Source of the DNA: Pelagibacterales bacterium SAG-MED49
GTDB taxonomy: Bacteria; Pseudomonadota; Alphaproteobacteria; Pelagibacterales; Pelagibacteraceae
Direction of reading: 5' to 3'
DNA: 64,000 nucleotides
Assembly: GCA_014653365.1 (NCBI GenBank)
Contig: JACWEQ010000001.1
Span: 1-64,000, forward strand
Shown here in pieces: positions 1 to 64,000 of the stretch. A program made the position numbers and the translations under genes. Below the pieces are notes generated by a model, which was given only the letters and a program-made list of their open reading frames with translations, was not told where the DNA came from and did not search any database. Each line of letters begins with the position of its first letter. Position 1 is the first letter of the stretch.

Positions 1-24
1 AATAACATCACATCGTCATCACCT

Positions 25-444
25 ATGATTGCTCAACAAATTTGGAGTTTATGGAGCACACATCCAACGGATGAAAAATTGACTTCAATTTTAGATGAGG
101 GTTCAAGGTTAGTTCAAGACAAGCAACTTGCTCGAGCTATAAATGTTTTTACTGAAGTCATTGATTTAGATCCTACCTGGGCTGAAGCTTGGAATAAAAG
201 AGCGACTGTATTTTATATGGTTGGTGAGTTTAAAAGATCTCAAGATGATATAGATAAAGTTTTAGAGTTAGAAAAAAGACATTTTGGAGCTTTAGCGGGT
301 CAAGGGATGGTCAATATTCAATTAAAAAACTATGATAAAGCTAAGAGAAGCTATGAAAAGGTTCAAGAAATTTACCCTGCTATGAAATCACCACAGGTAA
401 TGATTGAACAAATTGAAGAGATTATTAAAAGACAATCAATCTAA
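25..444 (+). CDS. TPR-repeat protein
   Basis: TPR-like helices (AWNKRATVFYMVGEFKRSQDDIDKVLEL). Confidence 0.75.
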   Translation: MIAQQIWSLWSTHPTDEKLTSILDEGSRLVQDKQLARAINVFTEVIDLDPTWAEAWNKRATVFYMVGEFKRSQDDIDKVLELEKRHFGALAGQGMVNIQLKNYDKAKRSYEKVQEIYPAMKSPQVMIEQIEEIIKRQSI

Positions 445-450
445 TATTAA

Positions 451-1632
451 ATGTTAAAATATTATGATGTCATCGTAATAGGGGCTGGTGCAGCTGGCAT
501 GATGAGTGCCATTGAGGCTGGTAAACGTGGTCGTAAAGTTTTACTCGTTGATCATTATAAAAAAATTGGTGAAAAGATTAGAATTTCTGGTGGAGGCAGA
601 TGTAATTTTACTAATATTCACACGAACCCTAATAAGTTTCTTTCACAAAATCCAAAATTTGTAAGATCAGCTCTAAGTCAATACACACAAAATGACTTTA
701 TTAACTTAATTAATAAGTATGAAATTAAATTTCATGAAAAAAAATTAGGACAATTATTTTGTGATCATAGTGCTCAACAAATAGTTGAGATGTTGCTTAA
801 AGAATGTGAATTAGCAAATGTAACTATTATAAAGGAATTTATTATAAAAAATGTTACGAAAGAAAATGATCAATATCTTGTATCAACTGAAACTGACAAA
901 TATTCATCACAGTCTTTAATTATTGCAACAGGTGGATTATCAGTACCAAAAATTGGTGCCACTTCATTTGGTTATGAAATTGCTAAAAAATTTGATCACG
1001 ATATCATTGAAACCTTACCTGCATTAGTGCCACTGACGTTTAACGAAAAGATATTGGAAATGTGTAAAGAATTAACAGGTTTATCAGTTGAGGCTATTGT
1101 CTCTTTTAATAAAACTTTATTTCAAGAAGGAATGTTATTCACTCATCGAGGTTTAAGTGGGCCTTCTATTTTACAAATTTCATCATATTGGAAACTAGGA
1201 GATAATATTAAAGTTAATCTGTCGCCAAAATTAAACACTTATCAATTATTAGAAGAAAAAAGAAAATTAAATCCTAAATTTGATATTTTAAATATTGTAA
1301 GTGAAATTTTACCAAAAAGATTAGCTCAAATTATCTGTAGTGAAAATAAAGTAAGTGGGAATATTTCTGAATTATCTAACAAAATATTAAAACAGCTAAG
1401 TGAGAATATTAATAATTGGTTAATCAATCCAACGGGTTCTGAAGGATATAGAACAGCTGAAGTCACTTTAGGAGGAGTTAATACTAAAGAACTATCCTCT
1501 AAAACTATGATGTCTAATAAGCATAAGAATTTATTTTTTATTGGTGAAGTTGTTGATGTAACTGGGCACTTGGGTGGATATAATTTTCAATGGGCTTGGT
1601 CTTCTGGTTATGTTGCGGGCCAATATGCATAA
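451..1632 (+). CDS. NAD(P)/FAD-dependent oxidoreductase, HI0933/YhiN (BaiN-like) family
   Basis: N-terminal GAGAAGMMSAIEAGKRG dinucleotide motif, GGGRCNFTN, C-terminal GGYNFQWAWSSG. Confidence 0.9.
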   Translation: MLKYYDVIVIGAGAAGMMSAIEAGKRGRKVLLVDHYKKIGEKIRISGGGRCNFTNIHTNPNKFLSQNPKFVRSALSQYTQNDFINLINKYEIKFHEKKLGQLFCDHSAQQIVEMLLKECELANVTIIKEFIIKNVTKENDQYLVSTETDKYSSQSLIIATGGLSVPKIGATSFGYEIAKKFDHDIIETLPALVPLTFNEKILEMCKELTGLSVEAIVSFNKTLFQEGMLFTHRGLSGPSILQISSYWKLGDNIKVNLSPKLNTYQLLEEKRKLNPKFDILNIVSEILPKRLAQIICSENKVSGNISELSNKILKQLSENINNWLINPTGSEGYRTAEVTLGGVNTKELSSKTMMSNKHKNLFFIGEVVDVTGHLGGYNFQWAWSSGYVAGQYA

Positions 1633-1677
1633 AACCATCGTATCGACTTAATCCATTCTATTTGCTAAAATATTAAA

Positions 1678-2307
1678 ATGTGTGGAAGATATGTTGTAAA
1701 AAATCCAGTTACCAAAACTAGCAAGCTAGTTAAATCTGCAATTCAAGTTGAAGATAATGAAAATTATAATGCTCACCCTTATCAAAAGCTGCCAGTTATT
1801 AAAAAATATAAAAATGGAAATACTTTAGAGGCTCTTAAATGGGGTTTAATTCCAGGTTGGGCTAAAGATAAAGATTTTAAAGCATTAATTAATGCAAGAT
1901 TAGAGACCATTGATGAGAAAGTTTCATTTAAAAAATTAATTAAGAATAATCGATGTGTTGCAGTAGCTGATGGTTTTTATGAATGGAAGAGAGAAGAAAA
2001 AGAAAAAACCCCCCATTATTTTACTAGAAAAGACACAAACCCAATATTCTTTGCTGGTATTTTTGAAAATGATCAATTTTGTCTAATTACAGAAGTGGCC
2101 AAAGATAACATTAGTGAAATTCACCACCGACAACCTGTTATTATTAACCAAACAGATATTAATCGATATTTAAATCTAGAATTACAAGGTTCTGCTTTTT
2201 TGAATGAATGCAGTAAACCTGATTTGATATTTCATGAAGTATCTAAAGATGTTAACAAACCAACAAATAATACAGCGTCTTTAATTCAAAAAGTAAGTAA
2301 TGAATAA
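1678..2307 (+). CDS. SOS response-associated peptidase (YedK/HMCES family)
   Basis: MCGRYV catalytic Cys2 start; WGLIPGWAKD; NARLETI; ADGFYEWK. Confidence 0.93.
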   Translation: MCGRYVVKNPVTKTSKLVKSAIQVEDNENYNAHPYQKLPVIKKYKNGNTLEALKWGLIPGWAKDKDFKALINARLETIDEKVSFKKLIKNNRCVAVADGFYEWKREEKEKTPHYFTRKDTNPIFFAGIFENDQFCLITEVAKDNISEIHHRQPVIINQTDINRYLNLELQGSAFLNECSKPDLIFHEVSKDVNKPTNNTASLIQKVSNE

Positions 2308-2785
2308 TAAAATTGAATTAAAAGGTCAATGTTTGTGTGGAGAAGTAAAATACAAACTATCTGAAAAACCTTTATTTACTCAAGCATGTCACTGTAAAGA
2401 TTGTAAAGTATTGACTGGCTCTTCTTATGTTATTAATTCAAGCATTTTAGAAAACACTTTAACCATTACTGATGGTGAGCTTTCAGCAACTAAAAAACTT
2501 ATAGCTGGTAGTGGCAAGTTTATTACAATTTTCTTTTGTAAAAATTGTGGAGCTTATATTTATACAGATTACGAGTCTGCTATTGGTAGATTAAATGTTA
2601 GAACTCAAACTTTAGAAAATTCTAAAACATATCCACCCCAAGCTCATATATTTACTAAAGATAAAGATGAATGGGTAAATTTATCAAATATTAATAATTG
2701 TTTTGAGAAAATGTATGATCCAAAAGAAACTTGGCCAAATGAAAGTCTTATTAGAATTAAAGAATATCTAAATACAAAAAAATGA
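2300..2785 (+). CDS. GFA family (glutathione-dependent formaldehyde-activating enzyme-like) protein
   Basis: GQCLCGEVKY...CHCKDCKVLTGSSY...FFCKNCG zinc-binding pattern. Confidence 0.9.
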   Translation: MNNKIELKGQCLCGEVKYKLSEKPLFTQACHCKDCKVLTGSSYVINSSILENTLTITDGELSATKKLIAGSGKFITIFFCKNCGAYIYTDYESAIGRLNVRTQTLENSKTYPPQAHIFTKDKDEWVNLSNINNCFEKMYDPKETWPNESLIRIKEYLNTKK

Positions 2786-4128
2786 AAAATATCTATCATT
2801 CGGATATTTATAAATTTAATACACCTGTCAAAAGTTACTGGGAAGATAATTCACAAGAAAATCTAAACTTAGAAAAATTAACTAAAGATGTTAAATCAGA
2901 AATAGTTGTCATAGGCGGTGGTTATACTGGATTATTATGTGCGATTAATTTAATTGAAAATCACAACTTAGATGTAATTTTAGTTGAAGCTGGAAAAATA
3001 GGCTGGGGTGCATCATCTCGTAATGCTGGATTTAATTGTTTACCGCCAAGCAAGATGTCTTTTAAAAAAATGCAATCTATTTACGGCAATGATGAAACTA
3101 AAAAATTTTATAAAAACTCTGTTGAAGGCTCAAATTATACAAAAGATATTATAAAAGAATATAATATTGACTGTGATGTAACAGGGAATAGCAATTATGT
3201 TGTAGCCCATCATCCAAATAAATTTGAGCAAATTAAAGAACAAGCTAGAGCTTATAAGGATGAATTTGAGATTGAAACAGAGGTGTATTCAAAAGAAGAA
3301 TTCAATCAAATTGGTCATGGTGGAACTGAACAATATGGTGCTTTCTCCTATAAACCTGGATTTGCAATCAATCCTCTTAAATTTGTTAATGGGATTACAA
3401 AACACGCTTTATCAAAAAAATTAAAGATATTTGAACACACTAAAGTAGACCAAATTAATAAAGATAATGGATCTTATCTTTTAAAAACTAAAGAAGGATC
3501 TATTCGATCTAAAAAAATAGTTGTTGCAACCAATGGATTTTACCAAGAAGGTTTAGTTCCTAAAATGGATGGAAGGGTATTGCCTGTTATTTCAAATATC
3601 ATTGTTACAAGAAAACTTAATGATGATGAACTCAATGCTCATAATTTTAAAACATTTTCACCTATCGCTAATACTAAAAACCTTTTATATTATTATAGAA
3701 AATTGCCAGATAATCGAATTTTGTTTGGAACAAGAGGCGATTTAAGTGGAAGTGACCAATCGAATTTAGATATGTCAAAAAAGATGGAAAAATTTTTAAA
3801 GGACATATTTCCTAAATGGAGCAATATTAATATTGAATATAATTGGCGAGGATTAATTGCTTTATCTCAAAAATTAACTCCTTCAATTGGCAAAATAGAT
3901 AATGAAGAAATATACTATGGATTTGGCTACAATGGAGTAGGGGTTAGTGCAGCTCCTTGGACTGGAAAACAGTTATCTAAGTTAGTTTTCTCATCAAATA
4001 GTAAAGATCTTGATATCTCAAAGATTTATAAAGGATTACCTAAAAAGTTTATATTTCCTAAATTAAGAGTGTTTTATTTTAGACTAGCAGTTCTATTTTA
4101 TAATATTAAAGATAAGTTTAATATTTAA
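2782..4128 (+). CDS. FAD-dependent oxidoreductase, DAO family
   Basis: VIGGGYTGLLCAINL, GWGASSRNAGFN, YGFGYNGVGVSAAPWTG. Confidence 0.88.
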   Translation: MKNIYHSDIYKFNTPVKSYWEDNSQENLNLEKLTKDVKSEIVVIGGGYTGLLCAINLIENHNLDVILVEAGKIGWGASSRNAGFNCLPPSKMSFKKMQSIYGNDETKKFYKNSVEGSNYTKDIIKEYNIDCDVTGNSNYVVAHHPNKFEQIKEQARAYKDEFEIETEVYSKEEFNQIGHGGTEQYGAFSYKPGFAINPLKFVNGITKHALSKKLKIFEHTKVDQINKDNGSYLLKTKEGSIRSKKIVVATNGFYQEGLVPKMDGRVLPVISNIIVTRKLNDDELNAHNFKTFSPIANTKNLLYYYRKLPDNRILFGTRGDLSGSDQSNLDMSKKMEKFLKDIFPKWSNINIEYNWRGLIALSQKLTPSIGKIDNEEIYYGFGYNGVGVSAAPWTGKQLSKLVFSSNSKDLDISKIYKGLPKKFIFPKLRVFYFRLAVLFYNIKDKFNI

Positions 4129-4162
4129 GAAAATATATGACTAAAAAATTTAAAGAGATCTT

Positions 4163-4348
4163 ATGAATGTATTTATAATTTTATCAGTACTTGTAATTGT
4201 ACTTGGTGTTATTTTATTAGTGGCTTCACCATCAGCATTATTTACTTTAAATTGGAAAGAAAAAACAGGAAAAGAAAAATTTCTGATGTTCTTATTTTAT
4301 AGTATTTTGGTTTATATAATAAACATCATTTATTGGATTATAAAATAA
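4163..4348 (+). CDS. small membrane protein (61 aa)
   Basis: Two predicted hydrophobic segments. Confidence 0.55.
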   Translation: MNVFIILSVLVIVLGVILLVASPSALFTLNWKEKTGKEKFLMFLFYSILVYIINIIYWIIK

Positions 4349-4354
4349 GTAATA

Positions 4355-4519
4355 ATGGATAAAGTTTTATCTGTCATATTTATGGTTGGGGTATTAGTTT
4401 TAGTTCTTCCTGCATTTTTAAAATCTAATTCAACATTAAAGCTTTTTTTAAAAAACTTATCAATATGGGCACTAATAGTAATTGTTATCTTGGCTATTGT
4501 TATATTTTTTCTGAGGTAA
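4355..4519 (+). CDS. small membrane protein (54 aa), not in the ORF track
   Basis: Hand translation MDKVLSVIFMVGVLVLVLPAFLKSNSTLKLFLKNLSIWALIVIVILAIVIFFLR*. Confidence 0.5.
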   Translation: MDKVLSVIFMVGVLVLVLPAFLKSNSTLKLFLKNLSIWALIVIVILAIVIFFLR

Positions 4520-4525
4520 AAACTT

Positions 4526-4657
4526 AATAGTAAAGATCTTGATATCTCAAAGATATATAAAAGATTAGCTAAAAAGTTTGTTTTTCCTCAATTAAGGACT
4601 ATTCATTTTAAATTGGCTGTGTGGTTTTATACAGTTAAAGATAGGTTAAATATTTGA
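4526..4657 (+). pseudogene. Displaced duplicate of the DAO oxidoreductase 3' end
   Basis: Gap-free 132-nt match to 3997-4128; translates NSKDLDISKIYKRLAKKFVFPQLRTIHFKLAVWFYTVKDRLNI* vs NSKDLDISKIYKGLPKKFIFPKLRVFYFRLAVLFYNIKDKFNI*. Confidence 0.85.
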
Positions 4658-4720
4658 TATAGTGTTTAATACTAATTGAGACTATCTAAGAAAGAGTATT
4701 AACAATAAACAGGAGAAGAA

Positions 4721-5170
4721 ATGTTAAAAGTATATTTGGCGGGTGAAATTCATACTAATTGGCGTGAAGAAATAATTGAAAATTGTAAAAAAGAAAATTT
4801 AGATATTCAATTTACATCTCCTGTAACAGATCATCCTTCATCAGATGATTGTGGTATTGAAATTCTAGGCCCAGAAGAGAAAAATCTTTGGAAAGATAGG
4901 AAAGGTGCAAATATCAATTCAATTAGAACTAAAAAATCTATTAAAGACAGTGATGTAGTAGTTGTTAAATTTGGTGAAAAATACAAACAATGGAATGCAG
5001 CTTTTGATGCGGGTTATGCATCTGCTTTAAATAAATCAATTATCGTTATACAAAATGAAGATCATCAGCATGCTTTAAAAGAAATAGATGCTGCAGCCTC
5101 AGCTGTTGCCTCAGATCAAATGCAGGTGGTTAGAATATTGAAATATGTTTTAGAGGGAACTTTAAAATAA
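4721..5170 (+). CDS. YtoQ family protein
   Basis: MLKVYLAGEIHTNWREEI, SPVTDHPSSDDCG, VVVKFGEKYKQWNAAFDAGYA. Confidence 0.85.
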   Translation: MLKVYLAGEIHTNWREEIIENCKKENLDIQFTSPVTDHPSSDDCGIEILGPEEKNLWKDRKGANINSIRTKKSIKDSDVVVVKFGEKYKQWNAAFDAGYASALNKSIIVIQNEDHQHALKEIDAAASAVASDQMQVVRILKYVLEGTLK

Positions 5171-5203
5171 AAATTTTTAGGGATCGTGGTTCTAGGTTTT
5201 TTT

Positions 5204-5238
5204 AGTTACCCTCTAGAATAAGGGTAACTAAATTTTTT
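5204..5238 (+). terminator. Rho-independent terminator-like hairpin
   Basis: AGTTACCCT-ctagaat-AAGGGTAACT followed by T-rich tract; same hairpin at 51041. Confidence 0.75.
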
Positions 5239-5241
5239 TGA

Positions 5242-5547
5242 TTAACCTTTTTGATTAGCAATCATAGCCTTAATAGCTTTTCTTGCATTAGCATCATCTA
5301 ATACTGGTTTAACGATAGGAAAAGTGCATGCCCCAGACCAACCCATGATCCATGCTGTTAGCGATTCTTGATTATCTGTATCAACTATTATTAAGCCACT
5401 TCCGTTAGCTGCATCGTGCCAACGACCAATTTGTTTTACATCAGCAGGGTATTCTCCAGCAATTTGTTCATCAGTCATATTTGCAAAAAAAGCTTGCGTC
5501 TCTGCTTGCTTGTCTCGATCTAATTGATATGTACACATAAAAATCAT
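5242..5547 (-). CDS. DUF3303-like small protein, copy 1
   Basis: 101 aa, 2 aa differences from the 51079-51384 product. Confidence 0.75.
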   Translation of the reverse strand: MIFMCTYQLDRDKQAETQAFFANMTDEQIAGEYPADVKQIGRWHDAANGSGLIIVDTDNQESLTAWIMGWSGACTFPIVKPVLDDANARKAIKAMIANQKG

Positions 5548-5628
5548 TTTATTATCCTTTGTTAAGTTATTATTTGTGTTTATTTATTTTTAATCTAACA
5601 GCAATTATAGTTGATGGCCACGCCCTAG

Positions 5629-5642
5629 GGTATTATAATACC
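5629..5642. repeat. 14-bp perfect palindrome at the outer edge of the cassette array
   Basis: GGTATTATAATACC. Confidence 0.7.
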
Positions 5643-5812
5643 AATGCAGCTTAATGTGGAATAGGTTGAACCGCTAATCCCCCAAATAATCGCCAGCTTC
5701 CTGTATCATTTTCCATAGTTTACTTGCGTTTTCTTTATTCACACTGTCCCATTTTCTGTTTTATCTCTTCTGTGTCGAGTTTGTGTCGAGTTATCCTATA
5801 AAATCCTATAAC
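5640..5812 (-). repeat. Cassette-array intergenic repeat, copy 1 (partial: iterons, 69-nt frame, box A-left)
   Basis: Shares CCCCCAAATAATCGCCAGCTTCCTGTATCATTTTCCAnAGTTTACTTGC and ATCCTATAAAATCCTATAAC with copies 2 and 3. Confidence 0.9.
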
Positions 5813-5837
5813 AATATTCAATAAGCCTGAGGCGTGG

Positions 5838-6515
5838 CTAGTTATTAGACTTTAATAAACTCATCATTGTTGATTTGTATTCATTAAATTGAATATTTTT
5901 TCTAGCATTTGCTCCCGAGGGATGAGGAAAGCCTTTTAAAAAATAACTTAATTTAAGATCATATTTATTATTTAGATATTCAATGGTAGATGAGACGGTA
6001 TTTCCTAGAGGAATAATGATAGCTTTCTTTAAAGTTTTTAATTCTTGTAAGAAGTTTTTTTCAATAAAATCTAAAAGTATTTTCTTGTTTAGAATATTCG
6101 CACCTGAATAATTTTTTCCTTTATCAAATACAGGGTATTTAACTAAAGACGTAGTATGGAGATATTTACTATCTTTATTAAATAAACTCTCACAAGATTT
6201 AATTTTTAATTTCTTATTTACTTTTAGTTCATCCAAGTATTTAACTAGTGTGGTTCTCATACTGCCTTTAAAACTAGATAAATCTTTGACTTCTTTTAGT
6301 GATTTACCATCATTGATTACTTGGAAACTTTGTAACATTTGTTGAAGTCCAGGGGTAATACCAACAATCATTATTTTTGCTTTAGGATTAACATAATCAA
6401 AAGGTGCATAATAAATTTTAATATTAGCTTCTTTATCAATTAAAAACTTATTACTAGTGATAGTAGATTTATTAATCTTTTTAAGTGATCTAATTTGTCT
6501 TAAAAATTTGGACAT
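5838..6515 (-). CDS. Uracil-DNA glycosylase-superfamily-like protein
   Basis: IMIVGITPGLQQ, IIPLGNTV, GFPHPSGAN motifs. Confidence 0.6.
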   Translation of the reverse strand: MSKFLRQIRSLKKINKSTITSNKFLIDKEANIKIYYAPFDYVNPKAKIMIVGITPGLQQMLQSFQVINDGKSLKEVKDLSSFKGSMRTTLVKYLDELKVNKKLKIKSCESLFNKDSKYLHTTSLVKYPVFDKGKNYSGANILNKKILLDFIEKNFLQELKTLKKAIIIPLGNTVSSTIEYLNNKYDLKLSYFLKGFPHPSGANARKNIQFNEYKSTMMSLLKSNN

Positions 6516-6527
6516 TTAATTAAATTT

Positions 6528-6941
6528 TTATTTTTTTAATTTAAATTTTCTTAAAAAATTTTGATATTGTTTTGGAGGTGGATTTTTCCAATCATATGCT
6601 CCTTTATTTTTCCAACTAGAAGTATTTGCCACTGTGCTATTATCTAAAACAAAATCAACAGCTAAGTCGTGAGGATATAAATAAATATTGTCTCCGACCC
6701 TATAACAAATATAAATATCTTTATTTAAGTACTTTTTATTTATAGAAAACCTTCCTTTTAATTGAATTTTTAACAAGGTTTTTCCATCACTGTGCTGTGC
6801 TAAAAAATCTGCACCTTTCCAATCATCATAAAATCTTATAGTTGTAAAACCATAATCAGCCAATATTGCACTAGCCTTATGAAAATTATAATTTTCCTGC
6901 TGTTTTGTACTTAAATCTTTATAATTAATTTTTTTATACAT
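6528..6941 (-). CDS. PD-(D/E)XK nuclease-like protein
   Basis: DDWKGADFLAQHSDGKTLLKIQLKGR resembles D...(E/Q)xK core. Confidence 0.5.
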   Translation of the reverse strand: MYKKINYKDLSTKQQENYNFHKASAILADYGFTTIRFYDDWKGADFLAQHSDGKTLLKIQLKGRFSINKKYLNKDIYICYRVGDNIYLYPHDLAVDFVLDNSTVANTSSWKNKGAYDWKNPPPKQYQNFLRKFKLKK

Positions 6942-7011
6942 ATTATAAAACCAATTTGTCTATTTTCTTTTTTTAAGAGTAGTAATTTTTTCATTATTTA
7001 CCCAAATTCTA

Positions 7012-7452
7012 TTAAAAAACTCTTTCTTTTGCTATACAAACTCCAGGATATTCTCTATCGCCTATCTTTGATGCTTCAGTAAATTCAATTCCCGTACCTT
7101 TGGGTCTAAAGCCCTCTTTAAATTTACCAGTCATACGATTTATATAAAAATAATGAATATTATGGGTCCAGTGTTTTTGAAAGTAGAATTCATCTTTCTT
7201 TGGCATAAATTTATAACCATATAACTCAAAAGCATTTAGTTTTTTTTGAATTCGGTTTAAATCTTTTAATTTTTTATGATTATGTTTTATAAAAACTGTT
7301 CGTTTATCCTCATCAATTTTAAATATCCAAGTAAGTTTTTTATCAGCTCTTTTGCATTCTAACTGACCTACAAACTTATCATGCGCATATGCATTCCCCT
7401 CGATATTAAAGATGAAATAAAAAAAGATAAAAAATAAAGTAAATTTTTTCAT
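7012..7452 (-). CDS. Secreted hypothetical protein
   Basis: N-terminal signal peptide-like segment. Confidence 0.6.
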   Translation of the reverse strand: MKKFTLFFIFFYFIFNIEGNAYAHDKFVGQLECKRADKKLTWIFKIDEDKRTVFIKHNHKKLKDLNRIQKKLNAFELYGYKFMPKKDEFYFQKHWTHNIHYFYINRMTGKFKEGFRPKGTGIEFTEASKIGDREYPGVCIAKERVF

Positions 7453-7455
7453 TAT

Positions 7456-7647
7456 TTACCCAAATGCTTCCGTTAATGTTCCAATGACAAAAATAATTCC
7501 AATAAGAACCGCAATACCTATTACTATTTTATGTACTGAGCCATTTTCTAATTTTTCTTTTTTCTTATCTGATTGGTTTTCAACAAATGCAAACCAAGCA
7601 ATTCCCGCAAAGAATACAACGAAAACTAATACTACTTTCCACGACAT
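7456..7647 (-). CDS. Small membrane protein
   Basis: Two hydrophobic segments, same orientation as neighbours. Confidence 0.5.
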   Translation of the reverse strand: MSWKVVLVFVVFFAGIAWFAFVENQSDKKKEKLENGSVHKIVIGIAVLIGIIFVIGTLTEAFG

Positions 7648-7665
7648 TAAAATAACTTCTAATTT

Positions 7666-7911
7666 TTAACATTTAATTTGTAGATCATCTACAAACCCTT
7701 TTTCAATTTTACAATCTTCTACAAACATCAAAAACATACCATATTGATTTTGTACAGCTTCATCAAAATCAATAATATTGTAGCTCATATGCGAATGAGG
7801 TTCAGTTGAATGTGCTTTGGTAATGAAACCAGCACTATTCATTATCTGAACATTTAAACCAATTATTCCAACTGCAATTACAGTTAATATTCCTTTAGTA
7901 AATCTATCCAT
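7666..7911 (-). CDS. Small exported hypothetical protein
   Basis: N-terminal hydrophobic segment. Confidence 0.45.
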   Translation of the reverse strand: MDRFTKGILTVIAVGIIGLNVQIMNSAGFITKAHSTEPHSHMSYNIIDFDEAVQNQYGMFLMFVEDCKIEKGFVDDLQIKC

Positions 7912-7937
7912 ATTCCTCCCTTGTTAACACTTTCCAA

Positions 7938-8269
7938 GACTACCAAATCATGAACCAGTAGTCTATTTGCTTTAAAAATGGCTATTTGATTTATCTCTTT
8001 TGTGTCGAGTTTGGCATCGAGTTTTTTAATTAAATTGATGAGTCTTTAAGCGATTTATTTCAAGCTAACTTTTTAATATCCGCATAAGTACTGTAGGTTA
8101 TTGCAGCTTATTGTGGAATATTGTGAACCGCTACTCCCCCAAATAATCGCCAGCTTCCTGTATCATTTTCCAAAGTTTACTTGCATTTTCTTTGTTCACA
8201 CCTTCATTTTTCTTGTTTTATCCCGTCCATTTCTAGTTTCATTTCTAGTATCCTATAAAATCCTATAAC
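7938..8269 (-). repeat. Cassette-array intergenic repeat, copy 2 (full)
   Basis: Leader, box A-right, GATGAGTCTTTAAGCGATTTATTTCAAGCTAACTTTTTAATATC, iterons, 69-nt frame, box B-left, ATCCTATAAAATCCTATAAC. Confidence 0.92.
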
Positions 8270-8304
8270 CCAAAACCAAGATCGTTTAAAGTTTTTTCAT
8301 TCTA

Positions 8305-8820
8305 TTAACATTGATTTACACGACCATGAAAACTGATATTTTTTGTTAAAGTTGTATATGTATTTGTGCTTGGATCTTTGACGACTGAACTAACTTCAAC
8401 TATGCAATTAGATGTCGGGTTACCATCAATAAGTATGTACCCCTCCGCTTTAGCTCCAGTTTTAGTCCCCCAATACCAAGTAGCGCTATCTCCATTTACA
8501 GGATTTTTGAAACCTGAAAAGTGATAATGATCCATAAATAAGTTGGCCATTGAGTTAGTATTTTCATTTTTGCAAGTATATTCTTTAAATGATCCTCTAG
8601 GATTTCCACCATTATGTCTAACATTAACTTTTCCAGAAATATCACAATCCATAGATAGAAGTTCAATATTATTTCCAATAGTGTTTAGATTTTCTTCAAT
8701 GGATATTCGTTTTGCACTACTCGTATACCCACTGTAAGCAACCACACCTACTGCAGCAAGAATACCAATAATTGCAACAACAACTAACAATTCTATTAGA
8801 GTGAAGCCTTTTTGTTTCAT
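8305..8820 (-). CDS. Type IV pilin-like protein (prepilin N-terminal methylation motif)
   Basis: MKQKGFTLIELLVVVAIIGILAAVGVVAYSGYTS. Confidence 0.9.
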   Translation of the reverse strand: MKQKGFTLIELLVVVAIIGILAAVGVVAYSGYTSSAKRISIEENLNTIGNNIELLSMDCDISGKVNVRHNGGNPRGSFKEYTCKNENTNSMANLFMDHYHFSGFKNPVNGDSATWYWGTKTGAKAEGYILIDGNPTSNCIVEVSSVVKDPSTNTYTTLTKNISFHGRVNQC

Positions 8821-8850
8821 AATCCAAGACTAACAAATCCTGAACTCTTA
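8820..8850 (-). repeat. Partial cassette leader (solitary remnant)
   Basis: aatccaagactaacaaatcctgaact matches leader ends in copies 2-4. Confidence 0.65.
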
Positions 8851-8884
8851 TTCAAGTTGAGCTAATCAATAAGTGTTGTGTAAG

Positions 8885-9172
8885 TTAAACCCCCTCAACT
8901 AAAACTAGATGAGCTTTGGCCGCTAATTCTCTAACCGCTTTAGCCGCTTGGTATTTTTCTGATTCATAGAACTTACGAGCAGCATCAATGCTTTCAAATT
9001 CAATTAATATAACAGTACCTAAATTTTCACCTTCTCTTACGTCAGGACTGGGTTCACGAACAAGAACTTTGCCACCGTGCTCTCCAATAGTTGGTCCAGA
9101 CATTTGTTTAAACTTTTCCATACCTTCTTTATCGTGTACTTTAAGATGTGCTATCAAATATCCTTTGCTCAT
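8885..9172 (-). CDS. DUF1330 family protein
   Basis: KGYLIAHLKVHDKEGMEKFKQMSGPTI...GKVLVRE...VILIEFESIDAARKFYESEKYQAAK. Confidence 0.9.
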   Translation of the reverse strand: MSKGYLIAHLKVHDKEGMEKFKQMSGPTIGEHGGKVLVREPSPDVREGENLGTVILIEFESIDAARKFYESEKYQAAKAVRELAAKAHLVLVEGV

Positions 9173-9199
9173 AATTTTCTCCTTTAAGTTTTAATATAA

Positions 9200-9526
9200 C
9201 AAATCCTGAACCATGAGTCTATTTGCTTTAAAAATAGCTATTTGATTTATCTCAAATATTTCTAGTTTCATTTCTAGTTTCTTGTTTAAATTGATGAGTC
9301 TTTAAGCGATTTATTTCAAGCTAACTTTTTAATATCCCTATAATTAATGTAGTTTAGTGTCGGTTAATGTGGATTAGTTTGTACCACTAGCACCCCAAAT
9401 AATCGCCAGCTTCCTGAATAATTTTCCAGAGTTTACTTGCGTTTTCTTTGTTCACTTTACTTCAAACATTGTTTTATCTCGAAAATCTCTAGTCTGGACA
9501 CTAGTCATCCTATAAAATCCTATAAC
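9200..9526 (-). repeat. Cassette-array intergenic repeat, copy 3 (full)
   Basis: Same module order as copy 2, with boxes B-right and C-left. Confidence 0.92.
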
Positions 9527-9557
9527 ACATAACTACGATCCCTTAAAGTTTTATCAT

Positions 9558-10226
9558 TTAATCTTTCCACTCAGACAAAAATGTAATTCGACCTTTGTTG
9601 TAATCTTGCTCACATTTAAAGAAGAGTTTTTTATAATCTTTAATTTGAAGTTTTTCTTTAACAGTCATTTTATTAAAAATATTCCATTTTGATTTTGCAA
9701 TAGCAAGAAACCATGCTTCAGTATTTTTCAAGTAATTTTCCCAATTTTTATCTTTTTTTTCTTTAGCAAGTATTACCAAAGGATCTTTGAGAGCATTAGT
9801 TAAACCATTATAAATTTTTCGTCTATTATCCCAATACGTGAAATTTTTTGATTGCTTGGTTTGATATTTGTTTTCAAATTGAGCCAGCATTTTTTTTTCA
9901 GTTTGATTTGAAGCATTGTAAATAGCTATAAAAACATCTTCAGTAAGTTTTCTTTCACGCTCTTTAATTATATCATGGTGTTCTATAAAATTGATTGGAA
10001 AATTATCCTCATATTCTAAAATATATTTATCTTTAACTAATGGTTTACCAAAACTTCTATTGTCTTTCTCCCAGTTTGGTATCTTGGCTGTTTTCCAGCC
10101 TGATTTTAAACTTTCGTCATAATTTTTGTCTGCACATTTTTCCATTGCTATAAATACATCTTTATCTGAATCTCCAAAGGCTAGACTGGGTATTATTAAA
10201 ATTATAAAAAAAATTATCTTTTTCAT
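9558..10226 (-). CDS. Secreted hypothetical protein
   Basis: Signal peptide MKKIIFFIILIIPSLAFG. Confidence 0.6.
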   Translation of the reverse strand: MKKIIFFIILIIPSLAFGDSDKDVFIAMEKCADKNYDESLKSGWKTAKIPNWEKDNRSFGKPLVKDKYILEYEDNFPINFIEHHDIIKERERKLTEDVFIAIYNASNQTEKKMLAQFENKYQTKQSKNFTYWDNRRKIYNGLTNALKDPLVILAKEKKDKNWENYLKNTEAWFLAIAKSKWNIFNKMTVKEKLQIKDYKKLFFKCEQDYNKGRITFLSEWKD

Positions 10227-10259
10227 TTCAAATCACCCATATCACTCAAATTTTTTCAA

Positions 10260-10850
10260 CTATTCTTCTTTTTGTTTATTTCTTATATAAAACCATGTAA
10301 CTGGAAACAATGTAAGCATCATAACCATTTTAGCAAAAAAGTTTTTATCAATTATTAAATAGATAATTCCTACAATAATTATTGAAAAAAAGAGTAAATT
10401 TGTTTGTATTTTACTAATTTTTTTTTGATTTAACTTTTTAAAAGCTATGTAAAGAGCAAAGAACATATTTCCAAAAATCCATAATATTGAAAATGTTTTT
10501 CCTGTATAAATCCAGAATGGTAAAAAAATCGTAGCTGTACCTGTGAAATTATAATTTTTTGGAAATAAATCTGCACATAAATGTATAGCTATACCTAACA
10601 AAAAACCGATGTATATGTAATCTAGCAAGTTATCTCTAAAGTGCTTAGAAATAAAAATTTTATCAAATTGTTTTTTTATTGAAAATTTTTTCATTTCTTT
10701 TGTTAACAAGAAATAAATCAATAATGGCACTAATATTCCATGAGTAATAATAGATCTATGACCTAAAAAAATAAAAATTAAATCAATATCAGGAAAGTTC
10801 AAACCGCCATAAAGTGAAATATAAAAAGGTAATAAAAATTTCTTTTCCAT
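10260..10850 (-). CDS. Membrane protein resembling YdjM/DUF457 metal-dependent hydrolases
   Basis: GGLNFPDIDLIFIFLGHRSIITHGIL; HLCADLFP histidine/aspartate pattern. Confidence 0.6.
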   Translation of the reverse strand: MEKKFLLPFYISLYGGLNFPDIDLIFIFLGHRSIITHGILVPLLIYFLLTKEMKKFSIKKQFDKIFISKHFRDNLLDYIYIGFLLGIAIHLCADLFPKNYNFTGTATIFLPFWIYTGKTFSILWIFGNMFFALYIAFKKLNQKKISKIQTNLLFFSIIIVGIIYLIIDKNFFAKMVMMLTLFPVTWFYIRNKQKEE

Positions 10851-10877
10851 ATTTATATTTTAAAATTCCTCACAAAT

Positions 10878-11090
10878 CCAAGGCTAACAAATCCTAAACA
10901 ATGAGTCTATTTGCTTTAAAACAGCTGTTTGATTTATCTCAAAAGTCTCTAGTCTGGACACTAGTTTGTTGCTTAAATTGATGAGTCTGAATGCAATTTA
11001 TTTTTAATGAAAGTTAAATCACCCGCATAACTAGTGTGAAGTAGTGTGAGGTCGTGTGAAGAAGTGTGTACCTCTAACGCCCCAAATAAT
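10878..11090 (-). repeat. Cassette-array intergenic repeat, copy 4 (truncated at CCCCAAATAAT)
   Basis: Leader, box C-right, TTAAATTGATGAGTC, four 10-bp iterons; the 69-nt frame is absent. Confidence 0.88.
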
Positions 11091-11292
11091 GGTCAATTAC
11101 CATAAAATTTTATTGTAAAAAAATTTGTTGTGTTCTATTTCCGTTCTCTCGATTAAAATTATATTTATGCTATAGAGATTACTCATAACATTTGTTATGC
11201 GGCCTTAAATAATGCCTTCTAGGTGAGCCATTTAAATCACTGAAACTTAATCATCATAGAGGGATCTCTATGACTAAAATGAAGGAGGCACT

Positions 11293-11838
11293 ATGCCAAC
11301 AAGTATAAGAAAAATTATTGCAAATCGTAAGAACTCTAAAAAGTCTACTGGACCGATTAGCAATAAAGGTAAATTAAAGTCTAGTTTAAATTCAATTAAA
11401 CATGGTTTGTATGGAGAAAAAATAGCAATCATTGGTGAAAACATTGATGAGATCAATGATATCATTGAGCGATTAGTTAAAGAGTTAAAGCCAGTAGGGA
11501 TTAACCAAGAAATCATCGTCTCAAAAATGGTTGATCTAGCCATTCGATTAAGAAGAATTCCTTTATTAGAAGCAGGAGTACTTAATCAAGAAATGCAAGA
11601 ATATGAGGCTGATAAATATAAAGAAGATATAGCTGAAGTCGTAGGCGGAGGAGATAAAAAAACCATGATGCTATCTTCAAATGTAATCGTTAGAAAATCA
11701 GGGCTTTCATTTGCAAGAGATTGTAATAGTGGCAGTGCTATTTTAAAACTTAACACCATTGAAGATAAACTACTTTCTAAATACTTTAAACTATTAGAGA
11801 TTTTAAAAAGACTTCAAAAAAAGAAAGGAGCCCTATAA
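11293..11838 (+). CDS. Hypothetical protein with 'NRKNSKKSTGP...GKxxSSLNxxKHGL' N-terminal signature
   Basis: Recognisable recurrent signature; function unknown. Confidence 0.7.
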   Translation: MPTSIRKIIANRKNSKKSTGPISNKGKLKSSLNSIKHGLYGEKIAIIGENIDEINDIIERLVKELKPVGINQEIIVSKMVDLAIRLRRIPLLEAGVLNQEMQEYEADKYKEDIAEVVGGGDKKTMMLSSNVIVRKSGLSFARDCNSGSAILKLNTIEDKLLSKYFKLLEILKRLQKKKGAL

Positions 11839-12293
11839 TGAAAAAAAAATATAGTGCTCGACTTAAAGTATCCAAATCTCGCAAAAGTAAACTTGGTAAA
11901 ACGAAGCCAAACTTTAACAAAATGGTTAAAGATCAATGTAAACGTTATGAACAATTTAGTGAAAAAAAAATTGGTGAAACGAAGCCAAATTTAGACGCAC
12001 CAACTTTAAATATTGAGCTTAAGGAGGTTGAGAAAATTGATGTTAAATCTGATCATGAAATTGAACTTGAAAAATATCAACAGCAGAGAAGACTTGAGCG
12101 AGAGGCTTATATTAAAAAGGAGAGGGAAAAAGAAAATACTATTAAATTCGAAATTGTCTCACCTATTAGAAAAGATCCTAATAGAGGAATGAAATTTGTT
12201 AAATGTAGTAATGAGCCAATTAATAGAGGAAGATTAGGTCATTCTAAGACTTTTTTAAAGAATGTTAAAAAGCCCAAGACTTACTACTGGTAA
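11838..12293 (+). CDS. Lys-rich hypothetical protein, start abuts the previous gene's stop
   Basis: ORF with RBS GAAAGGAG upstream; highly charged. Confidence 0.55.
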   Translation: MKKKYSARLKVSKSRKSKLGKTKPNFNKMVKDQCKRYEQFSEKKIGETKPNLDAPTLNIELKEVEKIDVKSDHEIELEKYQQQRRLEREAYIKKEREKENTIKFEIVSPIRKDPNRGMKFVKCSNEPINRGRLGHSKTFLKNVKKPKTYYW

Positions 12294-12336
12294 TGAGGGG
12301 TTGAGAATGTTTCAATATTCATTTAAAATATAAATT

Positions 12337-13449
12337 ATGTTTACTTATATTATTCCATTTATTGTCTTGATTTTGGTTGTGGTATTTATCCACGAATATG
12401 GTCATTATTATTTTGCAAGAAGATATGGGGTTGGGGTTACTGATTTCTCAATTGGTTTTGGTAAAGAAATATTTGGTTGGAATGATAAACATGGAACACG
12501 TTGGAAAATTTGTTGCATCCCACTAGGTGGGTATGTAAAGTTTTTTGGTGATCGAAACGTTTTTTCACAAGCAGACCATGAAAAAATTTTAAAACAATAC
12601 AATAAGGAAGATCAAGAAAAGTTATTTGTTATAAAACCTTTATATCAAAGAGCTTTAATTGTATTTGGTGGACCATTAGCTAATTTTTTACTAGCAATTG
12701 TTATCTTTTTCTCAATTTATACATTTATCGGAAAAGACTTTACACCAGCTGTTATTAATGAAGTTCAAAAAGATAGTCCAGCTATGGTGGGGGGACTTAA
12801 AAATAAGGATATCATTTTAGAAATTGATGGCAGTAAAGTTGAAAGCATCATGGATGTTGCAAAGTTTATTACAACATCAACAGGGGATATTATTGATTTT
12901 AAAGTAGAACGATTAGATCAAGAATATTTGATAAAAGTTAAACCTAATATTGTTTTAAGTGATGATAACTTAGGCAATAAAATTAATAAAAGAATGGTTG
13001 GTATTAAGCTTGGTGCTTACAATAATGAAATCAATCATGTAAAATTAGGACCAGCAAAAGCTTTAATTCATTCATTTAAAGAAGTGTATTTTGTGAGCGC
13101 ATCATCCCTTAAATACATAGGAAGTATGCTTAAAGGGAGTGGGGATACTTCTCAATTAGGAGGTCCTATTCGAATTGCAAAAATTACAGGACAAGTTGCT
13201 GAAATTGGTATTTTGCCGTTTATCTCAATAATGGCTTACATTTCAATAAGCCTTGGTTTAATTAATCTATTTCCAATACCAATGTTAGATGGTGGGCACT
13301 TAATGTTTTATGCATTTGAAAAGGTTTTAGGTCGTCCTTTATCTCAAAAAACCCAAGAAGGGTTTTTTCGAATCGGTATGTTTTTGTTGGTATCATTGAT
13401 GTTTTTTACAACCTTTAATGACCTAAAAGACCTAGGTTTATTCAATTAA
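12337..13449 (+). CDS. rseP: RIP metalloprotease RseP / site-2 protease family
   Basis: FIHEYGHYYFARR (HExxH), PDZ region, PIPMLDGGHL. Confidence 0.92.
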   Translation: MFTYIIPFIVLILVVVFIHEYGHYYFARRYGVGVTDFSIGFGKEIFGWNDKHGTRWKICCIPLGGYVKFFGDRNVFSQADHEKILKQYNKEDQEKLFVIKPLYQRALIVFGGPLANFLLAIVIFFSIYTFIGKDFTPAVINEVQKDSPAMVGGLKNKDIILEIDGSKVESIMDVAKFITTSTGDIIDFKVERLDQEYLIKVKPNIVLSDDNLGNKINKRMVGIKLGAYNNEINHVKLGPAKALIHSFKEVYFVSASSLKYIGSMLKGSGDTSQLGGPIRIAKITGQVAEIGILPFISIMAYISISLGLINLFPIPMLDGGHLMFYAFEKVLGRPLSQKTQEGFFRIGMFLLVSLMFFTTFNDLKDLGLFN

Positions 13450-13606
13450 TTTATTATTCTAAAACGTTAAAAACATAAGTAAAATCAATACTTATTTACA
13501 ATTCAACTACATATTGTGTTAATTAAAAAGATAGACACTAAAAAAAAGCTTGATTTATCAACGTTTATGACAAATATGATTATTAACCAACATAACCGGA
13601 GCTAAA

Positions 13607-13882
13607 ATGAACAAAAAACAACTAATTGCATCGCTTTCTGGCTCTTTAAGTTTGAGCAAAGCGGATGCTGAAAGAACATTTGACACTATTACGAATACAA
13701 TATTGGACGCATTAAAAGGTGACGATAATGTAAAAATAGCAGGATTTGGTACTTACAAAGTAGCTAAGAGAAAAGCTAGAGTTGGAAGAAACCCAAGAAC
13801 TGGTGAACAAATTCAAATCGCTGCTTCTCAAAAGGTAAAATTCTTACCTGCAAAAGCTTTAAAAGAAGTATTTAATAAATAG
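13607..13882 (+). CDS. HU family DNA-binding protein
   Basis: GFGTYKVAKRKARVGRNPRTGEQI. Confidence 0.95.
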   Translation: MNKKQLIASLSGSLSLSKADAERTFDTITNTILDALKGDDNVKIAGFGTYKVAKRKARVGRNPRTGEQIQIAASQKVKFLPAKALKEVFNK

Positions 13883-13892
13883 TTATTTTTTT

Positions 13893-13930
13893 AACAGCCC
13901 TAACGTTTTCAAAACATGTTTAGGGCTGTT
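13893..13930. terminator. Strong hairpin downstream of HU gene
   Basis: AACAGCCCTAA...TTAGGGCTGTT. Confidence 0.6.
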
Positions 13931-14023
13931 ACTATATGCAAATAATGCATATCAAATTTTCCTAATCAGCGTTAGTTTTTAAAATTTTTAAAATTATAAG
14001 TCATAACCTTAACAGGAGGTCTT

Positions 14024-15325
14024 ATGACTAAATTAATAAAGAGAATAACTGCACCAGTACTTAGTTTGATAATTTTATTGAACATGAGTAGTGCAGGGAT
14101 GGCAGAGACTACAGTTTCTGCTGAAGTGGGGTTTATTTTTAATACTCTATTGTTTTTAATTTGTGGTTTCCTTGTCATGTTTATGGCAGCAGGTTTTGCA
14201 ATGCTAGAATCTGGTATGGTAACTTCAAAAAGTGTATCGGTAATTTGTGCAAAGAATATTGGTCTTTATGCAATTGCTGGTATTATGTTTTGGCTAGTTG
14301 GTTACAACTTAGCTTATGGTATTCCAGAGGGCGGATACATTGGAACATTTACACCATGGTCAGATGCAAGTGCAGTTGATACTGGTTATGCAGATGGTTC
14401 TGACTGGTTCTTCCAAATGGTATTCTGTGCAACAACAGTTTCGATTTGTTCTGGAGCTATGGCTGAAAGAATTAAACTATGGCCGTTCTTCTTATTTGCA
14501 GCTATTTTAGCTGGAGTAATTTATCCAATCGTAATGGGTTGGCAGTGGGGTGGAGGCTGGTTAGCTGAAATCGGTTTCTCTGACTTTGCTGGTTCAACTT
14601 TAGTACACTCAACAGGTGGTGCCGCTGCATTAGCGGGTATTATGTTGTTAGGTGCTAGATCTGGAAGATTTGATAGCAAAGGTAATCCAAAAGCATTACA
14701 ACCTTTTGCTGCATCTTCAATTCCATTAGTAACGATAGGTGTATTTATCTTATGGTTAGGTTGGTTTGGATTTAACGGTGGATCTCAATTAGCATTAGGA
14801 ACTTTTGATGACGCTGTTGCAATCTCAACAATATTTATCAATACAAATCTTGCAGCTTGTGGCGGTGTATTAGCAGCAGGTGCAATTACAAGATTAATGT
14901 ATGGTAAAACAGATGTAATTCAAATGTTAAACGGAGCAATTGGTGGTCTTGTGGCTATCACTGCAGAACCTTTGGCACCAGCACCATTTGAAGCTATCTT
15001 AATAGGTGCGATCGGTGGTTTGATTGTTGTGTTTGGTACTAAATTATTATTTAGTTTCAAACTTGATGATGTAGTAGGTGCAATTCCAGCTCACTTATTT
15101 GCTGGAATTTGGGGAACACTTGCAGTGCCATTAACTAATGCTGATGCAACATTTAGTGCTCAGTTAATTGGTGTGATTGCAGTTAACATCTTTGTATTTG
15201 GTGTGTCTTATATTGTGTGGTCAGTAATGAAAGGTATGTTTGGAATTAGATTGAGTAAAGAAGCTGAAACCAAAGGTACAGATGTTACTGAAACTGGTGT
15301 AATCGCATACGCAATACGTGACTAA
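14024..15325 (+). CDS. amt: Ammonium transporter (Amt), copy 1
   Basis: FAGSTLVHSTGGAAALAG; GWFGFNGGS; signal-like N-terminus. Confidence 0.96.
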   Translation: MTKLIKRITAPVLSLIILLNMSSAGMAETTVSAEVGFIFNTLLFLICGFLVMFMAAGFAMLESGMVTSKSVSVICAKNIGLYAIAGIMFWLVGYNLAYGIPEGGYIGTFTPWSDASAVDTGYADGSDWFFQMVFCATTVSICSGAMAERIKLWPFFLFAAILAGVIYPIVMGWQWGGGWLAEIGFSDFAGSTLVHSTGGAAALAGIMLLGARSGRFDSKGNPKALQPFAASSIPLVTIGVFILWLGWFGFNGGSQLALGTFDDAVAISTIFINTNLAACGGVLAAGAITRLMYGKTDVIQMLNGAIGGLVAITAEPLAPAPFEAILIGAIGGLIVVFGTKLLFSFKLDDVVGAIPAHLFAGIWGTLAVPLTNADATFSAQLIGVIAVNIFVFGVSYIVWSVMKGMFGIRLSKEAETKGTDVTETGVIAYAIRD

Positions 15326-15344
15326 TTGCATAATAATTGCAATT

Positions 15345-15391
15345 AAGAGGCTCTTCGATCTCCATATCGTTATCTCATTGGAGAGCCTCTT
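15345..15391. other. Inverted repeat (hairpin) between amt genes
   Basis: AAGAGGCTCT...AGAGCCTCTT. Confidence 0.6.
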
Positions 15392-15428
15392 AAAAACAGA
15401 ATAACTATCTCTCTCTCTTATAGTTAGT

Positions 15429-15458
15429 AAAGGGCCCCTTTTTAGGGGCCTTTTTTTT
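15429..15458 (+). terminator. Rho-independent terminator
   Basis: GGCCCCTTTTTAGGGGCCTTTTTTTT. Confidence 0.85.
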
Positions 15459-15552
15459 GTACACATGCTTTATCATCATAACTCCTTTGATTAATCAGCA
15501 ATTCTTAAAATCTTAATCATCAATAAAAGGTCTCACTTAACAAGGAGAGATA

Positions 15553-16845
15553 ATGATAGATTTTTTTAAAAAATTAACTTTAGGTATTGTAATTCTATTT
15601 AGTATTACAAACTTTGCTTCTGCAGAAACAACAATTTCTGCTGAAGGACAATATATATTTAATACACTTGGATTTTATTTGGGTGGAGTGTTAGTAGCTT
15701 TCATGGCAGCAGGCTTTTGTATGCTCGAGTGTGGTTTGGTTACTACAAAAAGTGTATCAACAATTGCTGCAAAAAATATTGGAAAATTTGCTATAGCTTC
15801 AATTGTATTTTTTTTATGTGGTTATAATCTTGCTTATGGAATACCAGAAGGTGGATACATAGGATCATTTTCTATTTGGAGTGATTCTTCTGAAATAGGA
15901 ACTGGATATTCTGATTATTCAGATTGGTTTTATCAAGCAATGTTTGTATGTGCCACTGTATCGATAGTTTCTGGTGCTGTTGCAGAAAGAATTAAAATTT
16001 GGCCGTTCTTTATTTTCTCAGCTATCATGGCTGCATTTATTTATCCAATTTCAATGGGTTGGCAGTGGGGCGGAGGCTGGTTAGCAACAGCAGGTTTTTC
16101 TGATTTTGCTGGTTCAACTTTGGTTCATGCTTGTGGGGGTGCTGCTGCTTTAGCTGGTGTTATTGTTTTAGGTGCTAGAGCTGGAAGATTTGGAAAAAAA
16201 GGTGAAACTAAATCTTTAGTTCCTTTCGCAGCTTCCAGTATTCCGCTTGTTACACTTGGAACTTTTTTATTATGGTTTGGTTGGTTTGGTTTTAATGGTT
16301 TTAGTCAATTAGCAGTTGGTACTTTTGATGATGTTACAGCAATAAGTAAAATTGCAGTAAACACTCATTTAGCAGGTGCTGCTGGTACAGTAACAGCAGC
16401 TATAGTTACTAGGTTAATTGGTGGTAAAACAGATATTATTATGATGTTGAATGGTGCCCTAGCTGGACTTGTAGCAATCACTGCTGAACCTTTAAATCCA
16501 AGTCCAATTCTTGCAATGGTTATAGGTTCTATAGGTGCAATTATTATGTACTTTGGAACTAAGTTTTTAGAAAGCAAATGCATTGATGATGTAGTTGGAG
16601 CTATACCAGTTCATATGTTTGCAGGTATCTTTGGAACGTTGGTTGTTCCAATTTCAAATCCAGACACTACATTTGGAACTCAGTTTACTGGAGTTCTATC
16701 AGTGTGCGTGTTTAGTTTTGTGCTTTCGTATATTGTCTTTAGAGTTATTAAAGCAACTATCGGTCTTAGAATAAGTGCTCAGGCTGAAAAATTAGGAACA
16801 GATGTTGCCGAGGTAGGTGTAAAAGCTTACGCAATAAGAGACTAA
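15553..16845 (+). CDS. amt: Ammonium transporter (Amt), copy 2
   Basis: FAGSTLVHACGGAAALAG; clear paralogue of 14024-15325. Confidence 0.96.
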   Translation: MIDFFKKLTLGIVILFSITNFASAETTISAEGQYIFNTLGFYLGGVLVAFMAAGFCMLECGLVTTKSVSTIAAKNIGKFAIASIVFFLCGYNLAYGIPEGGYIGSFSIWSDSSEIGTGYSDYSDWFYQAMFVCATVSIVSGAVAERIKIWPFFIFSAIMAAFIYPISMGWQWGGGWLATAGFSDFAGSTLVHACGGAAALAGVIVLGARAGRFGKKGETKSLVPFAASSIPLVTLGTFLLWFGWFGFNGFSQLAVGTFDDVTAISKIAVNTHLAGAAGTVTAAIVTRLIGGKTDIIMMLNGALAGLVAITAEPLNPSPILAMVIGSIGAIIMYFGTKFLESKCIDDVVGAIPVHMFAGIFGTLVVPISNPDTTFGTQFTGVLSVCVFSFVLSYIVFRVIKATIGLRISAQAEKLGTDVAEVGVKAYAIRD

Positions 16846-16866
16846 AAATTAACTTTCTATAACGTT

Positions 16867-16895
16867 AAAGGTCCCTTAGAAATAAGGGGCCTTTT
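16867..16895. terminator. Terminator hairpin
   Basis: AAAGGTCCCTTAgaaaTAAGGGGCCTTTTT. Confidence 0.75.
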
Positions 16896-17365
16896 TACTT
16901 TTTGGTAAATATTTTAAGGGTTTGAAGGACTTCTTTGGCATGATCTTTAACCTTAACATTTTCCCAAATCTTTATTATTTTCCCTTTTTTATCGATTAAA
17001 AAAGTAGTTCGATTAATGCCCATAAATTCTCGGCCCATAAATTTTTTTTTACCCCAAACTTTATATTTCTTAAGTACTTTAATCTCTTCATCAGCTAATA
17101 AATCAAATTTTATCTTATATTTGTCTCTAAATTTATCATGACTTTTAAGGCTATCCTTAGATATTCCATAAATTTCACATTCTAATTTCTTAAATTTTGT
17201 AAGTAATTTATTAAAATCATTGGTTTCAATCGTGCATCCTGGCGTATCATCTTTAGGATAAAAATAGATAACAACATATTTTCCAATTGAATCTTTTAAT
17301 GAATAATTGTTTTTTGAAGTTGATAGCAGTTCAAAATTTGGTGCTTTGATATTATTTTTTAACAT
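16895..17365 (-). CDS. bcp: Peroxiredoxin (Bcp/PrxQ-like)
   Basis: YFYPKDDTPGCTIE. Confidence 0.93.
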   Translation of the reverse strand: MLKNNIKAPNFELLSTSKNNYSLKDSIGKYVVIYFYPKDDTPGCTIETNDFNKLLTKFKKLECEIYGISKDSLKSHDKFRDKYKIKFDLLADEEIKVLKKYKVWGKKKFMGREFMGINRTTFLIDKKGKIIKIWENVKVKDHAKEVLQTLKIFTKK

Positions 17366-17411
17366 AATTTTCTAGCAATATAATGTTTTTAAGGTATTTT
17401 AAAACACAATT

Positions 17412-17795
17412 ATGACTGTCAAATCAATTCAAACTTTAGTCTCAGAAGCAATGCAGGAAATTAAAACTATTAATGCAGATGAAGCTTTCAAGATGGTTGA
17501 GGATAATAATTGTAATTTAATTGATATAAGAGAAGCTAGAGAATTAGAAAAAACTGGAAGTGTTGAAAATTCAGTACATATTTCTAGAGGAATGATGGAA
17601 ATATTTTTAGATCCAAATAGTGTTTTTTTTCAAAAAGGCAAACTTGATCCAAATAAAGAAATGGTCTTATTTTGTGCGGGTGGTGTAAGATCTGCCTTAG
17701 CTGTTAAAGCATTACAGAATATGGGATATGAAAAAGTATCACATATTGAAGGTGGTTTTGGTGCAATGAGCCAGAGTAAATTTAAAATTATTTAA
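17412..17795 (+). CDS. Rhodanese-like domain protein
   Basis: LIDIREARELEKTG...LFCAGGVRSALA. Confidence 0.9.
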   Translation: MTVKSIQTLVSEAMQEIKTINADEAFKMVEDNNCNLIDIREARELEKTGSVENSVHISRGMMEIFLDPNSVFFQKGKLDPNKEMVLFCAGGVRSALAVKALQNMGYEKVSHIEGGFGAMSQSKFKII

Positions 17796-18378
17796 TTAAA
17801 TTCAATTCTTCAATAGCATACTCAAGTCTATCCTGACCCCAGAAAATTTTATTATTTGCAACAAAACTTGGTGCCCCAAATAATTCTTTTTCAAAAGCAT
17901 TACTTGTTAATTCTTTTAACTTATCTTTAACTATTTGATTATTTATTCCTTCAAAAAATTTTTTACTATCAATATTTAAATATTTTAAAATTTTATTTAT
18001 TTCAATTTCATCAGATAAGTCTAAGTTATCTTTCCAATATGCATCAAAGAAGGCATTTAAATAACCATTTTTATGTTTATCATCTACATATAAATATCCT
18101 CTCATAAGATATAGAGAATTTATTGGAAATTTTGAATTCCAAGTAAAAGAAATATTATTTTTTTCTGCAACTAATTCGCAATCACTTTGTAATATCTTTA
18201 TTTTATATTTATTAAAGGCTGGAGCATCAATCTCTGCTAATTTATGAAGACCACCCAAAAAAATTGGCTTATAGTTAAAGACGACTTTTTTATTTTGGTT
18301 AATTTTTTGAATTTTTTTATGAGCTATAAAAGAAAAAGGGCTAATTATATCAAAATAAAAATCTATATGATTACTCAT
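17788..18378 (-). CDS. 2-hydroxychromene-2-carboxylate isomerase-like / DsbA family
   Basis: IDFYFDIISPFSFIAHKKI...GAPSFVANNKIFWGQDRL. Confidence 0.88.
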   Translation of the reverse strand: MSNHIDFYFDIISPFSFIAHKKIQKINQNKKVVFNYKPIFLGGLHKLAEIDAPAFNKYKIKILQSDCELVAEKNNISFTWNSKFPINSLYLMRGYLYVDDKHKNGYLNAFFDAYWKDNLDLSDEIEINKILKYLNIDSKKFFEGINNQIVKDKLKELTSNAFEKELFGAPSFVANNKIFWGQDRLEYAIEELNLIK

Positions 18379-18844
18379 ATAAACTCATTCTTTTGGCATA
18401 AAAAATTCTAATTATCCAATAAATGAATAGTCCAATTGGACCTATTAAATAAGTAACAACTAGAGGGAATGCTAAGAGAATTTTATTGATATAAAATTTC
18501 TCAGCATCTTTTACAATCCATCCACCTAAAAACAAATTTATAGCAATAAAATGAGACCAGAAAATCATTATGTATAAATCGTCTTCAAATAATCTAGAAA
18601 GCTGATTTAGTCCAAGATAAAGTGTAAAATTGCTATAAAAATCATAACCAATTAAATAGGATTTATATAAGATAAAGATGTACGCACCACTTAATATAAA
18701 AATTGGAAAGATTGAAGTTACAAAAAATCTACAAATATGAGATTGTGGAAAAAAAATTAGTATAAACCAAAAAGGTAATACACCTAAATTAATCCACATA
18801 TAAAGTGTCTCAATAACAAAATAACTATAAATTTGTTCGATCAT
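18371..18844 (-). CDS. ABA4-like (DUF4281) membrane protein
   Basis: HFIAINLFLGGWIVKDAEK...GPIGLFIYWIIR. Confidence 0.75.
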   Translation of the reverse strand: MIEQIYSYFVIETLYMWINLGVLPFWFILIFFPQSHICRFFVTSIFPIFILSGAYIFILYKSYLIGYDFYSNFTLYLGLNQLSRLFEDDLYIMIFWSHFIAINLFLGGWIVKDAEKFYINKILLAFPLVVTYLIGPIGLFIYWIIRIFYAKRMSLYE

Positions 18845-18870
18845 TTAAATATATTATATAAAATCTAAGC

Positions 18871-19434
18871 ATGATTCCTATAAGAAATAGAAAAAAAACA
18901 CTGAATGTAACTGTTGAAGAGATGAGAAATTTTGCTTTTGCTTATATTGAAAAATATGCCCCCTCTAAACAACAATTAAAGACCTATTTATTAAAGAAAT
19001 ACATGAAACTCTCTGCATCAGATATCAAAAAAAAAGATGTAAATAAACTTATTGATATTGTTCTTTCTGATTTAGAAAAAAGTAAATTTATTAATGATCA
19101 ATTTTATTCTGAAAGCAAAGCTAAGAGTATGATCCAAAGAGGAAATTCAATTAATAAAATTAGAAACTATTTAATTGGTAAAGGTATAAATGATAAGTTT
19201 ATCAAAGACGTAGTTGAAAAAATTAAAGAAGATAATTCTGATCAAGATTTTTTTTCAGCTATAAAAATTTGTAAAAAAAAAAGAATTGGTCCTGCAAGAG
19301 TAGAGGATAATAGAATTTTGTTTTATAAAAAAGACATCTCTTTACTTGCACGTAACGGATTTGATTTTGAAATATCAAGAAAAGTTATGGATATTGATAA
19401 AGATGAGTATTTAAAAATAATTAATTTACTTTAA
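18871..19434 (+). CDS. recX: Regulatory protein RecX
   Basis: Size and RecX-like three-helix repeats (AFAYIEKYAPSKQQLKTYLLKK). Confidence 0.75.
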   Translation: MIPIRNRKKTLNVTVEEMRNFAFAYIEKYAPSKQQLKTYLLKKYMKLSASDIKKKDVNKLIDIVLSDLEKSKFINDQFYSESKAKSMIQRGNSINKIRNYLIGKGINDKFIKDVVEKIKEDNSDQDFFSAIKICKKKRIGPARVEDNRILFYKKDISLLARNGFDFEISRKVMDIDKDEYLKIINLL

Positions 19435-19577
19435 TTTTTTTCTTTTTCTTCCTCTTCTTCTTTAACAAGATGATTAATCTTATTTCTTATATAATTCTTA
19501 ACGAATACAAAAACTAATAACCCAAAAATTGAAACTGAAACGATTATTATAAGTATAATTCTAAGTTGTTCATCCAT
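19431..19577 (-). CDS. Small membrane protein (48 aa), not in track
   Basis: Hand translation MDEQLRIILIIIVSVSIFGLLVFVFVKNYIRNKINHLVKEEEEEKEKN*. Confidence 0.45.
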   Translation of the reverse strand: MDEQLRIILIIIVSVSIFGLLVFVFVKNYIRNKINHLVKEEEEEKEKN

Positions 19578-20341
19578 TATAATATATTTTTACTTTTTAA
19601 AATAAGACTAGGATTTTTAAGATCTTCTTTTCCATATAATATTTCGTTACCATTAAAATCAGTAATAGTACCACCTGATGACACTAGTATTGCATGACCT
19701 GCTGCTATATCCCATTCATACGCCCTAGGTTCTGCAACATAACCATCGTATTCACCTGCAGCAACTACACAAAATTTTAAAGAACTTTTCATTTTTACAT
19801 TTTCTGTAACACCTATGTCCTGATAAATTTTCTGAATTTCTGGTTTTATTTTGTTTGAGTAAGAAATAAATTTAATTGGTCTATTTTTTTCAATACTTTT
19901 ATTACTTAGATTTATTGTTTTTCCATCACTTAACTCATAAGCATTTCCGTCTCCATATGAATAAAACATTCTTTTTTTAGCTGGAGCGTAAATTAAACCT
20001 GCAACAGGTTTATTATTGATAATTAAACCTGCATTAATTGTAAATTCTTCTAAGTCATTTATATAATCATACGTGCCATCAATAGGGTCCACTAACCAAA
20101 AGTCTTTTAATTGAGCATTATCTCTATTGTCGGATGTCTCTTCTGATATGATTGGTACATCTGGTGTAATTTCTGAAATTTTTTTTGTAATAAATTTGTT
20201 TACTTCAATATCACCATTACTAACAGGTGTATTATCTAATTTGATTTTTTTTTTAAGACCTTTCTCTCTAAGAGAAAGTGATAACTCACCCGCTTTTAAA
20301 AATGTATCTATTAAATCTTCAACAATCTTTTTTACTTCCAT
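19577..20341 (-). CDS. cysQ: 3'(2'),5'-bisphosphate nucleotidase (CysQ-like inositol monophosphatase family)
   Basis: ISEETSD, FWLVDPIDGTYDYI, YEWDIAAGHAIL. Confidence 0.88.
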   Translation of the reverse strand: MEVKKIVEDLIDTFLKAGELSLSLREKGLKKKIKLDNTPVSNGDIEVNKFITKKISEITPDVPIISEETSDNRDNAQLKDFWLVDPIDGTYDYINDLEEFTINAGLIINNKPVAGLIYAPAKKRMFYSYGDGNAYELSDGKTINLSNKSIEKNRPIKFISYSNKIKPEIQKIYQDIGVTENVKMKSSLKFCVVAAGEYDGYVAEPRAYEWDIAAGHAILVSSGGTITDFNGNEILYGKEDLKNPSLILKSKNIL

Positions 20342-20347
20342 TTTTAA

Positions 20348-20515
20348 TTAACCAATCTTTTTTAATTCAATTTTTTCTGCATTAATTACTTTTTTTCCAA
20401 CATTTTCAAAATTAACAGTTACTTTTTCTTTAATGATTGATTGAATTTGACCAATACCCCAATCTTTATTGTTTGGATTTGTGACTTTGTCGCCTGGTTC
20501 ATAATCTAAAATCAT
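20348..20515 (-). CDS. DUF3553-like small protein (55 aa), not in track
   Basis: Hand translation [55 protein letters not shown]. Confidence 0.7.
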
Positions 20516-20556
20516 TTAATTTAACTTATATTGGAAATAAGTATAAATACCACCAT

Positions 20557-21675
20557 ATGAATAAAGAATTAAACTCTATTGGAATTAATAAAAAACCCGA
20601 AGATACGACAGTTGTTGTTGCTATGTCGGGAGGAGTAGATTCTTCAACTGTAGCCGGTATTATGAAAAATGAAGGTTATAAGGTTATAGGAATTACCCTA
20701 AAGCTTTATGATGATGGTAAGGAAGTTGCAAAATCTAAACAATGTTGTTCGGGTCAAGATATAATGGATGCAAAACGTGTTGCTCATAAATTAGGCATTG
20801 AACATAAAATTTTATATTATCAAGATAAGTTTAAACAAGGTGTTATAGATAACTTTGTTGAAAGTTATTTAAAGGGAGAAACACCAATACCGTGTGTTCA
20901 ATGTAATCAAACTGTAAAGTTTAAAGATTTATTTGAGGTTTCAAAAGAACTTAATGCTGATGCATTAGTTACAGGTCATTATGTAAAAAATATTACAGCA
21001 AATAATACTAACAATATGTATAGAGCTATTGATGAAAATAGGGACCAAAGTTATTTCTTATTTAACACAACACGTGAACAATTAGATTATTTAAGATTTC
21101 CCTTAGGTGGAATGTTGAAGGATAAAACAAGAGAGATTGCTAAAAATCTTGATCTAAATGTAGCTGACAAACCAGATAGCCAAGATATTTGTTTTGTTCC
21201 AAATGGGGACTATGCATCTGTAATTCAAAAATTTAGACCCGACTCTTTTAAAAAAGGTAATATTAAAAATTTAGATGGAGATGTAATTGGTGTTCATGAC
21301 GGTATTATAAACTTTACTATCGGACAAAGAAAAGGAATAGGTGTCTCTAATGATAATCCTTTATATGTTCTGAAGATTAATTCTGAACAAAATGAAATAA
21401 TAGTAGGACCAAAAGAAAAACTAGGAAAAAAAGAAATATCTTTAAAAGATTTAAATTTATTAACCAATAAAAAAGACTTAGATCAGAATATTTTTGTAAA
21501 AGTTAGATCTACAGGTAATCTTCTTGAGGCAAAAGTAGATTTGAAAGACCATAATACTGCGCATGTTAGTTTAGTTAATCCTGAAGATGGAATTTCTCCT
21601 GGACAGGCATGTGTTTTCTATAGCAAAGACCAGTTCGGTCATAAAGTTCTTGGTGGTGGTTGGATTAAAGAATAG
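20557..21675 (+). CDS. mnmA: tRNA-specific 2-thiouridylase MnmA
   Basis: [38 protein letters not shown]. Confidence 0.96.
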
Positions 21676-21680
21676 AGGAA

Positions 21681-21764
21681 TTATTTCTTTTTATTTTTTC
21701 TCTTAGCTCTTCTTTTTTTAGAGCCTTGTTTTCTTCGGCCTCTATGTTTCTTTGGGTAACTCAT
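21681..21764 (-). CDS. 27-aa strongly basic peptide, not in track
   Basis: MSYPKKHRGRRKQGSKKRRAKRKNKKK*. Confidence 0.45.
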   Translation of the reverse strand: MSYPKKHRGRRKQGSKKRRAKRKNKKK

Positions 21765-21839
21765 TTAATCCTATTTATTAATTTTATTGACGTTTTTTAT
21801 GGGATATAGCATTGTCTTATTAACATATCAAATTTTATT

Positions 21840-23015
21840 ATGAGTAATTCTTTTAAGACATTTTTAAAACATACAGCAAAAGACTTTCATAACCAGGCTG
21901 TTAATCCACCTATAGTAAGAGCTTCAACAATAATCTTTAAATCAATGGGCGATATCAGAAAAATGCAAAATAAAGCCAAATCTGATCCAACAGGTGGGCA
22001 TTTTGATTATGGCAGACAGGGCACATCAACAACTCATGTCTTGCAAAAAATTTTATCTAAATTAGAGGAAAGCTATCATACTTTTTTAACACCAACTGGG
22101 TTTGGGGCAGTTTTTTTAGCTATTTTTAGTATCACAAGACCAGGGGATGAAATTATTGTGGCTGACCCTGTTTACAGCCCAACAAGAATTTTATCACAAG
22201 ATTTTTTAAAAGAATTTAATATTAAAACCACTTTTTATAATCCCCATGATCTTAAAACTTTAGAAAATAGTATTACCAAAAAAACAAAACTAATTTTTGT
22301 TGAAAATCCTGGAAGTAATACATTTGAATTTCATGACATAGGTAAAGTTGTTTCAATTGCAAAAAAACATAAGATTTTAACTGCAATCGACAATACATGG
22401 GCAACTCCTTATTTCTTAAAACCAATTAAATTAGGTTTTGATATGGCTATAGTTTCAGCGACAAAATATTATTCTGGTCATTCTGATGTTATGGGTGGAT
22501 CGTTAGCTGTTAATAAAAAAGTATTTAAACAAGTTTTAAAAACTGAAAAAATAACTGGATTACGTTTAGGTCCAGATGATGCATATTTAATCACTAGAGG
22601 GTTAAGAACTTTAGATGTTAGACTGGATAGACATAGAGAAAATGCAAAGAAAGTTTCAAACTTTTTATCAAAATTTAAGAATATTAAACTGTTATATCCT
22701 TATAAAAAAGATTCTTTAAATTTTAGAATGTGGAAAAAATATTATTCTGGTGCATCTGGATTGATGGGGTTAAGAATTAAAGCAAAAAGTGAAAAATCAG
22801 TTACAAAATTTGTAAATAATTTAAAATTATTTGGTCACGGGTATAGTTGGGGTGGATTTGAAAGTTTAGCATTGCATCAAAATCTAAGAGAACAAGGTGA
22901 TAGAGAGTATCTTAAATTGAAAAAAAATGAGCATCTTGTTAGATTGCATATAGGGCTTGAAGATCCTAGCGACCTTATCGCTGATATCAAACAATCTTTA
23001 AAACATTTAAAGTAG
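21840..23015 (+). CDS. metC: Cystathionine beta-lyase / trans-sulfuration PLP enzyme
   Basis: DNTWATPYFLKPIKLGFDMAIVSATKYYSGHSD. Confidence 0.9.
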   Translation: MSNSFKTFLKHTAKDFHNQAVNPPIVRASTIIFKSMGDIRKMQNKAKSDPTGGHFDYGRQGTSTTHVLQKILSKLEESYHTFLTPTGFGAVFLAIFSITRPGDEIIVADPVYSPTRILSQDFLKEFNIKTTFYNPHDLKTLENSITKKTKLIFVENPGSNTFEFHDIGKVVSIAKKHKILTAIDNTWATPYFLKPIKLGFDMAIVSATKYYSGHSDVMGGSLAVNKKVFKQVLKTEKITGLRLGPDDAYLITRGLRTLDVRLDRHRENAKKVSNFLSKFKNIKLLYPYKKDSLNFRMWKKYYSGASGLMGLRIKAKSEKSVTKFVNNLKLFGHGYSWGGFESLALHQNLREQGDREYLKLKKNEHLVRLHIGLEDPSDLIADIKQSLKHLK

Positions 23016-23022
23016 ACCTTAA

Positions 23023-24243
23023 ATGTCTGCTGAAAAATTAATCAAAAATAAAACAGTTTTAATCACTTTAATATCAGCTTGTGCGATTGTAATTGTGTCT
23101 CTTGGAATTAGACAAACCTTCGGAATGTTTTATTTTGATTTCTCAACCGATTTAGGAATTACACTTTCACAATTTGGTTTTGCTCTAGGTCTTCAGATGT
23201 TTTTATGGGGAGCTTTTGCACCTTGGTTTGGTGTTATTACAGATAAATATGGCGGTCACATTGCTGTGTTTATTGGTTTTATATTTTATTTAGCAGGTAT
23301 TTTAATGCTAGTTTCAGAATACAATACTGGACTTTATTTTGTAACAGGAATTGGTGTATTAATAGGAGTAGCACTTGGTGGAACTGCAATCAGTATCCCT
23401 GTTTCTGTCGTTGCTAAACATTTTCATGACTCAAACAGAACTTTAGCCATAGGCATTGTTACTGCAGCTGGTTCTTTTGGTTATTTTGTTTCACCAGTTT
23501 TTACAAGATATTCATTAGTAGAATTTGGATGGGAGAGCACACTATTAATTTTTGCAGCATTTATTACAGCAGGGTTATTTTTAGCTTTTTGTTTAACCAC
23601 TCCAAAAAAAGTTGTTGGTGGTAAAACTGATGATAATCAAACAGCAATGGAAGCGCTGAAAGAAGCTATTAATAATAAAAGTTATATTTATTTGACTTCA
23701 GGTTTTTTTGTATGTGGATGGCATATTGCTTTAGTTGCAACACATATTCCAGTTTATATTAACGACAGAGGTTTACCAGAATGGTGTACGGTTACAATTT
23801 TATCAATGATAGGATTATTTAACATTGCAGGAACATTATCGTCAGGATATTTGGCTCAAAAATTTAGTAAAAAAATGATTTTAAGTACTATTTATTTGGC
23901 TAGAGGATTAGTTATCGCAATATTTATTTTTCTTCCACCAAGTCCAATTATTGCAGTGTTGTTTGGTATTACTTTTGGTTTTTTATGGTTATCTACAGTT
24001 CCTCCAACAATGGGGATTGTTGGATTTGTGTTTGGAACTAAATATATTGGATTATTATACGGAATAGTTTTTTTAAGTCATCAAGTAGGATCTTTTCTAG
24101 GAGCTTATTTGGGTGGAGTGTTTCATGATTTATATGGCTCATATGATTATGCCTGGTATATATCGATTGCTCTATCAATTTTTGCTGGCTTGATACATTT
24201 ACCAATAGTAGAAAAACAGGTTGCAAGACTTCAAACAGCTTAG
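23023..24243 (+). CDS. MFS transporter (oxalate/formate antiporter-like)
   Basis: 12-TM MFS protein; GVALGGTAISIPVSVVAKHF. Confidence 0.85.
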   Translation: MSAEKLIKNKTVLITLISACAIVIVSLGIRQTFGMFYFDFSTDLGITLSQFGFALGLQMFLWGAFAPWFGVITDKYGGHIAVFIGFIFYLAGILMLVSEYNTGLYFVTGIGVLIGVALGGTAISIPVSVVAKHFHDSNRTLAIGIVTAAGSFGYFVSPVFTRYSLVEFGWESTLLIFAAFITAGLFLAFCLTTPKKVVGGKTDDNQTAMEALKEAINNKSYIYLTSGFFVCGWHIALVATHIPVYINDRGLPEWCTVTILSMIGLFNIAGTLSSGYLAQKFSKKMILSTIYLARGLVIAIFIFLPPSPIIAVLFGITFGFLWLSTVPPTMGIVGFVFGTKYIGLLYGIVFLSHQVGSFLGAYLGGVFHDLYGSYDYAWYISIALSIFAGLIHLPIVEKQVARLQTA

Positions 24244-25411
24244 AAAATTGATTAAAAAAGATTATTTAAATACCATTACTAGTTCAGGTCAGCCCTTTAT
24301 TATTTATAAATCAATCAAAGGTTTTAATCTTTTTACAGATTTTTCAAAAAAAATAACTTTGAATAATAAAAATATTAAAGAATTTTTAGATACAAAATTT
24401 AAATTTAAAAAGAATTATAAAAATACAGATCTATTTGTAGGCTTCTTTGGGTACGAACTATTGAATAATCTTATTGGGATTAAATTGCCAAAACAAAAAA
24501 GTATAAATTTTCCTAAAGGAATTTTTTATAAGCCAGAATCCAAAATAAGCTTAAAAGAAGACCTTATTTATAAATCAAATAAAGCCAGTAAAATAGCTAA
24601 AAATTTTAAGATAAATATAAACCAGACTGTATACACAAAAATTTTTAATAAGTTTAAAAAAAGGATAAGATCAGGAGAAACTTATCAGATTAAAATATGT
24701 ACAAAATATAAGAATAAATCGAAAATAGATCCTTTAGATTTTTTTTGTAGACTTGCTAAGTCTAATTTAGCACCTGAAGCTTTTATGATTAAAGATAAAA
24801 ACTTCTCAATTATTAGCTGCTCCCCTGAAAATTTAATTACAAAAAATGGTTTGAATATATCAACCAAACCAATAGCCGGTACCTTGAGAAAGACATCGAA
24901 AATCAATAAAAAAAAAGCTTTAAGTTTTTTTAGAAATAATATTAAGGAAACTAAAGAGCATAATATGATAGTTGATATGGAAAGAAATGATCTTTCAAGA
25001 ATATGTCAGCCAGGAACTGTAAAATTAAAAAAAGAAAAAACAGTTGAGGAATATAAAGATCTATATCATTACGTTAGTTTAATTACTGGTAAGCTAAATA
25101 AAAACATAAAAAATATTGAAATTATAAAAGCAATGATGCCTGGTGGTTCTGTTATTGGATGTCCTAAAATAAGTACTCTTAATCTTTTAAATAAACAGGA
25201 AAAAGAGAATAGAAATATTTATACAGGTAGCTTTGGTTATATAAAATTTAATGGTGACATGAGGTTCAATATTATTATTAGATCAATTTTAAATTATAAA
25301 AATATATCTGAAATTTCAGTTGCATCTGGTGTTGTAATTGACAGTAATGCAAAACATGAATTTAACGAAAACTTTATCAAAGCTAAAGCATTGATAGATT
25401 TATTTAAATGA
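24221..25411 (+). CDS. pabB: Anthranilate/aminodeoxychorismate synthase component I
   Basis: KPIAGTLRKT, KEHNMIVDMERNDLSR, MMPGGSVIGCPK. Confidence 0.88.
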   Translation: MQDFKQLRKLIKKDYLNTITSSGQPFIIYKSIKGFNLFTDFSKKITLNNKNIKEFLDTKFKFKKNYKNTDLFVGFFGYELLNNLIGIKLPKQKSINFPKGIFYKPESKISLKEDLIYKSNKASKIAKNFKININQTVYTKIFNKFKKRIRSGETYQIKICTKYKNKSKIDPLDFFCRLAKSNLAPEAFMIKDKNFSIISCSPENLITKNGLNISTKPIAGTLRKTSKINKKKALSFFRNNIKETKEHNMIVDMERNDLSRICQPGTVKLKKEKTVEEYKDLYHYVSLITGKLNKNIKNIEIIKAMMPGGSVIGCPKISTLNLLNKQEKENRNIYTGSFGYIKFNGDMRFNIIIRSILNYKNISEISVASGVVIDSNAKHEFNENFIKAKALIDLFK

Positions 25412-25965
25412 TATATGTAATTGATCATAAAGACTCATTTACGCACAATGTGGTCCATCAGTTATCTTTATTCGATAAAGTAGAATGTGATGATTTTTCA
25501 AAGATTAATAAATCAAAATTAAATAAAGCATCTACTATTGTTTTTTCACCAGGCCCTGGGTCGCCAAAGGATTATCCATTATCTTCAATAATTTATAAAC
25601 AATTAAAAGGTAAAAAAAAAATAATTGGAATTTGTCTTGGTTTCCAACAAATACTATTTAGCGAAGGAGCTAGTATAATTGAACAAAATAAAATTTATCA
25701 TGGATTTCAATCTGAAGTAATAGTTAATAAATCTAGTAAGTTGTTTGTTGCTGGTGATAAATTTAAAGTGGGTAGATATCACTCTCTAAGACTAAAAGAA
25801 CCTTTTAACGCAGATAATTTTGACATAACGATGAGATGTGTTATTTCAGGAGCCGCAATGTCATTTGAAAATAATGTTGATAAAATATATGGATTTCAAT
25901 TTCACCCAGAATCATTTCTTACTATAAATGGTAAAATACTTATTAAAAAAATCTTATCGGCTTAA
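25408..25965 (+). CDS. pabA: Glutamine amidotransferase, component II (PabA/TrpG-like)
   Basis: FSPGPGSP, GICLGFQQI, FQFHPESF. Confidence 0.88.
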   Translation: MIYVIDHKDSFTHNVVHQLSLFDKVECDDFSKINKSKLNKASTIVFSPGPGSPKDYPLSSIIYKQLKGKKKIIGICLGFQQILFSEGASIIEQNKIYHGFQSEVIVNKSSKLFVAGDKFKVGRYHSLRLKEPFNADNFDITMRCVISGAAMSFENNVDKIYGFQFHPESFLTINGKILIKKILSA

Positions 25966-26698
25966 AGACCTCAATGAAATTAAATTCAACGATTTATGGG
26001 GTGACCACGGTGTATTTACTACAATGTGGATTTATGGAGCTCCACCAAAAATTCTCTTTTTTAAAGATCATATTAATAATTTAGTTAAATCAACTAAATC
26101 TTACTCAATTGTAAAACCAACTATTAAATCTGATATATTAAGATTAATTAAAGATAACGTAAATTTAACAAAAAAATATAATCATTTGTTAAGAATTGCC
26201 CTTAATAAAAACACTTTATCAATTTCGTTACGTAAGAGAATTAAACCTAAATTAAATTTTAATTTAAAATTAATTAATCTAAAGCGACAAAAACCTGAAT
26301 TTAAGAATTTGAAATATAAACAAATTTTAAAACATCTATCTAAAATAGATAACTCATCATCAGATATAGGTTTGTGTTCAAATAATAAAATTTTTGAGAC
26401 AGGAACATCTAACTTAATTTTTATAAAAGATGGCAGTGTATATTCACCAAAAAGTAAATTTTATAAAGGAATTACATTTAAATTTTTTAAATCCAAAGTT
26501 AAAAAAGTAATTAATAAAGATATATTTGTTAAATCATTAAAAGAATTTGATGAAATTATTTTAATAGGGTCTGGTAAAGGTGTTGCTTCTGTTAAAACAG
26601 TAGATCAAATTAAATGGAAAAGAAAAAGTTTAAAATTTTACAATATTTTATTTGAGCACTACAATTTAGCTATTAATAATTGTCCAAAATATAAATAA
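25928..26698 (+). CDS. pabC: Aminotransferase class IV (PabC-like)
   Basis: GDHGVFTTMWIYG; IFETGTSNLIFIKDG; operon context. Confidence 0.8.
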   Translation: MVKYLLKKSYRLKDLNEIKFNDLWGDHGVFTTMWIYGAPPKILFFKDHINNLVKSTKSYSIVKPTIKSDILRLIKDNVNLTKKYNHLLRIALNKNTLSISLRKRIKPKLNFNLKLINLKRQKPEFKNLKYKQILKHLSKIDNSSSDIGLCSNNKIFETGTSNLIFIKDGSVYSPKSKFYKGITFKFFKSKVKKVINKDIFVKSLKEFDEIILIGSGKGVASVKTVDQIKWKRKSLKFYNILFEHYNLAINNCPKYK

Positions 26699-27096
26699 TG
26701 AGAGATCCTAACAACCCTTGTTTATTTTGTAATTCAAAAATTAGTGGTATTGCACATGAAAATGAACTTGCTTACGCAAGTTATGATACTTATCCAGTAT
26801 CCCAACATCATTGCTTAATAATTCCTAAAAGACACGTTGTTGATTATTTTGAGTTATCAGATGAAGAGTTAATTGCATGTAATAATTTGATTAAGATAAT
26901 TAAAGAGGATGTTTTAAGAAAAGACAACACTGTAAAAGCTTTTAATATTGGAACTAATGCTGGCAAAATAGCCGGTCAATCTATTATGCACTGCCACATT
27001 CATGTGATTCCTCGAAGAGAAGGTGATGTTGATAATCCTCAAGGTGGAGTTAGATCTGTAATTACAAAAAATCAGCATTATAAACGTAAAATATAA
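26698..27096 (+). CDS. HIT family protein
   Basis: IMHCHIHVIPR histidine triad. Confidence 0.95.
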   Translation: MRDPNNPCLFCNSKISGIAHENELAYASYDTYPVSQHHCLIIPKRHVVDYFELSDEELIACNNLIKIIKEDVLRKDNTVKAFNIGTNAGKIAGQSIMHCHIHVIPRREGDVDNPQGGVRSVITKNQHYKRKI

Positions 27097-27204
27097 ATTA
27101 TAGGTTGTTATTAAAGACACATTGACCAATACTTAAGGTTGAACTTTAGAATTAACTAGATTAAAAAACTTTTTATTAATTTAAAAATTTAATACAAGAG
27201 TAAA

Positions 27205-27999
27205 ATGTTAGAGACAAATCCATTTTCTATATTAGCAGAGACTGTATCTCCTTTTGCTATGCAAAGTTTTATAATTGCAATGATTTTATTGATTGCATTT
27301 GGAACAATAATTCAAATGATACATCATAAAAATCTGACATATTTCTTAAACAATGCAAAAAAAGCAAAACTTCAGGCAACTAGAGAAATTGGTACTAGTG
27401 AAAGAGTATCTATATTAGCCAAGACAGCAGTTGTTGATATTGGAACTACATCTGAACTAGGGTTTGGAAAAAGAAGATTATCCCACGTATTAGGAATGTA
27501 TGGAACAATCATATTCTGGATTTCATCAGCAATGTTAGTATTTTGCTATACTGGAGCAGATAAATCATCATCTGCAATCTGGTCAATGTTATGGCACGTT
27601 GGAGCAATTTTAACTTGTATAGGTGGATATTGGTTTTGGTTTTTTTTAAGAGTTGATGTTTCAGCTGAAGCTCACCCTTGGTACAGAATTATTAAAGCAG
27701 ATTTATTTGTTTTAGCATTGTTGGCTTGTTCTACTTTTGGGTTAGCTTGGTCTTATGCTCAATTTAATGGTCAAATAGGACTATCATTTTTATTCTTAAC
27801 ATTATTTGTCATTGCAAATTTAGTGTTATTTGGTGGTGTTTACTGGTCTAAATTTGCACATATGTTTTATAAACCAGGAGCTGCAATACAGAAAAATTTA
27901 GCTGAAGCTGATGGATCAAGAGATAACCTTCCGCCACCAGCAGATGCGCCTGAGCAATTTGGCCTAGGTATAAAAAGAGAAGAGCCAAAACACTATTAA
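27205..27999 (+). CDS. aprM: Adenylylsulfate reductase membrane anchor (AprM-like)
   Basis: Multi-TM protein immediately upstream of aprBA-like genes. Confidence 0.75.
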   Translation: MLETNPFSILAETVSPFAMQSFIIAMILLIAFGTIIQMIHHKNLTYFLNNAKKAKLQATREIGTSERVSILAKTAVVDIGTTSELGFGKRRLSHVLGMYGTIIFWISSAMLVFCYTGADKSSSAIWSMLWHVGAILTCIGGYWFWFFLRVDVSAEAHPWYRIIKADLFVLALLACSTFGLAWSYAQFNGQIGLSFLFLTLFVIANLVLFGGVYWSKFAHMFYKPGAAIQKNLAEADGSRDNLPPPADAPEQFGLGIKREEPKHY

Positions 28000-28030
28000 T
28001 ATGATAATTAGAAAAGGAAAAAATTAAATT

Positions 28031-28501
28031 ATGTCAACTTTTGTATACATGACTAGATGTGATGGCTGTGGTCATTGCGTAGATATTTGTCCATCAGATA
28101 TAATGCACATTGATGAAAATATAAGACGTGCAAAAAACATAGAACCTAACTTTTGTTGGGAGTGTTACTCTTGCGTTAAGGCCTGCCCAAATCATGCAAT
28201 AGATGTTAGAGGGTATGCTGATTTTGCTCCAATGGGACATAGTGTTAGAGTAAGAAGAGAAGAAGAAAAAGGAACTATTTCTTGGAAAATAAAATTTAGA
28301 AATGGAACTGAAAAAGATTTTGTGTCACCCATAACTACCAAGCCATGGGGTAAATTTATCCCTAAACTTGCAGATGGAGACAAACCTAATCAAGGAGAGA
28401 TTAATTCTCAGAGACTATACACTGAGCCAGAAGGTTTAAATATTGATGGCGAACTACCAGCAGTCCCAAAAGATTCATTTAAAAAGGGAGTTTACTATTA
28501 A
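28031..28501 (+). CDS. aprB: Adenylylsulfate reductase beta subunit
   Basis: CDGCGHCVDICPSDIM...CWECYSCVKACPNHAI ferredoxin motifs. Confidence 0.95.
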   Translation: MSTFVYMTRCDGCGHCVDICPSDIMHIDENIRRAKNIEPNFCWECYSCVKACPNHAIDVRGYADFAPMGHSVRVRREEEKGTISWKIKFRNGTEKDFVSPITTKPWGKFIPKLADGDKPNQGEINSQRLYTEPEGLNIDGELPAVPKDSFKKGVYY

Positions 28502-30360
28502 TGGCTAAGCATAAAACTCATTATGAAGATTGCGATGTTCTAGTTGTTGGTGGTGGTATGGCTGGAACCGGTGCTACTTTTGAAGCTAGGCATTGGGGTA
28601 GAGATATGAAAATTATTTGTGTTGAAAAAGCTAATATTGACAGAAGTGGAGCTGTTGCTCAAGGTCTTTATGCTATTAACTGTTACATGGGAATGCAGTG
28701 GGGTGAAAATCAACCAGAAGATCATGTAAGATATGCAAGAAATGATCTAATGGGAATGGTTAGAGAAGATTTAGGTTACGATATGGCCCGTCACGTAGAC
28801 TCAACAGTTCATATGTTTGATGAATGGGGTCTTCCAATGATGAAGAATGAGGAAACTGGCAGATACTTAAGAGAAGGTAAGTGGCAAATCATGATACATG
28901 GTGAAAGTTACAAACCTATCGTTGCTGAGGCTGCAAAAAAGTCTGCAGATAAAATTTACAATAGAATTATGATCACTCATCTTTTAATGGATGAAGCTCA
29001 AGAAAATAGAGTAGGTGGAGCTGTAGGATTTAACATGAGAACAGGTGATTTTCATGTGTTTAGAGCAAAAGCTGTAATAGTTGCAGCAGGCGGAGCCTCT
29101 CATATATTTAAACCAAGAGCTGTTGGTGAAGGAATGGGAAGAACTTGGTATGCACCTTGGAGTAATGGTTCAGCTTATGCTTTACCGATTGCTGCTGGAG
29201 CTAAAATGACACAAATGGAAAATAGAATTGTGTTATGTAGATTTAAAGATGGATATGGACCAGTTGGCGCTTATTTCCTACACTTAAAAACTTATACTCA
29301 AAATGCGAATGGTGAAAACTATGAGAAGAAATGGTATGATCAAACTAAAGAGTTAGTTGGAGAATATATAGATCATCACCCAACACCAACTTGTCTTAGA
29401 AATCATGCTTTTATTCAAGAAACTATGGCAGGCGGTGGACCAATTCATATGGTAACAACTGAAGCTTTTCAAGACCCACATTTAGAAACTGTTGGTTGGG
29501 AAAACTTCTTAGGAATGACTGTTGGACAAGCAGTAGTTTGGGCTTCACAAAATATTGATCCAAAATATACAAATCCAGAATTAACAACTTCTGAGCCATA
29601 TGTAATGGGATCACATGCAACTTGTTCAGGTGCATGGGTTAGTGGTCCTGAAGATTTATCTCCATCAGAATATTTCTGGGGTTATAACAGAATGCTTACT
29701 ATTGATGGGTTATTTGGTGCAGGTGATACTGTTGGTGGAAGTGCTCATAAATTTTCATCAGGTTCATTTACAGAAGGTAGACTAGCTGCAAAAGCTGCAG
29801 TTAAGTATATTGAGGATAAAAAAGCTGAAGGTTTAAAAATATCAGATAAACAGTGCGAAGATTTTAAAGAACAAGTCTTCAAACCATTAGAGACATACAC
29901 TGTAGCTCAAAATGAAATTACTGGAGGAACAGTTTCTCCAAGTTATATCTCGCCAATTCAAGGGTTACAACGTTTACAAAGAATTATGGACGAATATGTG
30001 GGTGGAATAGCTACTAATTATATGACTAATGCTAATATGCTTAAAAGAGGTTTAGAGCTATTAACTTGGTTAGAAGAAGATCTTGAAAAGGTGGGTGCAG
30101 AAGATTATCACCAGCTAATGAGAGCTTGGGAGTTAAAACACAGAGCTATTACTTCGCAGTGTGTAACAGAGCACACGATGTTTAGAGAAGAAACTAGATG
30201 GCCCGGATATTACTATCGTGGAGATCATATGAAGCTAGATGATGATAATTGGCATTGTTTAACAGTTTCTAGAAGAGATCCTAAAACTGGCAAATTTAGT
30301 ATGGAGAAAGTTCCTGTCTACCATATCGTGGATGAGAATGAGAAGAAAAAAGCTTCTTAG
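28501..30360 (+). CDS. aprA: Adenylylsulfate reductase alpha subunit
   Basis: VVGGGMAGTGATFEA; QGLYAINCYMGMQWGENQPEDHVRYARNDLMG. Confidence 0.96.
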   Translation: MAKHKTHYEDCDVLVVGGGMAGTGATFEARHWGRDMKIICVEKANIDRSGAVAQGLYAINCYMGMQWGENQPEDHVRYARNDLMGMVREDLGYDMARHVDSTVHMFDEWGLPMMKNEETGRYLREGKWQIMIHGESYKPIVAEAAKKSADKIYNRIMITHLLMDEAQENRVGGAVGFNMRTGDFHVFRAKAVIVAAGGASHIFKPRAVGEGMGRTWYAPWSNGSAYALPIAAGAKMTQMENRIVLCRFKDGYGPVGAYFLHLKTYTQNANGENYEKKWYDQTKELVGEYIDHHPTPTCLRNHAFIQETMAGGGPIHMVTTEAFQDPHLETVGWENFLGMTVGQAVVWASQNIDPKYTNPELTTSEPYVMGSHATCSGAWVSGPEDLSPSEYFWGYNRMLTIDGLFGAGDTVGGSAHKFSSGSFTEGRLAAKAAVKYIEDKKAEGLKISDKQCEDFKEQVFKPLETYTVAQNEITGGTVSPSYISPIQGLQRLQRIMDEYVGGIATNYMTNANMLKRGLELLTWLEEDLEKVGAEDYHQLMRAWELKHRAITSQCVTEHTMFREETRWPGYYYRGDHMKLDDDNWHCLTVSRRDPKTGKFSMEKVPVYHIVDENEKKKAS

Positions 30361-30379
30361 TAAATTCTTAATTTAACTC

Positions 30380-30730
30380 ATGGATATTTTATCAAAAAAT
30401 GATGATGAGATATATGAACTAGCCAAGCCCATTTGGGATAATTTGGTTAGATCATCTAATTTGAAGGATTATGGTGGATTTACCAAAGATTTTTCAACAC
30501 AAATGCTATTTGGAGCCAATGAAGTTGAGCTTGGAAAGCAATGGGCTAATAATAAAATTATTACTAATTTAAAAGAAACATTTGAGCCATTTGGCTGCCT
30601 TAGACGAGGAATTCATGTCACTGTATTAATTAAGCAGACTAATAAAGAAATCTCAGGAGAGTTTTTGGGTAGGCTTGTACTTGGTGTTGAAGATGATGTC
30701 GTTAAAGTTTTTGGGGCTACGATTTACTAA
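30380..30730 (+). CDS. Hypothetical protein downstream of aprA
   Basis: Operon context. Confidence 0.6.
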   Translation: MDILSKNDDEIYELAKPIWDNLVRSSNLKDYGGFTKDFSTQMLFGANEVELGKQWANNKIITNLKETFEPFGCLRRGIHVTVLIKQTNKEISGEFLGRLVLGVEDDVVKVFGATIY

Positions 30731-30798
30731 AATAAAAAAAATTTGAGTTATTAAGAATTTATTTGACAAATAGAATCGTGGGTGTATTGACGATTTTA

Positions 30799-30933
30799 AT
30801 GCATCTCTCAAATATAAAAATCATAAATAAAATCACTGATGCTAAAGCCGCTATAATAAAAACAGGTATATTTATGAGCCTGGCTGCTTATTGGGGTGTT
30901 ATTTTAGTTGGAACTTTTATCACATTTAGCTAA
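30799..30933 (+). CDS. Small membrane protein (44 aa), not in track
   Basis: MHLSNIKIINKITDAKAAIIKTGIFMSLAAYWGVILVGTFITFS*. Confidence 0.4.
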   Translation: MHLSNIKIINKITDAKAAIIKTGIFMSLAAYWGVILVGTFITFS

Positions 30934-30945
30934 ATCAAATTTTTA

Positions 30946-31923
30946 TTACAAATAGTTCTTAAACCTTCTTTTAAGTCCAATTCTTTTTAATTTTTTAACC
31001 CAATTGAGCTCGTCATTTAAAATTTTTTTTAAATTGGAATGTTTTGGTTTCCATTTCAAAAGACTTTTAACTTTGATTAGACTGCAAACAAGTTTGGATG
31101 CATCACCATTTCTTCTGTGAACATAACTAATATTTATTTTAGGGTTAATATATTTTTTGATATAATTTATAATTTCCTTATTAGATAAGCCTCTATTGTT
31201 ACCAATATTAAATATTCTAGACTTATTATTTTCATTCAAGTGTTTAATTGATTTTTCAATGACATCACAAATATCTAAAATATGAATATAATCTCTAATA
31301 CAAGTACCATCAGGTGTTGAATAGTCGTTTCCATAAATATAAATCTTTTTATTATAAATTGCTTTATAAACAACTGTTGGTATAAAATGTGTTATAGGGT
31401 TGTTTGATGCACCAATAATAGGCTTATTTAAAGCAGAGCATACATTAAAAAATCTTAAAATAATTGATTTTATTTTTTTTTGTTTTTTAATATTATTTTC
31501 ACAAACTAATTTTGTTTTAGCGTAAGAACTTAGAGGTTTTACTTTTGATTTTTCAGTTAATAATCTTGAACTTTGATTATATACAGTTGCTGTACTCGAA
31601 AAAATTATTTTTTTAATATTCTGATTTTTCATCACCTTTAAAAGAGTATTAGTTGCAAGAACATTATTGTCATAATATTTTTTTATATTTATTGTATCAT
31701 CGACCAATGATTGAGCTGCAAGATGTACTATTATCTTTGGCCGTTCTCTCTCTAAAATTAGAGCCAATTTTTTTTGATTGAGAATATTACAATAAAATAT
31801 TTTTTTTTCTAATGATTTTTTTTTATCAATTCCAATAACATTAAATTTTTTTTTTAAAAAATAAAATAGACATTTACCTATATATCCTTCAGCTCCAGTT
31901 ATGAGAATTTTGTCCATTAACAA
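30946..31923 (-). CDS. galE: UDP-glucose 4-epimerase-like NAD-dependent epimerase
   Basis: ITGAEGYIGKCL; YAKTKL; GNDYSTPDGTCIRDYIHILDI. Confidence 0.93.
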   Translation of the reverse strand: MLMDKILITGAEGYIGKCLFYFLKKKFNVIGIDKKKSLEKKIFYCNILNQKKLALILERERPKIIVHLAAQSLVDDTINIKKYYDNNVLATNTLLKVMKNQNIKKIIFSSTATVYNQSSRLLTEKSKVKPLSSYAKTKLVCENNIKKQKKIKSIILRFFNVCSALNKPIIGASNNPITHFIPTVVYKAIYNKKIYIYGNDYSTPDGTCIRDYIHILDICDVIEKSIKHLNENNKSRIFNIGNNRGLSNKEIINYIKKYINPKINISYVHRRNGDASKLVCSLIKVKSLLKWKPKHSNLKKILNDELNWVKKLKRIGLKRRFKNYL

Positions 31924-31999
31924 GTTATACTCACAATATATTAAATCTTTATTGACAGATTCACGCAGTAGTATTATTCAAGTTTATATATAAATTTAT

Positions 32000-33079
32000 A
32001 TGGATGTTTTTTTACCAATAGCTCAAGTTTTTGTTAATCCTATTGAAATTCTTTTACTGAGTGCAATTGTTGGAGTGCTTTCTGGTTTGTTTGGTGTAGG
32101 TGGTGGTTTTTTAATGACACCTTTTTTAATTTTCTTAGGTGTCCCCCCAGCATATGCGGTCGCTAACGAAGCTAATAATATTTTAGCAACATCAGTATCA
32201 GGATCTACAACTCACTATTTAAAAAATACCTTAGATTATAAAATGGGTTTTATGATTGTAATAGGTGGTACTATTGGAACTGCTTTAGGTATTTATACTT
32301 TTACATATTTTAAAGGAATTGGAAAAATTGATACTGTTATTTCTTTAGCCTATATGTACATACTTGCTATCATTGGTACATTAATGTTGGTTGAAAGTCT
32401 GAATGAGATCGATAGAACAAAAAGAAATCTTGTAGTTAAAAAAAAACTACATGTTCACTATTGGATACATGGTCTTCCATTAAGAATGAGATTTCCAAAA
32501 TCAAAATTATATGAGAGTATATTTACCCCAATTTTAATTGGATTATTAGTAGGGTTTATAGCTGCTATTATGGGAATAGGGGGTGCTTTTATTTTGGTGC
32601 CAGCAATGATTTATATAATAAAGATGCCGACAAAATTAGTTCCAGGAACTTCTTTATTTGTAACAATTTTTGTAAGTGTCATTGTTACTTTTTTGCATTC
32701 ATTTAATTATGGTTCAATAGATTTAATGTTAGTTCTTATGTTGGTTATTGGATCAATTATAGGTGTTCAAATAGGACAAAAACTTGGTGAAAGTATTGAT
32801 AGTTCTGGACTAAGAGCATTGCTAGCAATCTTATTATTAGTTGTTGGTATTGCTATTGCATACGATACTTTTTTTGCAGAACAAATTCAAAAAGAAACAG
32901 TTAGCGTATCAAACTCAGATTTAAACTTTTTCTCAACATTTATTTTAGAATTTTCGAATGATATGCCATTCTTTTATGGATTATTTTCAATTATGTTTGC
33001 TATATTTTTAGGTGTTGCGGCAGCTTTCATTAGACGTTTTGCTTCAAACTTTAAGAAAAAAATGTTGTTAAAATCTTAA
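32000..33079 (+). CDS. TauE/SafE family sulfite exporter-like permease
   Basis: GVLSGLFGVGGGFLMTPFLIFLGVPP; GFIAAIMGIGGAFILVPAMIY. Confidence 0.9.
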   Translation: MDVFLPIAQVFVNPIEILLLSAIVGVLSGLFGVGGGFLMTPFLIFLGVPPAYAVANEANNILATSVSGSTTHYLKNTLDYKMGFMIVIGGTIGTALGIYTFTYFKGIGKIDTVISLAYMYILAIIGTLMLVESLNEIDRTKRNLVVKKKLHVHYWIHGLPLRMRFPKSKLYESIFTPILIGLLVGFIAAIMGIGGAFILVPAMIYIIKMPTKLVPGTSLFVTIFVSVIVTFLHSFNYGSIDLMLVLMLVIGSIIGVQIGQKLGESIDSSGLRALLAILLLVVGIAIAYDTFFAEQIQKETVSVSNSDLNFFSTFILEFSNDMPFFYGLFSIMFAIFLGVAAAFIRRFASNFKKKMLLKS

Positions 33080-33091
33080 GCCGAAAGTCTA

Positions 33092-34174
33092 CTAAATAAA
33101 TTTAATTAAAGTTTCAATATATATAAGACTTATAAAACCAACTGTAATTGCTGCAATTAAACCTACAACAAAAGGTTTATAACCCATGGATTTCAATTCA
33201 CTTAAATTAATTGAAATACCCACAGCAGCCATAGCCATAGTTAAAAATACTGTTGCTAAAGTTTTTAGATATCCAATTAAGGTTGTCCAAATAACATAAC
33301 TATCATTGTCAGTTGTAAAAACCTGATCTCCAATATTTCTCACGATAATCATTCCTATAAAGCCAATAACAAAATAAGGAAAAATACTCAAAATAGAGTA
33401 TTTTTGGCCTTTTAATTCACCTCGATTATATAAAAACGCAAATAGAGGTATCAGAATTACTAAAAAAGTATTCCTTATTAACTTAGTAACAGTTGCTACA
33501 TTTAATGTTTCTGGACTATTAAATTGCTGGTCATAAATTAATCCAGCTGCTGCTACTTGAGATGTTTCGTGAATTGAGGTCCCTAAAAATAAACCAGTTT
33601 TTAAAGCATTATTGTCAAAATACCATTCTGCAAAATATGGATATACAATCATTGCAATAACCCCAAACAATGTAATGTTTGCAATAGCGTAAGCTACTTC
33701 AGATTTTTTTGCGTTAATAACAGGTGCTGTTGCAACAATTGCAGTTGCTCCACAAACACTTGTTCCTATAGCTATCAAGTAAGACATTTTTGAAGAAATA
33801 GGCACTTTCTTAATCAATAACTTTACAAGTATTAATACACCAACAATACAAATAATGATTAAAGGTATAGCAATAGATCCAAATTTAATAAGTTCTTCAA
33901 AACTTAATCTAATTCCTAAAAAAATAATTCCTAACTTTAGGATATATTGTTGTGTAAAATCTAAACCAACCATCATACCTGGTCTTGGAGTAAATGCATT
34001 ACCCATTAAAATTCCAAGTAAAATTGCAATTAGAACTGTTGAAATTGGACTTTTAGGTGATCCAAAAATTTCTATAGCTAAAAGATTATTTATTCCTTGA
34101 GAGAACAAACAAAATACTAATGCTAATATAACGCCAGGAATAATTGTTTTAAAATATTGAAAATTAATAGGCAC
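33092..34174 (-). CDS. YeiH family putative sulfate exporter
   Basis: IGTSVCGATAIVATAPVI; GTSIHETSQVAAAG. Confidence 0.9.
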   Translation of the reverse strand: MPINFQYFKTIIPGVILALVFCLFSQGINNLLAIEIFGSPKSPISTVLIAILLGILMGNAFTPRPGMMVGLDFTQQYILKLGIIFLGIRLSFEELIKFGSIAIPLIIICIVGVLILVKLLIKKVPISSKMSYLIAIGTSVCGATAIVATAPVINAKKSEVAYAIANITLFGVIAMIVYPYFAEWYFDNNALKTGLFLGTSIHETSQVAAAGLIYDQQFNSPETLNVATVTKLIRNTFLVILIPLFAFLYNRGELKGQKYSILSIFPYFVIGFIGMIIVRNIGDQVFTTDNDSYVIWTTLIGYLKTLATVFLTMAMAAVGISINLSELKSMGYKPFVVGLIAAITVGFISLIYIETLIKFI

Positions 34175-34185
34175 GTAAGTAGATT

Positions 34186-35352
34186 TTATGCACTTCTATA
34201 GAGTTTAGTCATCACAAATTCTTTGTGACCTAAAGCTTCTGCACAAGTTAATCTTCCGTTTGCTACCCTTAATGTTGCTTTGATTAATTCATCTCCAGCT
34301 TGAGACATATTCATTTCACGTGTTAATATTTTTGAAACATCACAATCAATATGTTCACCCATCCCTTTAACAGTTAAAGGGTTTGCAGTTAATTTAACAA
34401 CAGGTTCAATTGGGTTACCAACAATGTTACCTTGTCCTGTTGGAAATAAATGAATATTAAAACCCGCTGCTGCTTGAAGAGTTACACATTCTGCTGCTGC
34501 AGATGAAGTATCCATAAAATATAAACCTTTACCTTTAGTTGGTTCTTCTGCTGGTTCTAAAACATCGATAAATTTACAATTTCCTATTTTTTGGAAATTT
34601 CCAAAAGCTTTTTCTTCAATAGTAGTTAATCCGCCAGCAATATTTCCAGCTGTTGGTTGACTTTCTGAAAGATCATCTGTTGCTTCCTTTAAAATAAAAT
34701 CATTATATGAATTCCAAGTTTTCATAAACTTATCAGATGCCTCTTGTGTTGCACCTCGTGTAGCACAAACTTGCTCGGCTCCAGTTAATTCAGATGTTTC
34801 TCCAAAACATAAATGAACACCCATTGGCTCTAATTTATCCATTAGATTACCAACTGTAGGGTTTGCAGCTAATCCAGATGTTGTATCAGATTCACCACAT
34901 TTAACAGATATCCAAAGATCACTCATAGGACATTCTTCTCTTTGTTTTTCTGATGCCCACATCACTAGTTCTTGAGCTTTTTTAGAAGCTTTCATAACAG
35001 TGCCAATATCTCCAGTACGTTCTATATGAAATCCTTCAACTGGTTTGCCAGTTTTAGCTATTCCATCAACAATTTTTTTTGTCCACTTAGGCTCAATACC
35101 AATAACAATTACTGCAGCAACATTTGGATTACAGCCAGTTCCAATCATAGTTCTAAAATGAAGGTCTAAATCAGCACCAAACTGAAGTCTTCCATATGAA
35201 TGGGGAAGTGCCATTGTTCCTTTAATATTATTAGCTACTGCTTCAGCACATGCGTTTGAAATATCATCAACCGGAAGAATGATTACGTGATTTCTAGTAC
35301 CGGCTCTGCCATTTTCTCTTTTATAACCTAAAAAACTTTTTGGAATTTCCAT
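34186..35352 (-). CDS. suyB: UxaA-family lyase, probable (2R)-sulfolactate sulfo-lyase beta subunit
   Basis: [50 protein letters not shown]; next to SAF protein and Xsc. Confidence 0.78.
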
Positions 35353-35356
35353 ATTA

Positions 35357-35641
35357 TTACCACTTCTTCGTTTTTACATTGTGAACATGCACGTGTTCAC
35401 CCTTTTTAATTGATTTAACGACTTTTCCTATGTCGTGACCATATTTAAGAATTGTATCACCCTCATTTAGATCAGCCATTGCAATTTTGTGTCCTAAAGG
35501 AATTTCATCTAATGATTGAATGCTAGTCGAACTGTCATCTTCCATTATCCAGCAATCGCAGTCTTGTTTTGGAGTAATTTTTTCAATAACAACTACTCCT
35601 ACGTTGTCTTTTTTATCGTGAATTATGATATCAGTAGCCAT
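35357..35641 (-). CDS. suyA: SAF-domain protein, probable sulfolactate sulfo-lyase alpha subunit
   Basis: [45 protein letters not shown]. Confidence 0.78.
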
Positions 35642-35756
35642 ATTTATTGTGTCAATTGTTTGTTTGAAATTTCTAAAATCTTATATATTAATCGCAAAAA
35701 TTAACAAACGAATTTTAAAATAGTTTAAATTTATACTTTAGAGAGGTTCTAGTTTT

Positions 35757-37541
35757 ATGACAAAAATGACAACAGAGGAAGCTTTTGTAAAAGTTTTACA
35801 AATGCACGGAATTGAGCACGCGTTCGGAATTATTGGTTCAGCATTTATGCCAATTTCAGATATTTTCCCAGATGCAGGAATTACTTTTTGGGATGTTGCT
35901 CATGAAACTAATGGGGGATTAATTGCAGATGGTTACACAAGAGCCACTGGTAAAATCTCAATGGTGATTGCTCAAAACGGACCTGGTATAACTGGTTTAG
36001 TAACTCCCATTAAAACTGCATATTGGAACCACACTCCACTTTTATTAGTTTCACCTCAGGCAGCTAATAAAACTATGGGTCAGGGTGGTTTTCAAGAAGT
36101 TGAACAAATGAACTTATTTAAAGACATGGTTTGTTATCAAGAAGAAGTTAGAGATCCTTCAAGAATGGCAGAAGTATTAAATAGAGTAATTGAAAAAGCA
36201 ATTAGAGGATCTGCTCCAGCACAAATTAATGTACCAAGAGATTACTGGACACAAGTAATTGATATAGATCTTCCTCCAATTGTAAGATTAGAGAGACAAG
36301 CAGGGGGTGTTGAAGCAATTAAAAAAGCAGCTGACTTATTATCTAATGCAAAATTTCCAGTAATTTTATCTGGTGCAGGGGTAGTAATTGGTGGTGCTAT
36401 AGAAGATTGTAAAAAACTTGCTGAAAAATTAGATGCACCAGTTTGTTCTGGTTATCAACATAATGATAGTTTTCCAGGAAGTCATCCGTTAGCCGCTGGT
36501 CCATTAGGATACAATGGTTCAAAAGCTGGAATGGAATTAATTCAAAAAGCCGATGTTGTTTTAGCATTAGGAACAAGACTTAATCCTTTTTCAACTTTAC
36601 CAGGTTATGGAATGGATTACTGGCCAAAAGATGCAAGTATTATTCAAGTTGATATGAACTCTGATAGAATTGGTTTAACTAAAAAAGTAAGTGTTGGAAT
36701 TTGTGGTGATGCTAAATTGGTTGCACAACAAATCCTTGCTCAACTTTCACCAACAGCAGGTGATACAGACAGACAAAAAAGAAAAGATATAATTCACCAA
36801 ACTAAATCAGCTTGGTTACAAAAATTATCAAGTCTTGATCATGAAGATGATGATGAAGGAACAGTTTGGAATAAAGAGGCAAGAGAAAGAGACTCGGATA
36901 GAATGTCTCCTAGACAAGCTTGGAGAGCAATTCAAGCAGGGATGCCTGATGATGTAATTATATCAAGCGATATTGGAAATAATTGTGCAATTGGAAATGC
37001 TTACCCTACTTTTGAAAAAGGAAGAAAATATCTGGCACCAGGATTATTTGGTCCGTGTGGATATGGTTTTCCATCAATTCTAGGAGCGAAGATTGGTTGT
37101 CCAGATACTCCTGTAATAGGTTTTGCTGGTGATGGTGCTTTTGGTATTAGTATGAATGAAATGAGCTCATGTGCTAGAGAAGAATGGCCAGCTATTGCAA
37201 TGGTTATCTTTAGAAATTATCAGTGGGGAGCTGAGAAGAGAAACACTACTCTTTGGTTTGATGATAATTTTGTTGGAACTGAATTAGATCCAGAACTAAG
37301 TTATGCTAAAGTTGCAGATGCTTGTGGTTTAAAAGGTGTAACAGTTAGAACAATGGAAGAAACAACAAATGCAATCAAGCAATCTTGTGAAGATCAAAAA
37401 AAAGGAATTACAACATTTATTGAAGTAATTCTAAACCAAGAACTTGGTGAGCCATTTAGAAGAGATGCAATGAAGAAACCAGTCAAAGTTGCTGGTATCA
37501 ACAAAGCAGATATGAAAAAACAACCTTCTTTAAATTATTAA
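35757..37541 (+). CDS. xsc: Sulfoacetaldehyde acetyltransferase
   Basis: ThDP-enzyme MTTEEAFVKVLQMHGIEHAFGIIGSAFMPISDIFP; sulfonate gene context. Confidence 0.9.
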   Translation: MTKMTTEEAFVKVLQMHGIEHAFGIIGSAFMPISDIFPDAGITFWDVAHETNGGLIADGYTRATGKISMVIAQNGPGITGLVTPIKTAYWNHTPLLLVSPQAANKTMGQGGFQEVEQMNLFKDMVCYQEEVRDPSRMAEVLNRVIEKAIRGSAPAQINVPRDYWTQVIDIDLPPIVRLERQAGGVEAIKKAADLLSNAKFPVILSGAGVVIGGAIEDCKKLAEKLDAPVCSGYQHNDSFPGSHPLAAGPLGYNGSKAGMELIQKADVVLALGTRLNPFSTLPGYGMDYWPKDASIIQVDMNSDRIGLTKKVSVGICGDAKLVAQQILAQLSPTAGDTDRQKRKDIIHQTKSAWLQKLSSLDHEDDDEGTVWNKEARERDSDRMSPRQAWRAIQAGMPDDVIISSDIGNNCAIGNAYPTFEKGRKYLAPGLFGPCGYGFPSILGAKIGCPDTPVIGFAGDGAFGISMNEMSSCAREEWPAIAMVIFRNYQWGAEKRNTTLWFDDNFVGTELDPELSYAKVADACGLKGVTVRTMEETTNAIKQSCEDQKKGITTFIEVILNQELGEPFRRDAMKKPVKVAGINKADMKKQPSLNY

Positions 37542-37580
37542 ATTCTTTAAAAAATTAAACAATTATCGTAAAGTCACTTC

Positions 37581-38885
37581 ATGGAAGTGACTAACGATAA
37601 TGGTTGTAGTTGGATTAATGATTTAATCCCCAGAACAAATATTCAATCACTTCAATCAAATGAAGATTGTGAATGGTTGATAATAGGAGCAGGATATACA
37701 GGTTTATCTGCAGCAAGAAAATTAGGTCAATTAAATCCAAATCAAAAAATTATACTTGTAGATGCACAATTGGCAGGAGAAGGTGCTAGTAGTAGAAACT
37801 CAGGTTATTTAGTTGATACCACTCTTAATGACGGTTTTACTTCTAATAAAGAACTAAATAATTACAAAAAAAAAGCTGACATTTATAATTTGGGCATTAA
37901 TACAATAAAAAGATTTATAAACGAATATCAGGTTGATTGCGAATGGAACGAATGTGGAAAATATTTTGCATCTTCAAAAAAAGAAGATGAAAAAATTTTA
38001 ATAAACTTTTCAGACACTCTTTCAAAATTAGGTTTTGAACATAATTTATTATTTAATAATGAGTTATCTAAAAAATTAGGTACTAGTTTTTATAATGTAG
38101 CACTTCACACTATGGGTGGGGTTTTATTACATCCTGGAAAATTAGTTAGAGCAATGATCGATGTTTTGCCAAGCAATGTATGTTTATATGAAAATTCAGT
38201 ATTATTAAATTGGGGTAAGCAAAAAGATATAATTTACTGTAACTTTAAAAATGCAAAAATTAATACTAAGAAAATTATTTTTGCTACAAATGGATTTTTG
38301 AAATCTTTAGGAATTAAATCTAATTATAATTTTCCAATTACTTTAACTGCTAGTATGACAAGATCCTTAACTGAAGAAGAGTTTAAATCAATTGGTCAAC
38401 CAAAAGAATGGGGTGTGTTACCAGTAAAACCTATGGGTGCTACAATAAGAATGACTAAAGACAGAAGAATTTTGATTAGAAACACTGCCGAAGTACATAA
38501 TCCTTTAAAAATGTCCAAGGAAGATTTAGATAAAAGATCAATTAATCAAAAAATTGGTATTAAAAAAAGATTTCCACAGTTACCTAATGATATTATCCAA
38601 TCTTCTTGGTCTGGAATTGTTTCTCGAACAAGAAATAGTTCTCAAATATTTGAAAAAATTGATAACAATATATTTGCTGTGGGCTGTTATAATGGCTCAG
38701 GTATTGGGGTTGGAACTTTATTTGGGGAACAGATTGCTATTAAAGCAAGCAATAATAACACTAAAGAAATAGAAGTTATTGAAAATAGAAATAAACCTAC
38801 ATTGCTTCCACCACAACCGTTTTTAAATTTAGGTGTTAAAACAAGACTAATTTATGAACGGTTCAGAGCTAAAAGTGACTTATAG
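37581..38885 (+). CDS. FAD-dependent oxidoreductase (DAO family)
   Basis: IIGAGYTGLSAARKLG; GEGASSRNSGYL; AVGCYNGSGIGVGT. Confidence 0.87.
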   Translation: MEVTNDNGCSWINDLIPRTNIQSLQSNEDCEWLIIGAGYTGLSAARKLGQLNPNQKIILVDAQLAGEGASSRNSGYLVDTTLNDGFTSNKELNNYKKKADIYNLGINTIKRFINEYQVDCEWNECGKYFASSKKEDEKILINFSDTLSKLGFEHNLLFNNELSKKLGTSFYNVALHTMGGVLLHPGKLVRAMIDVLPSNVCLYENSVLLNWGKQKDIIYCNFKNAKINTKKIIFATNGFLKSLGIKSNYNFPITLTASMTRSLTEEEFKSIGQPKEWGVLPVKPMGATIRMTKDRRILIRNTAEVHNPLKMSKEDLDKRSINQKIGIKKRFPQLPNDIIQSSWSGIVSRTRNSSQIFEKIDNNIFAVGCYNGSGIGVGTLFGEQIAIKASNNNTKEIEVIENRNKPTLLPPQPFLNLGVKTRLIYERFRAKSDL

Positions 38886-38917
38886 ACATATTCAGAAATA
38901 TTAAATTTATAAAATAT

Positions 38918-39742
38918 ATGAAAAATATTAACGCAATTGTATTAACTTATGATCGAAATAGAATATTTACAGAAAATATGATCAAATCATATGAAAAAAT
39001 TTGGGTAGATCATCCATTAATTTTTCATATACCTTACCAAAATTTAAATAAGATAGATGTTAAAAGTAAAGTTATTTTTCATAAATCAAAACCTGATATT
39101 CACTCAACAATCAACACATTATTAAAAAATTTTAATGATAACGAAATGATATATTGGTGTATAGATGACAAATATCCAATAAAATTAGATTTAAAAAAAA
39201 TTAAAGAGTTACTCAAATTTATAAAAATAAATAATCATTGTAATTTAGATGGATTAATTTTTTGCAGATGTAGAGCATTGAATCATTCATTCAATATCAC
39301 AAATTCAAATAAAAATTTTTTTGAAAATTTAAAAATTTTAGAAAGAAAAGGTTATCATCAAATATGGATTCATCAATTTCTTAAGGTAAAAATTTTAAAA
39401 TTTTTATTTAATAAATTTGGAAAGATAAAATTTCCCTATAAAAATAATTTAGAAACATTGGATTTTAAGATAAAAAAATTAAATAAACCTAAAAATCAAA
39501 AATTATTTGTAACTAAAAAAAATTTTGCAATTTTTGGAGAAAGTACTGTTGAAGGTTCTATTACATTAAATTGTAAAAAAAGTTTATCTACTAATAAGAT
39601 TAGAATACCCAATAAATTTAAAAATTATATTAACAAAAAAATTTATATAGGTGGATTTAAAATCTTGAATAATTTTTTTTTTGAAAACAACTATATCTTA
39701 AGAATTATATGTAAATTTAAAAATATATTTAAACAATATTAA
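38918..39742 (+). CDS. Hypothetical protein of glycan island (possible glycosyltransferase)
   Basis: Position, Lys/Asn-rich composition, weak MIYWCIDDKYPI acidic motif. Confidence 0.45.
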   Translation: MKNINAIVLTYDRNRIFTENMIKSYEKIWVDHPLIFHIPYQNLNKIDVKSKVIFHKSKPDIHSTINTLLKNFNDNEMIYWCIDDKYPIKLDLKKIKELLKFIKINNHCNLDGLIFCRCRALNHSFNITNSNKNFFENLKILERKGYHQIWIHQFLKVKILKFLFNKFGKIKFPYKNNLETLDFKIKKLNKPKNQKLFVTKKNFAIFGESTVEGSITLNCKKSLSTNKIRIPNKFKNYINKKIYIGGFKILNNFFFENNYILRIICKFKNIFKQY

Positions 39743-39772
39743 TTAGGGTAATTTTATAAGATTACATATATT

Positions 39773-40498
39773 TTATTCTTCAATATTATTTTGATTTTTC
39801 CAAACATATAATAATCTAATATTTTCATTAAAAGATCCCATAAAAAATCTTGCACAGATAATAAGAAATATATATTTAATTAAATTATCATTATTAATGA
39901 AGTGACTAGACACACAATACATCAAAGCTAAAAGAAAGAAAATTATTGATAAAATCTCAGAATTTTTTGAGACGAAGAAATGAGAAGCTGTTTTTTGAAC
40001 TATATTCTTTTTATTAATATGTGTAATCCATTTCCCATTTGTTGTTAAAGGGTAGATTAAAAAAATAAGGTTTAAAAATAAAAAAATAAAAAAATCAAAA
40101 AAACTAATTAATAGAATAATAAATAATAGAACTATGGTTACAAAATTACCTGCAGTGCTTAGAATAAATAACCGATTTATTGTGAGCTTTTTAGGATTAT
40201 TATCTAAATTTGATAGATTCAAAAGTTTTGAAATAGTTAACCTACTAGAAATTTTTAAAATAATTGCAAATAATATATTTAGACTAACAAACAACAAAAT
40301 TTGTAAAGGATTTTCTATAATTATAAAATTTAAAATATTAATAGGTTTTGTAGTAAAATAACTTACAACACCCAAAAAACCTGAAGAAAGTAATATTGTA
40401 CCTAATATTTCGAAACTAATAAAAGAAAGAAAAAATAAATAATTTATTGAAATAAATTCAAATATTTTAGATTTATAAAATTTAAAAAAACGCATCAT
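39773..40498 (-). CDS. Multi-TM membrane protein of glycan island
   Basis: Several hydrophobic segments. Confidence 0.5.
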   Translation of the reverse strand: MMRFFKFYKSKIFEFISINYLFFLSFISFEILGTILLSSGFLGVVSYFTTKPINILNFIIIENPLQILLFVSLNILFAIILKISSRLTISKLLNLSNLDNNPKKLTINRLFILSTAGNFVTIVLLFIILLISFFDFFIFLFLNLIFLIYPLTTNGKWITHINKKNIVQKTASHFFVSKNSEILSIIFFLLALMYCVSSHFINNDNLIKYIFLIICARFFMGSFNENIRLLYVWKNQNNIEE

Positions 40499-41655
40499 TT
40501 AATATTAAAGTATTTTTTTATTAAAAAATAAAACTCTTTAGAACTATGTAGAAAAATCTTTAGTTTAAAGATTAAATTTATCTTAACAAGATCATTAATA
40601 ATCTTTAAATTTGTATCATCTTTCTTATATATTTCAGAAATCTCATATTTAGAATTATCAATACCTAATAAATCAAAATAATAATTTAGATTAGATAATT
40701 GAATTTTATATTTAGATATAAAATTTACAAAATCTTTATAGGTTGATAAGTCAATTTTATCTTTTTTATCTTTTTTTTTATAAGTTTTATTGGTAATTGG
40801 AAGTATAGAGACTATTGTTTTATTATAAATTAGTACAAATTTTTCTTTAGAAATTTCAATATATTGTTTTTTATTTATCTTAAAAAAAGATTTAAAATCT
40901 AAAATTAGATAAATAGCTAATGAATAAAATATTATAAAAATATTAAAGTAAATTTTATTAAACACTTTTAAGTTATAATGAATTCTTATGTATTCAAGAT
41001 AAAGGTCTGGTATATGGCTGACATTATAATCAAAAGTTTTTTTGGGTAAAAATGACCCAATTAGTTCATAAAATTTTTTAATTATATTTTCATTTTTGTT
41101 AAATACATAAATATCACATTTTGGACTCTTGTATAAAGTTAAAGATTTTATTCTTTCAAGAGTTTCATAATTCATTCTTTCTAAAATTATTTTTTTTTGA
41201 TTATGTACACCTCCAGTCATAATGTATGTTTGATATCTTGATATATGTGTCTCAACTGGATTTCGAATAAAGAAAATAATCTTAGAAATTACAATATTAA
41301 ATTTTTTAAGGTATTCTTGTAAATTATCTAATTCTGTATGATTTAATACAAAAAAAAACTCAGAACTAATAATTGCGTGTTGATATTTTGATTTAGAAAA
41401 TTTTTGTAGTTCATTATCAACAATTTGTTTTAAGTTTTTTTTTTTAGGCAAATAACTAAATTTTAAATCAGCTATATTTTGTTTAAAAAACTTAATAAAA
41501 ATATCTGCAGTTCTAAAATGATCTTTTTTAATGTAAAAATCACCAAAAAATATAAATTTATCAAAATCGTCATCAAAATATGATAATTTTAAGCTTTCTT
41601 GAATTGAGGTACTTCCTGTTTTGGGTGAGCCGGCATGTACTATTATTTTTTTCAT
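40495..41655 (-). CDS. Sulfotransferase-like protein
   Basis: IIVHAGSPKTGSTSIQESL PAPS 5'-phosphosulfate loop; FIRNPVETHISRYQ. Confidence 0.75.
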   Translation of the reverse strand: MKKIIVHAGSPKTGSTSIQESLKLSYFDDDFDKFIFFGDFYIKKDHFRTADIFIKFFKQNIADLKFSYLPKKKNLKQIVDNELQKFSKSKYQHAIISSEFFFVLNHTELDNLQEYLKKFNIVISKIIFFIRNPVETHISRYQTYIMTGGVHNQKKIILERMNYETLERIKSLTLYKSPKCDIYVFNKNENIIKKFYELIGSFLPKKTFDYNVSHIPDLYLEYIRIHYNLKVFNKIYFNIFIIFYSLAIYLILDFKSFFKINKKQYIEISKEKFVLIYNKTIVSILPITNKTYKKKDKKDKIDLSTYKDFVNFISKYKIQLSNLNYYFDLLGIDNSKYEISEIYKKDDTNLKIINDLVKINLIFKLKIFLHSSKEFYFLIKKYFNIK

Positions 41656-41700
41656 ATTAATTGTATAAAAATGTAAGAGCTCTTAATATATTAAAAATAA

Positions 41701-42645
41701 ATGTTTTCTATAACAATATGTACACACAATCGATGTACACTTTTAAAACGAATGATTGCATCAATTGAAAATCAATCATTTAAAAATTTTGAAATAATAA
41801 TCATAAATGATCATAGTAAGGACAATACAAAAGATTATTTAAATACTTTAAAAAAAAATACAAAATATATAATAATACATAATGATAGCAATCTAGGACT
41901 TCAAGCTTCAAGAATTAAAGCTATAGCACAAGCAAAATATGAATATATTATCCAATTAGACGACGATGATCAAATGTTACCTTATTGTCTTGAGAATTAT
42001 AATAAAATTTTAACAAAAAATAACTATGATTTTATTAATACTAACTATGTAATAAATCAAAGTATAAAAAATCATAGCAATCATAATTTTTTAATTAAAG
42101 AGTATGATGATTTTAATAATTTGCCATCAAACAAACTTCACCCAAAATCTATTTGGAGTTTTGTTATAAAAAAAAAAATTGTACAATCAATTTATAAGAA
42201 TGATTTGATTAAGATTGATTATGGAGAAGATTTAGTTTTTATAAGTAATCTCTACAAGATTTCAAAACATTTTGCTACAGCAGATTTTAATTCAATATCC
42301 TATACTAAAAATTATAACGCCATGACAAATATAACAAAATTTAATAGCAAAACTATCAATGAGTTTATTATGTGTCATTGCTATATAGCATCGATATGGG
42401 GTAAAAATTCAATGGTTACGAACTTTATAAATCATGTAACTCTTAATTGGCGTTATTCGTTTTTTAAAATAATTGAAAAAAAAATTTCAAAAAATAATTT
42501 AATAAATTTTAAATCTAGATTTAAAGATCTTTATTCAGATTTTGATTATGATTTGAATCAAAAAATTTTTCCCAAGATATATCCATTAAGTCGAAGCTAT
42601 ATATTGAATCAGAAATCAAATTTTTTAAAAGTGATATCAAATTAA
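41701..42645 (+). CDS. Glycosyltransferase family 2
   Basis: FSITICTHNRCTLLKRMIASIENQSFKNFEIIIINDHS; QLDDDDQ. Confidence 0.92.
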   Translation: MFSITICTHNRCTLLKRMIASIENQSFKNFEIIIINDHSKDNTKDYLNTLKKNTKYIIIHNDSNLGLQASRIKAIAQAKYEYIIQLDDDDQMLPYCLENYNKILTKNNYDFINTNYVINQSIKNHSNHNFLIKEYDDFNNLPSNKLHPKSIWSFVIKKKIVQSIYKNDLIKIDYGEDLVFISNLYKISKHFATADFNSISYTKNYNAMTNITKFNSKTINEFIMCHCYIASIWGKNSMVTNFINHVTLNWRYSFFKIIEKKISKNNLINFKSRFKDLYSDFDYDLNQKIFPKIYPLSRSYILNQKSNFLKVISN

Positions 42646-42649
42646 AATT

Positions 42650-44872
42650 ATGAAAAAACTTTTATCAATAATAATTCCAACATTTAATGCTGAAAAAACA
42701 ATCCAAACAGCTATTGCGTCGTTGTTAAAGATTAAAAACCAAAATTTAATTGAAATAATTATTGTTAATGATTTTTCAACCGATAATACCTTTAAAATAT
42801 TAAATAATTATTCTGATCATATAAAAATTTTAAATCTAGATAAAAATGTTGGGTGTGGCTTAGCAAGAAATAAAGGTGTTAAAATTGCAATTGGTCAATA
42901 CATTTCTTTTTTGGATGCAGACGATATTTATTTACTAAATGATTTGAGTTTTTTTAATGATTTAGTTTCAAAAACACATTCTGACCTTTATTTGTTTAAC
43001 CACAAAATTAATTCAGACGATGAAAATATTAAACTTAAATTTCAAAATAATAATTATGAATTGTTTAATATTGAATTTAAACAGAATCCAAACCTAATTA
43101 AAGAAAGACCATGCTGGTCTATAATTTATAAAAAGAATTATTTATTAGAAAATAAAATTTTTTTTAAGAGATCACATTGGGAAGATATTGATTTTGTCTT
43201 AGAGGCTTTGTGTAATTCAAAAAAAATCACAAATGTAAATATTAATATAATTGAATACAATAAATTATCAAAAAATACTATTTCTGGTAAAATAAAAAAT
43301 CTTGATGATTTAAATTTAATTTATGATCAATTTATCCAATCATACTCACATGTAAGCAAATATAAAGATTCATCTGAAAAAGTATATAATATTATAATAG
43401 CTTTTAACTTTGTAAAATTTATTTATTTACTAAAAGAAAATATTAATGATCTTAACAAAGTTAAAAATTTAGAAAAATTTTTTAATCTTATTAGAGATCA
43501 TCAAATTACTAATGAAATTTTCTTGAATGAAGAAAATGAAGGTATTGCTTATAGTAAGATAAAAAATTTAACTTTCCTATATTATATAATTAATAATTAT
43601 AATTTTAATATTTTTAAAAATGCAATAAATCAAGAACTTCCAAAAAGAATGTTGGAAATTTTTTTTGAAAATGCTTTTCTAAAAAATTACCTTAAAAATA
43701 ACATTGATTGTTTAAAATATTTTGAAACAAGCCATATCTCAAATTTATTAAGTTTTAATACTGGAAATTTAAAAAAAATATTTATTCATATAGGTTTGCC
43801 TAAAACAGGCACCTCTGCAATACAAAATTTTTTATATAATGAAAGAACTGAATTAAAAAATTATGGCATTTTATACCCTGAGACTATTACTAGTTTTAAT
43901 TTTGATCGTTCAAGAAAAATTACTCTAACCAAAGATCCTAATAATTTTTTTGATCATAATTATTTAGCTGACATTCAAAACTATCCAAATATTAATCATG
44001 ATGTTTTTTATAATAAGCTTGCAACAGAAATTTTAGAAAATAATAATTGTGAAAATTTAATTCTATCTGCAGAAAATTTGTATTTTGCTAATGATAAATT
44101 ACTATTTAAACTTAAAAATTTATTCAAAAATTTAGATATAAAGATTATTTTTACAAAAAGAAATTATTATGAATGGCTAGATAGTTATTATTATGAAAAG
44201 ATATATTCTGGAAGAGAAACCAACGGCTTTTCTTACTTTTTTAATGAACTTTTGAGAAATAATTTTTTACCTTTTGATAAAATTACCTCAAGATGGAAAA
44301 GAATATTTGGTTCTGAAAATTTTTTGGAAACATATTATGAAGATGAAAACTATATTGCTAATATATTAACCTTGTTTCAAATACCTCTAAAAAAAATTGA
44401 GCAATATGAGTATAACTTAGTCAATAATATTAAAAAAAGTCCAATTAAAATTAGCGTAATATCTAATTTTAATTTGTTAAATTCTAATTTAAACTTTTAT
44501 GATTTTATTATTAAAAAAAAATCATTTTTAAAAAAGATTAATAAATTAAAAAGTCATAATATGAATTTTACCTTCATTAATAAAAAAATTATAAATTCAA
44601 ATACTTATAAATTTTTAGGAAATTGTAAAATTCCTCAAAATAAAGAATTTATAGAAACTGATGAAATGACTATTTTGACAAAAGAGCATAAAAAAAATGA
44701 TTTTTTAAATCCTAAAAAAAATGAATTTATCTATAAATTTTTATATTTTATTAAAAGAATAATTTTATCAAATAGATATTTATATGTTTTTTGTTTAAAA
44801 ATTATTTCACTTATAAGCTTAAATCCAAGATTGAGTGGTTATTTATATAGAATTATATATTCAATAAGATGA
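42650..44872 (+). CDS. GT2 glycosyltransferase fused to C-terminal sulfotransferase-like domain
   Basis: N-term LSIIIPTFNAEKTIQTAIASLL, FLDADDIY; C-term KIFIHIGLPKTGTSAIQNFLYNERTELKNYGILYPE. Confidence 0.85.
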   Translation: MKKLLSIIIPTFNAEKTIQTAIASLLKIKNQNLIEIIIVNDFSTDNTFKILNNYSDHIKILNLDKNVGCGLARNKGVKIAIGQYISFLDADDIYLLNDLSFFNDLVSKTHSDLYLFNHKINSDDENIKLKFQNNNYELFNIEFKQNPNLIKERPCWSIIYKKNYLLENKIFFKRSHWEDIDFVLEALCNSKKITNVNINIIEYNKLSKNTISGKIKNLDDLNLIYDQFIQSYSHVSKYKDSSEKVYNIIIAFNFVKFIYLLKENINDLNKVKNLEKFFNLIRDHQITNEIFLNEENEGIAYSKIKNLTFLYYIINNYNFNIFKNAINQELPKRMLEIFFENAFLKNYLKNNIDCLKYFETSHISNLLSFNTGNLKKIFIHIGLPKTGTSAIQNFLYNERTELKNYGILYPETITSFNFDRSRKITLTKDPNNFFDHNYLADIQNYPNINHDVFYNKLATEILENNNCENLILSAENLYFANDKLLFKLKNLFKNLDIKIIFTKRNYYEWLDSYYYEKIYSGRETNGFSYFFNELLRNNFLPFDKITSRWKRIFGSENFLETYYEDENYIANILTLFQIPLKKIEQYEYNLVNNIKKSPIKISVISNFNLLNSNLNFYDFIIKKKSFLKKINKLKSHNMNFTFINKKIINSNTYKFLGNCKIPQNKEFIETDEMTILTKEHKKNDFLNPKKNEFIYKFLYFIKRIILSNRYLYVFCLKIISLISLNPRLSGYLYRIIYSIR

Positions 44873-45561
44873 TAATTGCAGAAAAAAAAATTAGAGCTAT
44901 TGAGATAGATATTTTAAAATGTTTTTATTGTCCTGTTCCAAAAAATGGAAGCACATCGTTTAAACATCTTAATTTTTTTTTAAATTATAATCAGATGTTT
45001 AAAGACACTAAGATTTCTGAAATTATTCATATACATACACTTTACCCAAGTCAAAGATATATGAAACCATATAATTCCTTACAAGCCCATTTTAAATTAA
45101 ATTTTTTAAATTATCATTCCCTTTTTACAACAAGAGATCCTATAGAGAGATTTATTTCAGGTTTTAATGATAGAGTTTTATTCCATAATAAATTGGAATT
45201 AAATTATTCAAGTAATTTTGATAAATTAAATTTTTTTTTTGATAATTTTGATAAACTTCTTTTAGAAAATATGGACATAAATTGGCATTTTGCTACACAA
45301 CACTCATTTTTAGATATTTATAAAAAAAGATATAAAAAAATAACTTTTATAAAATTAAATCAAATTAGAGAATATTTATTGAATAATACCAAAGGTTTAT
45401 TAAAAAATAGGGTGGTAAAATTTTATGATAACGAAGAATATTATTTTAATTCATCTAAATCTAGAAAAATTCATTCACAAATTAAAATTGAAGATCTCAA
45501 TGATGAACAAAAACATTTTATTAATATATTTTACAAAAAAGATTTTAGTTTAAATCTTTAA
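44869..45561 (+). CDS. Sulfotransferase family 2-like protein
   Basis: CPVPKNGSTSFKHL; FTTRDPIERFISGF. Confidence 0.8.
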   Translation: MIIAEKKIRAIEIDILKCFYCPVPKNGSTSFKHLNFFLNYNQMFKDTKISEIIHIHTLYPSQRYMKPYNSLQAHFKLNFLNYHSLFTTRDPIERFISGFNDRVLFHNKLELNYSSNFDKLNFFFDNFDKLLLENMDINWHFATQHSFLDIYKKRYKKITFIKLNQIREYLLNNTKGLLKNRVVKFYDNEEYYFNSSKSRKIHSQIKIEDLNDEQKHFINIFYKKDFSLNL

Positions 45562-45579
45562 AAAAGATTTTTTTTTAAT

Positions 45580-46149
45580 TTGATAATCTATTTTATGAAG
45601 AATTTAATATTAGTATCTGGATTTACAGCAGCTGGTAAAAGTTTTTTTATCAAAAAAATACAAAAAGATTATCAAAAATATTTTCCTCTATTAATTAAAA
45701 AAAAAAAATCACAGAAATTTATTTTTACGTCTTTTCGAAAACTTAAAAAATACCAAAAATTAAATAGTAAAAAATTTTTTTTTCCTAAAAAAACAAATTT
45801 AATTTTTCATATGGATATTTATGAAAAAGATTTTACAGTTTTAAATAACTTAATTAATAAATCTGATAATATTTCTTCAATTATAATTTACACCTCTAAA
45901 ATAATCTATATTAAAAGAATTTTAATACGGATGTTAAAATTTAAAAAAAATTTTTTTTATCTTTTTAAAAAAGTTTTATTTTGTATAAATACTAATAATA
46001 TTCGTTATTTGTATAAAAATTGGTTTTTATATCTAAAATTAATGAATGTAAATGAGCATTTAATTATTAATTCTACCCATGATAACAAGAAAATTATTAA
46101 ATCTAATTATAGATGCGCACAAGATATAATTCTAAAAAATTTAAATTAG
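45580..46149 (+). CDS. P-loop NTPase/kinase-like protein
   Basis: VSGFTAAGKSFFIKKI Walker A; likely start at 45595. Confidence 0.55.
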   Translation: MIIYFMKNLILVSGFTAAGKSFFIKKIQKDYQKYFPLLIKKKKSQKFIFTSFRKLKKYQKLNSKKFFFPKKTNLIFHMDIYEKDFTVLNNLINKSDNISSIIIYTSKIIYIKRILIRMLKFKKNFFYLFKKVLFCINTNNIRYLYKNWFLYLKLMNVNEHLIINSTHDNKKIIKSNYRCAQDIILKNLN

Positions 46150-46314
46150 ATTAAATTAAGACATCAAATATTTTTTCCAAAACTACTTTAAGAAAAATAT
46201 GTTTATTTTTATACTGATAAATAACAATTTAAGTTAGTATAAATATTAATTATTATCGTTATTATGATTAGTAATTTTGTGTTAAAATTTACAAATAAAA
46301 TAGGTTATTTAATG

Positions 46315-47424
46315 AAAGTTAAAGCTGCAATTGCATTAGAAAAAGCTAAGCCATTAATTGTAGATTATGTAGATCTTGAGGGACCAAAAAAAGGTGAAGT
46401 CCTAGTTGAAATAAAATCTACAGGAGTATGTCACACAGATGCATACACTTTATCTGGCGATGACCCAGAAGGTATTTTCCCATCAATATTAGGTCATGAG
46501 GGAGCAGGAATTGTTGTTGAAGTGGGTGATGGAGTAACCTCATTAAAAAAAGATGATCATGTTATACCTTTGTATACCCCAGAATGTCGTAAATGTAAGT
46601 TTTGTCTATCTGGTAAAACAAATTTATGCCAAGCTATTCGCGAAACACAAGGTAAAGGATTAATGCCTGATGGAACTTCAAGATTTTCTTATAAAGGAAA
46701 AACTTTATTTCACTATATGGGCACTTCAACATTTGCAAATTATACAGTTGTTCCAGAAATTGCCTTAGCTAAAATTCGTGAAGATGCACCAGCAAGTAAA
46801 GCTTGTTATATTGGTTGTGGTGTAACAACAGGTATTGGTGCAGTAATTAATACAGCAAAAGTTGAGGAGGGTGCAACTACAGTTGTTTTTGGTTTAGGTG
46901 GAATTGGTCTTAATGTTATTCAAGGATGTAAGTTAGCTAAAGCAAGTGTGATTGTTGGGGTAGATTTAAATCCAGAACGTAAACAAATTGCAGAAAAATT
47001 CGGGATGACAGATTTTGTTAATCCGAAAGATTATCCGGATAATAAATTACAAGAAAAATTAATTGAATTAACTAATGGTGGAGCTGATTATAGTTTTGAA
47101 TGTATTGGAAATGTTAATGTTATGCGTCAAGCATTAGAATGTTGCCATAAAGGTTGGGGTGAATCAATTATTATTGGTGTTGCGGGTTCTGGTCAGGAAA
47201 TTGCAACTAGACCATTTCAATTAGTTACAGGAAGAGTTTGGAAGGGAACTGCATTTGGAGGAGCCAAAGGTAGAACAGATGTTCCTAAAATTGTTGATTG
47301 GTATATGGATAAAAAAATTAATATAGATGATTTAATTACTCATGAGTTTGCTATTGAAGACATCAACAAGGCATTTGATTTAATGCATGAAGGAAAATCA
47401 ATTAGAAGTGTGATTAATTTCTAA
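46315..47424 (+). CDS. adhC: S-(hydroxymethyl)glutathione dehydrogenase (class III ADH); start trimmed from 46264
   Basis: [46 protein letters not shown]. Confidence 0.95.
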
Positions 47425-47425
47425 A

Positions 47426-48256
47426 ATGGAATTAATTGAAAAACATAGGTCACACAACGGATCTCAAGAAGTTTACAAACATATTTCGGATACAACAAAT
47501 TGTACCATGCAATTTGCTGTTTATTTGCCTGATAATATTACTGATTGTCCGTTATTATATTTTCTAAGTGGTATAACTTGTACAGAGCAAAATTTTATTC
47601 AAAAATCTGGATTTCAACAATTTGCCTCAAAACATCAGGTTGCTGTTGTTGTACCTGACACCAGCCCAAGAGGAGAGGGTGTACCAGATAACGAAGATTA
47701 CAAACTTGGGTGTGGTGCAGGATTTTATCTTAACGCTACAAGAGAACCCTGGTCTAAAAATTATAAGATGTACGATTATATCACAAAAGAATTACCAGAG
47801 TTAATTTCAAACAAATTTGAGTTTAGTAAATCAAAAATAGGAATTTTTGGCCATTCAATGGGTGGGGGTGGTGCTATTCATTGTGCACTTAAAAATGATT
47901 TATATAAATCAGTCTCAGCTTTTTCTCCAATATGTTCTCTTCATAAAAGTACATTTTCAAAAGATATGTTTTCTAATTATTTAGATAATAACTCAGATGA
48001 ATTAAATACCTATGATCCTATAACTTTAATAAAAAATTCTAAAAAAAAATTTAAAAGTATTAAAATAGATGTTGGCTTAAATGATGATTTTTTAAAAGAT
48101 CTTTACATAGATGATTTTATAAAAGTGTGTGAAGAAACTGGTCAAAAATTACTTGTAGCAAAACATCCAGGTTATGACCATGGTTATTACTTTATTAATT
48201 CATTTATAGAAGATCATATAGATTATCATTTTTCTATTCTAAATAATGTCAAATAA
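47426..48256 (+). CDS. fghA: S-formylglutathione hydrolase
   Basis: YFLSGITCTEQNFI; GIFGHSMGGGGAIHCAL. Confidence 0.95.
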   Translation: MELIEKHRSHNGSQEVYKHISDTTNCTMQFAVYLPDNITDCPLLYFLSGITCTEQNFIQKSGFQQFASKHQVAVVVPDTSPRGEGVPDNEDYKLGCGAGFYLNATREPWSKNYKMYDYITKELPELISNKFEFSKSKIGIFGHSMGGGGAIHCALKNDLYKSVSAFSPICSLHKSTFSKDMFSNYLDNNSDELNTYDPITLIKNSKKKFKSIKIDVGLNDDFLKDLYIDDFIKVCEETGQKLLVAKHPGYDHGYYFINSFIEDHIDYHFSILNNVK

Positions 48257-48324
48257 AACAATATAGCTCATATTAGGTTATTTTTTACTTTATAATAGTA
48301 ATAAGAATTAATACATTTTCTTAT

Positions 48325-49602
48325 ATGAAAAAATATATATCTATCGTTACTATTATATTTCTTACTATTTTTTTAACTCAACAAGCTAATGCAAATATTG
48401 ATCCCCAACAACAAGCTCAGCAAATAATCCCATCAAATATGAAAAATTCTGATGAAAATAAATTTTTAGATAGCTATGAGTTTTATGAGCTTTTCCCAAA
48501 GAAAAATTGTGATGATATTTATCAAAGAATTTCTTATGGCAAAAAAAAGAAACTCAATAAAGAAGTATTGTTACAAAATTATTTTAATTTAAAAAAAATT
48601 AACCTTAATGAAAATAATTCATTATTATCAATATTTTTAAAACAAAGAAGTTATTTCTATAAAGAACCACGATTAGAGTTTGCAATATTCAATAGCTTAG
48701 CAATGGAAGATTTTTCAGATGAAATTAATTCTATTATGCAAATGATTAATAATGCAAAAACGAAAAGAATTGTTGTTTGTGAATATGATCTTAACAAAGG
48801 TATTGCAGAAGAAAAATTCTTTGATTTTAAGATTAATTTTGAAAATTCTTTAAGTGTAAATTCCAATGAAACACCAAAAATTTTAATATACTACGATGGG
48901 ACCATAGAATATGTATATAGTGATGAAGAAGTAATTTATGCAGTTCCAAATTTTAATTATAAAAAATATCCATTTGACTCACAAGAATTTAAATTTTCAA
49001 TAACTTCTAAGATTTATGATAATTTAACATTTGATAAATCTGATAAGTTTAATGCGTTAATTGAAGAAACAAAAAATTCAAATTTTGAAAATATATTAAT
49101 TTTAGGATGGGCTATAAATAAATTTGATGTTTATTCACAAGTATCATCACTCAGAGATACATATGCTAGTTACTCAAAACATTCCGTTGAAACTAATGTT
49201 GCGATCGAAAGAAATTGGAAAAATAATTTTTTAAGATATATATTACCTGTATTTGGTATCTCTTTTCTTATTTATGTTTCTATGGCTTTTGCCCATCACA
49301 CTCATTCAAGACCTACTTGGTTATCAGGTCTATTTTTTGCAATTATTGTTTTTGAGCTTTCTGCATCAAGTAAGATACCAGTACTTCCATATATGACTTT
49401 TTTTAATTTAGTTATTTTATCAGCGTACGGATTATCAATTGTAACTATTTTTTTAAGTATGATGGAATCTTATTATAACGATGTAGCAAAACCTCATAAA
49501 AATAATAAAAGAAATGCAGAAAATATTATACTTTATTATAGATATTACTGCCCAATAATTTTTATCTTTTTTTGTATATCTTTGTATTTAATGATTTTGT
49601 AG
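48325..49602 (+). CDS. Pentameric ligand-gated ion channel-like (Cys-loop superfamily) protein
   Basis: YDGTIEYVYSDEEVIY...KYPFDSQEFKFSITS followed by ERNWKNNFLRYILPVFGISFLIYVSMAF and further TM segments. Confidence 0.7.
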   Translation: MKKYISIVTIIFLTIFLTQQANANIDPQQQAQQIIPSNMKNSDENKFLDSYEFYELFPKKNCDDIYQRISYGKKKKLNKEVLLQNYFNLKKINLNENNSLLSIFLKQRSYFYKEPRLEFAIFNSLAMEDFSDEINSIMQMINNAKTKRIVVCEYDLNKGIAEEKFFDFKINFENSLSVNSNETPKILIYYDGTIEYVYSDEEVIYAVPNFNYKKYPFDSQEFKFSITSKIYDNLTFDKSDKFNALIEETKNSNFENILILGWAINKFDVYSQVSSLRDTYASYSKHSVETNVAIERNWKNNFLRYILPVFGISFLIYVSMAFAHHTHSRPTWLSGLFFAIIVFELSASSKIPVLPYMTFFNLVILSAYGLSIVTIFLSMMESYYNDVAKPHKNNKRNAENIILYYRYYCPIIFIFFCISLYLMIL

Positions 49603-49637
49603 TTCTGATTATTATTAAGCTTTTAGTCTAGAACTAA

Positions 49638-50141
49638 CTAATCTCTAAAGTTTACAAACTCAATTGGAAGACCAATATCAATTGCTTCTATTGCAGATAT
49701 TGCTTCTTGAAGATCGTCTCTTTTTTTTCCTTCAGCTCTTAATTCTTCCCCTTGAATTTTAATTTGGATTTTAAGTTTTAGTTTTTTAACATCAGCAATA
49801 ATTTTTTTAGCATTTTCTTGGCTAATACCTTCTTTTAATTCACTGACTTGTCTAATAGTTGTGCCAGTTGCACTTTCTGAATTTTTAACAACTATCACTC
49901 TTGGATCTACTTTCCTTCTTATTAGATGAACTTGTAGTAATTCATTTACTTGTTTTAATTTTAATTCATCTGGGGCTAATGTGGTGATCGTTTTATCTTT
50001 TCTTTCAATTGAAATATTAAGCCCTTTGAAATCATATCGGTTAGTAATTTCTCTTAAACAATTAGCAAGAGCATTATCAAATTCTGGATAATTAATTTTA
50101 CTGATTACATCAAATGAGGGCATAGATTTTATATATAACAA
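49638..50141 (-). CDS. YajQ family protein
   Basis: MPSFDVISKINYPEFDNALANCLREITNRYDFKG. Confidence 0.95.
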   Translation of the reverse strand: MLYIKSMPSFDVISKINYPEFDNALANCLREITNRYDFKGLNISIERKDKTITTLAPDELKLKQVNELLQVHLIRRKVDPRVIVVKNSESATGTTIRQVSELKEGISQENAKKIIADVKKLKLKIQIKIQGEELRAEGKKRDDLQEAISAIEAIDIGLPIEFVNFRD

Positions 50142-50228
50142 TAAATTTCTTAATTACAGTAATAATTGATCATAAAAGAATTTAAAACTATGCAAGATTC
50201 AAGTAAAGTTGATCTTGAATTATGAGTT

Positions 50229-50792
50229 ATGAGTAAAATTTTTAAGATTATATTTTACAGTATTTATTTTTTTACATATTCTCATGTAATGGCCAATGAA
50301 GAAGCTAAATATGATATTGTAAAGTCGAATAATACCTATGAGATTAGGAAATATACTGATCGTTTAGCTATACAAGTTGTAAGCACAAATGGAAATAATG
50401 GTTTTAGAAAACTATTTAATTATATCTCGGGTAATAATGAAAAAAATCAGAAAATAAAAATGACAGTACCAGTTACAGTGATGGAAAAATCTGGAAATAT
50501 GACAATGCAATTTTATTTACCTTCTAAATTTGATAAAAATAATATACCAAACCCTACAGGTTCTGATGTTGAGGTAATAAATATAGAAGGTGGTTACTAT
50601 GCTGTGATTAGATACTCTGGTAGAGCATCAGAAAATAATTTTATTAAACACAAAAGTATTTTAGAGGATAAATTATTTAAGGATAATATTTCAATAAAAA
50701 GCCCTGCAATTAAAGCAACTTATAACAGTCCCTTTACTCTACCACTAATGAGAAGAAATGAAGCGATGTTTAAGGTAGAATATAAAGATTAA
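50229..50792 (+). CDS. SOUL heme-binding family protein
   Basis: YEIRKYTDRLAIQV; KIKMTVPVTV; MTMQFYLPSKF. Confidence 0.88.
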   Translation: MSKIFKIIFYSIYFFTYSHVMANEEAKYDIVKSNNTYEIRKYTDRLAIQVVSTNGNNGFRKLFNYISGNNEKNQKIKMTVPVTVMEKSGNMTMQFYLPSKFDKNNIPNPTGSDVEVINIEGGYYAVIRYSGRASENNFIKHKSILEDKLFKDNISIKSPAIKATYNSPFTLPLMRRNEAMFKVEYKD

Positions 50793-50824
50793 ATGAAAAA
50801 AAATTTAGGGATTGTGGTTTTGGA

Positions 50825-50992
50825 ATGATCAAATTTATTATACCAGCTATAATTGTCCTCTTAATTGTAGTATTCTGGGAAAAAATTACTGAAATAGTAT
50901 TCAAAAAATTTAATATTAGGTTGAATTATATTGTTATGAGCGCTGTATTAATAGCTATCGCAACAATAGTTTTATTAATTAATTATGGATAA
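50825..50992 (+). CDS. Small membrane protein (55 aa), not in track
   Basis: MIKFIIPAIIVLLIVVFWEKITEIVFKKFNIRLNYIVMSAVLIAIATIVLLINYG*. Confidence 0.45.
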   Translation: MIKFIIPAIIVLLIVVFWEKITEIVFKKFNIRLNYIVMSAVLIAIATIVLLINYG

Positions 50993-51040
50993 ATCTGATT
51001 AATAAAAAAAACTTTTAAACATCGTGGTTCTGAGTTTTTT

Positions 51041-51075
51041 AGTTACCCTATTGAATAAGGGTAACTAAATTTTTT
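51041..51075 (+). terminator. Rho-independent terminator-like hairpin (same as 5204)
   Basis: AGTTACCCTATTGAATAAGGGTAACTAAATTTTTTT. Confidence 0.75.
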
Positions 51076-51078
51076 TGA

Positions 51079-51384
51079 TTAACCTTTTTGATTAGCAATC
51101 ATAGCCTTAATAGCTTTTCTTGCATTAGCATCATCCAATACAGGTTTAACGATAGGAAAAGTACATGCCCCAGACCAACCCATGATCCATCCTGTTAACG
51201 ACTCTTGATTATCTGTATCAACTATAATTACACCACTTCCATTAGCTGCATCGTGCCAACGACCAATTTGTTTTACATCAGCAGGATATTCTCCAGCAAT
51301 TTGTTCATCAGTCATATTTGCAAAAAAAGCTTGCGTCTCTGCTTGCTTGTCTCGATCTAATTGATATGTACACATAAAAATCAT
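51079..51384 (-). CDS. DUF3303-like small protein, copy 2
   Basis: Near-identical to 5242-5547 product. Confidence 0.75.
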   Translation of the reverse strand: MIFMCTYQLDRDKQAETQAFFANMTDEQIAGEYPADVKQIGRWHDAANGSGVIIVDTDNQESLTGWIMGWSGACTFPIVKPVLDDANARKAIKAMIANQKG

Positions 51385-51451
51385 TTTATTATCCTTGGTT
51401 AAGTTATTATTTGTAGTTATCTACTTTTAACCTAACAGCAATTATATGAGA

Positions 51452-51478
51452 TAGCCACGCCTCAGGCTTATTGAATAT
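51452..51478 (-). repeat. 27-nt inverted copy of 5814-5840 (array-adjacent sequence)
   Basis: TAGCCACGCCTCAGGCTTATTGAATAT is the exact reverse complement of 5814-5840. Confidence 0.9.
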
Positions 51479-51510
51479 AGTATTTTGTAGTATGACTTGA
51501 TGATAAAGGC

Positions 51511-52662
51511 CTAAAGTACTACTAAATCAAGTTTTTGTTTACCTAATCTCTCGTTACCATTCTCTGTCACCAAATAGGTTTCTCCTAAATTCATGGCTAT
51601 ATTACTATCTAAATCCATCAATATCATGTGCATGAAGAAGATATTGCCTGGTACAATCTTATAGGGATTACCAGTGTAAAGCATTGGCCAGTCCATCCAA
51701 TTAGGTGAGAAAGTCGAGCCTAAAGAATAACCACAAGCATTCATTCTTGCTTTATTAAAACCTAAATCATCAAAAGTTTTAGCGTGCGCATCAAATACAT
51801 CTCCTGCTGTTTTATCTGGAACTAAAGTTTTTACACAATTTGTTAATGCTTCAACACAAGCTTCATGCATTTTTATGTGTTTAGGATCTGCTTTTCCAAT
51901 AGGAATAGTTCTAAACATTGCAGAATGATAATGTTTATAAGTTCCAGCCCATTCTAAACTTAATTGATCTGTATCAGATAAATTTCTTTTTTCTGACTGA
52001 TATCTACAGAGCAAAGCATTATCACCTGAACCAATGATATATTCATTAGCAGGATAATCACCACCACCTTCAAGAACTGCTCTTTGCATTTCAGCTAAAA
52101 TTTTTGCCTCACTAGCACCGGCTTTTGTGTATTTCCAAGCCTCATCAAGAGCTCTATCTCCTAGTTCTGCAGCTTTTTTAACATAAACCAATTCTTCATT
52201 TGATTTAATTACTCTTAATTTTGTTATGAGTTCGGATTGATCTTCAACACTGCAATAATTCTCTAAAGATTTATTTAATCTTAAAGCGTTACGTCCAGTC
52301 ATACCGTATGCTTCGTATTCGATACCAATATTTTTATCTTTTAAGTCAAGATCATTTAATATTTGTTTAAGGTCATCAGTTGGATTTATTCCATCTTTAT
52401 CAACCCAAATTTTAATATCTTCAATATTAGATGTGTTTTGTGCCTGTCTTAGGTCAGGTGCACGAGTTAAAAGAATAACATTACCTTTTTGATCCAAGAT
52501 AAGAGTTTGAAAAAAAACATATCCAAAAGTATCGTATCCTGTAAGCCAATACATAGACTCTTGCCTAAACATTAAAAGAGCATCTAAATTTTGCTCTTTC
52601 ATTGATTTTAGAACGTCTTGTTTTCTTTTAGAAAATTCTTCTGCTGTAAAATGCAATCCCAT
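51511..52662 (-). CDS. M24 family peptidase (Xaa-Pro/ectoine-hydrolase-like)
   Basis: Creatinase-like N-domain; MGLHFTAEEFSKRKQDVLKSMKEQNLDALLMF...YWLTGYDTFGY. Confidence 0.85.
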   Translation of the reverse strand: MGLHFTAEEFSKRKQDVLKSMKEQNLDALLMFRQESMYWLTGYDTFGYVFFQTLILDQKGNVILLTRAPDLRQAQNTSNIEDIKIWVDKDGINPTDDLKQILNDLDLKDKNIGIEYEAYGMTGRNALRLNKSLENYCSVEDQSELITKLRVIKSNEELVYVKKAAELGDRALDEAWKYTKAGASEAKILAEMQRAVLEGGGDYPANEYIIGSGDNALLCRYQSEKRNLSDTDQLSLEWAGTYKHYHSAMFRTIPIGKADPKHIKMHEACVEALTNCVKTLVPDKTAGDVFDAHAKTFDDLGFNKARMNACGYSLGSTFSPNWMDWPMLYTGNPYKIVPGNIFFMHMILMDLDSNIAMNLGETYLVTENGNERLGKQKLDLVVL

Positions 52663-53438
52663 TAATGGATGATAGCTTTTGCTGAACCTAGCTTATCAAT
52701 TTTACCTGCATACAATCCTTTACCAAGTATGGGAACAACACCAACTGTTGAACCAGTAAATACATAAAAATCTTTATTAAGGTTTACTTTATCTTTCTTC
52801 AGTTTGTTTAGTACAAAACGAAGTGAATTTAGAGGGCTTATGTAAACGGCTCCAGTATTGCCAGAGACAGTCTGGTTTATTTTTTTATTTGAAATAATTG
52901 TTTTAAGGTTACCAATATTAATCTTTTTATACTTTTTCTTTTGTCCGATTAAAAATTTTACATTTGCACCAAAATCACTGGATAAATCACCAAAAGACGT
53001 AACACCTTTTTTCTTTTGTCTATAACCCACAACTTCAATGCATGGCGCCATATGAGAAATATATTTTAAAATATTTTTCATAGTTATTACTTCCTTTGAT
53101 AGAAAGAAATTTTTCTTAATCAAATAACAAACTTCTAGTTCTATACCTAAAGTAGATTTATTAATTTTAACTTTTTTTCCACTTTTTAGAAAATTTCTTT
53201 TGTAAATAGATGCATAAAAAGGTTCTTTTTCTTTTAATTTTTTCATTACAGGAATTCCTGTACCACCCGCTTTAAACCCAATAATAGGTTCTTTAATTTT
53301 ACTTTCACATAACTTTCTAAATTCATCAGCGTCAGTAAGTTTTTTTGTAATTTTTTGAGGTAATGGTGAGACTACCTTGTTTTTTAAAAAAGCGTTAACA
53401 AGTTTGTCTGCTATTTTATTTTTTAAAATTTTATTCAT
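52662..53438 (-). CDS. 2-keto-4-pentenoate hydratase/fumarylacetoacetase-family protein
   Basis: IGFKAGGTG; GIELEVCYLI; GADVKFLIG-like fold order. Confidence 0.65.
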   Translation of the reverse strand: MNKILKNKIADKLVNAFLKNKVVSPLPQKITKKLTDADEFRKLCESKIKEPIIGFKAGGTGIPVMKKLKEKEPFYASIYKRNFLKSGKKVKINKSTLGIELEVCYLIKKNFFLSKEVITMKNILKYISHMAPCIEVVGYRQKKKGVTSFGDLSSDFGANVKFLIGQKKKYKKINIGNLKTIISNKKINQTVSGNTGAVYISPLNSLRFVLNKLKKDKVNLNKDFYVFTGSTVGVVPILGKGLYAGKIDKLGSAKAIIH

Positions 53439-53446
53439 TCAACTTT

Positions 53447-54250
53447 TTATTTCAATACCGACATTGGATCAAGCCTTGTTTGAAACCAATTAACTCTAAA
53501 ATCTAAATGAGGTCCAGTAGACCTTCCTGTAGAACCGACGGTTCCTATAACATCTCCTTGATTAATTTTGTCTCCAACGGAGACTAAAATATTTTCAAGG
53601 TGAGAATATATTGTTGAAATACCATGACCATGATCCATGATGATCGTGCCACCTGTGTAGTACAAATCATCTTCTGCCATTGTAACAACACCAGCTCCAG
53701 AGGATTTTATCATAGTCCCTTGTTTTGCTGCTATATCTATACCGTAGTGAGGCCACTTTGGTTTACCATTTAAAATTCTTTGACTGCCATAGACACCACT
53801 AATAATTCCCTCAACTGGCATTATAAATTTATCCTTAAAAAAATTTAAATCAGAATTTATTGCTCTTGCTTTACCAATTGCATTATTTTCTTTTTTAATT
53901 CTTTTATAAACTGACTCAGGAGGGGTCACTTTGCTTTCTTCAAGACCATCAATTCTTTGAATATTATATTTTCTTTTTAAAACTGTTTTTGTGATTATTG
54001 TTTTTTTTTTATCTAATATTTTAGTAAAAGTTAGATCAAACTTTCTATCTCTATCAATGCCAAAAACAAAAAAACCATCTTTAGATATTTTTACTTCTTT
54101 TTTACCTACTATTATTTTTGCCTTTGGATCTGTTTTACCAAGAATCAAGTGACCTTGAATAAATTTTCCTTGAAATTCAATAGCTTGTAGCTGTGTTGAA
54201 GTAAAAAATAAAAATACAAAAAGAAATCTATAAATTACTGAGCTGTCCAT
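53447..54250 (-). CDS. M23 family metallopeptidase; start trimmed from 54313
   Basis: HYGIDIAAKQGTMIKSSGAGVV; STIYSHLENILVSVGDKINQGDVIGTVGSTGRSTGPHLDFRV. Confidence 0.9.
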   Translation of the reverse strand: MDSSVIYRFLFVFLFFTSTQLQAIEFQGKFIQGHLILGKTDPKAKIIVGKKEVKISKDGFFVFGIDRDRKFDLTFTKILDKKKTIITKTVLKRKYNIQRIDGLEESKVTPPESVYKRIKKENNAIGKARAINSDLNFFKDKFIMPVEGIISGVYGSQRILNGKPKWPHYGIDIAAKQGTMIKSSGAGVVTMAEDDLYYTGGTIIMDHGHGISTIYSHLENILVSVGDKINQGDVIGTVGSTGRSTGPHLDFRVNWFQTRLDPMSVLK

Positions 54251-54993
54251 CCACCATCTATTATTATTGATGTACCTGTAATCATTGATGAGGCTGATGA
54301 AGCTAAGAAACAAACTGATGTTGCAACATCACTTTCTGATGCAACTTTTCCCATAGGGATATTTCCTAAAGCTAGTTTTTTAAACTTTTTATTCTTGAAA
54401 AATTTTTTAACCATTGGTGTTGCAACAAAGGTTGGTGCAACTGAATTTACTCTAATATTTTTCTTTGCCAATTCTACACCCATTCCTCTGGTTAATCCTT
54501 CAATACCAAATTTGGTCATATTATAGACATTTCTACCACTCATACCAACATGACCTAGTTGTGAAGATATATTTATTATTGATCCGGGTCTTTTTTTATT
54601 TTTAAGCATTTTCTTTACTACCAATTGTGCAACATTAAATGCAGCTTTAAGATTTAAATCTACTAAGTAGTTCATACTTTGTTGTTTAATTTTTTCAAAT
54701 GGTTCGGGAATATTAGTTCCAGCATTATTAACAAGTACATCTATGATCTTTATTTTATTTATTTTTTTTCTTAGATCATCATAATTCATTACATCACAAT
54801 GAATTTTTACAATTTTACCTTTTATCTTTTTTATTTCTTTCTCTAATTTGTTTAAATCAGATGATGTTCGACTCAAAGCAATAACTGTTGCTCCAGTTTC
54901 AGCTAGCGCTATTGCACAAGCTCGACCCAATCCTTTGCCAGCACCCGTAACAAGGGCATATTTATTTTTTAAATTAATTTTTTGAAAATACAT
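54235..54993 (-). CDS. Short-chain dehydrogenase/reductase
   Basis: VTGAGKGLGRACA; NNAGTN; YNMTKFGIEG. Confidence 0.95.
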   Translation of the reverse strand: MYFQKINLKNKYALVTGAGKGLGRACAIALAETGATVIALSRTSSDLNKLEKEIKKIKGKIVKIHCDVMNYDDLRKKINKIKIIDVLVNNAGTNIPEPFEKIKQQSMNYLVDLNLKAAFNVAQLVVKKMLKNKKRPGSIINISSQLGHVGMSGRNVYNMTKFGIEGLTRGMGVELAKKNIRVNSVAPTFVATPMVKKFFKNKKFKKLALGNIPMGKVASESDVATSVCFLASSASSMITGTSIIIDGGWTAQ

Positions 54994-55586
54994 TAAAAGA
55001 ATAGTATTTTAATATCCGTGTAAATCAACTCAACAGCTACTATTAAAATTGCAATTAAACCTGCCCAAGCAATCCATCTATATTCTTTGATCCATTTAGA
55101 TATTAAACTAGCTGCTGTTGCCATTAAAATAATCGATAAAATTAAACCAAAGATTAGTAGATTATAATGATCTCCAGCTGCACCAGCTACACCCAAAACA
55201 TTATCTAGACTCATAGTAAAATCTGCAAGTAAAATAGTCCAAATAGCCTTTAAGAAGTTTGAATTATCAACTTTAATATCACTTTCGTCTTCTGAACCTT
55301 TAATAACATCTACATAGAGTTTATAAACTATATAAAGTAGTAACAGTCCTCCAATTAATCTCAGACCTGTAATTTGTAAAAGAAAAGCAGTTAGTAAAGT
55401 TAAAATTATCCTTAAAATTACAGCCCCACCAATTCCCCAAAAAATAATTTTTTTTCTTTGTTCAATTGGAAACTTCGAAGCAACCATTCCAATAATAATT
55501 GCATTGTCACCTGCAAGGACTAAATCAATAAATATTATTTGACCTAAAATTGCTAACTGTTCTGGAGAAATGAGTTCAGCAAACAT
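54993..55586 (-). CDS. TerC family membrane protein
   Basis: DLVLAGDNAIIIGMVASKFP; DFTMSLDNVLGVAGAAG. Confidence 0.95.
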   Translation of the reverse strand: MFAELISPEQLAILGQIIFIDLVLAGDNAIIIGMVASKFPIEQRKKIIFWGIGGAVILRIILTLLTAFLLQITGLRLIGGLLLLYIVYKLYVDVIKGSEDESDIKVDNSNFLKAIWTILLADFTMSLDNVLGVAGAAGDHYNLLIFGLILSIILMATAASLISKWIKEYRWIAWAGLIAILIVAVELIYTDIKILFF

Positions 55587-57182
55587 CTATTGCTCTAGTA
55601 TCATATCTGCACCTTTTTCAGCAATCATTATTGTTGGTGCATTAGTATTACCTGAGGTTATATTAGGCATTATTGATGCATCGATCACTCTAAGATTTTT
55701 TATTCCTTTAACTCTTAATTTTTCATCAACAACAGCCATATCATCTTGACCCATTTTACAAGTTCCTACAGGATGAAAAATAGTTTGGGCATAATTAGAA
55801 GCTTCTTTGACTAGCTCTTCATCATCATTAATATTTATTCCTGGTCTATACTCTTCGGGTGTATATTTTTTAAATGTTTCAGATTCTAATATAATTTTCC
55901 TAGTTAATTTAAGACTTTTTGCAGCAATCATTCTATCATGATTAGTTGATAAATAATTTTGTTTAATTTTTGCGTAAGTTCTAGTGTCTTTATCAACGAT
56001 ACTAACAATACCTCTACTGGTGGGTCTTATATTTGAAACAGTTGGAGTAAATGCATGAAAATCATGATTTTTAGTAGCTCCTAATGTATCCATACTCATA
56101 GGTTGAACATGCCATTGTAAATCTGGTAGTTCTAATGAGGGATCACTTTTTGCAAACATGCAAAGTTGACTAGCTCCCATAGTCATAGGACCAGATCTTT
56201 TAAATATATACTCTAATCCAATCATTAAATTTCCAAATAAACTATTTATTTTTTTGTTAAGTGATTTAAGGCCATTAATTTTGTAAATTGGTCTTAACAT
56301 TAAGTGATCATGTAAATTCTCCCCAACTCCATTCAAATTTTGTATAGTATCAATACCAAGATGTTTTAATTTTTCATGATTTCCAATACCTGATACTTGT
56401 AAAATTTGAGGTGAGCCAATCGCACCAGATGAAAGAATTACTTCATTGTTAGCTTCAACTTTTTTTACTTCATTACCCAGCCAAAACTCTACATCTTTAG
56501 CAGTTTTATTTTCAAAATTTATTTTTTTAATATGTGCATTAGTAATTATCTTTAAATTTTTTCTATGTTTAACAGGGTTTAAATATCCAACTGCAGTACT
56601 ACATCTAAAACCATCTTTTTGTGTTACTTGAAAATAACCACATCCATAATTATCACCTGTATTAAAATCCTTGGTTTTTGGAATACCAAATTCTTCAGCA
56701 GCATTTTGAAACTCATCTAAAAGTGGAAGATGTATTCTTTGATCTGAAACTGATAAAGGTCCATTAATACCATGAAACTCACTTTTACCTCTTTCTTGAT
56801 TTTCAGCTTTAATAAAATAAGGTAAAACATCGTCCCACCCCCAACCAGTATTTCCCGATTGTCTCCAAAGATCATAATCTCGATGTTGTCCTCTTATATA
56901 CAAAAGCCCATTAATAGAAGAGCTTCCTCCTAATGTTTTTCCTCTTGGATATCTTATGGAAATATTATTCATACTTTCATCAGGTTCAGTTTTATAGCAC
57001 CAATCCGTTTCTGGATTATGCAATGTTTTAAAGTAACCAACTGGAATGTGAATCCATGGATTATTATCTTTACCACCTGCCTCTAAAAGTAATATCTTAT
57101 GATTAGGATTTTCTGATAATCTATTTGCAAGCACACATCCAGCTGATCCAGCACCTAAAATTATAAAATCAAACTTTTCCAT
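55587..57182 (-). CDS. GMC family oxidoreductase (choline dehydrogenase-like)
   Basis: FIILGAGSAGCVLANRLSENP; GGSSSINGLLYIRG; HPVGTCKMG. Confidence 0.95.
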   Translation of the reverse strand: MEKFDFIILGAGSAGCVLANRLSENPNHKILLLEAGGKDNNPWIHIPVGYFKTLHNPETDWCYKTEPDESMNNISIRYPRGKTLGGSSSINGLLYIRGQHRDYDLWRQSGNTGWGWDDVLPYFIKAENQERGKSEFHGINGPLSVSDQRIHLPLLDEFQNAAEEFGIPKTKDFNTGDNYGCGYFQVTQKDGFRCSTAVGYLNPVKHRKNLKIITNAHIKKINFENKTAKDVEFWLGNEVKKVEANNEVILSSGAIGSPQILQVSGIGNHEKLKHLGIDTIQNLNGVGENLHDHLMLRPIYKINGLKSLNKKINSLFGNLMIGLEYIFKRSGPMTMGASQLCMFAKSDPSLELPDLQWHVQPMSMDTLGATKNHDFHAFTPTVSNIRPTSRGIVSIVDKDTRTYAKIKQNYLSTNHDRMIAAKSLKLTRKIILESETFKKYTPEEYRPGININDDEELVKEASNYAQTIFHPVGTCKMGQDDMAVVDEKLRVKGIKNLRVIDASIMPNITSGNTNAPTIMIAEKGADMILEQ

Positions 57183-57334
57183 TAATATTAGAACCTTTAT
57201 AATTTAAAATATTTTATTTAATAACAAATTTAATAGAAAAAAGACATAATATCTCGATATTAATCCTTGTTATACTTTTAAAAGTTTGAGAGGCTACTTT
57301 TTTTATAAAAAAACAATGAGAGGGAAAATATAAT

Positions 57335-58432
57335 ATGAAAAAAATCATATCATTAGTTGTAGGAACTCTTCTTTTAACTGTCATGACAGTTACAGGAGCA
57401 AATTCTGCACAAACTCTTAAGTGCCAAACTGTAATTAGTGCAAAAGCTGATGAAGTGAAAATGTTAAAAGATTTCACTGACACAGTAACTGAACTAACAC
57501 AAGGTTCACTTAAGTTTGAAATTATGCCAGCTGGTGCAGTAGTAGGTGTGAAGGAAACTTTAGATGCAGTTGATAAAGGTCTTATCGATTGTGGTTTCGC
57601 TTGGACTCACTATTGGTCAGGTGATCACCCAGCAGCTATGTTATTTGGTTCACCAGTAGCTGGTGCAGGTGTTGGTATTGATAACATCGCATTTTTATCT
57701 TGGTTCCAATACGGTGGTGGTAAAGAACTTTATGACCAATTATGGTCTGAGATGGGAAGAGACATCAAAGGATTTATGTTACAACCAGTAGGTCCAGAAG
57801 CTTTAGGTTGGTTCAAAGAGCCAATTAATAGCATGGCAGACTTTAGAAAGTACAAGTTCAGAACTCCTCCAGGAATTCCAGGACAAACTTATAAAGATAT
57901 TGGTGTAGCTTCTGTTGCAATGGGTGGTGGAGATATTCTGCCAGCTCTTGAAGCAGGAACAATTGATGCTGCTGAATGGTGTTGTCCTAAACCAGACATG
58001 ACATTCGGTTTCCAAAAAGTTCTAAAACATTATTACCTACAAGGTCTTCACCAAGTAGTAGTAAATGCTGACTTCTATTTAACTGGTAGCAAATACAAAA
58101 AAATGTCGGCTATTGAGAAGAAAGCTTTAGAAGTTGCTGCGAATGCATCTCTATCAAAATCAATGAGTTACAGAATATATGAAAACGGAAAAGCTCTTGC
58201 TGAGTTAACTGGTAAACATGGTGTAATTTTACACGATACTCCAGCTGACTATTTTCCTGCATATATGGCTGCAGCAAAAGCTAGTCTAGAAAAGAATGCT
58301 GCTAAGAATAAATTCTTTGCACAAGTATGGCAATCTCAAAAAGACTTCGCTGATATTGCAGTACCATTTTGGTCTGGATCTCAAATGTCTAATGCTAAGC
58401 TAGGAATGGCCCACGCAGAAACATTAAAATAG
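57335..58432 (+). CDS. TRAP transporter substrate-binding protein (DctP family)
   Basis: Signal peptide; KFRTPPGIPGQTYKDIGVASVAMGGGDILPALEAGTIDAAEWCCP. Confidence 0.95.
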   Translation: MKKIISLVVGTLLLTVMTVTGANSAQTLKCQTVISAKADEVKMLKDFTDTVTELTQGSLKFEIMPAGAVVGVKETLDAVDKGLIDCGFAWTHYWSGDHPAAMLFGSPVAGAGVGIDNIAFLSWFQYGGGKELYDQLWSEMGRDIKGFMLQPVGPEALGWFKEPINSMADFRKYKFRTPPGIPGQTYKDIGVASVAMGGGDILPALEAGTIDAAEWCCPKPDMTFGFQKVLKHYYLQGLHQVVVNADFYLTGSKYKKMSAIEKKALEVAANASLSKSMSYRIYENGKALAELTGKHGVILHDTPADYFPAYMAAAKASLEKNAAKNKFFAQVWQSQKDFADIAVPFWSGSQMSNAKLGMAHAETLK

Positions 58433-58450
58433 TATCAGGAATACTTTTAT

Positions 58451-58478
58451 AAAGCGGGCAAATAATTGCCCGCTTTTT
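58451..58478 (+). terminator. Hairpin/attenuator between TRAP P and Q genes
   Basis: AAAGCGGGCAAataaTTGCCCGCTTTTTAT. Confidence 0.8.
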
Positions 58479-58497
58479 ATTTAATTCAAATTTTTTT

Positions 58498-59112
58498 ATG
58501 GCAGAAGAACCAGGAAAATTAGATATAACTGATGAAATGATCGCTGAGAGGCGAGGTGGTTCTGGTCCTATGCCAAAGGATATGCCAAAATGGATGGCAT
58601 CTACAATTACAAAAATAGACTTATTTAGTAAATGGATCGGTAATGTTGTTTGTTGGATAACAATACCTTTAATCTTAGCTATGACTTACGAAGTTTTAGC
58701 TAGAAAATTATTCACAGCACCTACGATGTGGGCATATGACATGAGTAGATTTATGTATGGTGCTTTATTTATGTTAGGTGCGGGTTACGCACTATCAAAA
58801 GGTGTTCATATAAGAGCAGACTTTTTATATAGAAATTTTAAAACAAAAACTCAGGGCAGGATTGATTTTTGGTTATACTTATTATTTTATTTTCCTGGTT
58901 TAACAGTATTTCTTTATATGACTACTGGATTTGTTCAGGAATCTATAATGAGAGGTGAAAGAGGAATGGATACTGCATGGATGCCCTATATGTGGCCTAT
59001 TAAAGCCTCCTTATGGTTTGGAATAGTCTTTTTACTTATACAGGGTGTCTCAGAACTATTTAAAAGTTATTGGGCAGCTACTAGAGGCCTGTGGCCAGGA
59101 TCAGAAGAATAA
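58498..59112 (+). CDS. TRAP transporter small permease
   Basis: 4-TM DctQ-like; MGAGYALSKGVHIRADF-like motif. Confidence 0.93.
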   Translation: MAEEPGKLDITDEMIAERRGGSGPMPKDMPKWMASTITKIDLFSKWIGNVVCWITIPLILAMTYEVLARKLFTAPTMWAYDMSRFMYGALFMLGAGYALSKGVHIRADFLYRNFKTKTQGRIDFWLYLLFYFPGLTVFLYMTTGFVQESIMRGERGMDTAWMPYMWPIKASLWFGIVFLLIQGVSELFKSYWAATRGLWPGSEE

Positions 59113-60447
59113 ATGCTAGCAGAGCTTATAGATCCAGCAATTTTAGGCTTCATATTAATTGGTGTAATGCTTTTCTCAATTTTTGTGGGGTTTCCTATTT
59201 CATTTACATTAATTTTCTTAGGTTTCGTGTTTGGTTATTTAGGTTTTGGAAAACTTGTATTTTATTTAATGACCTTACAGTTTTCGATGGTCATGACAGA
59301 ACAAACTTTAGCAGCTGTCCCACTCTTTGTTTTTATGGGAATTATGATGGAACAAGCTGGGTTAATGGAAAGATTATTTTCAGCATTTCAATTAATGTTA
59401 GCTAAAGTAAGAGGCTCACTATATTACGCGGTTTTATTTGTTTCAGTAGTCTTTGCTGCTGCTACTGGGATTGTAGGTGCATCGGTTACTATTTTAGGAA
59501 TTATGGCAGCAAAATCTATGAACAGATCAGGATACAATGTGAGACTAGCTGCAGGAACTATTACTGCAGGTGGAACTTTAGGTATTTTAATTCCACCAAG
59601 TATTATGCTTGTAGTGATGGGTCCTATTATGGAAATTCCAGTCACAGATTTATTTGCAGCAGCAATTATACCAGGAATACTTTTAGCAACACTTTATGCA
59701 GCATACACTACAATTAGATGTTGGATTGATCCAAGTCTAGGACCAGTATTACCACCAGAGTTAAGAGCAACAAGTATTAAGGAAGTTTGGATTGAATTCT
59801 TTTTAGGATTAGTTCCTCCAGCTGCATTAGTCTTTGCTGCACTTGGAAGTATTTTATTTGGTTTTGCTACACCAACAGAAGCAGCTGGTTGTGGTGCAAT
59901 GGGTTCTTTATTATTAGCTTTGGCTTATAAAAAATTAACACTAAAAAAATTGCAAGATGCATTAGTTAAAACTTTAGAAATTTCAGCTTTAATAATGGTT
60001 CTAGTAGCAGCATCTAACTTTTTTGGAGCAGTTTTTTCAAGACTTGGAACACCTATGTTGTTGACTGACTTTTTATTAGGTTTGGAGATGAATAAATATT
60101 TTATCTTAGCGCTTATAATGATGATGATCTTTTTGCTAGGTTGGCCTCTAGAGTGGGTACCAATTGTAATGATTATAATTCCAATAATATTACCTTTAGT
60201 AGAAGCTCTTGGATTTAATTTAACATGGTTTGCAATTCTAGTAGCGGTCAATCTCCAAACAGCCTGGCTATCTCCACCTGTAGCACTTTCTGCTTATTTT
60301 TTAAAAGGTGTGGTTCCTGAATGGGATTTAAAAGATATTTATTATGGAATGATGCAATTTATGGTCATCCAAGTCATAGGTTTAATATTGATAATTGTGT
60401 TTCCTCAAATTGCACTATGGTTACCAGCCTATCTTTATGGACAGTAG
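59113..60447 (+). CDS. TRAP transporter large permease
   Basis: GTLGILIPPSIMLVVMG; GFATPTEAAGCGAMG. Confidence 0.96.
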   Translation: MLAELIDPAILGFILIGVMLFSIFVGFPISFTLIFLGFVFGYLGFGKLVFYLMTLQFSMVMTEQTLAAVPLFVFMGIMMEQAGLMERLFSAFQLMLAKVRGSLYYAVLFVSVVFAAATGIVGASVTILGIMAAKSMNRSGYNVRLAAGTITAGGTLGILIPPSIMLVVMGPIMEIPVTDLFAAAIIPGILLATLYAAYTTIRCWIDPSLGPVLPPELRATSIKEVWIEFFLGLVPPAALVFAALGSILFGFATPTEAAGCGAMGSLLLALAYKKLTLKKLQDALVKTLEISALIMVLVAASNFFGAVFSRLGTPMLLTDFLLGLEMNKYFILALIMMMIFLLGWPLEWVPIVMIIIPIILPLVEALGFNLTWFAILVAVNLQTAWLSPPVALSAYFLKGVVPEWDLKDIYYGMMQFMVIQVIGLILIIVFPQIALWLPAYLYGQ

Positions 60448-60473
60448 AAATTATTAGTTTAATATAATTTTTA

Positions 60474-61931
60474 GTGAATCAACCAAAAGTTAAATATTCT
60501 CTTTCAAACTGGGACCTTGTTACAGTAAATCCCAATTATAAAACTTGGGATTGGAAAGATATTTTTTGTTTTTGGGGGGTTAATGTTCAAAGTATAATAG
60601 GTTTTTCATTAATTGCCTCTCTATACACAATTTATAGCCTTAACTCTTTTGTTGTTTTTTTTGGAACTATTTTAGGTTCATTATTAGTTTATTTATTTTC
60701 TAATTTAATTGGTAAACCATCCCAAAAATTTGGTCTACCTTTTGCTGTATTGTTAAGATCATCCTTAGGGTTTAGAGGTGCAAAATTTTTTGGCCTGATT
60801 AGGAGTATTGTTGGAATTTTTATGTTTGGTATTCAAACATATTTTTTATCAAAAGCTATTGGATATCTTATTAGAATTTTAATTTTCTCAATTGATAATT
60901 CAACTTTAGACCATGAAATTTTTCTTACTTTTTTACTTGGATTAAATATCATTGATTGGATTTCATTTATTTTTGTTATTATTTTTCAAGCTTTGATGTT
61001 TAGTGTAGGTATTCAATTTAATAAAAAGTTAATCAATATTTCTGCCGTTATTGTTTATACAGGGATGCTATTGTTTTTCTTTAGTATATTTTTAAGTGAT
61101 GTTAAAATTACCTCAAAAGCATTTATTGACATATTAAACTATAAAAATTTTTTTGATATCAATAACATTGCTCCTCTGTTAACTGTGGCTGGCACCATCT
61201 TTGCGTACTTTTCAATTATTATAATTAGTTTTGGAGATTTTTCTAGATACGTTAAAGATGAAAAAAATTTAGAAAAAGGTAATTTAAGTTTGATTTTAAA
61301 TCTAGTTATATTTTCTTTTTTTGCAGTCTTTATTGTCATTGGATCAGATGTTTTTTTAAATCAAAAATTTGAAGATATAAATAGAATTTTTACAAACCCA
61401 ACAGACATCATTGGTAAATTTGATAATCTACAAATTACAACTATTGTACTTTTTTTTATTATTGTAGGTTCTGCATCTACTAATCTGGTAGCTAACTTTA
61501 TCCCTTCTCAGTATTCACTTATTAATTTTATGCCAACTTTATTAACTTTAAAAAGTGCTAGTTATACAATTTCTATTATTGGTTTTGTAATTGGTATTTT
61601 TTGGTTAACATTTTTAAGTCAAATAGGAATTTTGTCGTTAATTGATACATTTGGATCATTTTTTGGACCAATATTTGGAGTAATTATTATTGATTATTAT
61701 TTGATAAAAGAAAGTAATTTAAGCAATAAAGATCTTTATTCAGCTGACAATAACAGTATTTATTACTATTCAAATGGATGGCATATCAAAGCGATATATT
61801 CTCTATCTTTAGGTTTTATTTTTTCAGCCTCAACTATATGGAATGTTAATTTGATGTTTTTACAATCTTATGCATGGATTATTGGTGCAATTATATCTTC
61901 ACTAACTTATTATTTGTTAGCAAAAAAATAA
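60474..61931 (+). CDS. NCS1 family nucleobase/cytosine permease-like transporter (GTG start)
   Basis: NWDLVTVNPNYKTWDWKDIFCFWGVNVQ; multi-TM. Confidence 0.85.
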   Translation: MNQPKVKYSLSNWDLVTVNPNYKTWDWKDIFCFWGVNVQSIIGFSLIASLYTIYSLNSFVVFFGTILGSLLVYLFSNLIGKPSQKFGLPFAVLLRSSLGFRGAKFFGLIRSIVGIFMFGIQTYFLSKAIGYLIRILIFSIDNSTLDHEIFLTFLLGLNIIDWISFIFVIIFQALMFSVGIQFNKKLINISAVIVYTGMLLFFFSIFLSDVKITSKAFIDILNYKNFFDINNIAPLLTVAGTIFAYFSIIIISFGDFSRYVKDEKNLEKGNLSLILNLVIFSFFAVFIVIGSDVFLNQKFEDINRIFTNPTDIIGKFDNLQITTIVLFFIIVGSASTNLVANFIPSQYSLINFMPTLLTLKSASYTISIIGFVIGIFWLTFLSQIGILSLIDTFGSFFGPIFGVIIIDYYLIKESNLSNKDLYSADNNSIYYYSNGWHIKAIYSLSLGFIFSASTIWNVNLMFLQSYAWIIGAIISSLTYYLLAKK

Positions 61932-61935
61932 TTTA

Positions 61936-62682
61936 ATGAACAAATTTGATTTTAAAAGTAGAACTGCTGTTATTACAGGAGGTGGTCAAGGATTTGGGCT
62001 TGATATTGCAAAAAGATTTTTAGGCTCTGGAGCAAGGGTTATTATTTGGGATATTGATGAAGATTTACTTAAATCTGTAACTAATGAAGCTAACAATGAA
62101 AACTTAAGCTATAACGTTGTTGATGTTTCGAATTATTCTCAAATTGAACAATACGTTTCTCAAATCACCTCCAAAGATAATATTGATATCTTAATCAATA
62201 ATGCGGGTATTACAGGACCTACAGCTCCATTATGGGAATATGATATTGAAGAATGGAATAAAATTGTCCAAATAAACTTAATGGGAACTTTTAACTGTTG
62301 TAGAGCAATTGTTCCTAATATGATTAAAAATAACTATGGTAGAATAGTTAATGTTGCATCAGTAGCAGGCAAAGATGGCAATGCAAATGCAAGTGCATAC
62401 AGCTCAGGTAAAGCAGGAGCAATTGGACTGACTAAATCTCTAGGTAAAGAATTGGCTGACAAAAATATAGCAGTTAATGCGGTTACACCAGCAGGTGCTA
62501 AAACAAGAATATTAGATCAAATGAGTAAAGAACATGTCCAACGAATGCTTTCAAAAGTTCCTAGAGGACGATTTCTTGAAATACATGAATTTACGTCGTT
62601 AGTTTGCTGGCTTTGTTCAGAGGAAAATTCTTTCTCTACAGCTGCTGTATTTGATATTAGTGGGGGAAGGTCTACATATTGA
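61936..62682 (+). CDS. Short-chain dehydrogenase/reductase
   Basis: ITGGGQGFGLDIA; NNAGITG; YSSGKAGAIGL. Confidence 0.95.
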   Translation: MNKFDFKSRTAVITGGGQGFGLDIAKRFLGSGARVIIWDIDEDLLKSVTNEANNENLSYNVVDVSNYSQIEQYVSQITSKDNIDILINNAGITGPTAPLWEYDIEEWNKIVQINLMGTFNCCRAIVPNMIKNNYGRIVNVASVAGKDGNANASAYSSGKAGAIGLTKSLGKELADKNIAVNAVTPAGAKTRILDQMSKEHVQRMLSKVPRGRFLEIHEFTSLVCWLCSEENSFSTAAVFDISGGRSTY

Positions 62683-62782
62683 TTTTACAAGAAATGGTAA
62701 ATTTTTTTAATTTATTATTTTATTAGGTTTTGAAAAATTTCCAAAAGTTGAATTTAAAAGAAAATAAACTATAAGTTTTTTT

Positions 62783-63433
62783 ATGATTAGATTTTGTAGC
62801 ATACTTTCTTCAATATTATTTTCTGTTACATTTGCTATAGCTGATAATTCAAAAGTTTTTGAGTTTACAGAATCTGAACTTGATGAATTAAAAGTTAGAA
62901 AAGTAAGAGGTGCTGATAATAAAACTATTTATTCTGCAGGATCAAATGAAAATGGTAATTTCTTTCAAGCAATAGCTGATAATGCTGCATCTGGATTGGG
63001 AAAAGAAATAAAGATTAATCTTAATGAAACACCGTTTATTAATATTACATGGAAAGTAGAAAAAGATTTAAGAGGTATTAAAGAAAATACCAAAAAAGGT
63101 CATGATTTCGCTGCTCGTGTTTTTGTTATAAAAAAAACTGGAGCAACACCTTTGTCGAATAGGGCAATAAATTATGTTTTTTCAAGTAATAATGACGTTG
63201 GAGAAAGCTTTCCAAGTCCTTATACGAAAAAATCAATGGATAATGTTTTGGCAACAACTAAAGAAAACTTAAATAAATGGGTTACAGTAAAGTCAAACGT
63301 AAAAGAAGATTTTAAAAAATTTCATAATCTTGATGTAAATCAACTAGATGGCCTAGCAATAATGTCTGACACAGATAATTCTAAGATGAAATCTGTTGCT
63401 TATTATCAAAATATTTATTTTTCAGCTAATTAA
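62783..63433 (+). CDS. DUF3047-like exported protein
   Basis: Signal peptide; NITWKVEKDL...DFAARVFVI...INYVFSSN. Confidence 0.75.
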   Translation: MIRFCSILSSILFSVTFAIADNSKVFEFTESELDELKVRKVRGADNKTIYSAGSNENGNFFQAIADNAASGLGKEIKINLNETPFINITWKVEKDLRGIKENTKKGHDFAARVFVIKKTGATPLSNRAINYVFSSNNDVGESFPSPYTKKSMDNVLATTKENLNKWVTVKSNVKEDFKKFHNLDVNQLDGLAIMSDTDNSKMKSVAYYQNIYFSAN

Positions 63434-63574
63434 TTAAAGTTTTAAATATTTTTTAAGTACCATACTTAAAATAGAAAGAATAACTGCAACAGCAACGTCT
63501 GCAGCAGGAACTGCATTAGGAAAACCAAAATTCCACAAAATAACTCCTAGCAACCATATGATATAAATTTTCAT
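63434..63574 (-). CDS. Small membrane protein (46 aa), not in track
   Basis: MKIYIIWLLGVILWNFGFPNAVPAADVAVAVILSILSMVLKKYLKL*. Confidence 0.45.
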   Translation of the reverse strand: MKIYIIWLLGVILWNFGFPNAVPAADVAVAVILSILSMVLKKYLKL

Positions 63575-63631
63575 TAATATTATTATATCTTAGTTTGTAT
63601 TAAATATTTATTTTTTTGATATGATGTTCTA

Positions 63632-64000
63632 ATGCACGAAAATTTTTATCATAAAATAAAAGTTTATTATGAAGACACAGATGCTGGTGGCATTGTTTAT
63701 TATGCCAATTATCTAAAATATCTTGAAAGAGCTAGAACTGAAGCATTATCAACTATTGGACTAAGCAACCTTCAAATAAAAGATAAATTTGGTGCTTTTA
63801 TAATTGTTAAATCATGCAATATTAATTACAAAAAATCTGCATATTTAGAAGATGAATTGAGCATTAGATCTTTTGTAAAAGCAATTACCAAAACATCTTT
63901 TTTTATGAATCAGATTATAACAAAAGATGAAAATATTATAGCGGATGCTAAAATCCATTTAGTTTTTGTTAATGATAAAAGTAAACCAGTTAAAGTTCCA
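63632..64000 (+). CDS. ybgC: YbgC/4-hydroxybenzoyl-CoA thioesterase family protein, truncated by window end
   Basis: VYYEDTDAGGIVYYANYLKYLERARTE. Confidence 0.93.
   Translation, partial: MHENFYHKIKVYYEDTDAGGIVYYANYLKYLERARTEALSTIGLSNLQIKDKFGAFIIVKSCNINYKKSAYLEDELSIRSFVKAITKTSFFMNQIITKDENIIADAKIHLVFVNDKSKPVKVP

Follow-up and report, generated by a model that had tools for sequence, protein, structure and literature searches.

A SAR11 array of putative non-autonomous gene cassettes bounded by lambda-type attachment sites and probably mobilized in trans by satellite integrases

SAR11 cells are streamlined and nearly free of classical mobile elements. In the SAR11 window analyzed here (the whole stretch of 64,000 nucleotides), we found an array that most likely consists of three non-autonomous cassettes, placed head-to-tail and each enclosed by the halves of one lambda-type attachment (att) site. 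To judge from comparisons with related genomes and circular elements, such cassettes have probably been accreted in tandem and are probably mobilized in trans by the arm-matched integrases of satellite-like elements.

When copy 2 of the composite repeat was compared with its own genome by BLAST, copy 3 aligned over 335/346 nt (81%, E 8e-85), the right half of copy 2 matched copy 1 (85%, 5645-5812), and the left half matched copy 4 (77%, 10877-11003). The four copies, the cassettes A, B and C, and the minus-strand genes of the original prediction were confirmed. The matches also agree with the complementary truncation that it proposed for the outer copies, except that copy 1 keeps ∼40 nt of leader, a truncated remnant of iterons and spacer (5645..5683, plus strand) that aligns with the iterons of the full copies and is, by that alignment, the P side of a neighboring unit that was lost or has decayed. 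The frame-side motif occurred 3 times in the window versus 0.00 expected from shuffles. Unit boundaries, formerly placed near CGCCAGC, lie exactly at the core AAATAAT.

In the coordinates that follow, cores, boxes, arms and iterons are on the plus strand, and cargo genes and mimics of the attB gene (tblastn matches to a 75-aa gene of relatives) are on the minus strand. Unit 1 (5684..8140, core to core) has its left-boundary core at 5684..5690, the copy 1 mimic of codons 1-20 (VNKENASKLWKMIQEAGDYL) at 5683..5742, and a P'-side box TTTATCTC with the arm pair TGTGTCGAG..TGTGTCGAG at 5760..5792. Its cargo, a UDG-superfamily protein (5838-6515) and three unknown proteins (6528-6941, 7012-7452 and 7666-7911), is followed by the P-side box and arm pair TGTGTCGAG..GGCATCGAG (7990..8022) and by the four iterons of copy 2 (8089..8129; ∼10 bp, TARTGTGG type), next to the core between units 1 and 2 (8141..8147). 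Unit 2 (8141..9396) begins with the 5' mimic of copy 2 (8141..8199) and a P'-side box with the arm pair CATTTCTAG..CATTTCTAG (8217..8249), encodes a type IV pilin-like protein (8305-8820) and a DUF1330 protein (8885-9172), and ends in a P-side box with the arm pair ATTTCTAG..CATTTCTAG (9246..9279) and the copy 3 iterons (9346..9385). The core at 9397..9403 separates it from unit 3 (9397..11083), where the copy 3 mimic (9396..9455) and the P'-side box and arm pair TCTCTAG..GACACTAG (9473..9505) precede genes for an unknown, secreted-like protein (9558-10226) and a YdjM-like membrane protein (10260-10850). The same arm pair, TCTCTAG..GACACTAG, recurs with the P-side box at 10933..10967, followed by four exact 10-bp iterons of the CTAGTGTGAA type in copy 4 (11030..11069) and by the core at the right edge of the array (11084..11090, attR), after which unrelated chromosome begins (GGTCAATTACC).

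Read by its architecture, the composite ∼330-bp repeat is a complete lambda-type attachment site and not attC-like, as the original prediction had said of its dissimilarity to attC; its form is that of the attP, attL and attR of a ∼9-kb integrase element. The order is P-arm pair, 10-bp iterons, core AAATAAT, mimic and P'-arm pair, in which the mimic (the "69-nt frame" described earlier) corresponds to the first 20 codons of the conserved 75-aa gene. The P' box lies at core+76 in the cassettes and in the circular element L044 alike; the P box lies at core-150 in the cassettes and at about -151 in L044. Alignment of an empty site (G023) with an occupied one (G153) yielded attB, attL and attR, and one shared core aligns these with attP of the circles L044 and L169. 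A motif, ATCCTATAAAATCCTATAAC..AACCACGATCCCT, just inside the P' arms was excluded from the att site because it also occurs alone elsewhere. A reading of the P arm as a vestigial integrase N-terminus (KLxxxLxxxEINQ) in the cassettes was rejected, since the common arm and box DNA suffices as an explanation.

In the attP of phage lambda, arm sites stand in pairs to either side, accessory sites recur between the P arm and the core, and the integrase is adjacent. The cassette and satellite site shares this layout: attB, attL, attR and attP have a core in common, an integrase lies beside attP, and the same arms stand on both sides of the core. The sequences differ from those of lambda; here a coding gene contains the core, and the integrase genes of L044 and L169 have their first codons within the P arm. 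The integrase is predicted to bind the arms and recombine the core.

The usual target, as judged from ∼33 relatives in which units are placed there, is the 5' end of the small conserved 75-aa gene. According to these alignments, integration keeps the gene intact by supplying new first 20 codons, and the displaced 5' end is found at the far end of the insertion. Insertions away from this target were found at L009, at L084 and in the window, where the array has a truncated left edge and lies apart from the standard 75-aa gene; a search for its empty site in 60 relatives found none, the right flank being unconserved.

The original prediction did not include a short variable motif that is the same at both ends of a cassette and different between neighboring cassettes. 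Among 37 units selected by stricter criteria, which left out the three window units, these arms had a mean of 2.7 mismatches of 19 within units versus 8.9 between units; the observed sum was 101, and the lowest of 20,000 permutations gave 260. For the window units the arm distances were 6, 1 and 1 in a laxer run, in which distances within units came out too high owing to false leader hits, and their arm classes were assigned by eye. One unit, L096, had mismatched arms, and its cargo is the same as that of L113 (99.7%) with the left arm swapped, consistent with a chimeric unit.

No recombinase was found within the window, as predicted, and no integrase was recognized in any unit. The suggestion that mobilization would act in trans gained support from the host genome (assembly 89% complete), where a 325-aa Xer-like protein, encoded on a different contig, is the sole tyrosine recombinase and no serine resolvase was found. 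A closed genome (G408) carries a unit and gave only one tyrosine recombinase match. Integrases adjoining the same site were encountered instead on complete circles from IMG/VR, L044 (9,041 bp, 29-bp terminal repeat) and L169 (8,885 bp, 98-bp repeat), both of which have an arm-iteron-core-mimic-arm site in cassette geometry beside a tyrosine integrase. That of L044 (568 aa) matched a PHROG integrase with E 8e-23 and Pfam with E 8.5e-6, the latter slightly below the curated cut-off. These ∼9-kb circles encode a primase and a resolvase-like protein with no recognized structural genes (i.e., they appear capsid-less), and L172 is a third ∼9-kb circle with integrase and primase and without structural genes. 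An integrated integrase-bearing cousin, G182, occupies the same 75-aa gene as the cassettes. Integrases of the L044 type were present in 6 of 399 genomes of the genus versus 63 with the leader motif (63 counted, 38 fetched and confirmed); other integrase matches in the genus besides G182 had 24-38% identity, and none was at the 75-aa gene. Neither the integrase nor the frame motif had a protein or DNA match among sequenced phages, and the leader pattern had no match in viral contigs; an iteron-pattern match in L171 was attributed to chance, since L171 has genes for phage structural-type proteins but none for a protein like those of L044.

The arms also connect these elements to particular cassettes. 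The P' arm of L044 resembles those of cassettes L111 and L105, and that of G182 resembles those of L088, L101, L109 and L113, with 2-3 mismatches of 21 in each case. For the window, no integrase-bearing element combined the AAATAAT core with the arms of unit 1 or 2, and the nearest one to the unit 3 arm class is L172, but its core differs.

A satellite entering the cell would bring the integrase and probably also an excisionase, bound to the iterons. The N-terminal domain of the integrase may recognize the arms, leading to recombination at both cores of matching cassettes, and the excised circle would re-insert at any site bearing this core, so that arrays would grow by accretion. Candidate routes between cells are satellite or phage particles, natural transformation and a cointegrate with the satellite. 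The cassettes themselves, having no mobility gene, probably hitch-hike on the satellite enzyme and so spread defense and other genes between cells. The further proposal, of an open SAR11 cassette pool run by satellite integrases, with the arm pair as an "address" setting which integrase moves a cassette and with minimal cassettes of one to a few genes parasitizing capsid-less satellites that need a helper phage (three tiers), is in our judgment evenly poised.

The modular array that was predicted is supported, and cargo varies between genomes: 105 ORFs fell into 89 families, and the genes found between the repeats are not always the same ones. Units are 0.8-6.9 kb long (median 2.2), and the cargo includes restriction-modification and AIPR defense genes. 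As aligned here, whole units recur almost unchanged in hosts that have diverged and at more than one locus, with breaks at the core, which disfavors the earlier suggestion that mobilization might be extinct. For example, the cargo of L086 and L104 is 98.0% identical and the flank 77.6%.

An unlikely explanation is dead accretion, in which internal deletions stripped satellites of their genes for integrase and replication and the remains now change only by ordinary homologous recombination between the ∼330-bp att repeats, traveling as chromosomal DNA. Recombination would be feasible between repeats of 130-330 nt that are 77-89% identical, and the chimeric L096 and the solo-arm loci L083, L087 and L100 (frame-arm-leader, no cargo) resemble such events; the latter are decayed, so that the population is partly dead. 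Neither an excised cassette circle nor a helper together with a cassette in one cell was seen. Against this explanation, a 1.84-kb unit (L088 and L109, 98.9% identical) occupies unrelated loci in two genomes with sharp breakpoints at the core, and the other off-target sites add to this. Moreover, arms, box spacing and iterons are intact in nearly all units, and the cargo has no relation to satellite genes.

Somewhat less probable still is mobilization solely in cis, in which a satellite integrates beside a cassette and both exit between the outer att sites. The cassettes do resemble CIMEs, with attL and attR present, no recombinase or transfer gene recognized in the cargo families shown, and an attB shared with the satellite G182, and tandem arrays exist. 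However, most arrays lack any satellite, none was seen adjoining a cassette, and arms that match within a unit, which cointegrates would not need, are what excision of every cassette on its own would lead one to expect.

An integron or CALIN-type array is very improbable. CALINs are arrays of integron cassettes that have no integrase of their own and need one in trans (PMC11389934), a need that would be shared here, and the tandem cassettes of single or few genes, recurrent sites and missing local integrase account for the integron-like layout noted originally. That likeness does not extend to mechanism: the genome has one Xer-sized tyrosine recombinase, and attI, an attC-type site and a platform integrase were not found. 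Judged by its paired arms, iterons and target-gene mimic, the ∼330-bp site is a double-stranded lambda-type att site instead of a folded attC, and the same form adjoins a phage-type satellite integrase as attP of L044 and L169; attB lies inside a coding gene, and cargo is in both orientations (71 vs 34 ORFs). A family of DDE transposons or MITEs that has long subterminal repeats would fit non-autonomous copies outnumbering an autonomous element, but is just as improbable, since the autonomous copies have a tyrosine integrase and intact attP and circularize, and no match to a known transposon or MITE was found. Such a family would be expected to show terminal repeats in inverted orientation, duplicated target sequence and insertions at scattered places, whereas unit ends here are in direct orientation at one main gene target with a shared core.

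The tandem array has partial parallels elsewhere. In Dehalococcoides, the 3' end of ssrA serves as a single attB for several unrelated islands in a row, with recurrent 20-bp direct repeats and a serine recombinase, and 15 islands without an integration module were suggested to be cis-mobilizable elements (PMC3146451). The SAR11 array is similar in its tandem unrelated units, recurrent direct repeats and absent integration module, and differs in its tyrosine integrase with arm sites, its attB, which occupies the 5' end of a protein-coding gene, the lack of a recognized integrase in any unit, and its unit-specific matched arms. Ca. Methylopumilus, also a streamlined aquatic host, has an additive flexible island with recurring copies of its target, the last 20 bp of tRNA-Lys; the available part of that account does not describe a complete arm/iteron attP or arm matching (PMC10872708). 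The circles L044, L169 and L172 resemble the marine satellites PICMI, tycheposons and VEIMEs (PMC10803314, PMC11389934). Unlike phage satellites, and unlike these three circles, the window cassettes have no integrase or replication genes of their own and therefore would be hitch-hikers of such satellites.

For the gain and swapping of genes in SAR11, an attachment site, a target gene and a family of enzymes can now be named. The arm box at core+76 and core-150 is a searchable signature for listing cassettes in genomes and metagenomes, and the arm-matching rule predicts integrase-cassette pairing in a directly testable way. If true, three-tier hitch-hiking would spread restriction-modification and other genes in the most abundant bacteria of the ocean. 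Elsewhere in the host genome, additional single copies lie on different contigs, for example around an AIPR gene at C23:78817-80854.

The original prediction of four repeat copies separating three cassettes was borne out in the window, and the cassettes form units from core to core at 5684-8140, 8141-9396 and 9397-11083. On the plus strand, a full repeat copy has, in order, the box TTTATCTC, an arm pair of short direct repeats, a TGATGAGTCT leader, four 10-bp iterons (TARTGTGR), a spacer with CCCC at its end, and the core AAATAAT. The 60 bp past the core encode (V/M)NKENASKLWK(M/I)IQEAGDYL on the minus strand and are followed by a box and an arm pair. By analogy with lambda, the iterons are putative excisionase-binding sites.

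Searches of relatives with tblastn identified the 60-bp frame as codons 1-20 of a conserved gene of 75 aa. Its product, with three predicted helices (pLDDT 83), matched no Pfam family above cut-off and has no assigned function; a threonine-aldolase-like gene usually adjoins it. G012, a complete genome, is among those in which the gene is empty. At ∼33 loci, an intact copy has one or more units after it, and complete arrays are closed by a displaced 60-bp copy of the gene's 5' end. Two relatives, G023 with the gene empty and G153 with it occupied, together supply the complete series of attB, attL, and attR: the G023 sequence aligns to attL on the gene side as far as the 60-bp block and across it, and to attR starting at the core, continuing over the block and on into the upstream DNA (85% over 700 bp). 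The window array is located away from this standard gene, its left edge is truncated, and no intact copy of the 75-aa gene was found in the contigs searched from the window genome (1.17 Mb, 38 contigs, 89% complete). A further single unit, carrying an AIPR (abortive infection) gene, was observed at another locus of this genome (contig C23, L009 8754-10855).

Comparison of loci suggested that whole units are mobile. The 2.45-kb cargo common to L086 and L104 showed 98.0% DNA identity versus 77.6% in the adjoining chromosome, and L088 and L109 have one common unit at unrelated loci (1.58-kb cargo, 98.9% identical), with identity ending at the core on both sides. In L009, L088, and the window, where the right junctions are off-target, the sequences part inside AAATAAT or immediately beyond it, and the crossover is therefore placed there. 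At three loci (L087, L100, and L083), the frame, one arm pair, and the leader are joined directly without cargo, as if it had been deleted between two identical arm pairs.

Unit length ranges from 0.8 to 6.9 kb, with a median of 2.2 kb, and the 105 cargo ORFs fall into 89 similarity groups. Among the top 25 families, methylases, helicases, and components of type I and other restriction systems rank first in the Pfam and PADLOC matches, which also include single transport or metabolic genes. The DUF1330 gene of window unit 2 also occurs, at 97% DNA identity, in a unit of the relative G408 with other arms and neighbor genes. No recombinase was recognized among the genes of any unit. A PF00589 search of 50 genomes yielded mostly one ∼325-aa Xer-sized protein per genome; G408, a closed genome with a unit of its own, gave a single match, and a few genomes possess a second recombinase at other places.

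On the basis of sequence, the attachment site belongs to an integrase. The IMG/VR contig L044, a complete circle of 9,041 bp with a 29-bp terminal repeat, contains the whole site, with the P' box at core+76 and the P box ∼151 before the core (76 and 150, respectively, in cassettes), and the initial codons of its 568-aa integrase gene overlap the P arm. Gene order and core are unchanged in the circular L169 (8,885 bp), whose integrase is 66% identical and whose arm pair (GATCTAG) is different. A third circle, L172 (120-bp repeat), has related genes, and its TCTCTAG-type arms (700-1150) resemble those of window unit 3 but lie beside another core; arm and core specificity thus seem separable. G182 contains a relative inserted into the 75-aa gene, and the relative's integrase lies at the end of the contig. 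We infer that the circles are satellite-like because they encode a primase or helicase and a RusA-like protein, and no structural genes were recognized on them. On the viral contig L045 (13890-14170), satellite-type genes lie left of an intact 75-aa gene and GATCTAG arms come after it; two elements may be adjacent here.

The arm pairs at the two ends of one unit are nearly the same (37 units; mean of 2.7 mismatches of 19, versus 8.9 between different units). The observed within-unit mismatch sum was 101, versus 260 for the lowest of 20,000 permutations; cassettes identical in two genomes were counted twice, so that the units are not fully independent. Across one repeat copy, the arms of neighboring units differ at 8-14 positions. 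Window units 1, 2, and 3 fit the rule (6, 1, and 1 mismatches); the two arm repeats of unit 1 are unlike each other, a trait shared by other members of its class. For both L044 and G182, the P' arms come within 2-3 of 21 positions of those of several cassettes, and the nearest cassette to L169 has four differences. A chimeric unit, with the same cargo (99.7%) in L096 and L113 and a different left arm pair, suggests arm swapping.

We propose that the integrase of an arm-matched satellite likely cuts the cassette out as a circle, which is then likely inserted at a core in the gene, at the boundary of another cassette, or off-target. Because the mimic carried by the cassette would give the target back its 5' end, the gene could stay intact after insertion, and repeated insertion would generate arrays. 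Genomes with cassettes are far commoner than those with the integrase: the leader motif (up to 2 mismatches) occurs in 63 of 399 genomes, 38 of which were fetched and confirmed, and an L044-like integrase occurs in six, once at the 75-aa gene, both counts being minimal because the genomes are incomplete. Tandem integrase-less islands at one attB have precedents in the Dehalococcoides ssrA islands (PMC3146451) and the additive islands of Methylopumilus (PMC10872708), and CALINs and MITEs are known cases of dependence in trans (PMC11389934). Neither arm-matched cassettes lacking an integrase nor this SAR11 attachment site was described in the open-licence papers searched.

Other features were observed in the window. 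A DUF3303 gene and its downstream hairpin are duplicated 46 kb apart (5198-5497 and 51035-51334, 96% identity); upstream of the second copy lies a 27-nt motif (51452-51478) that is found again, in inverted orientation, at the inner left end of unit 1 (5814-5840, minus strand). The 3' end of a DAO oxidoreductase gene is also duplicated (3997-4126 and 4526-4655, 81%), with ∼400 bp and two small membrane-protein-like ORFs between the copies, a pattern that a further integration at the 3' end of a gene would leave. The region at 38000-46000, with very low G+C (down to 17.5%), is probably a hypervariable island.
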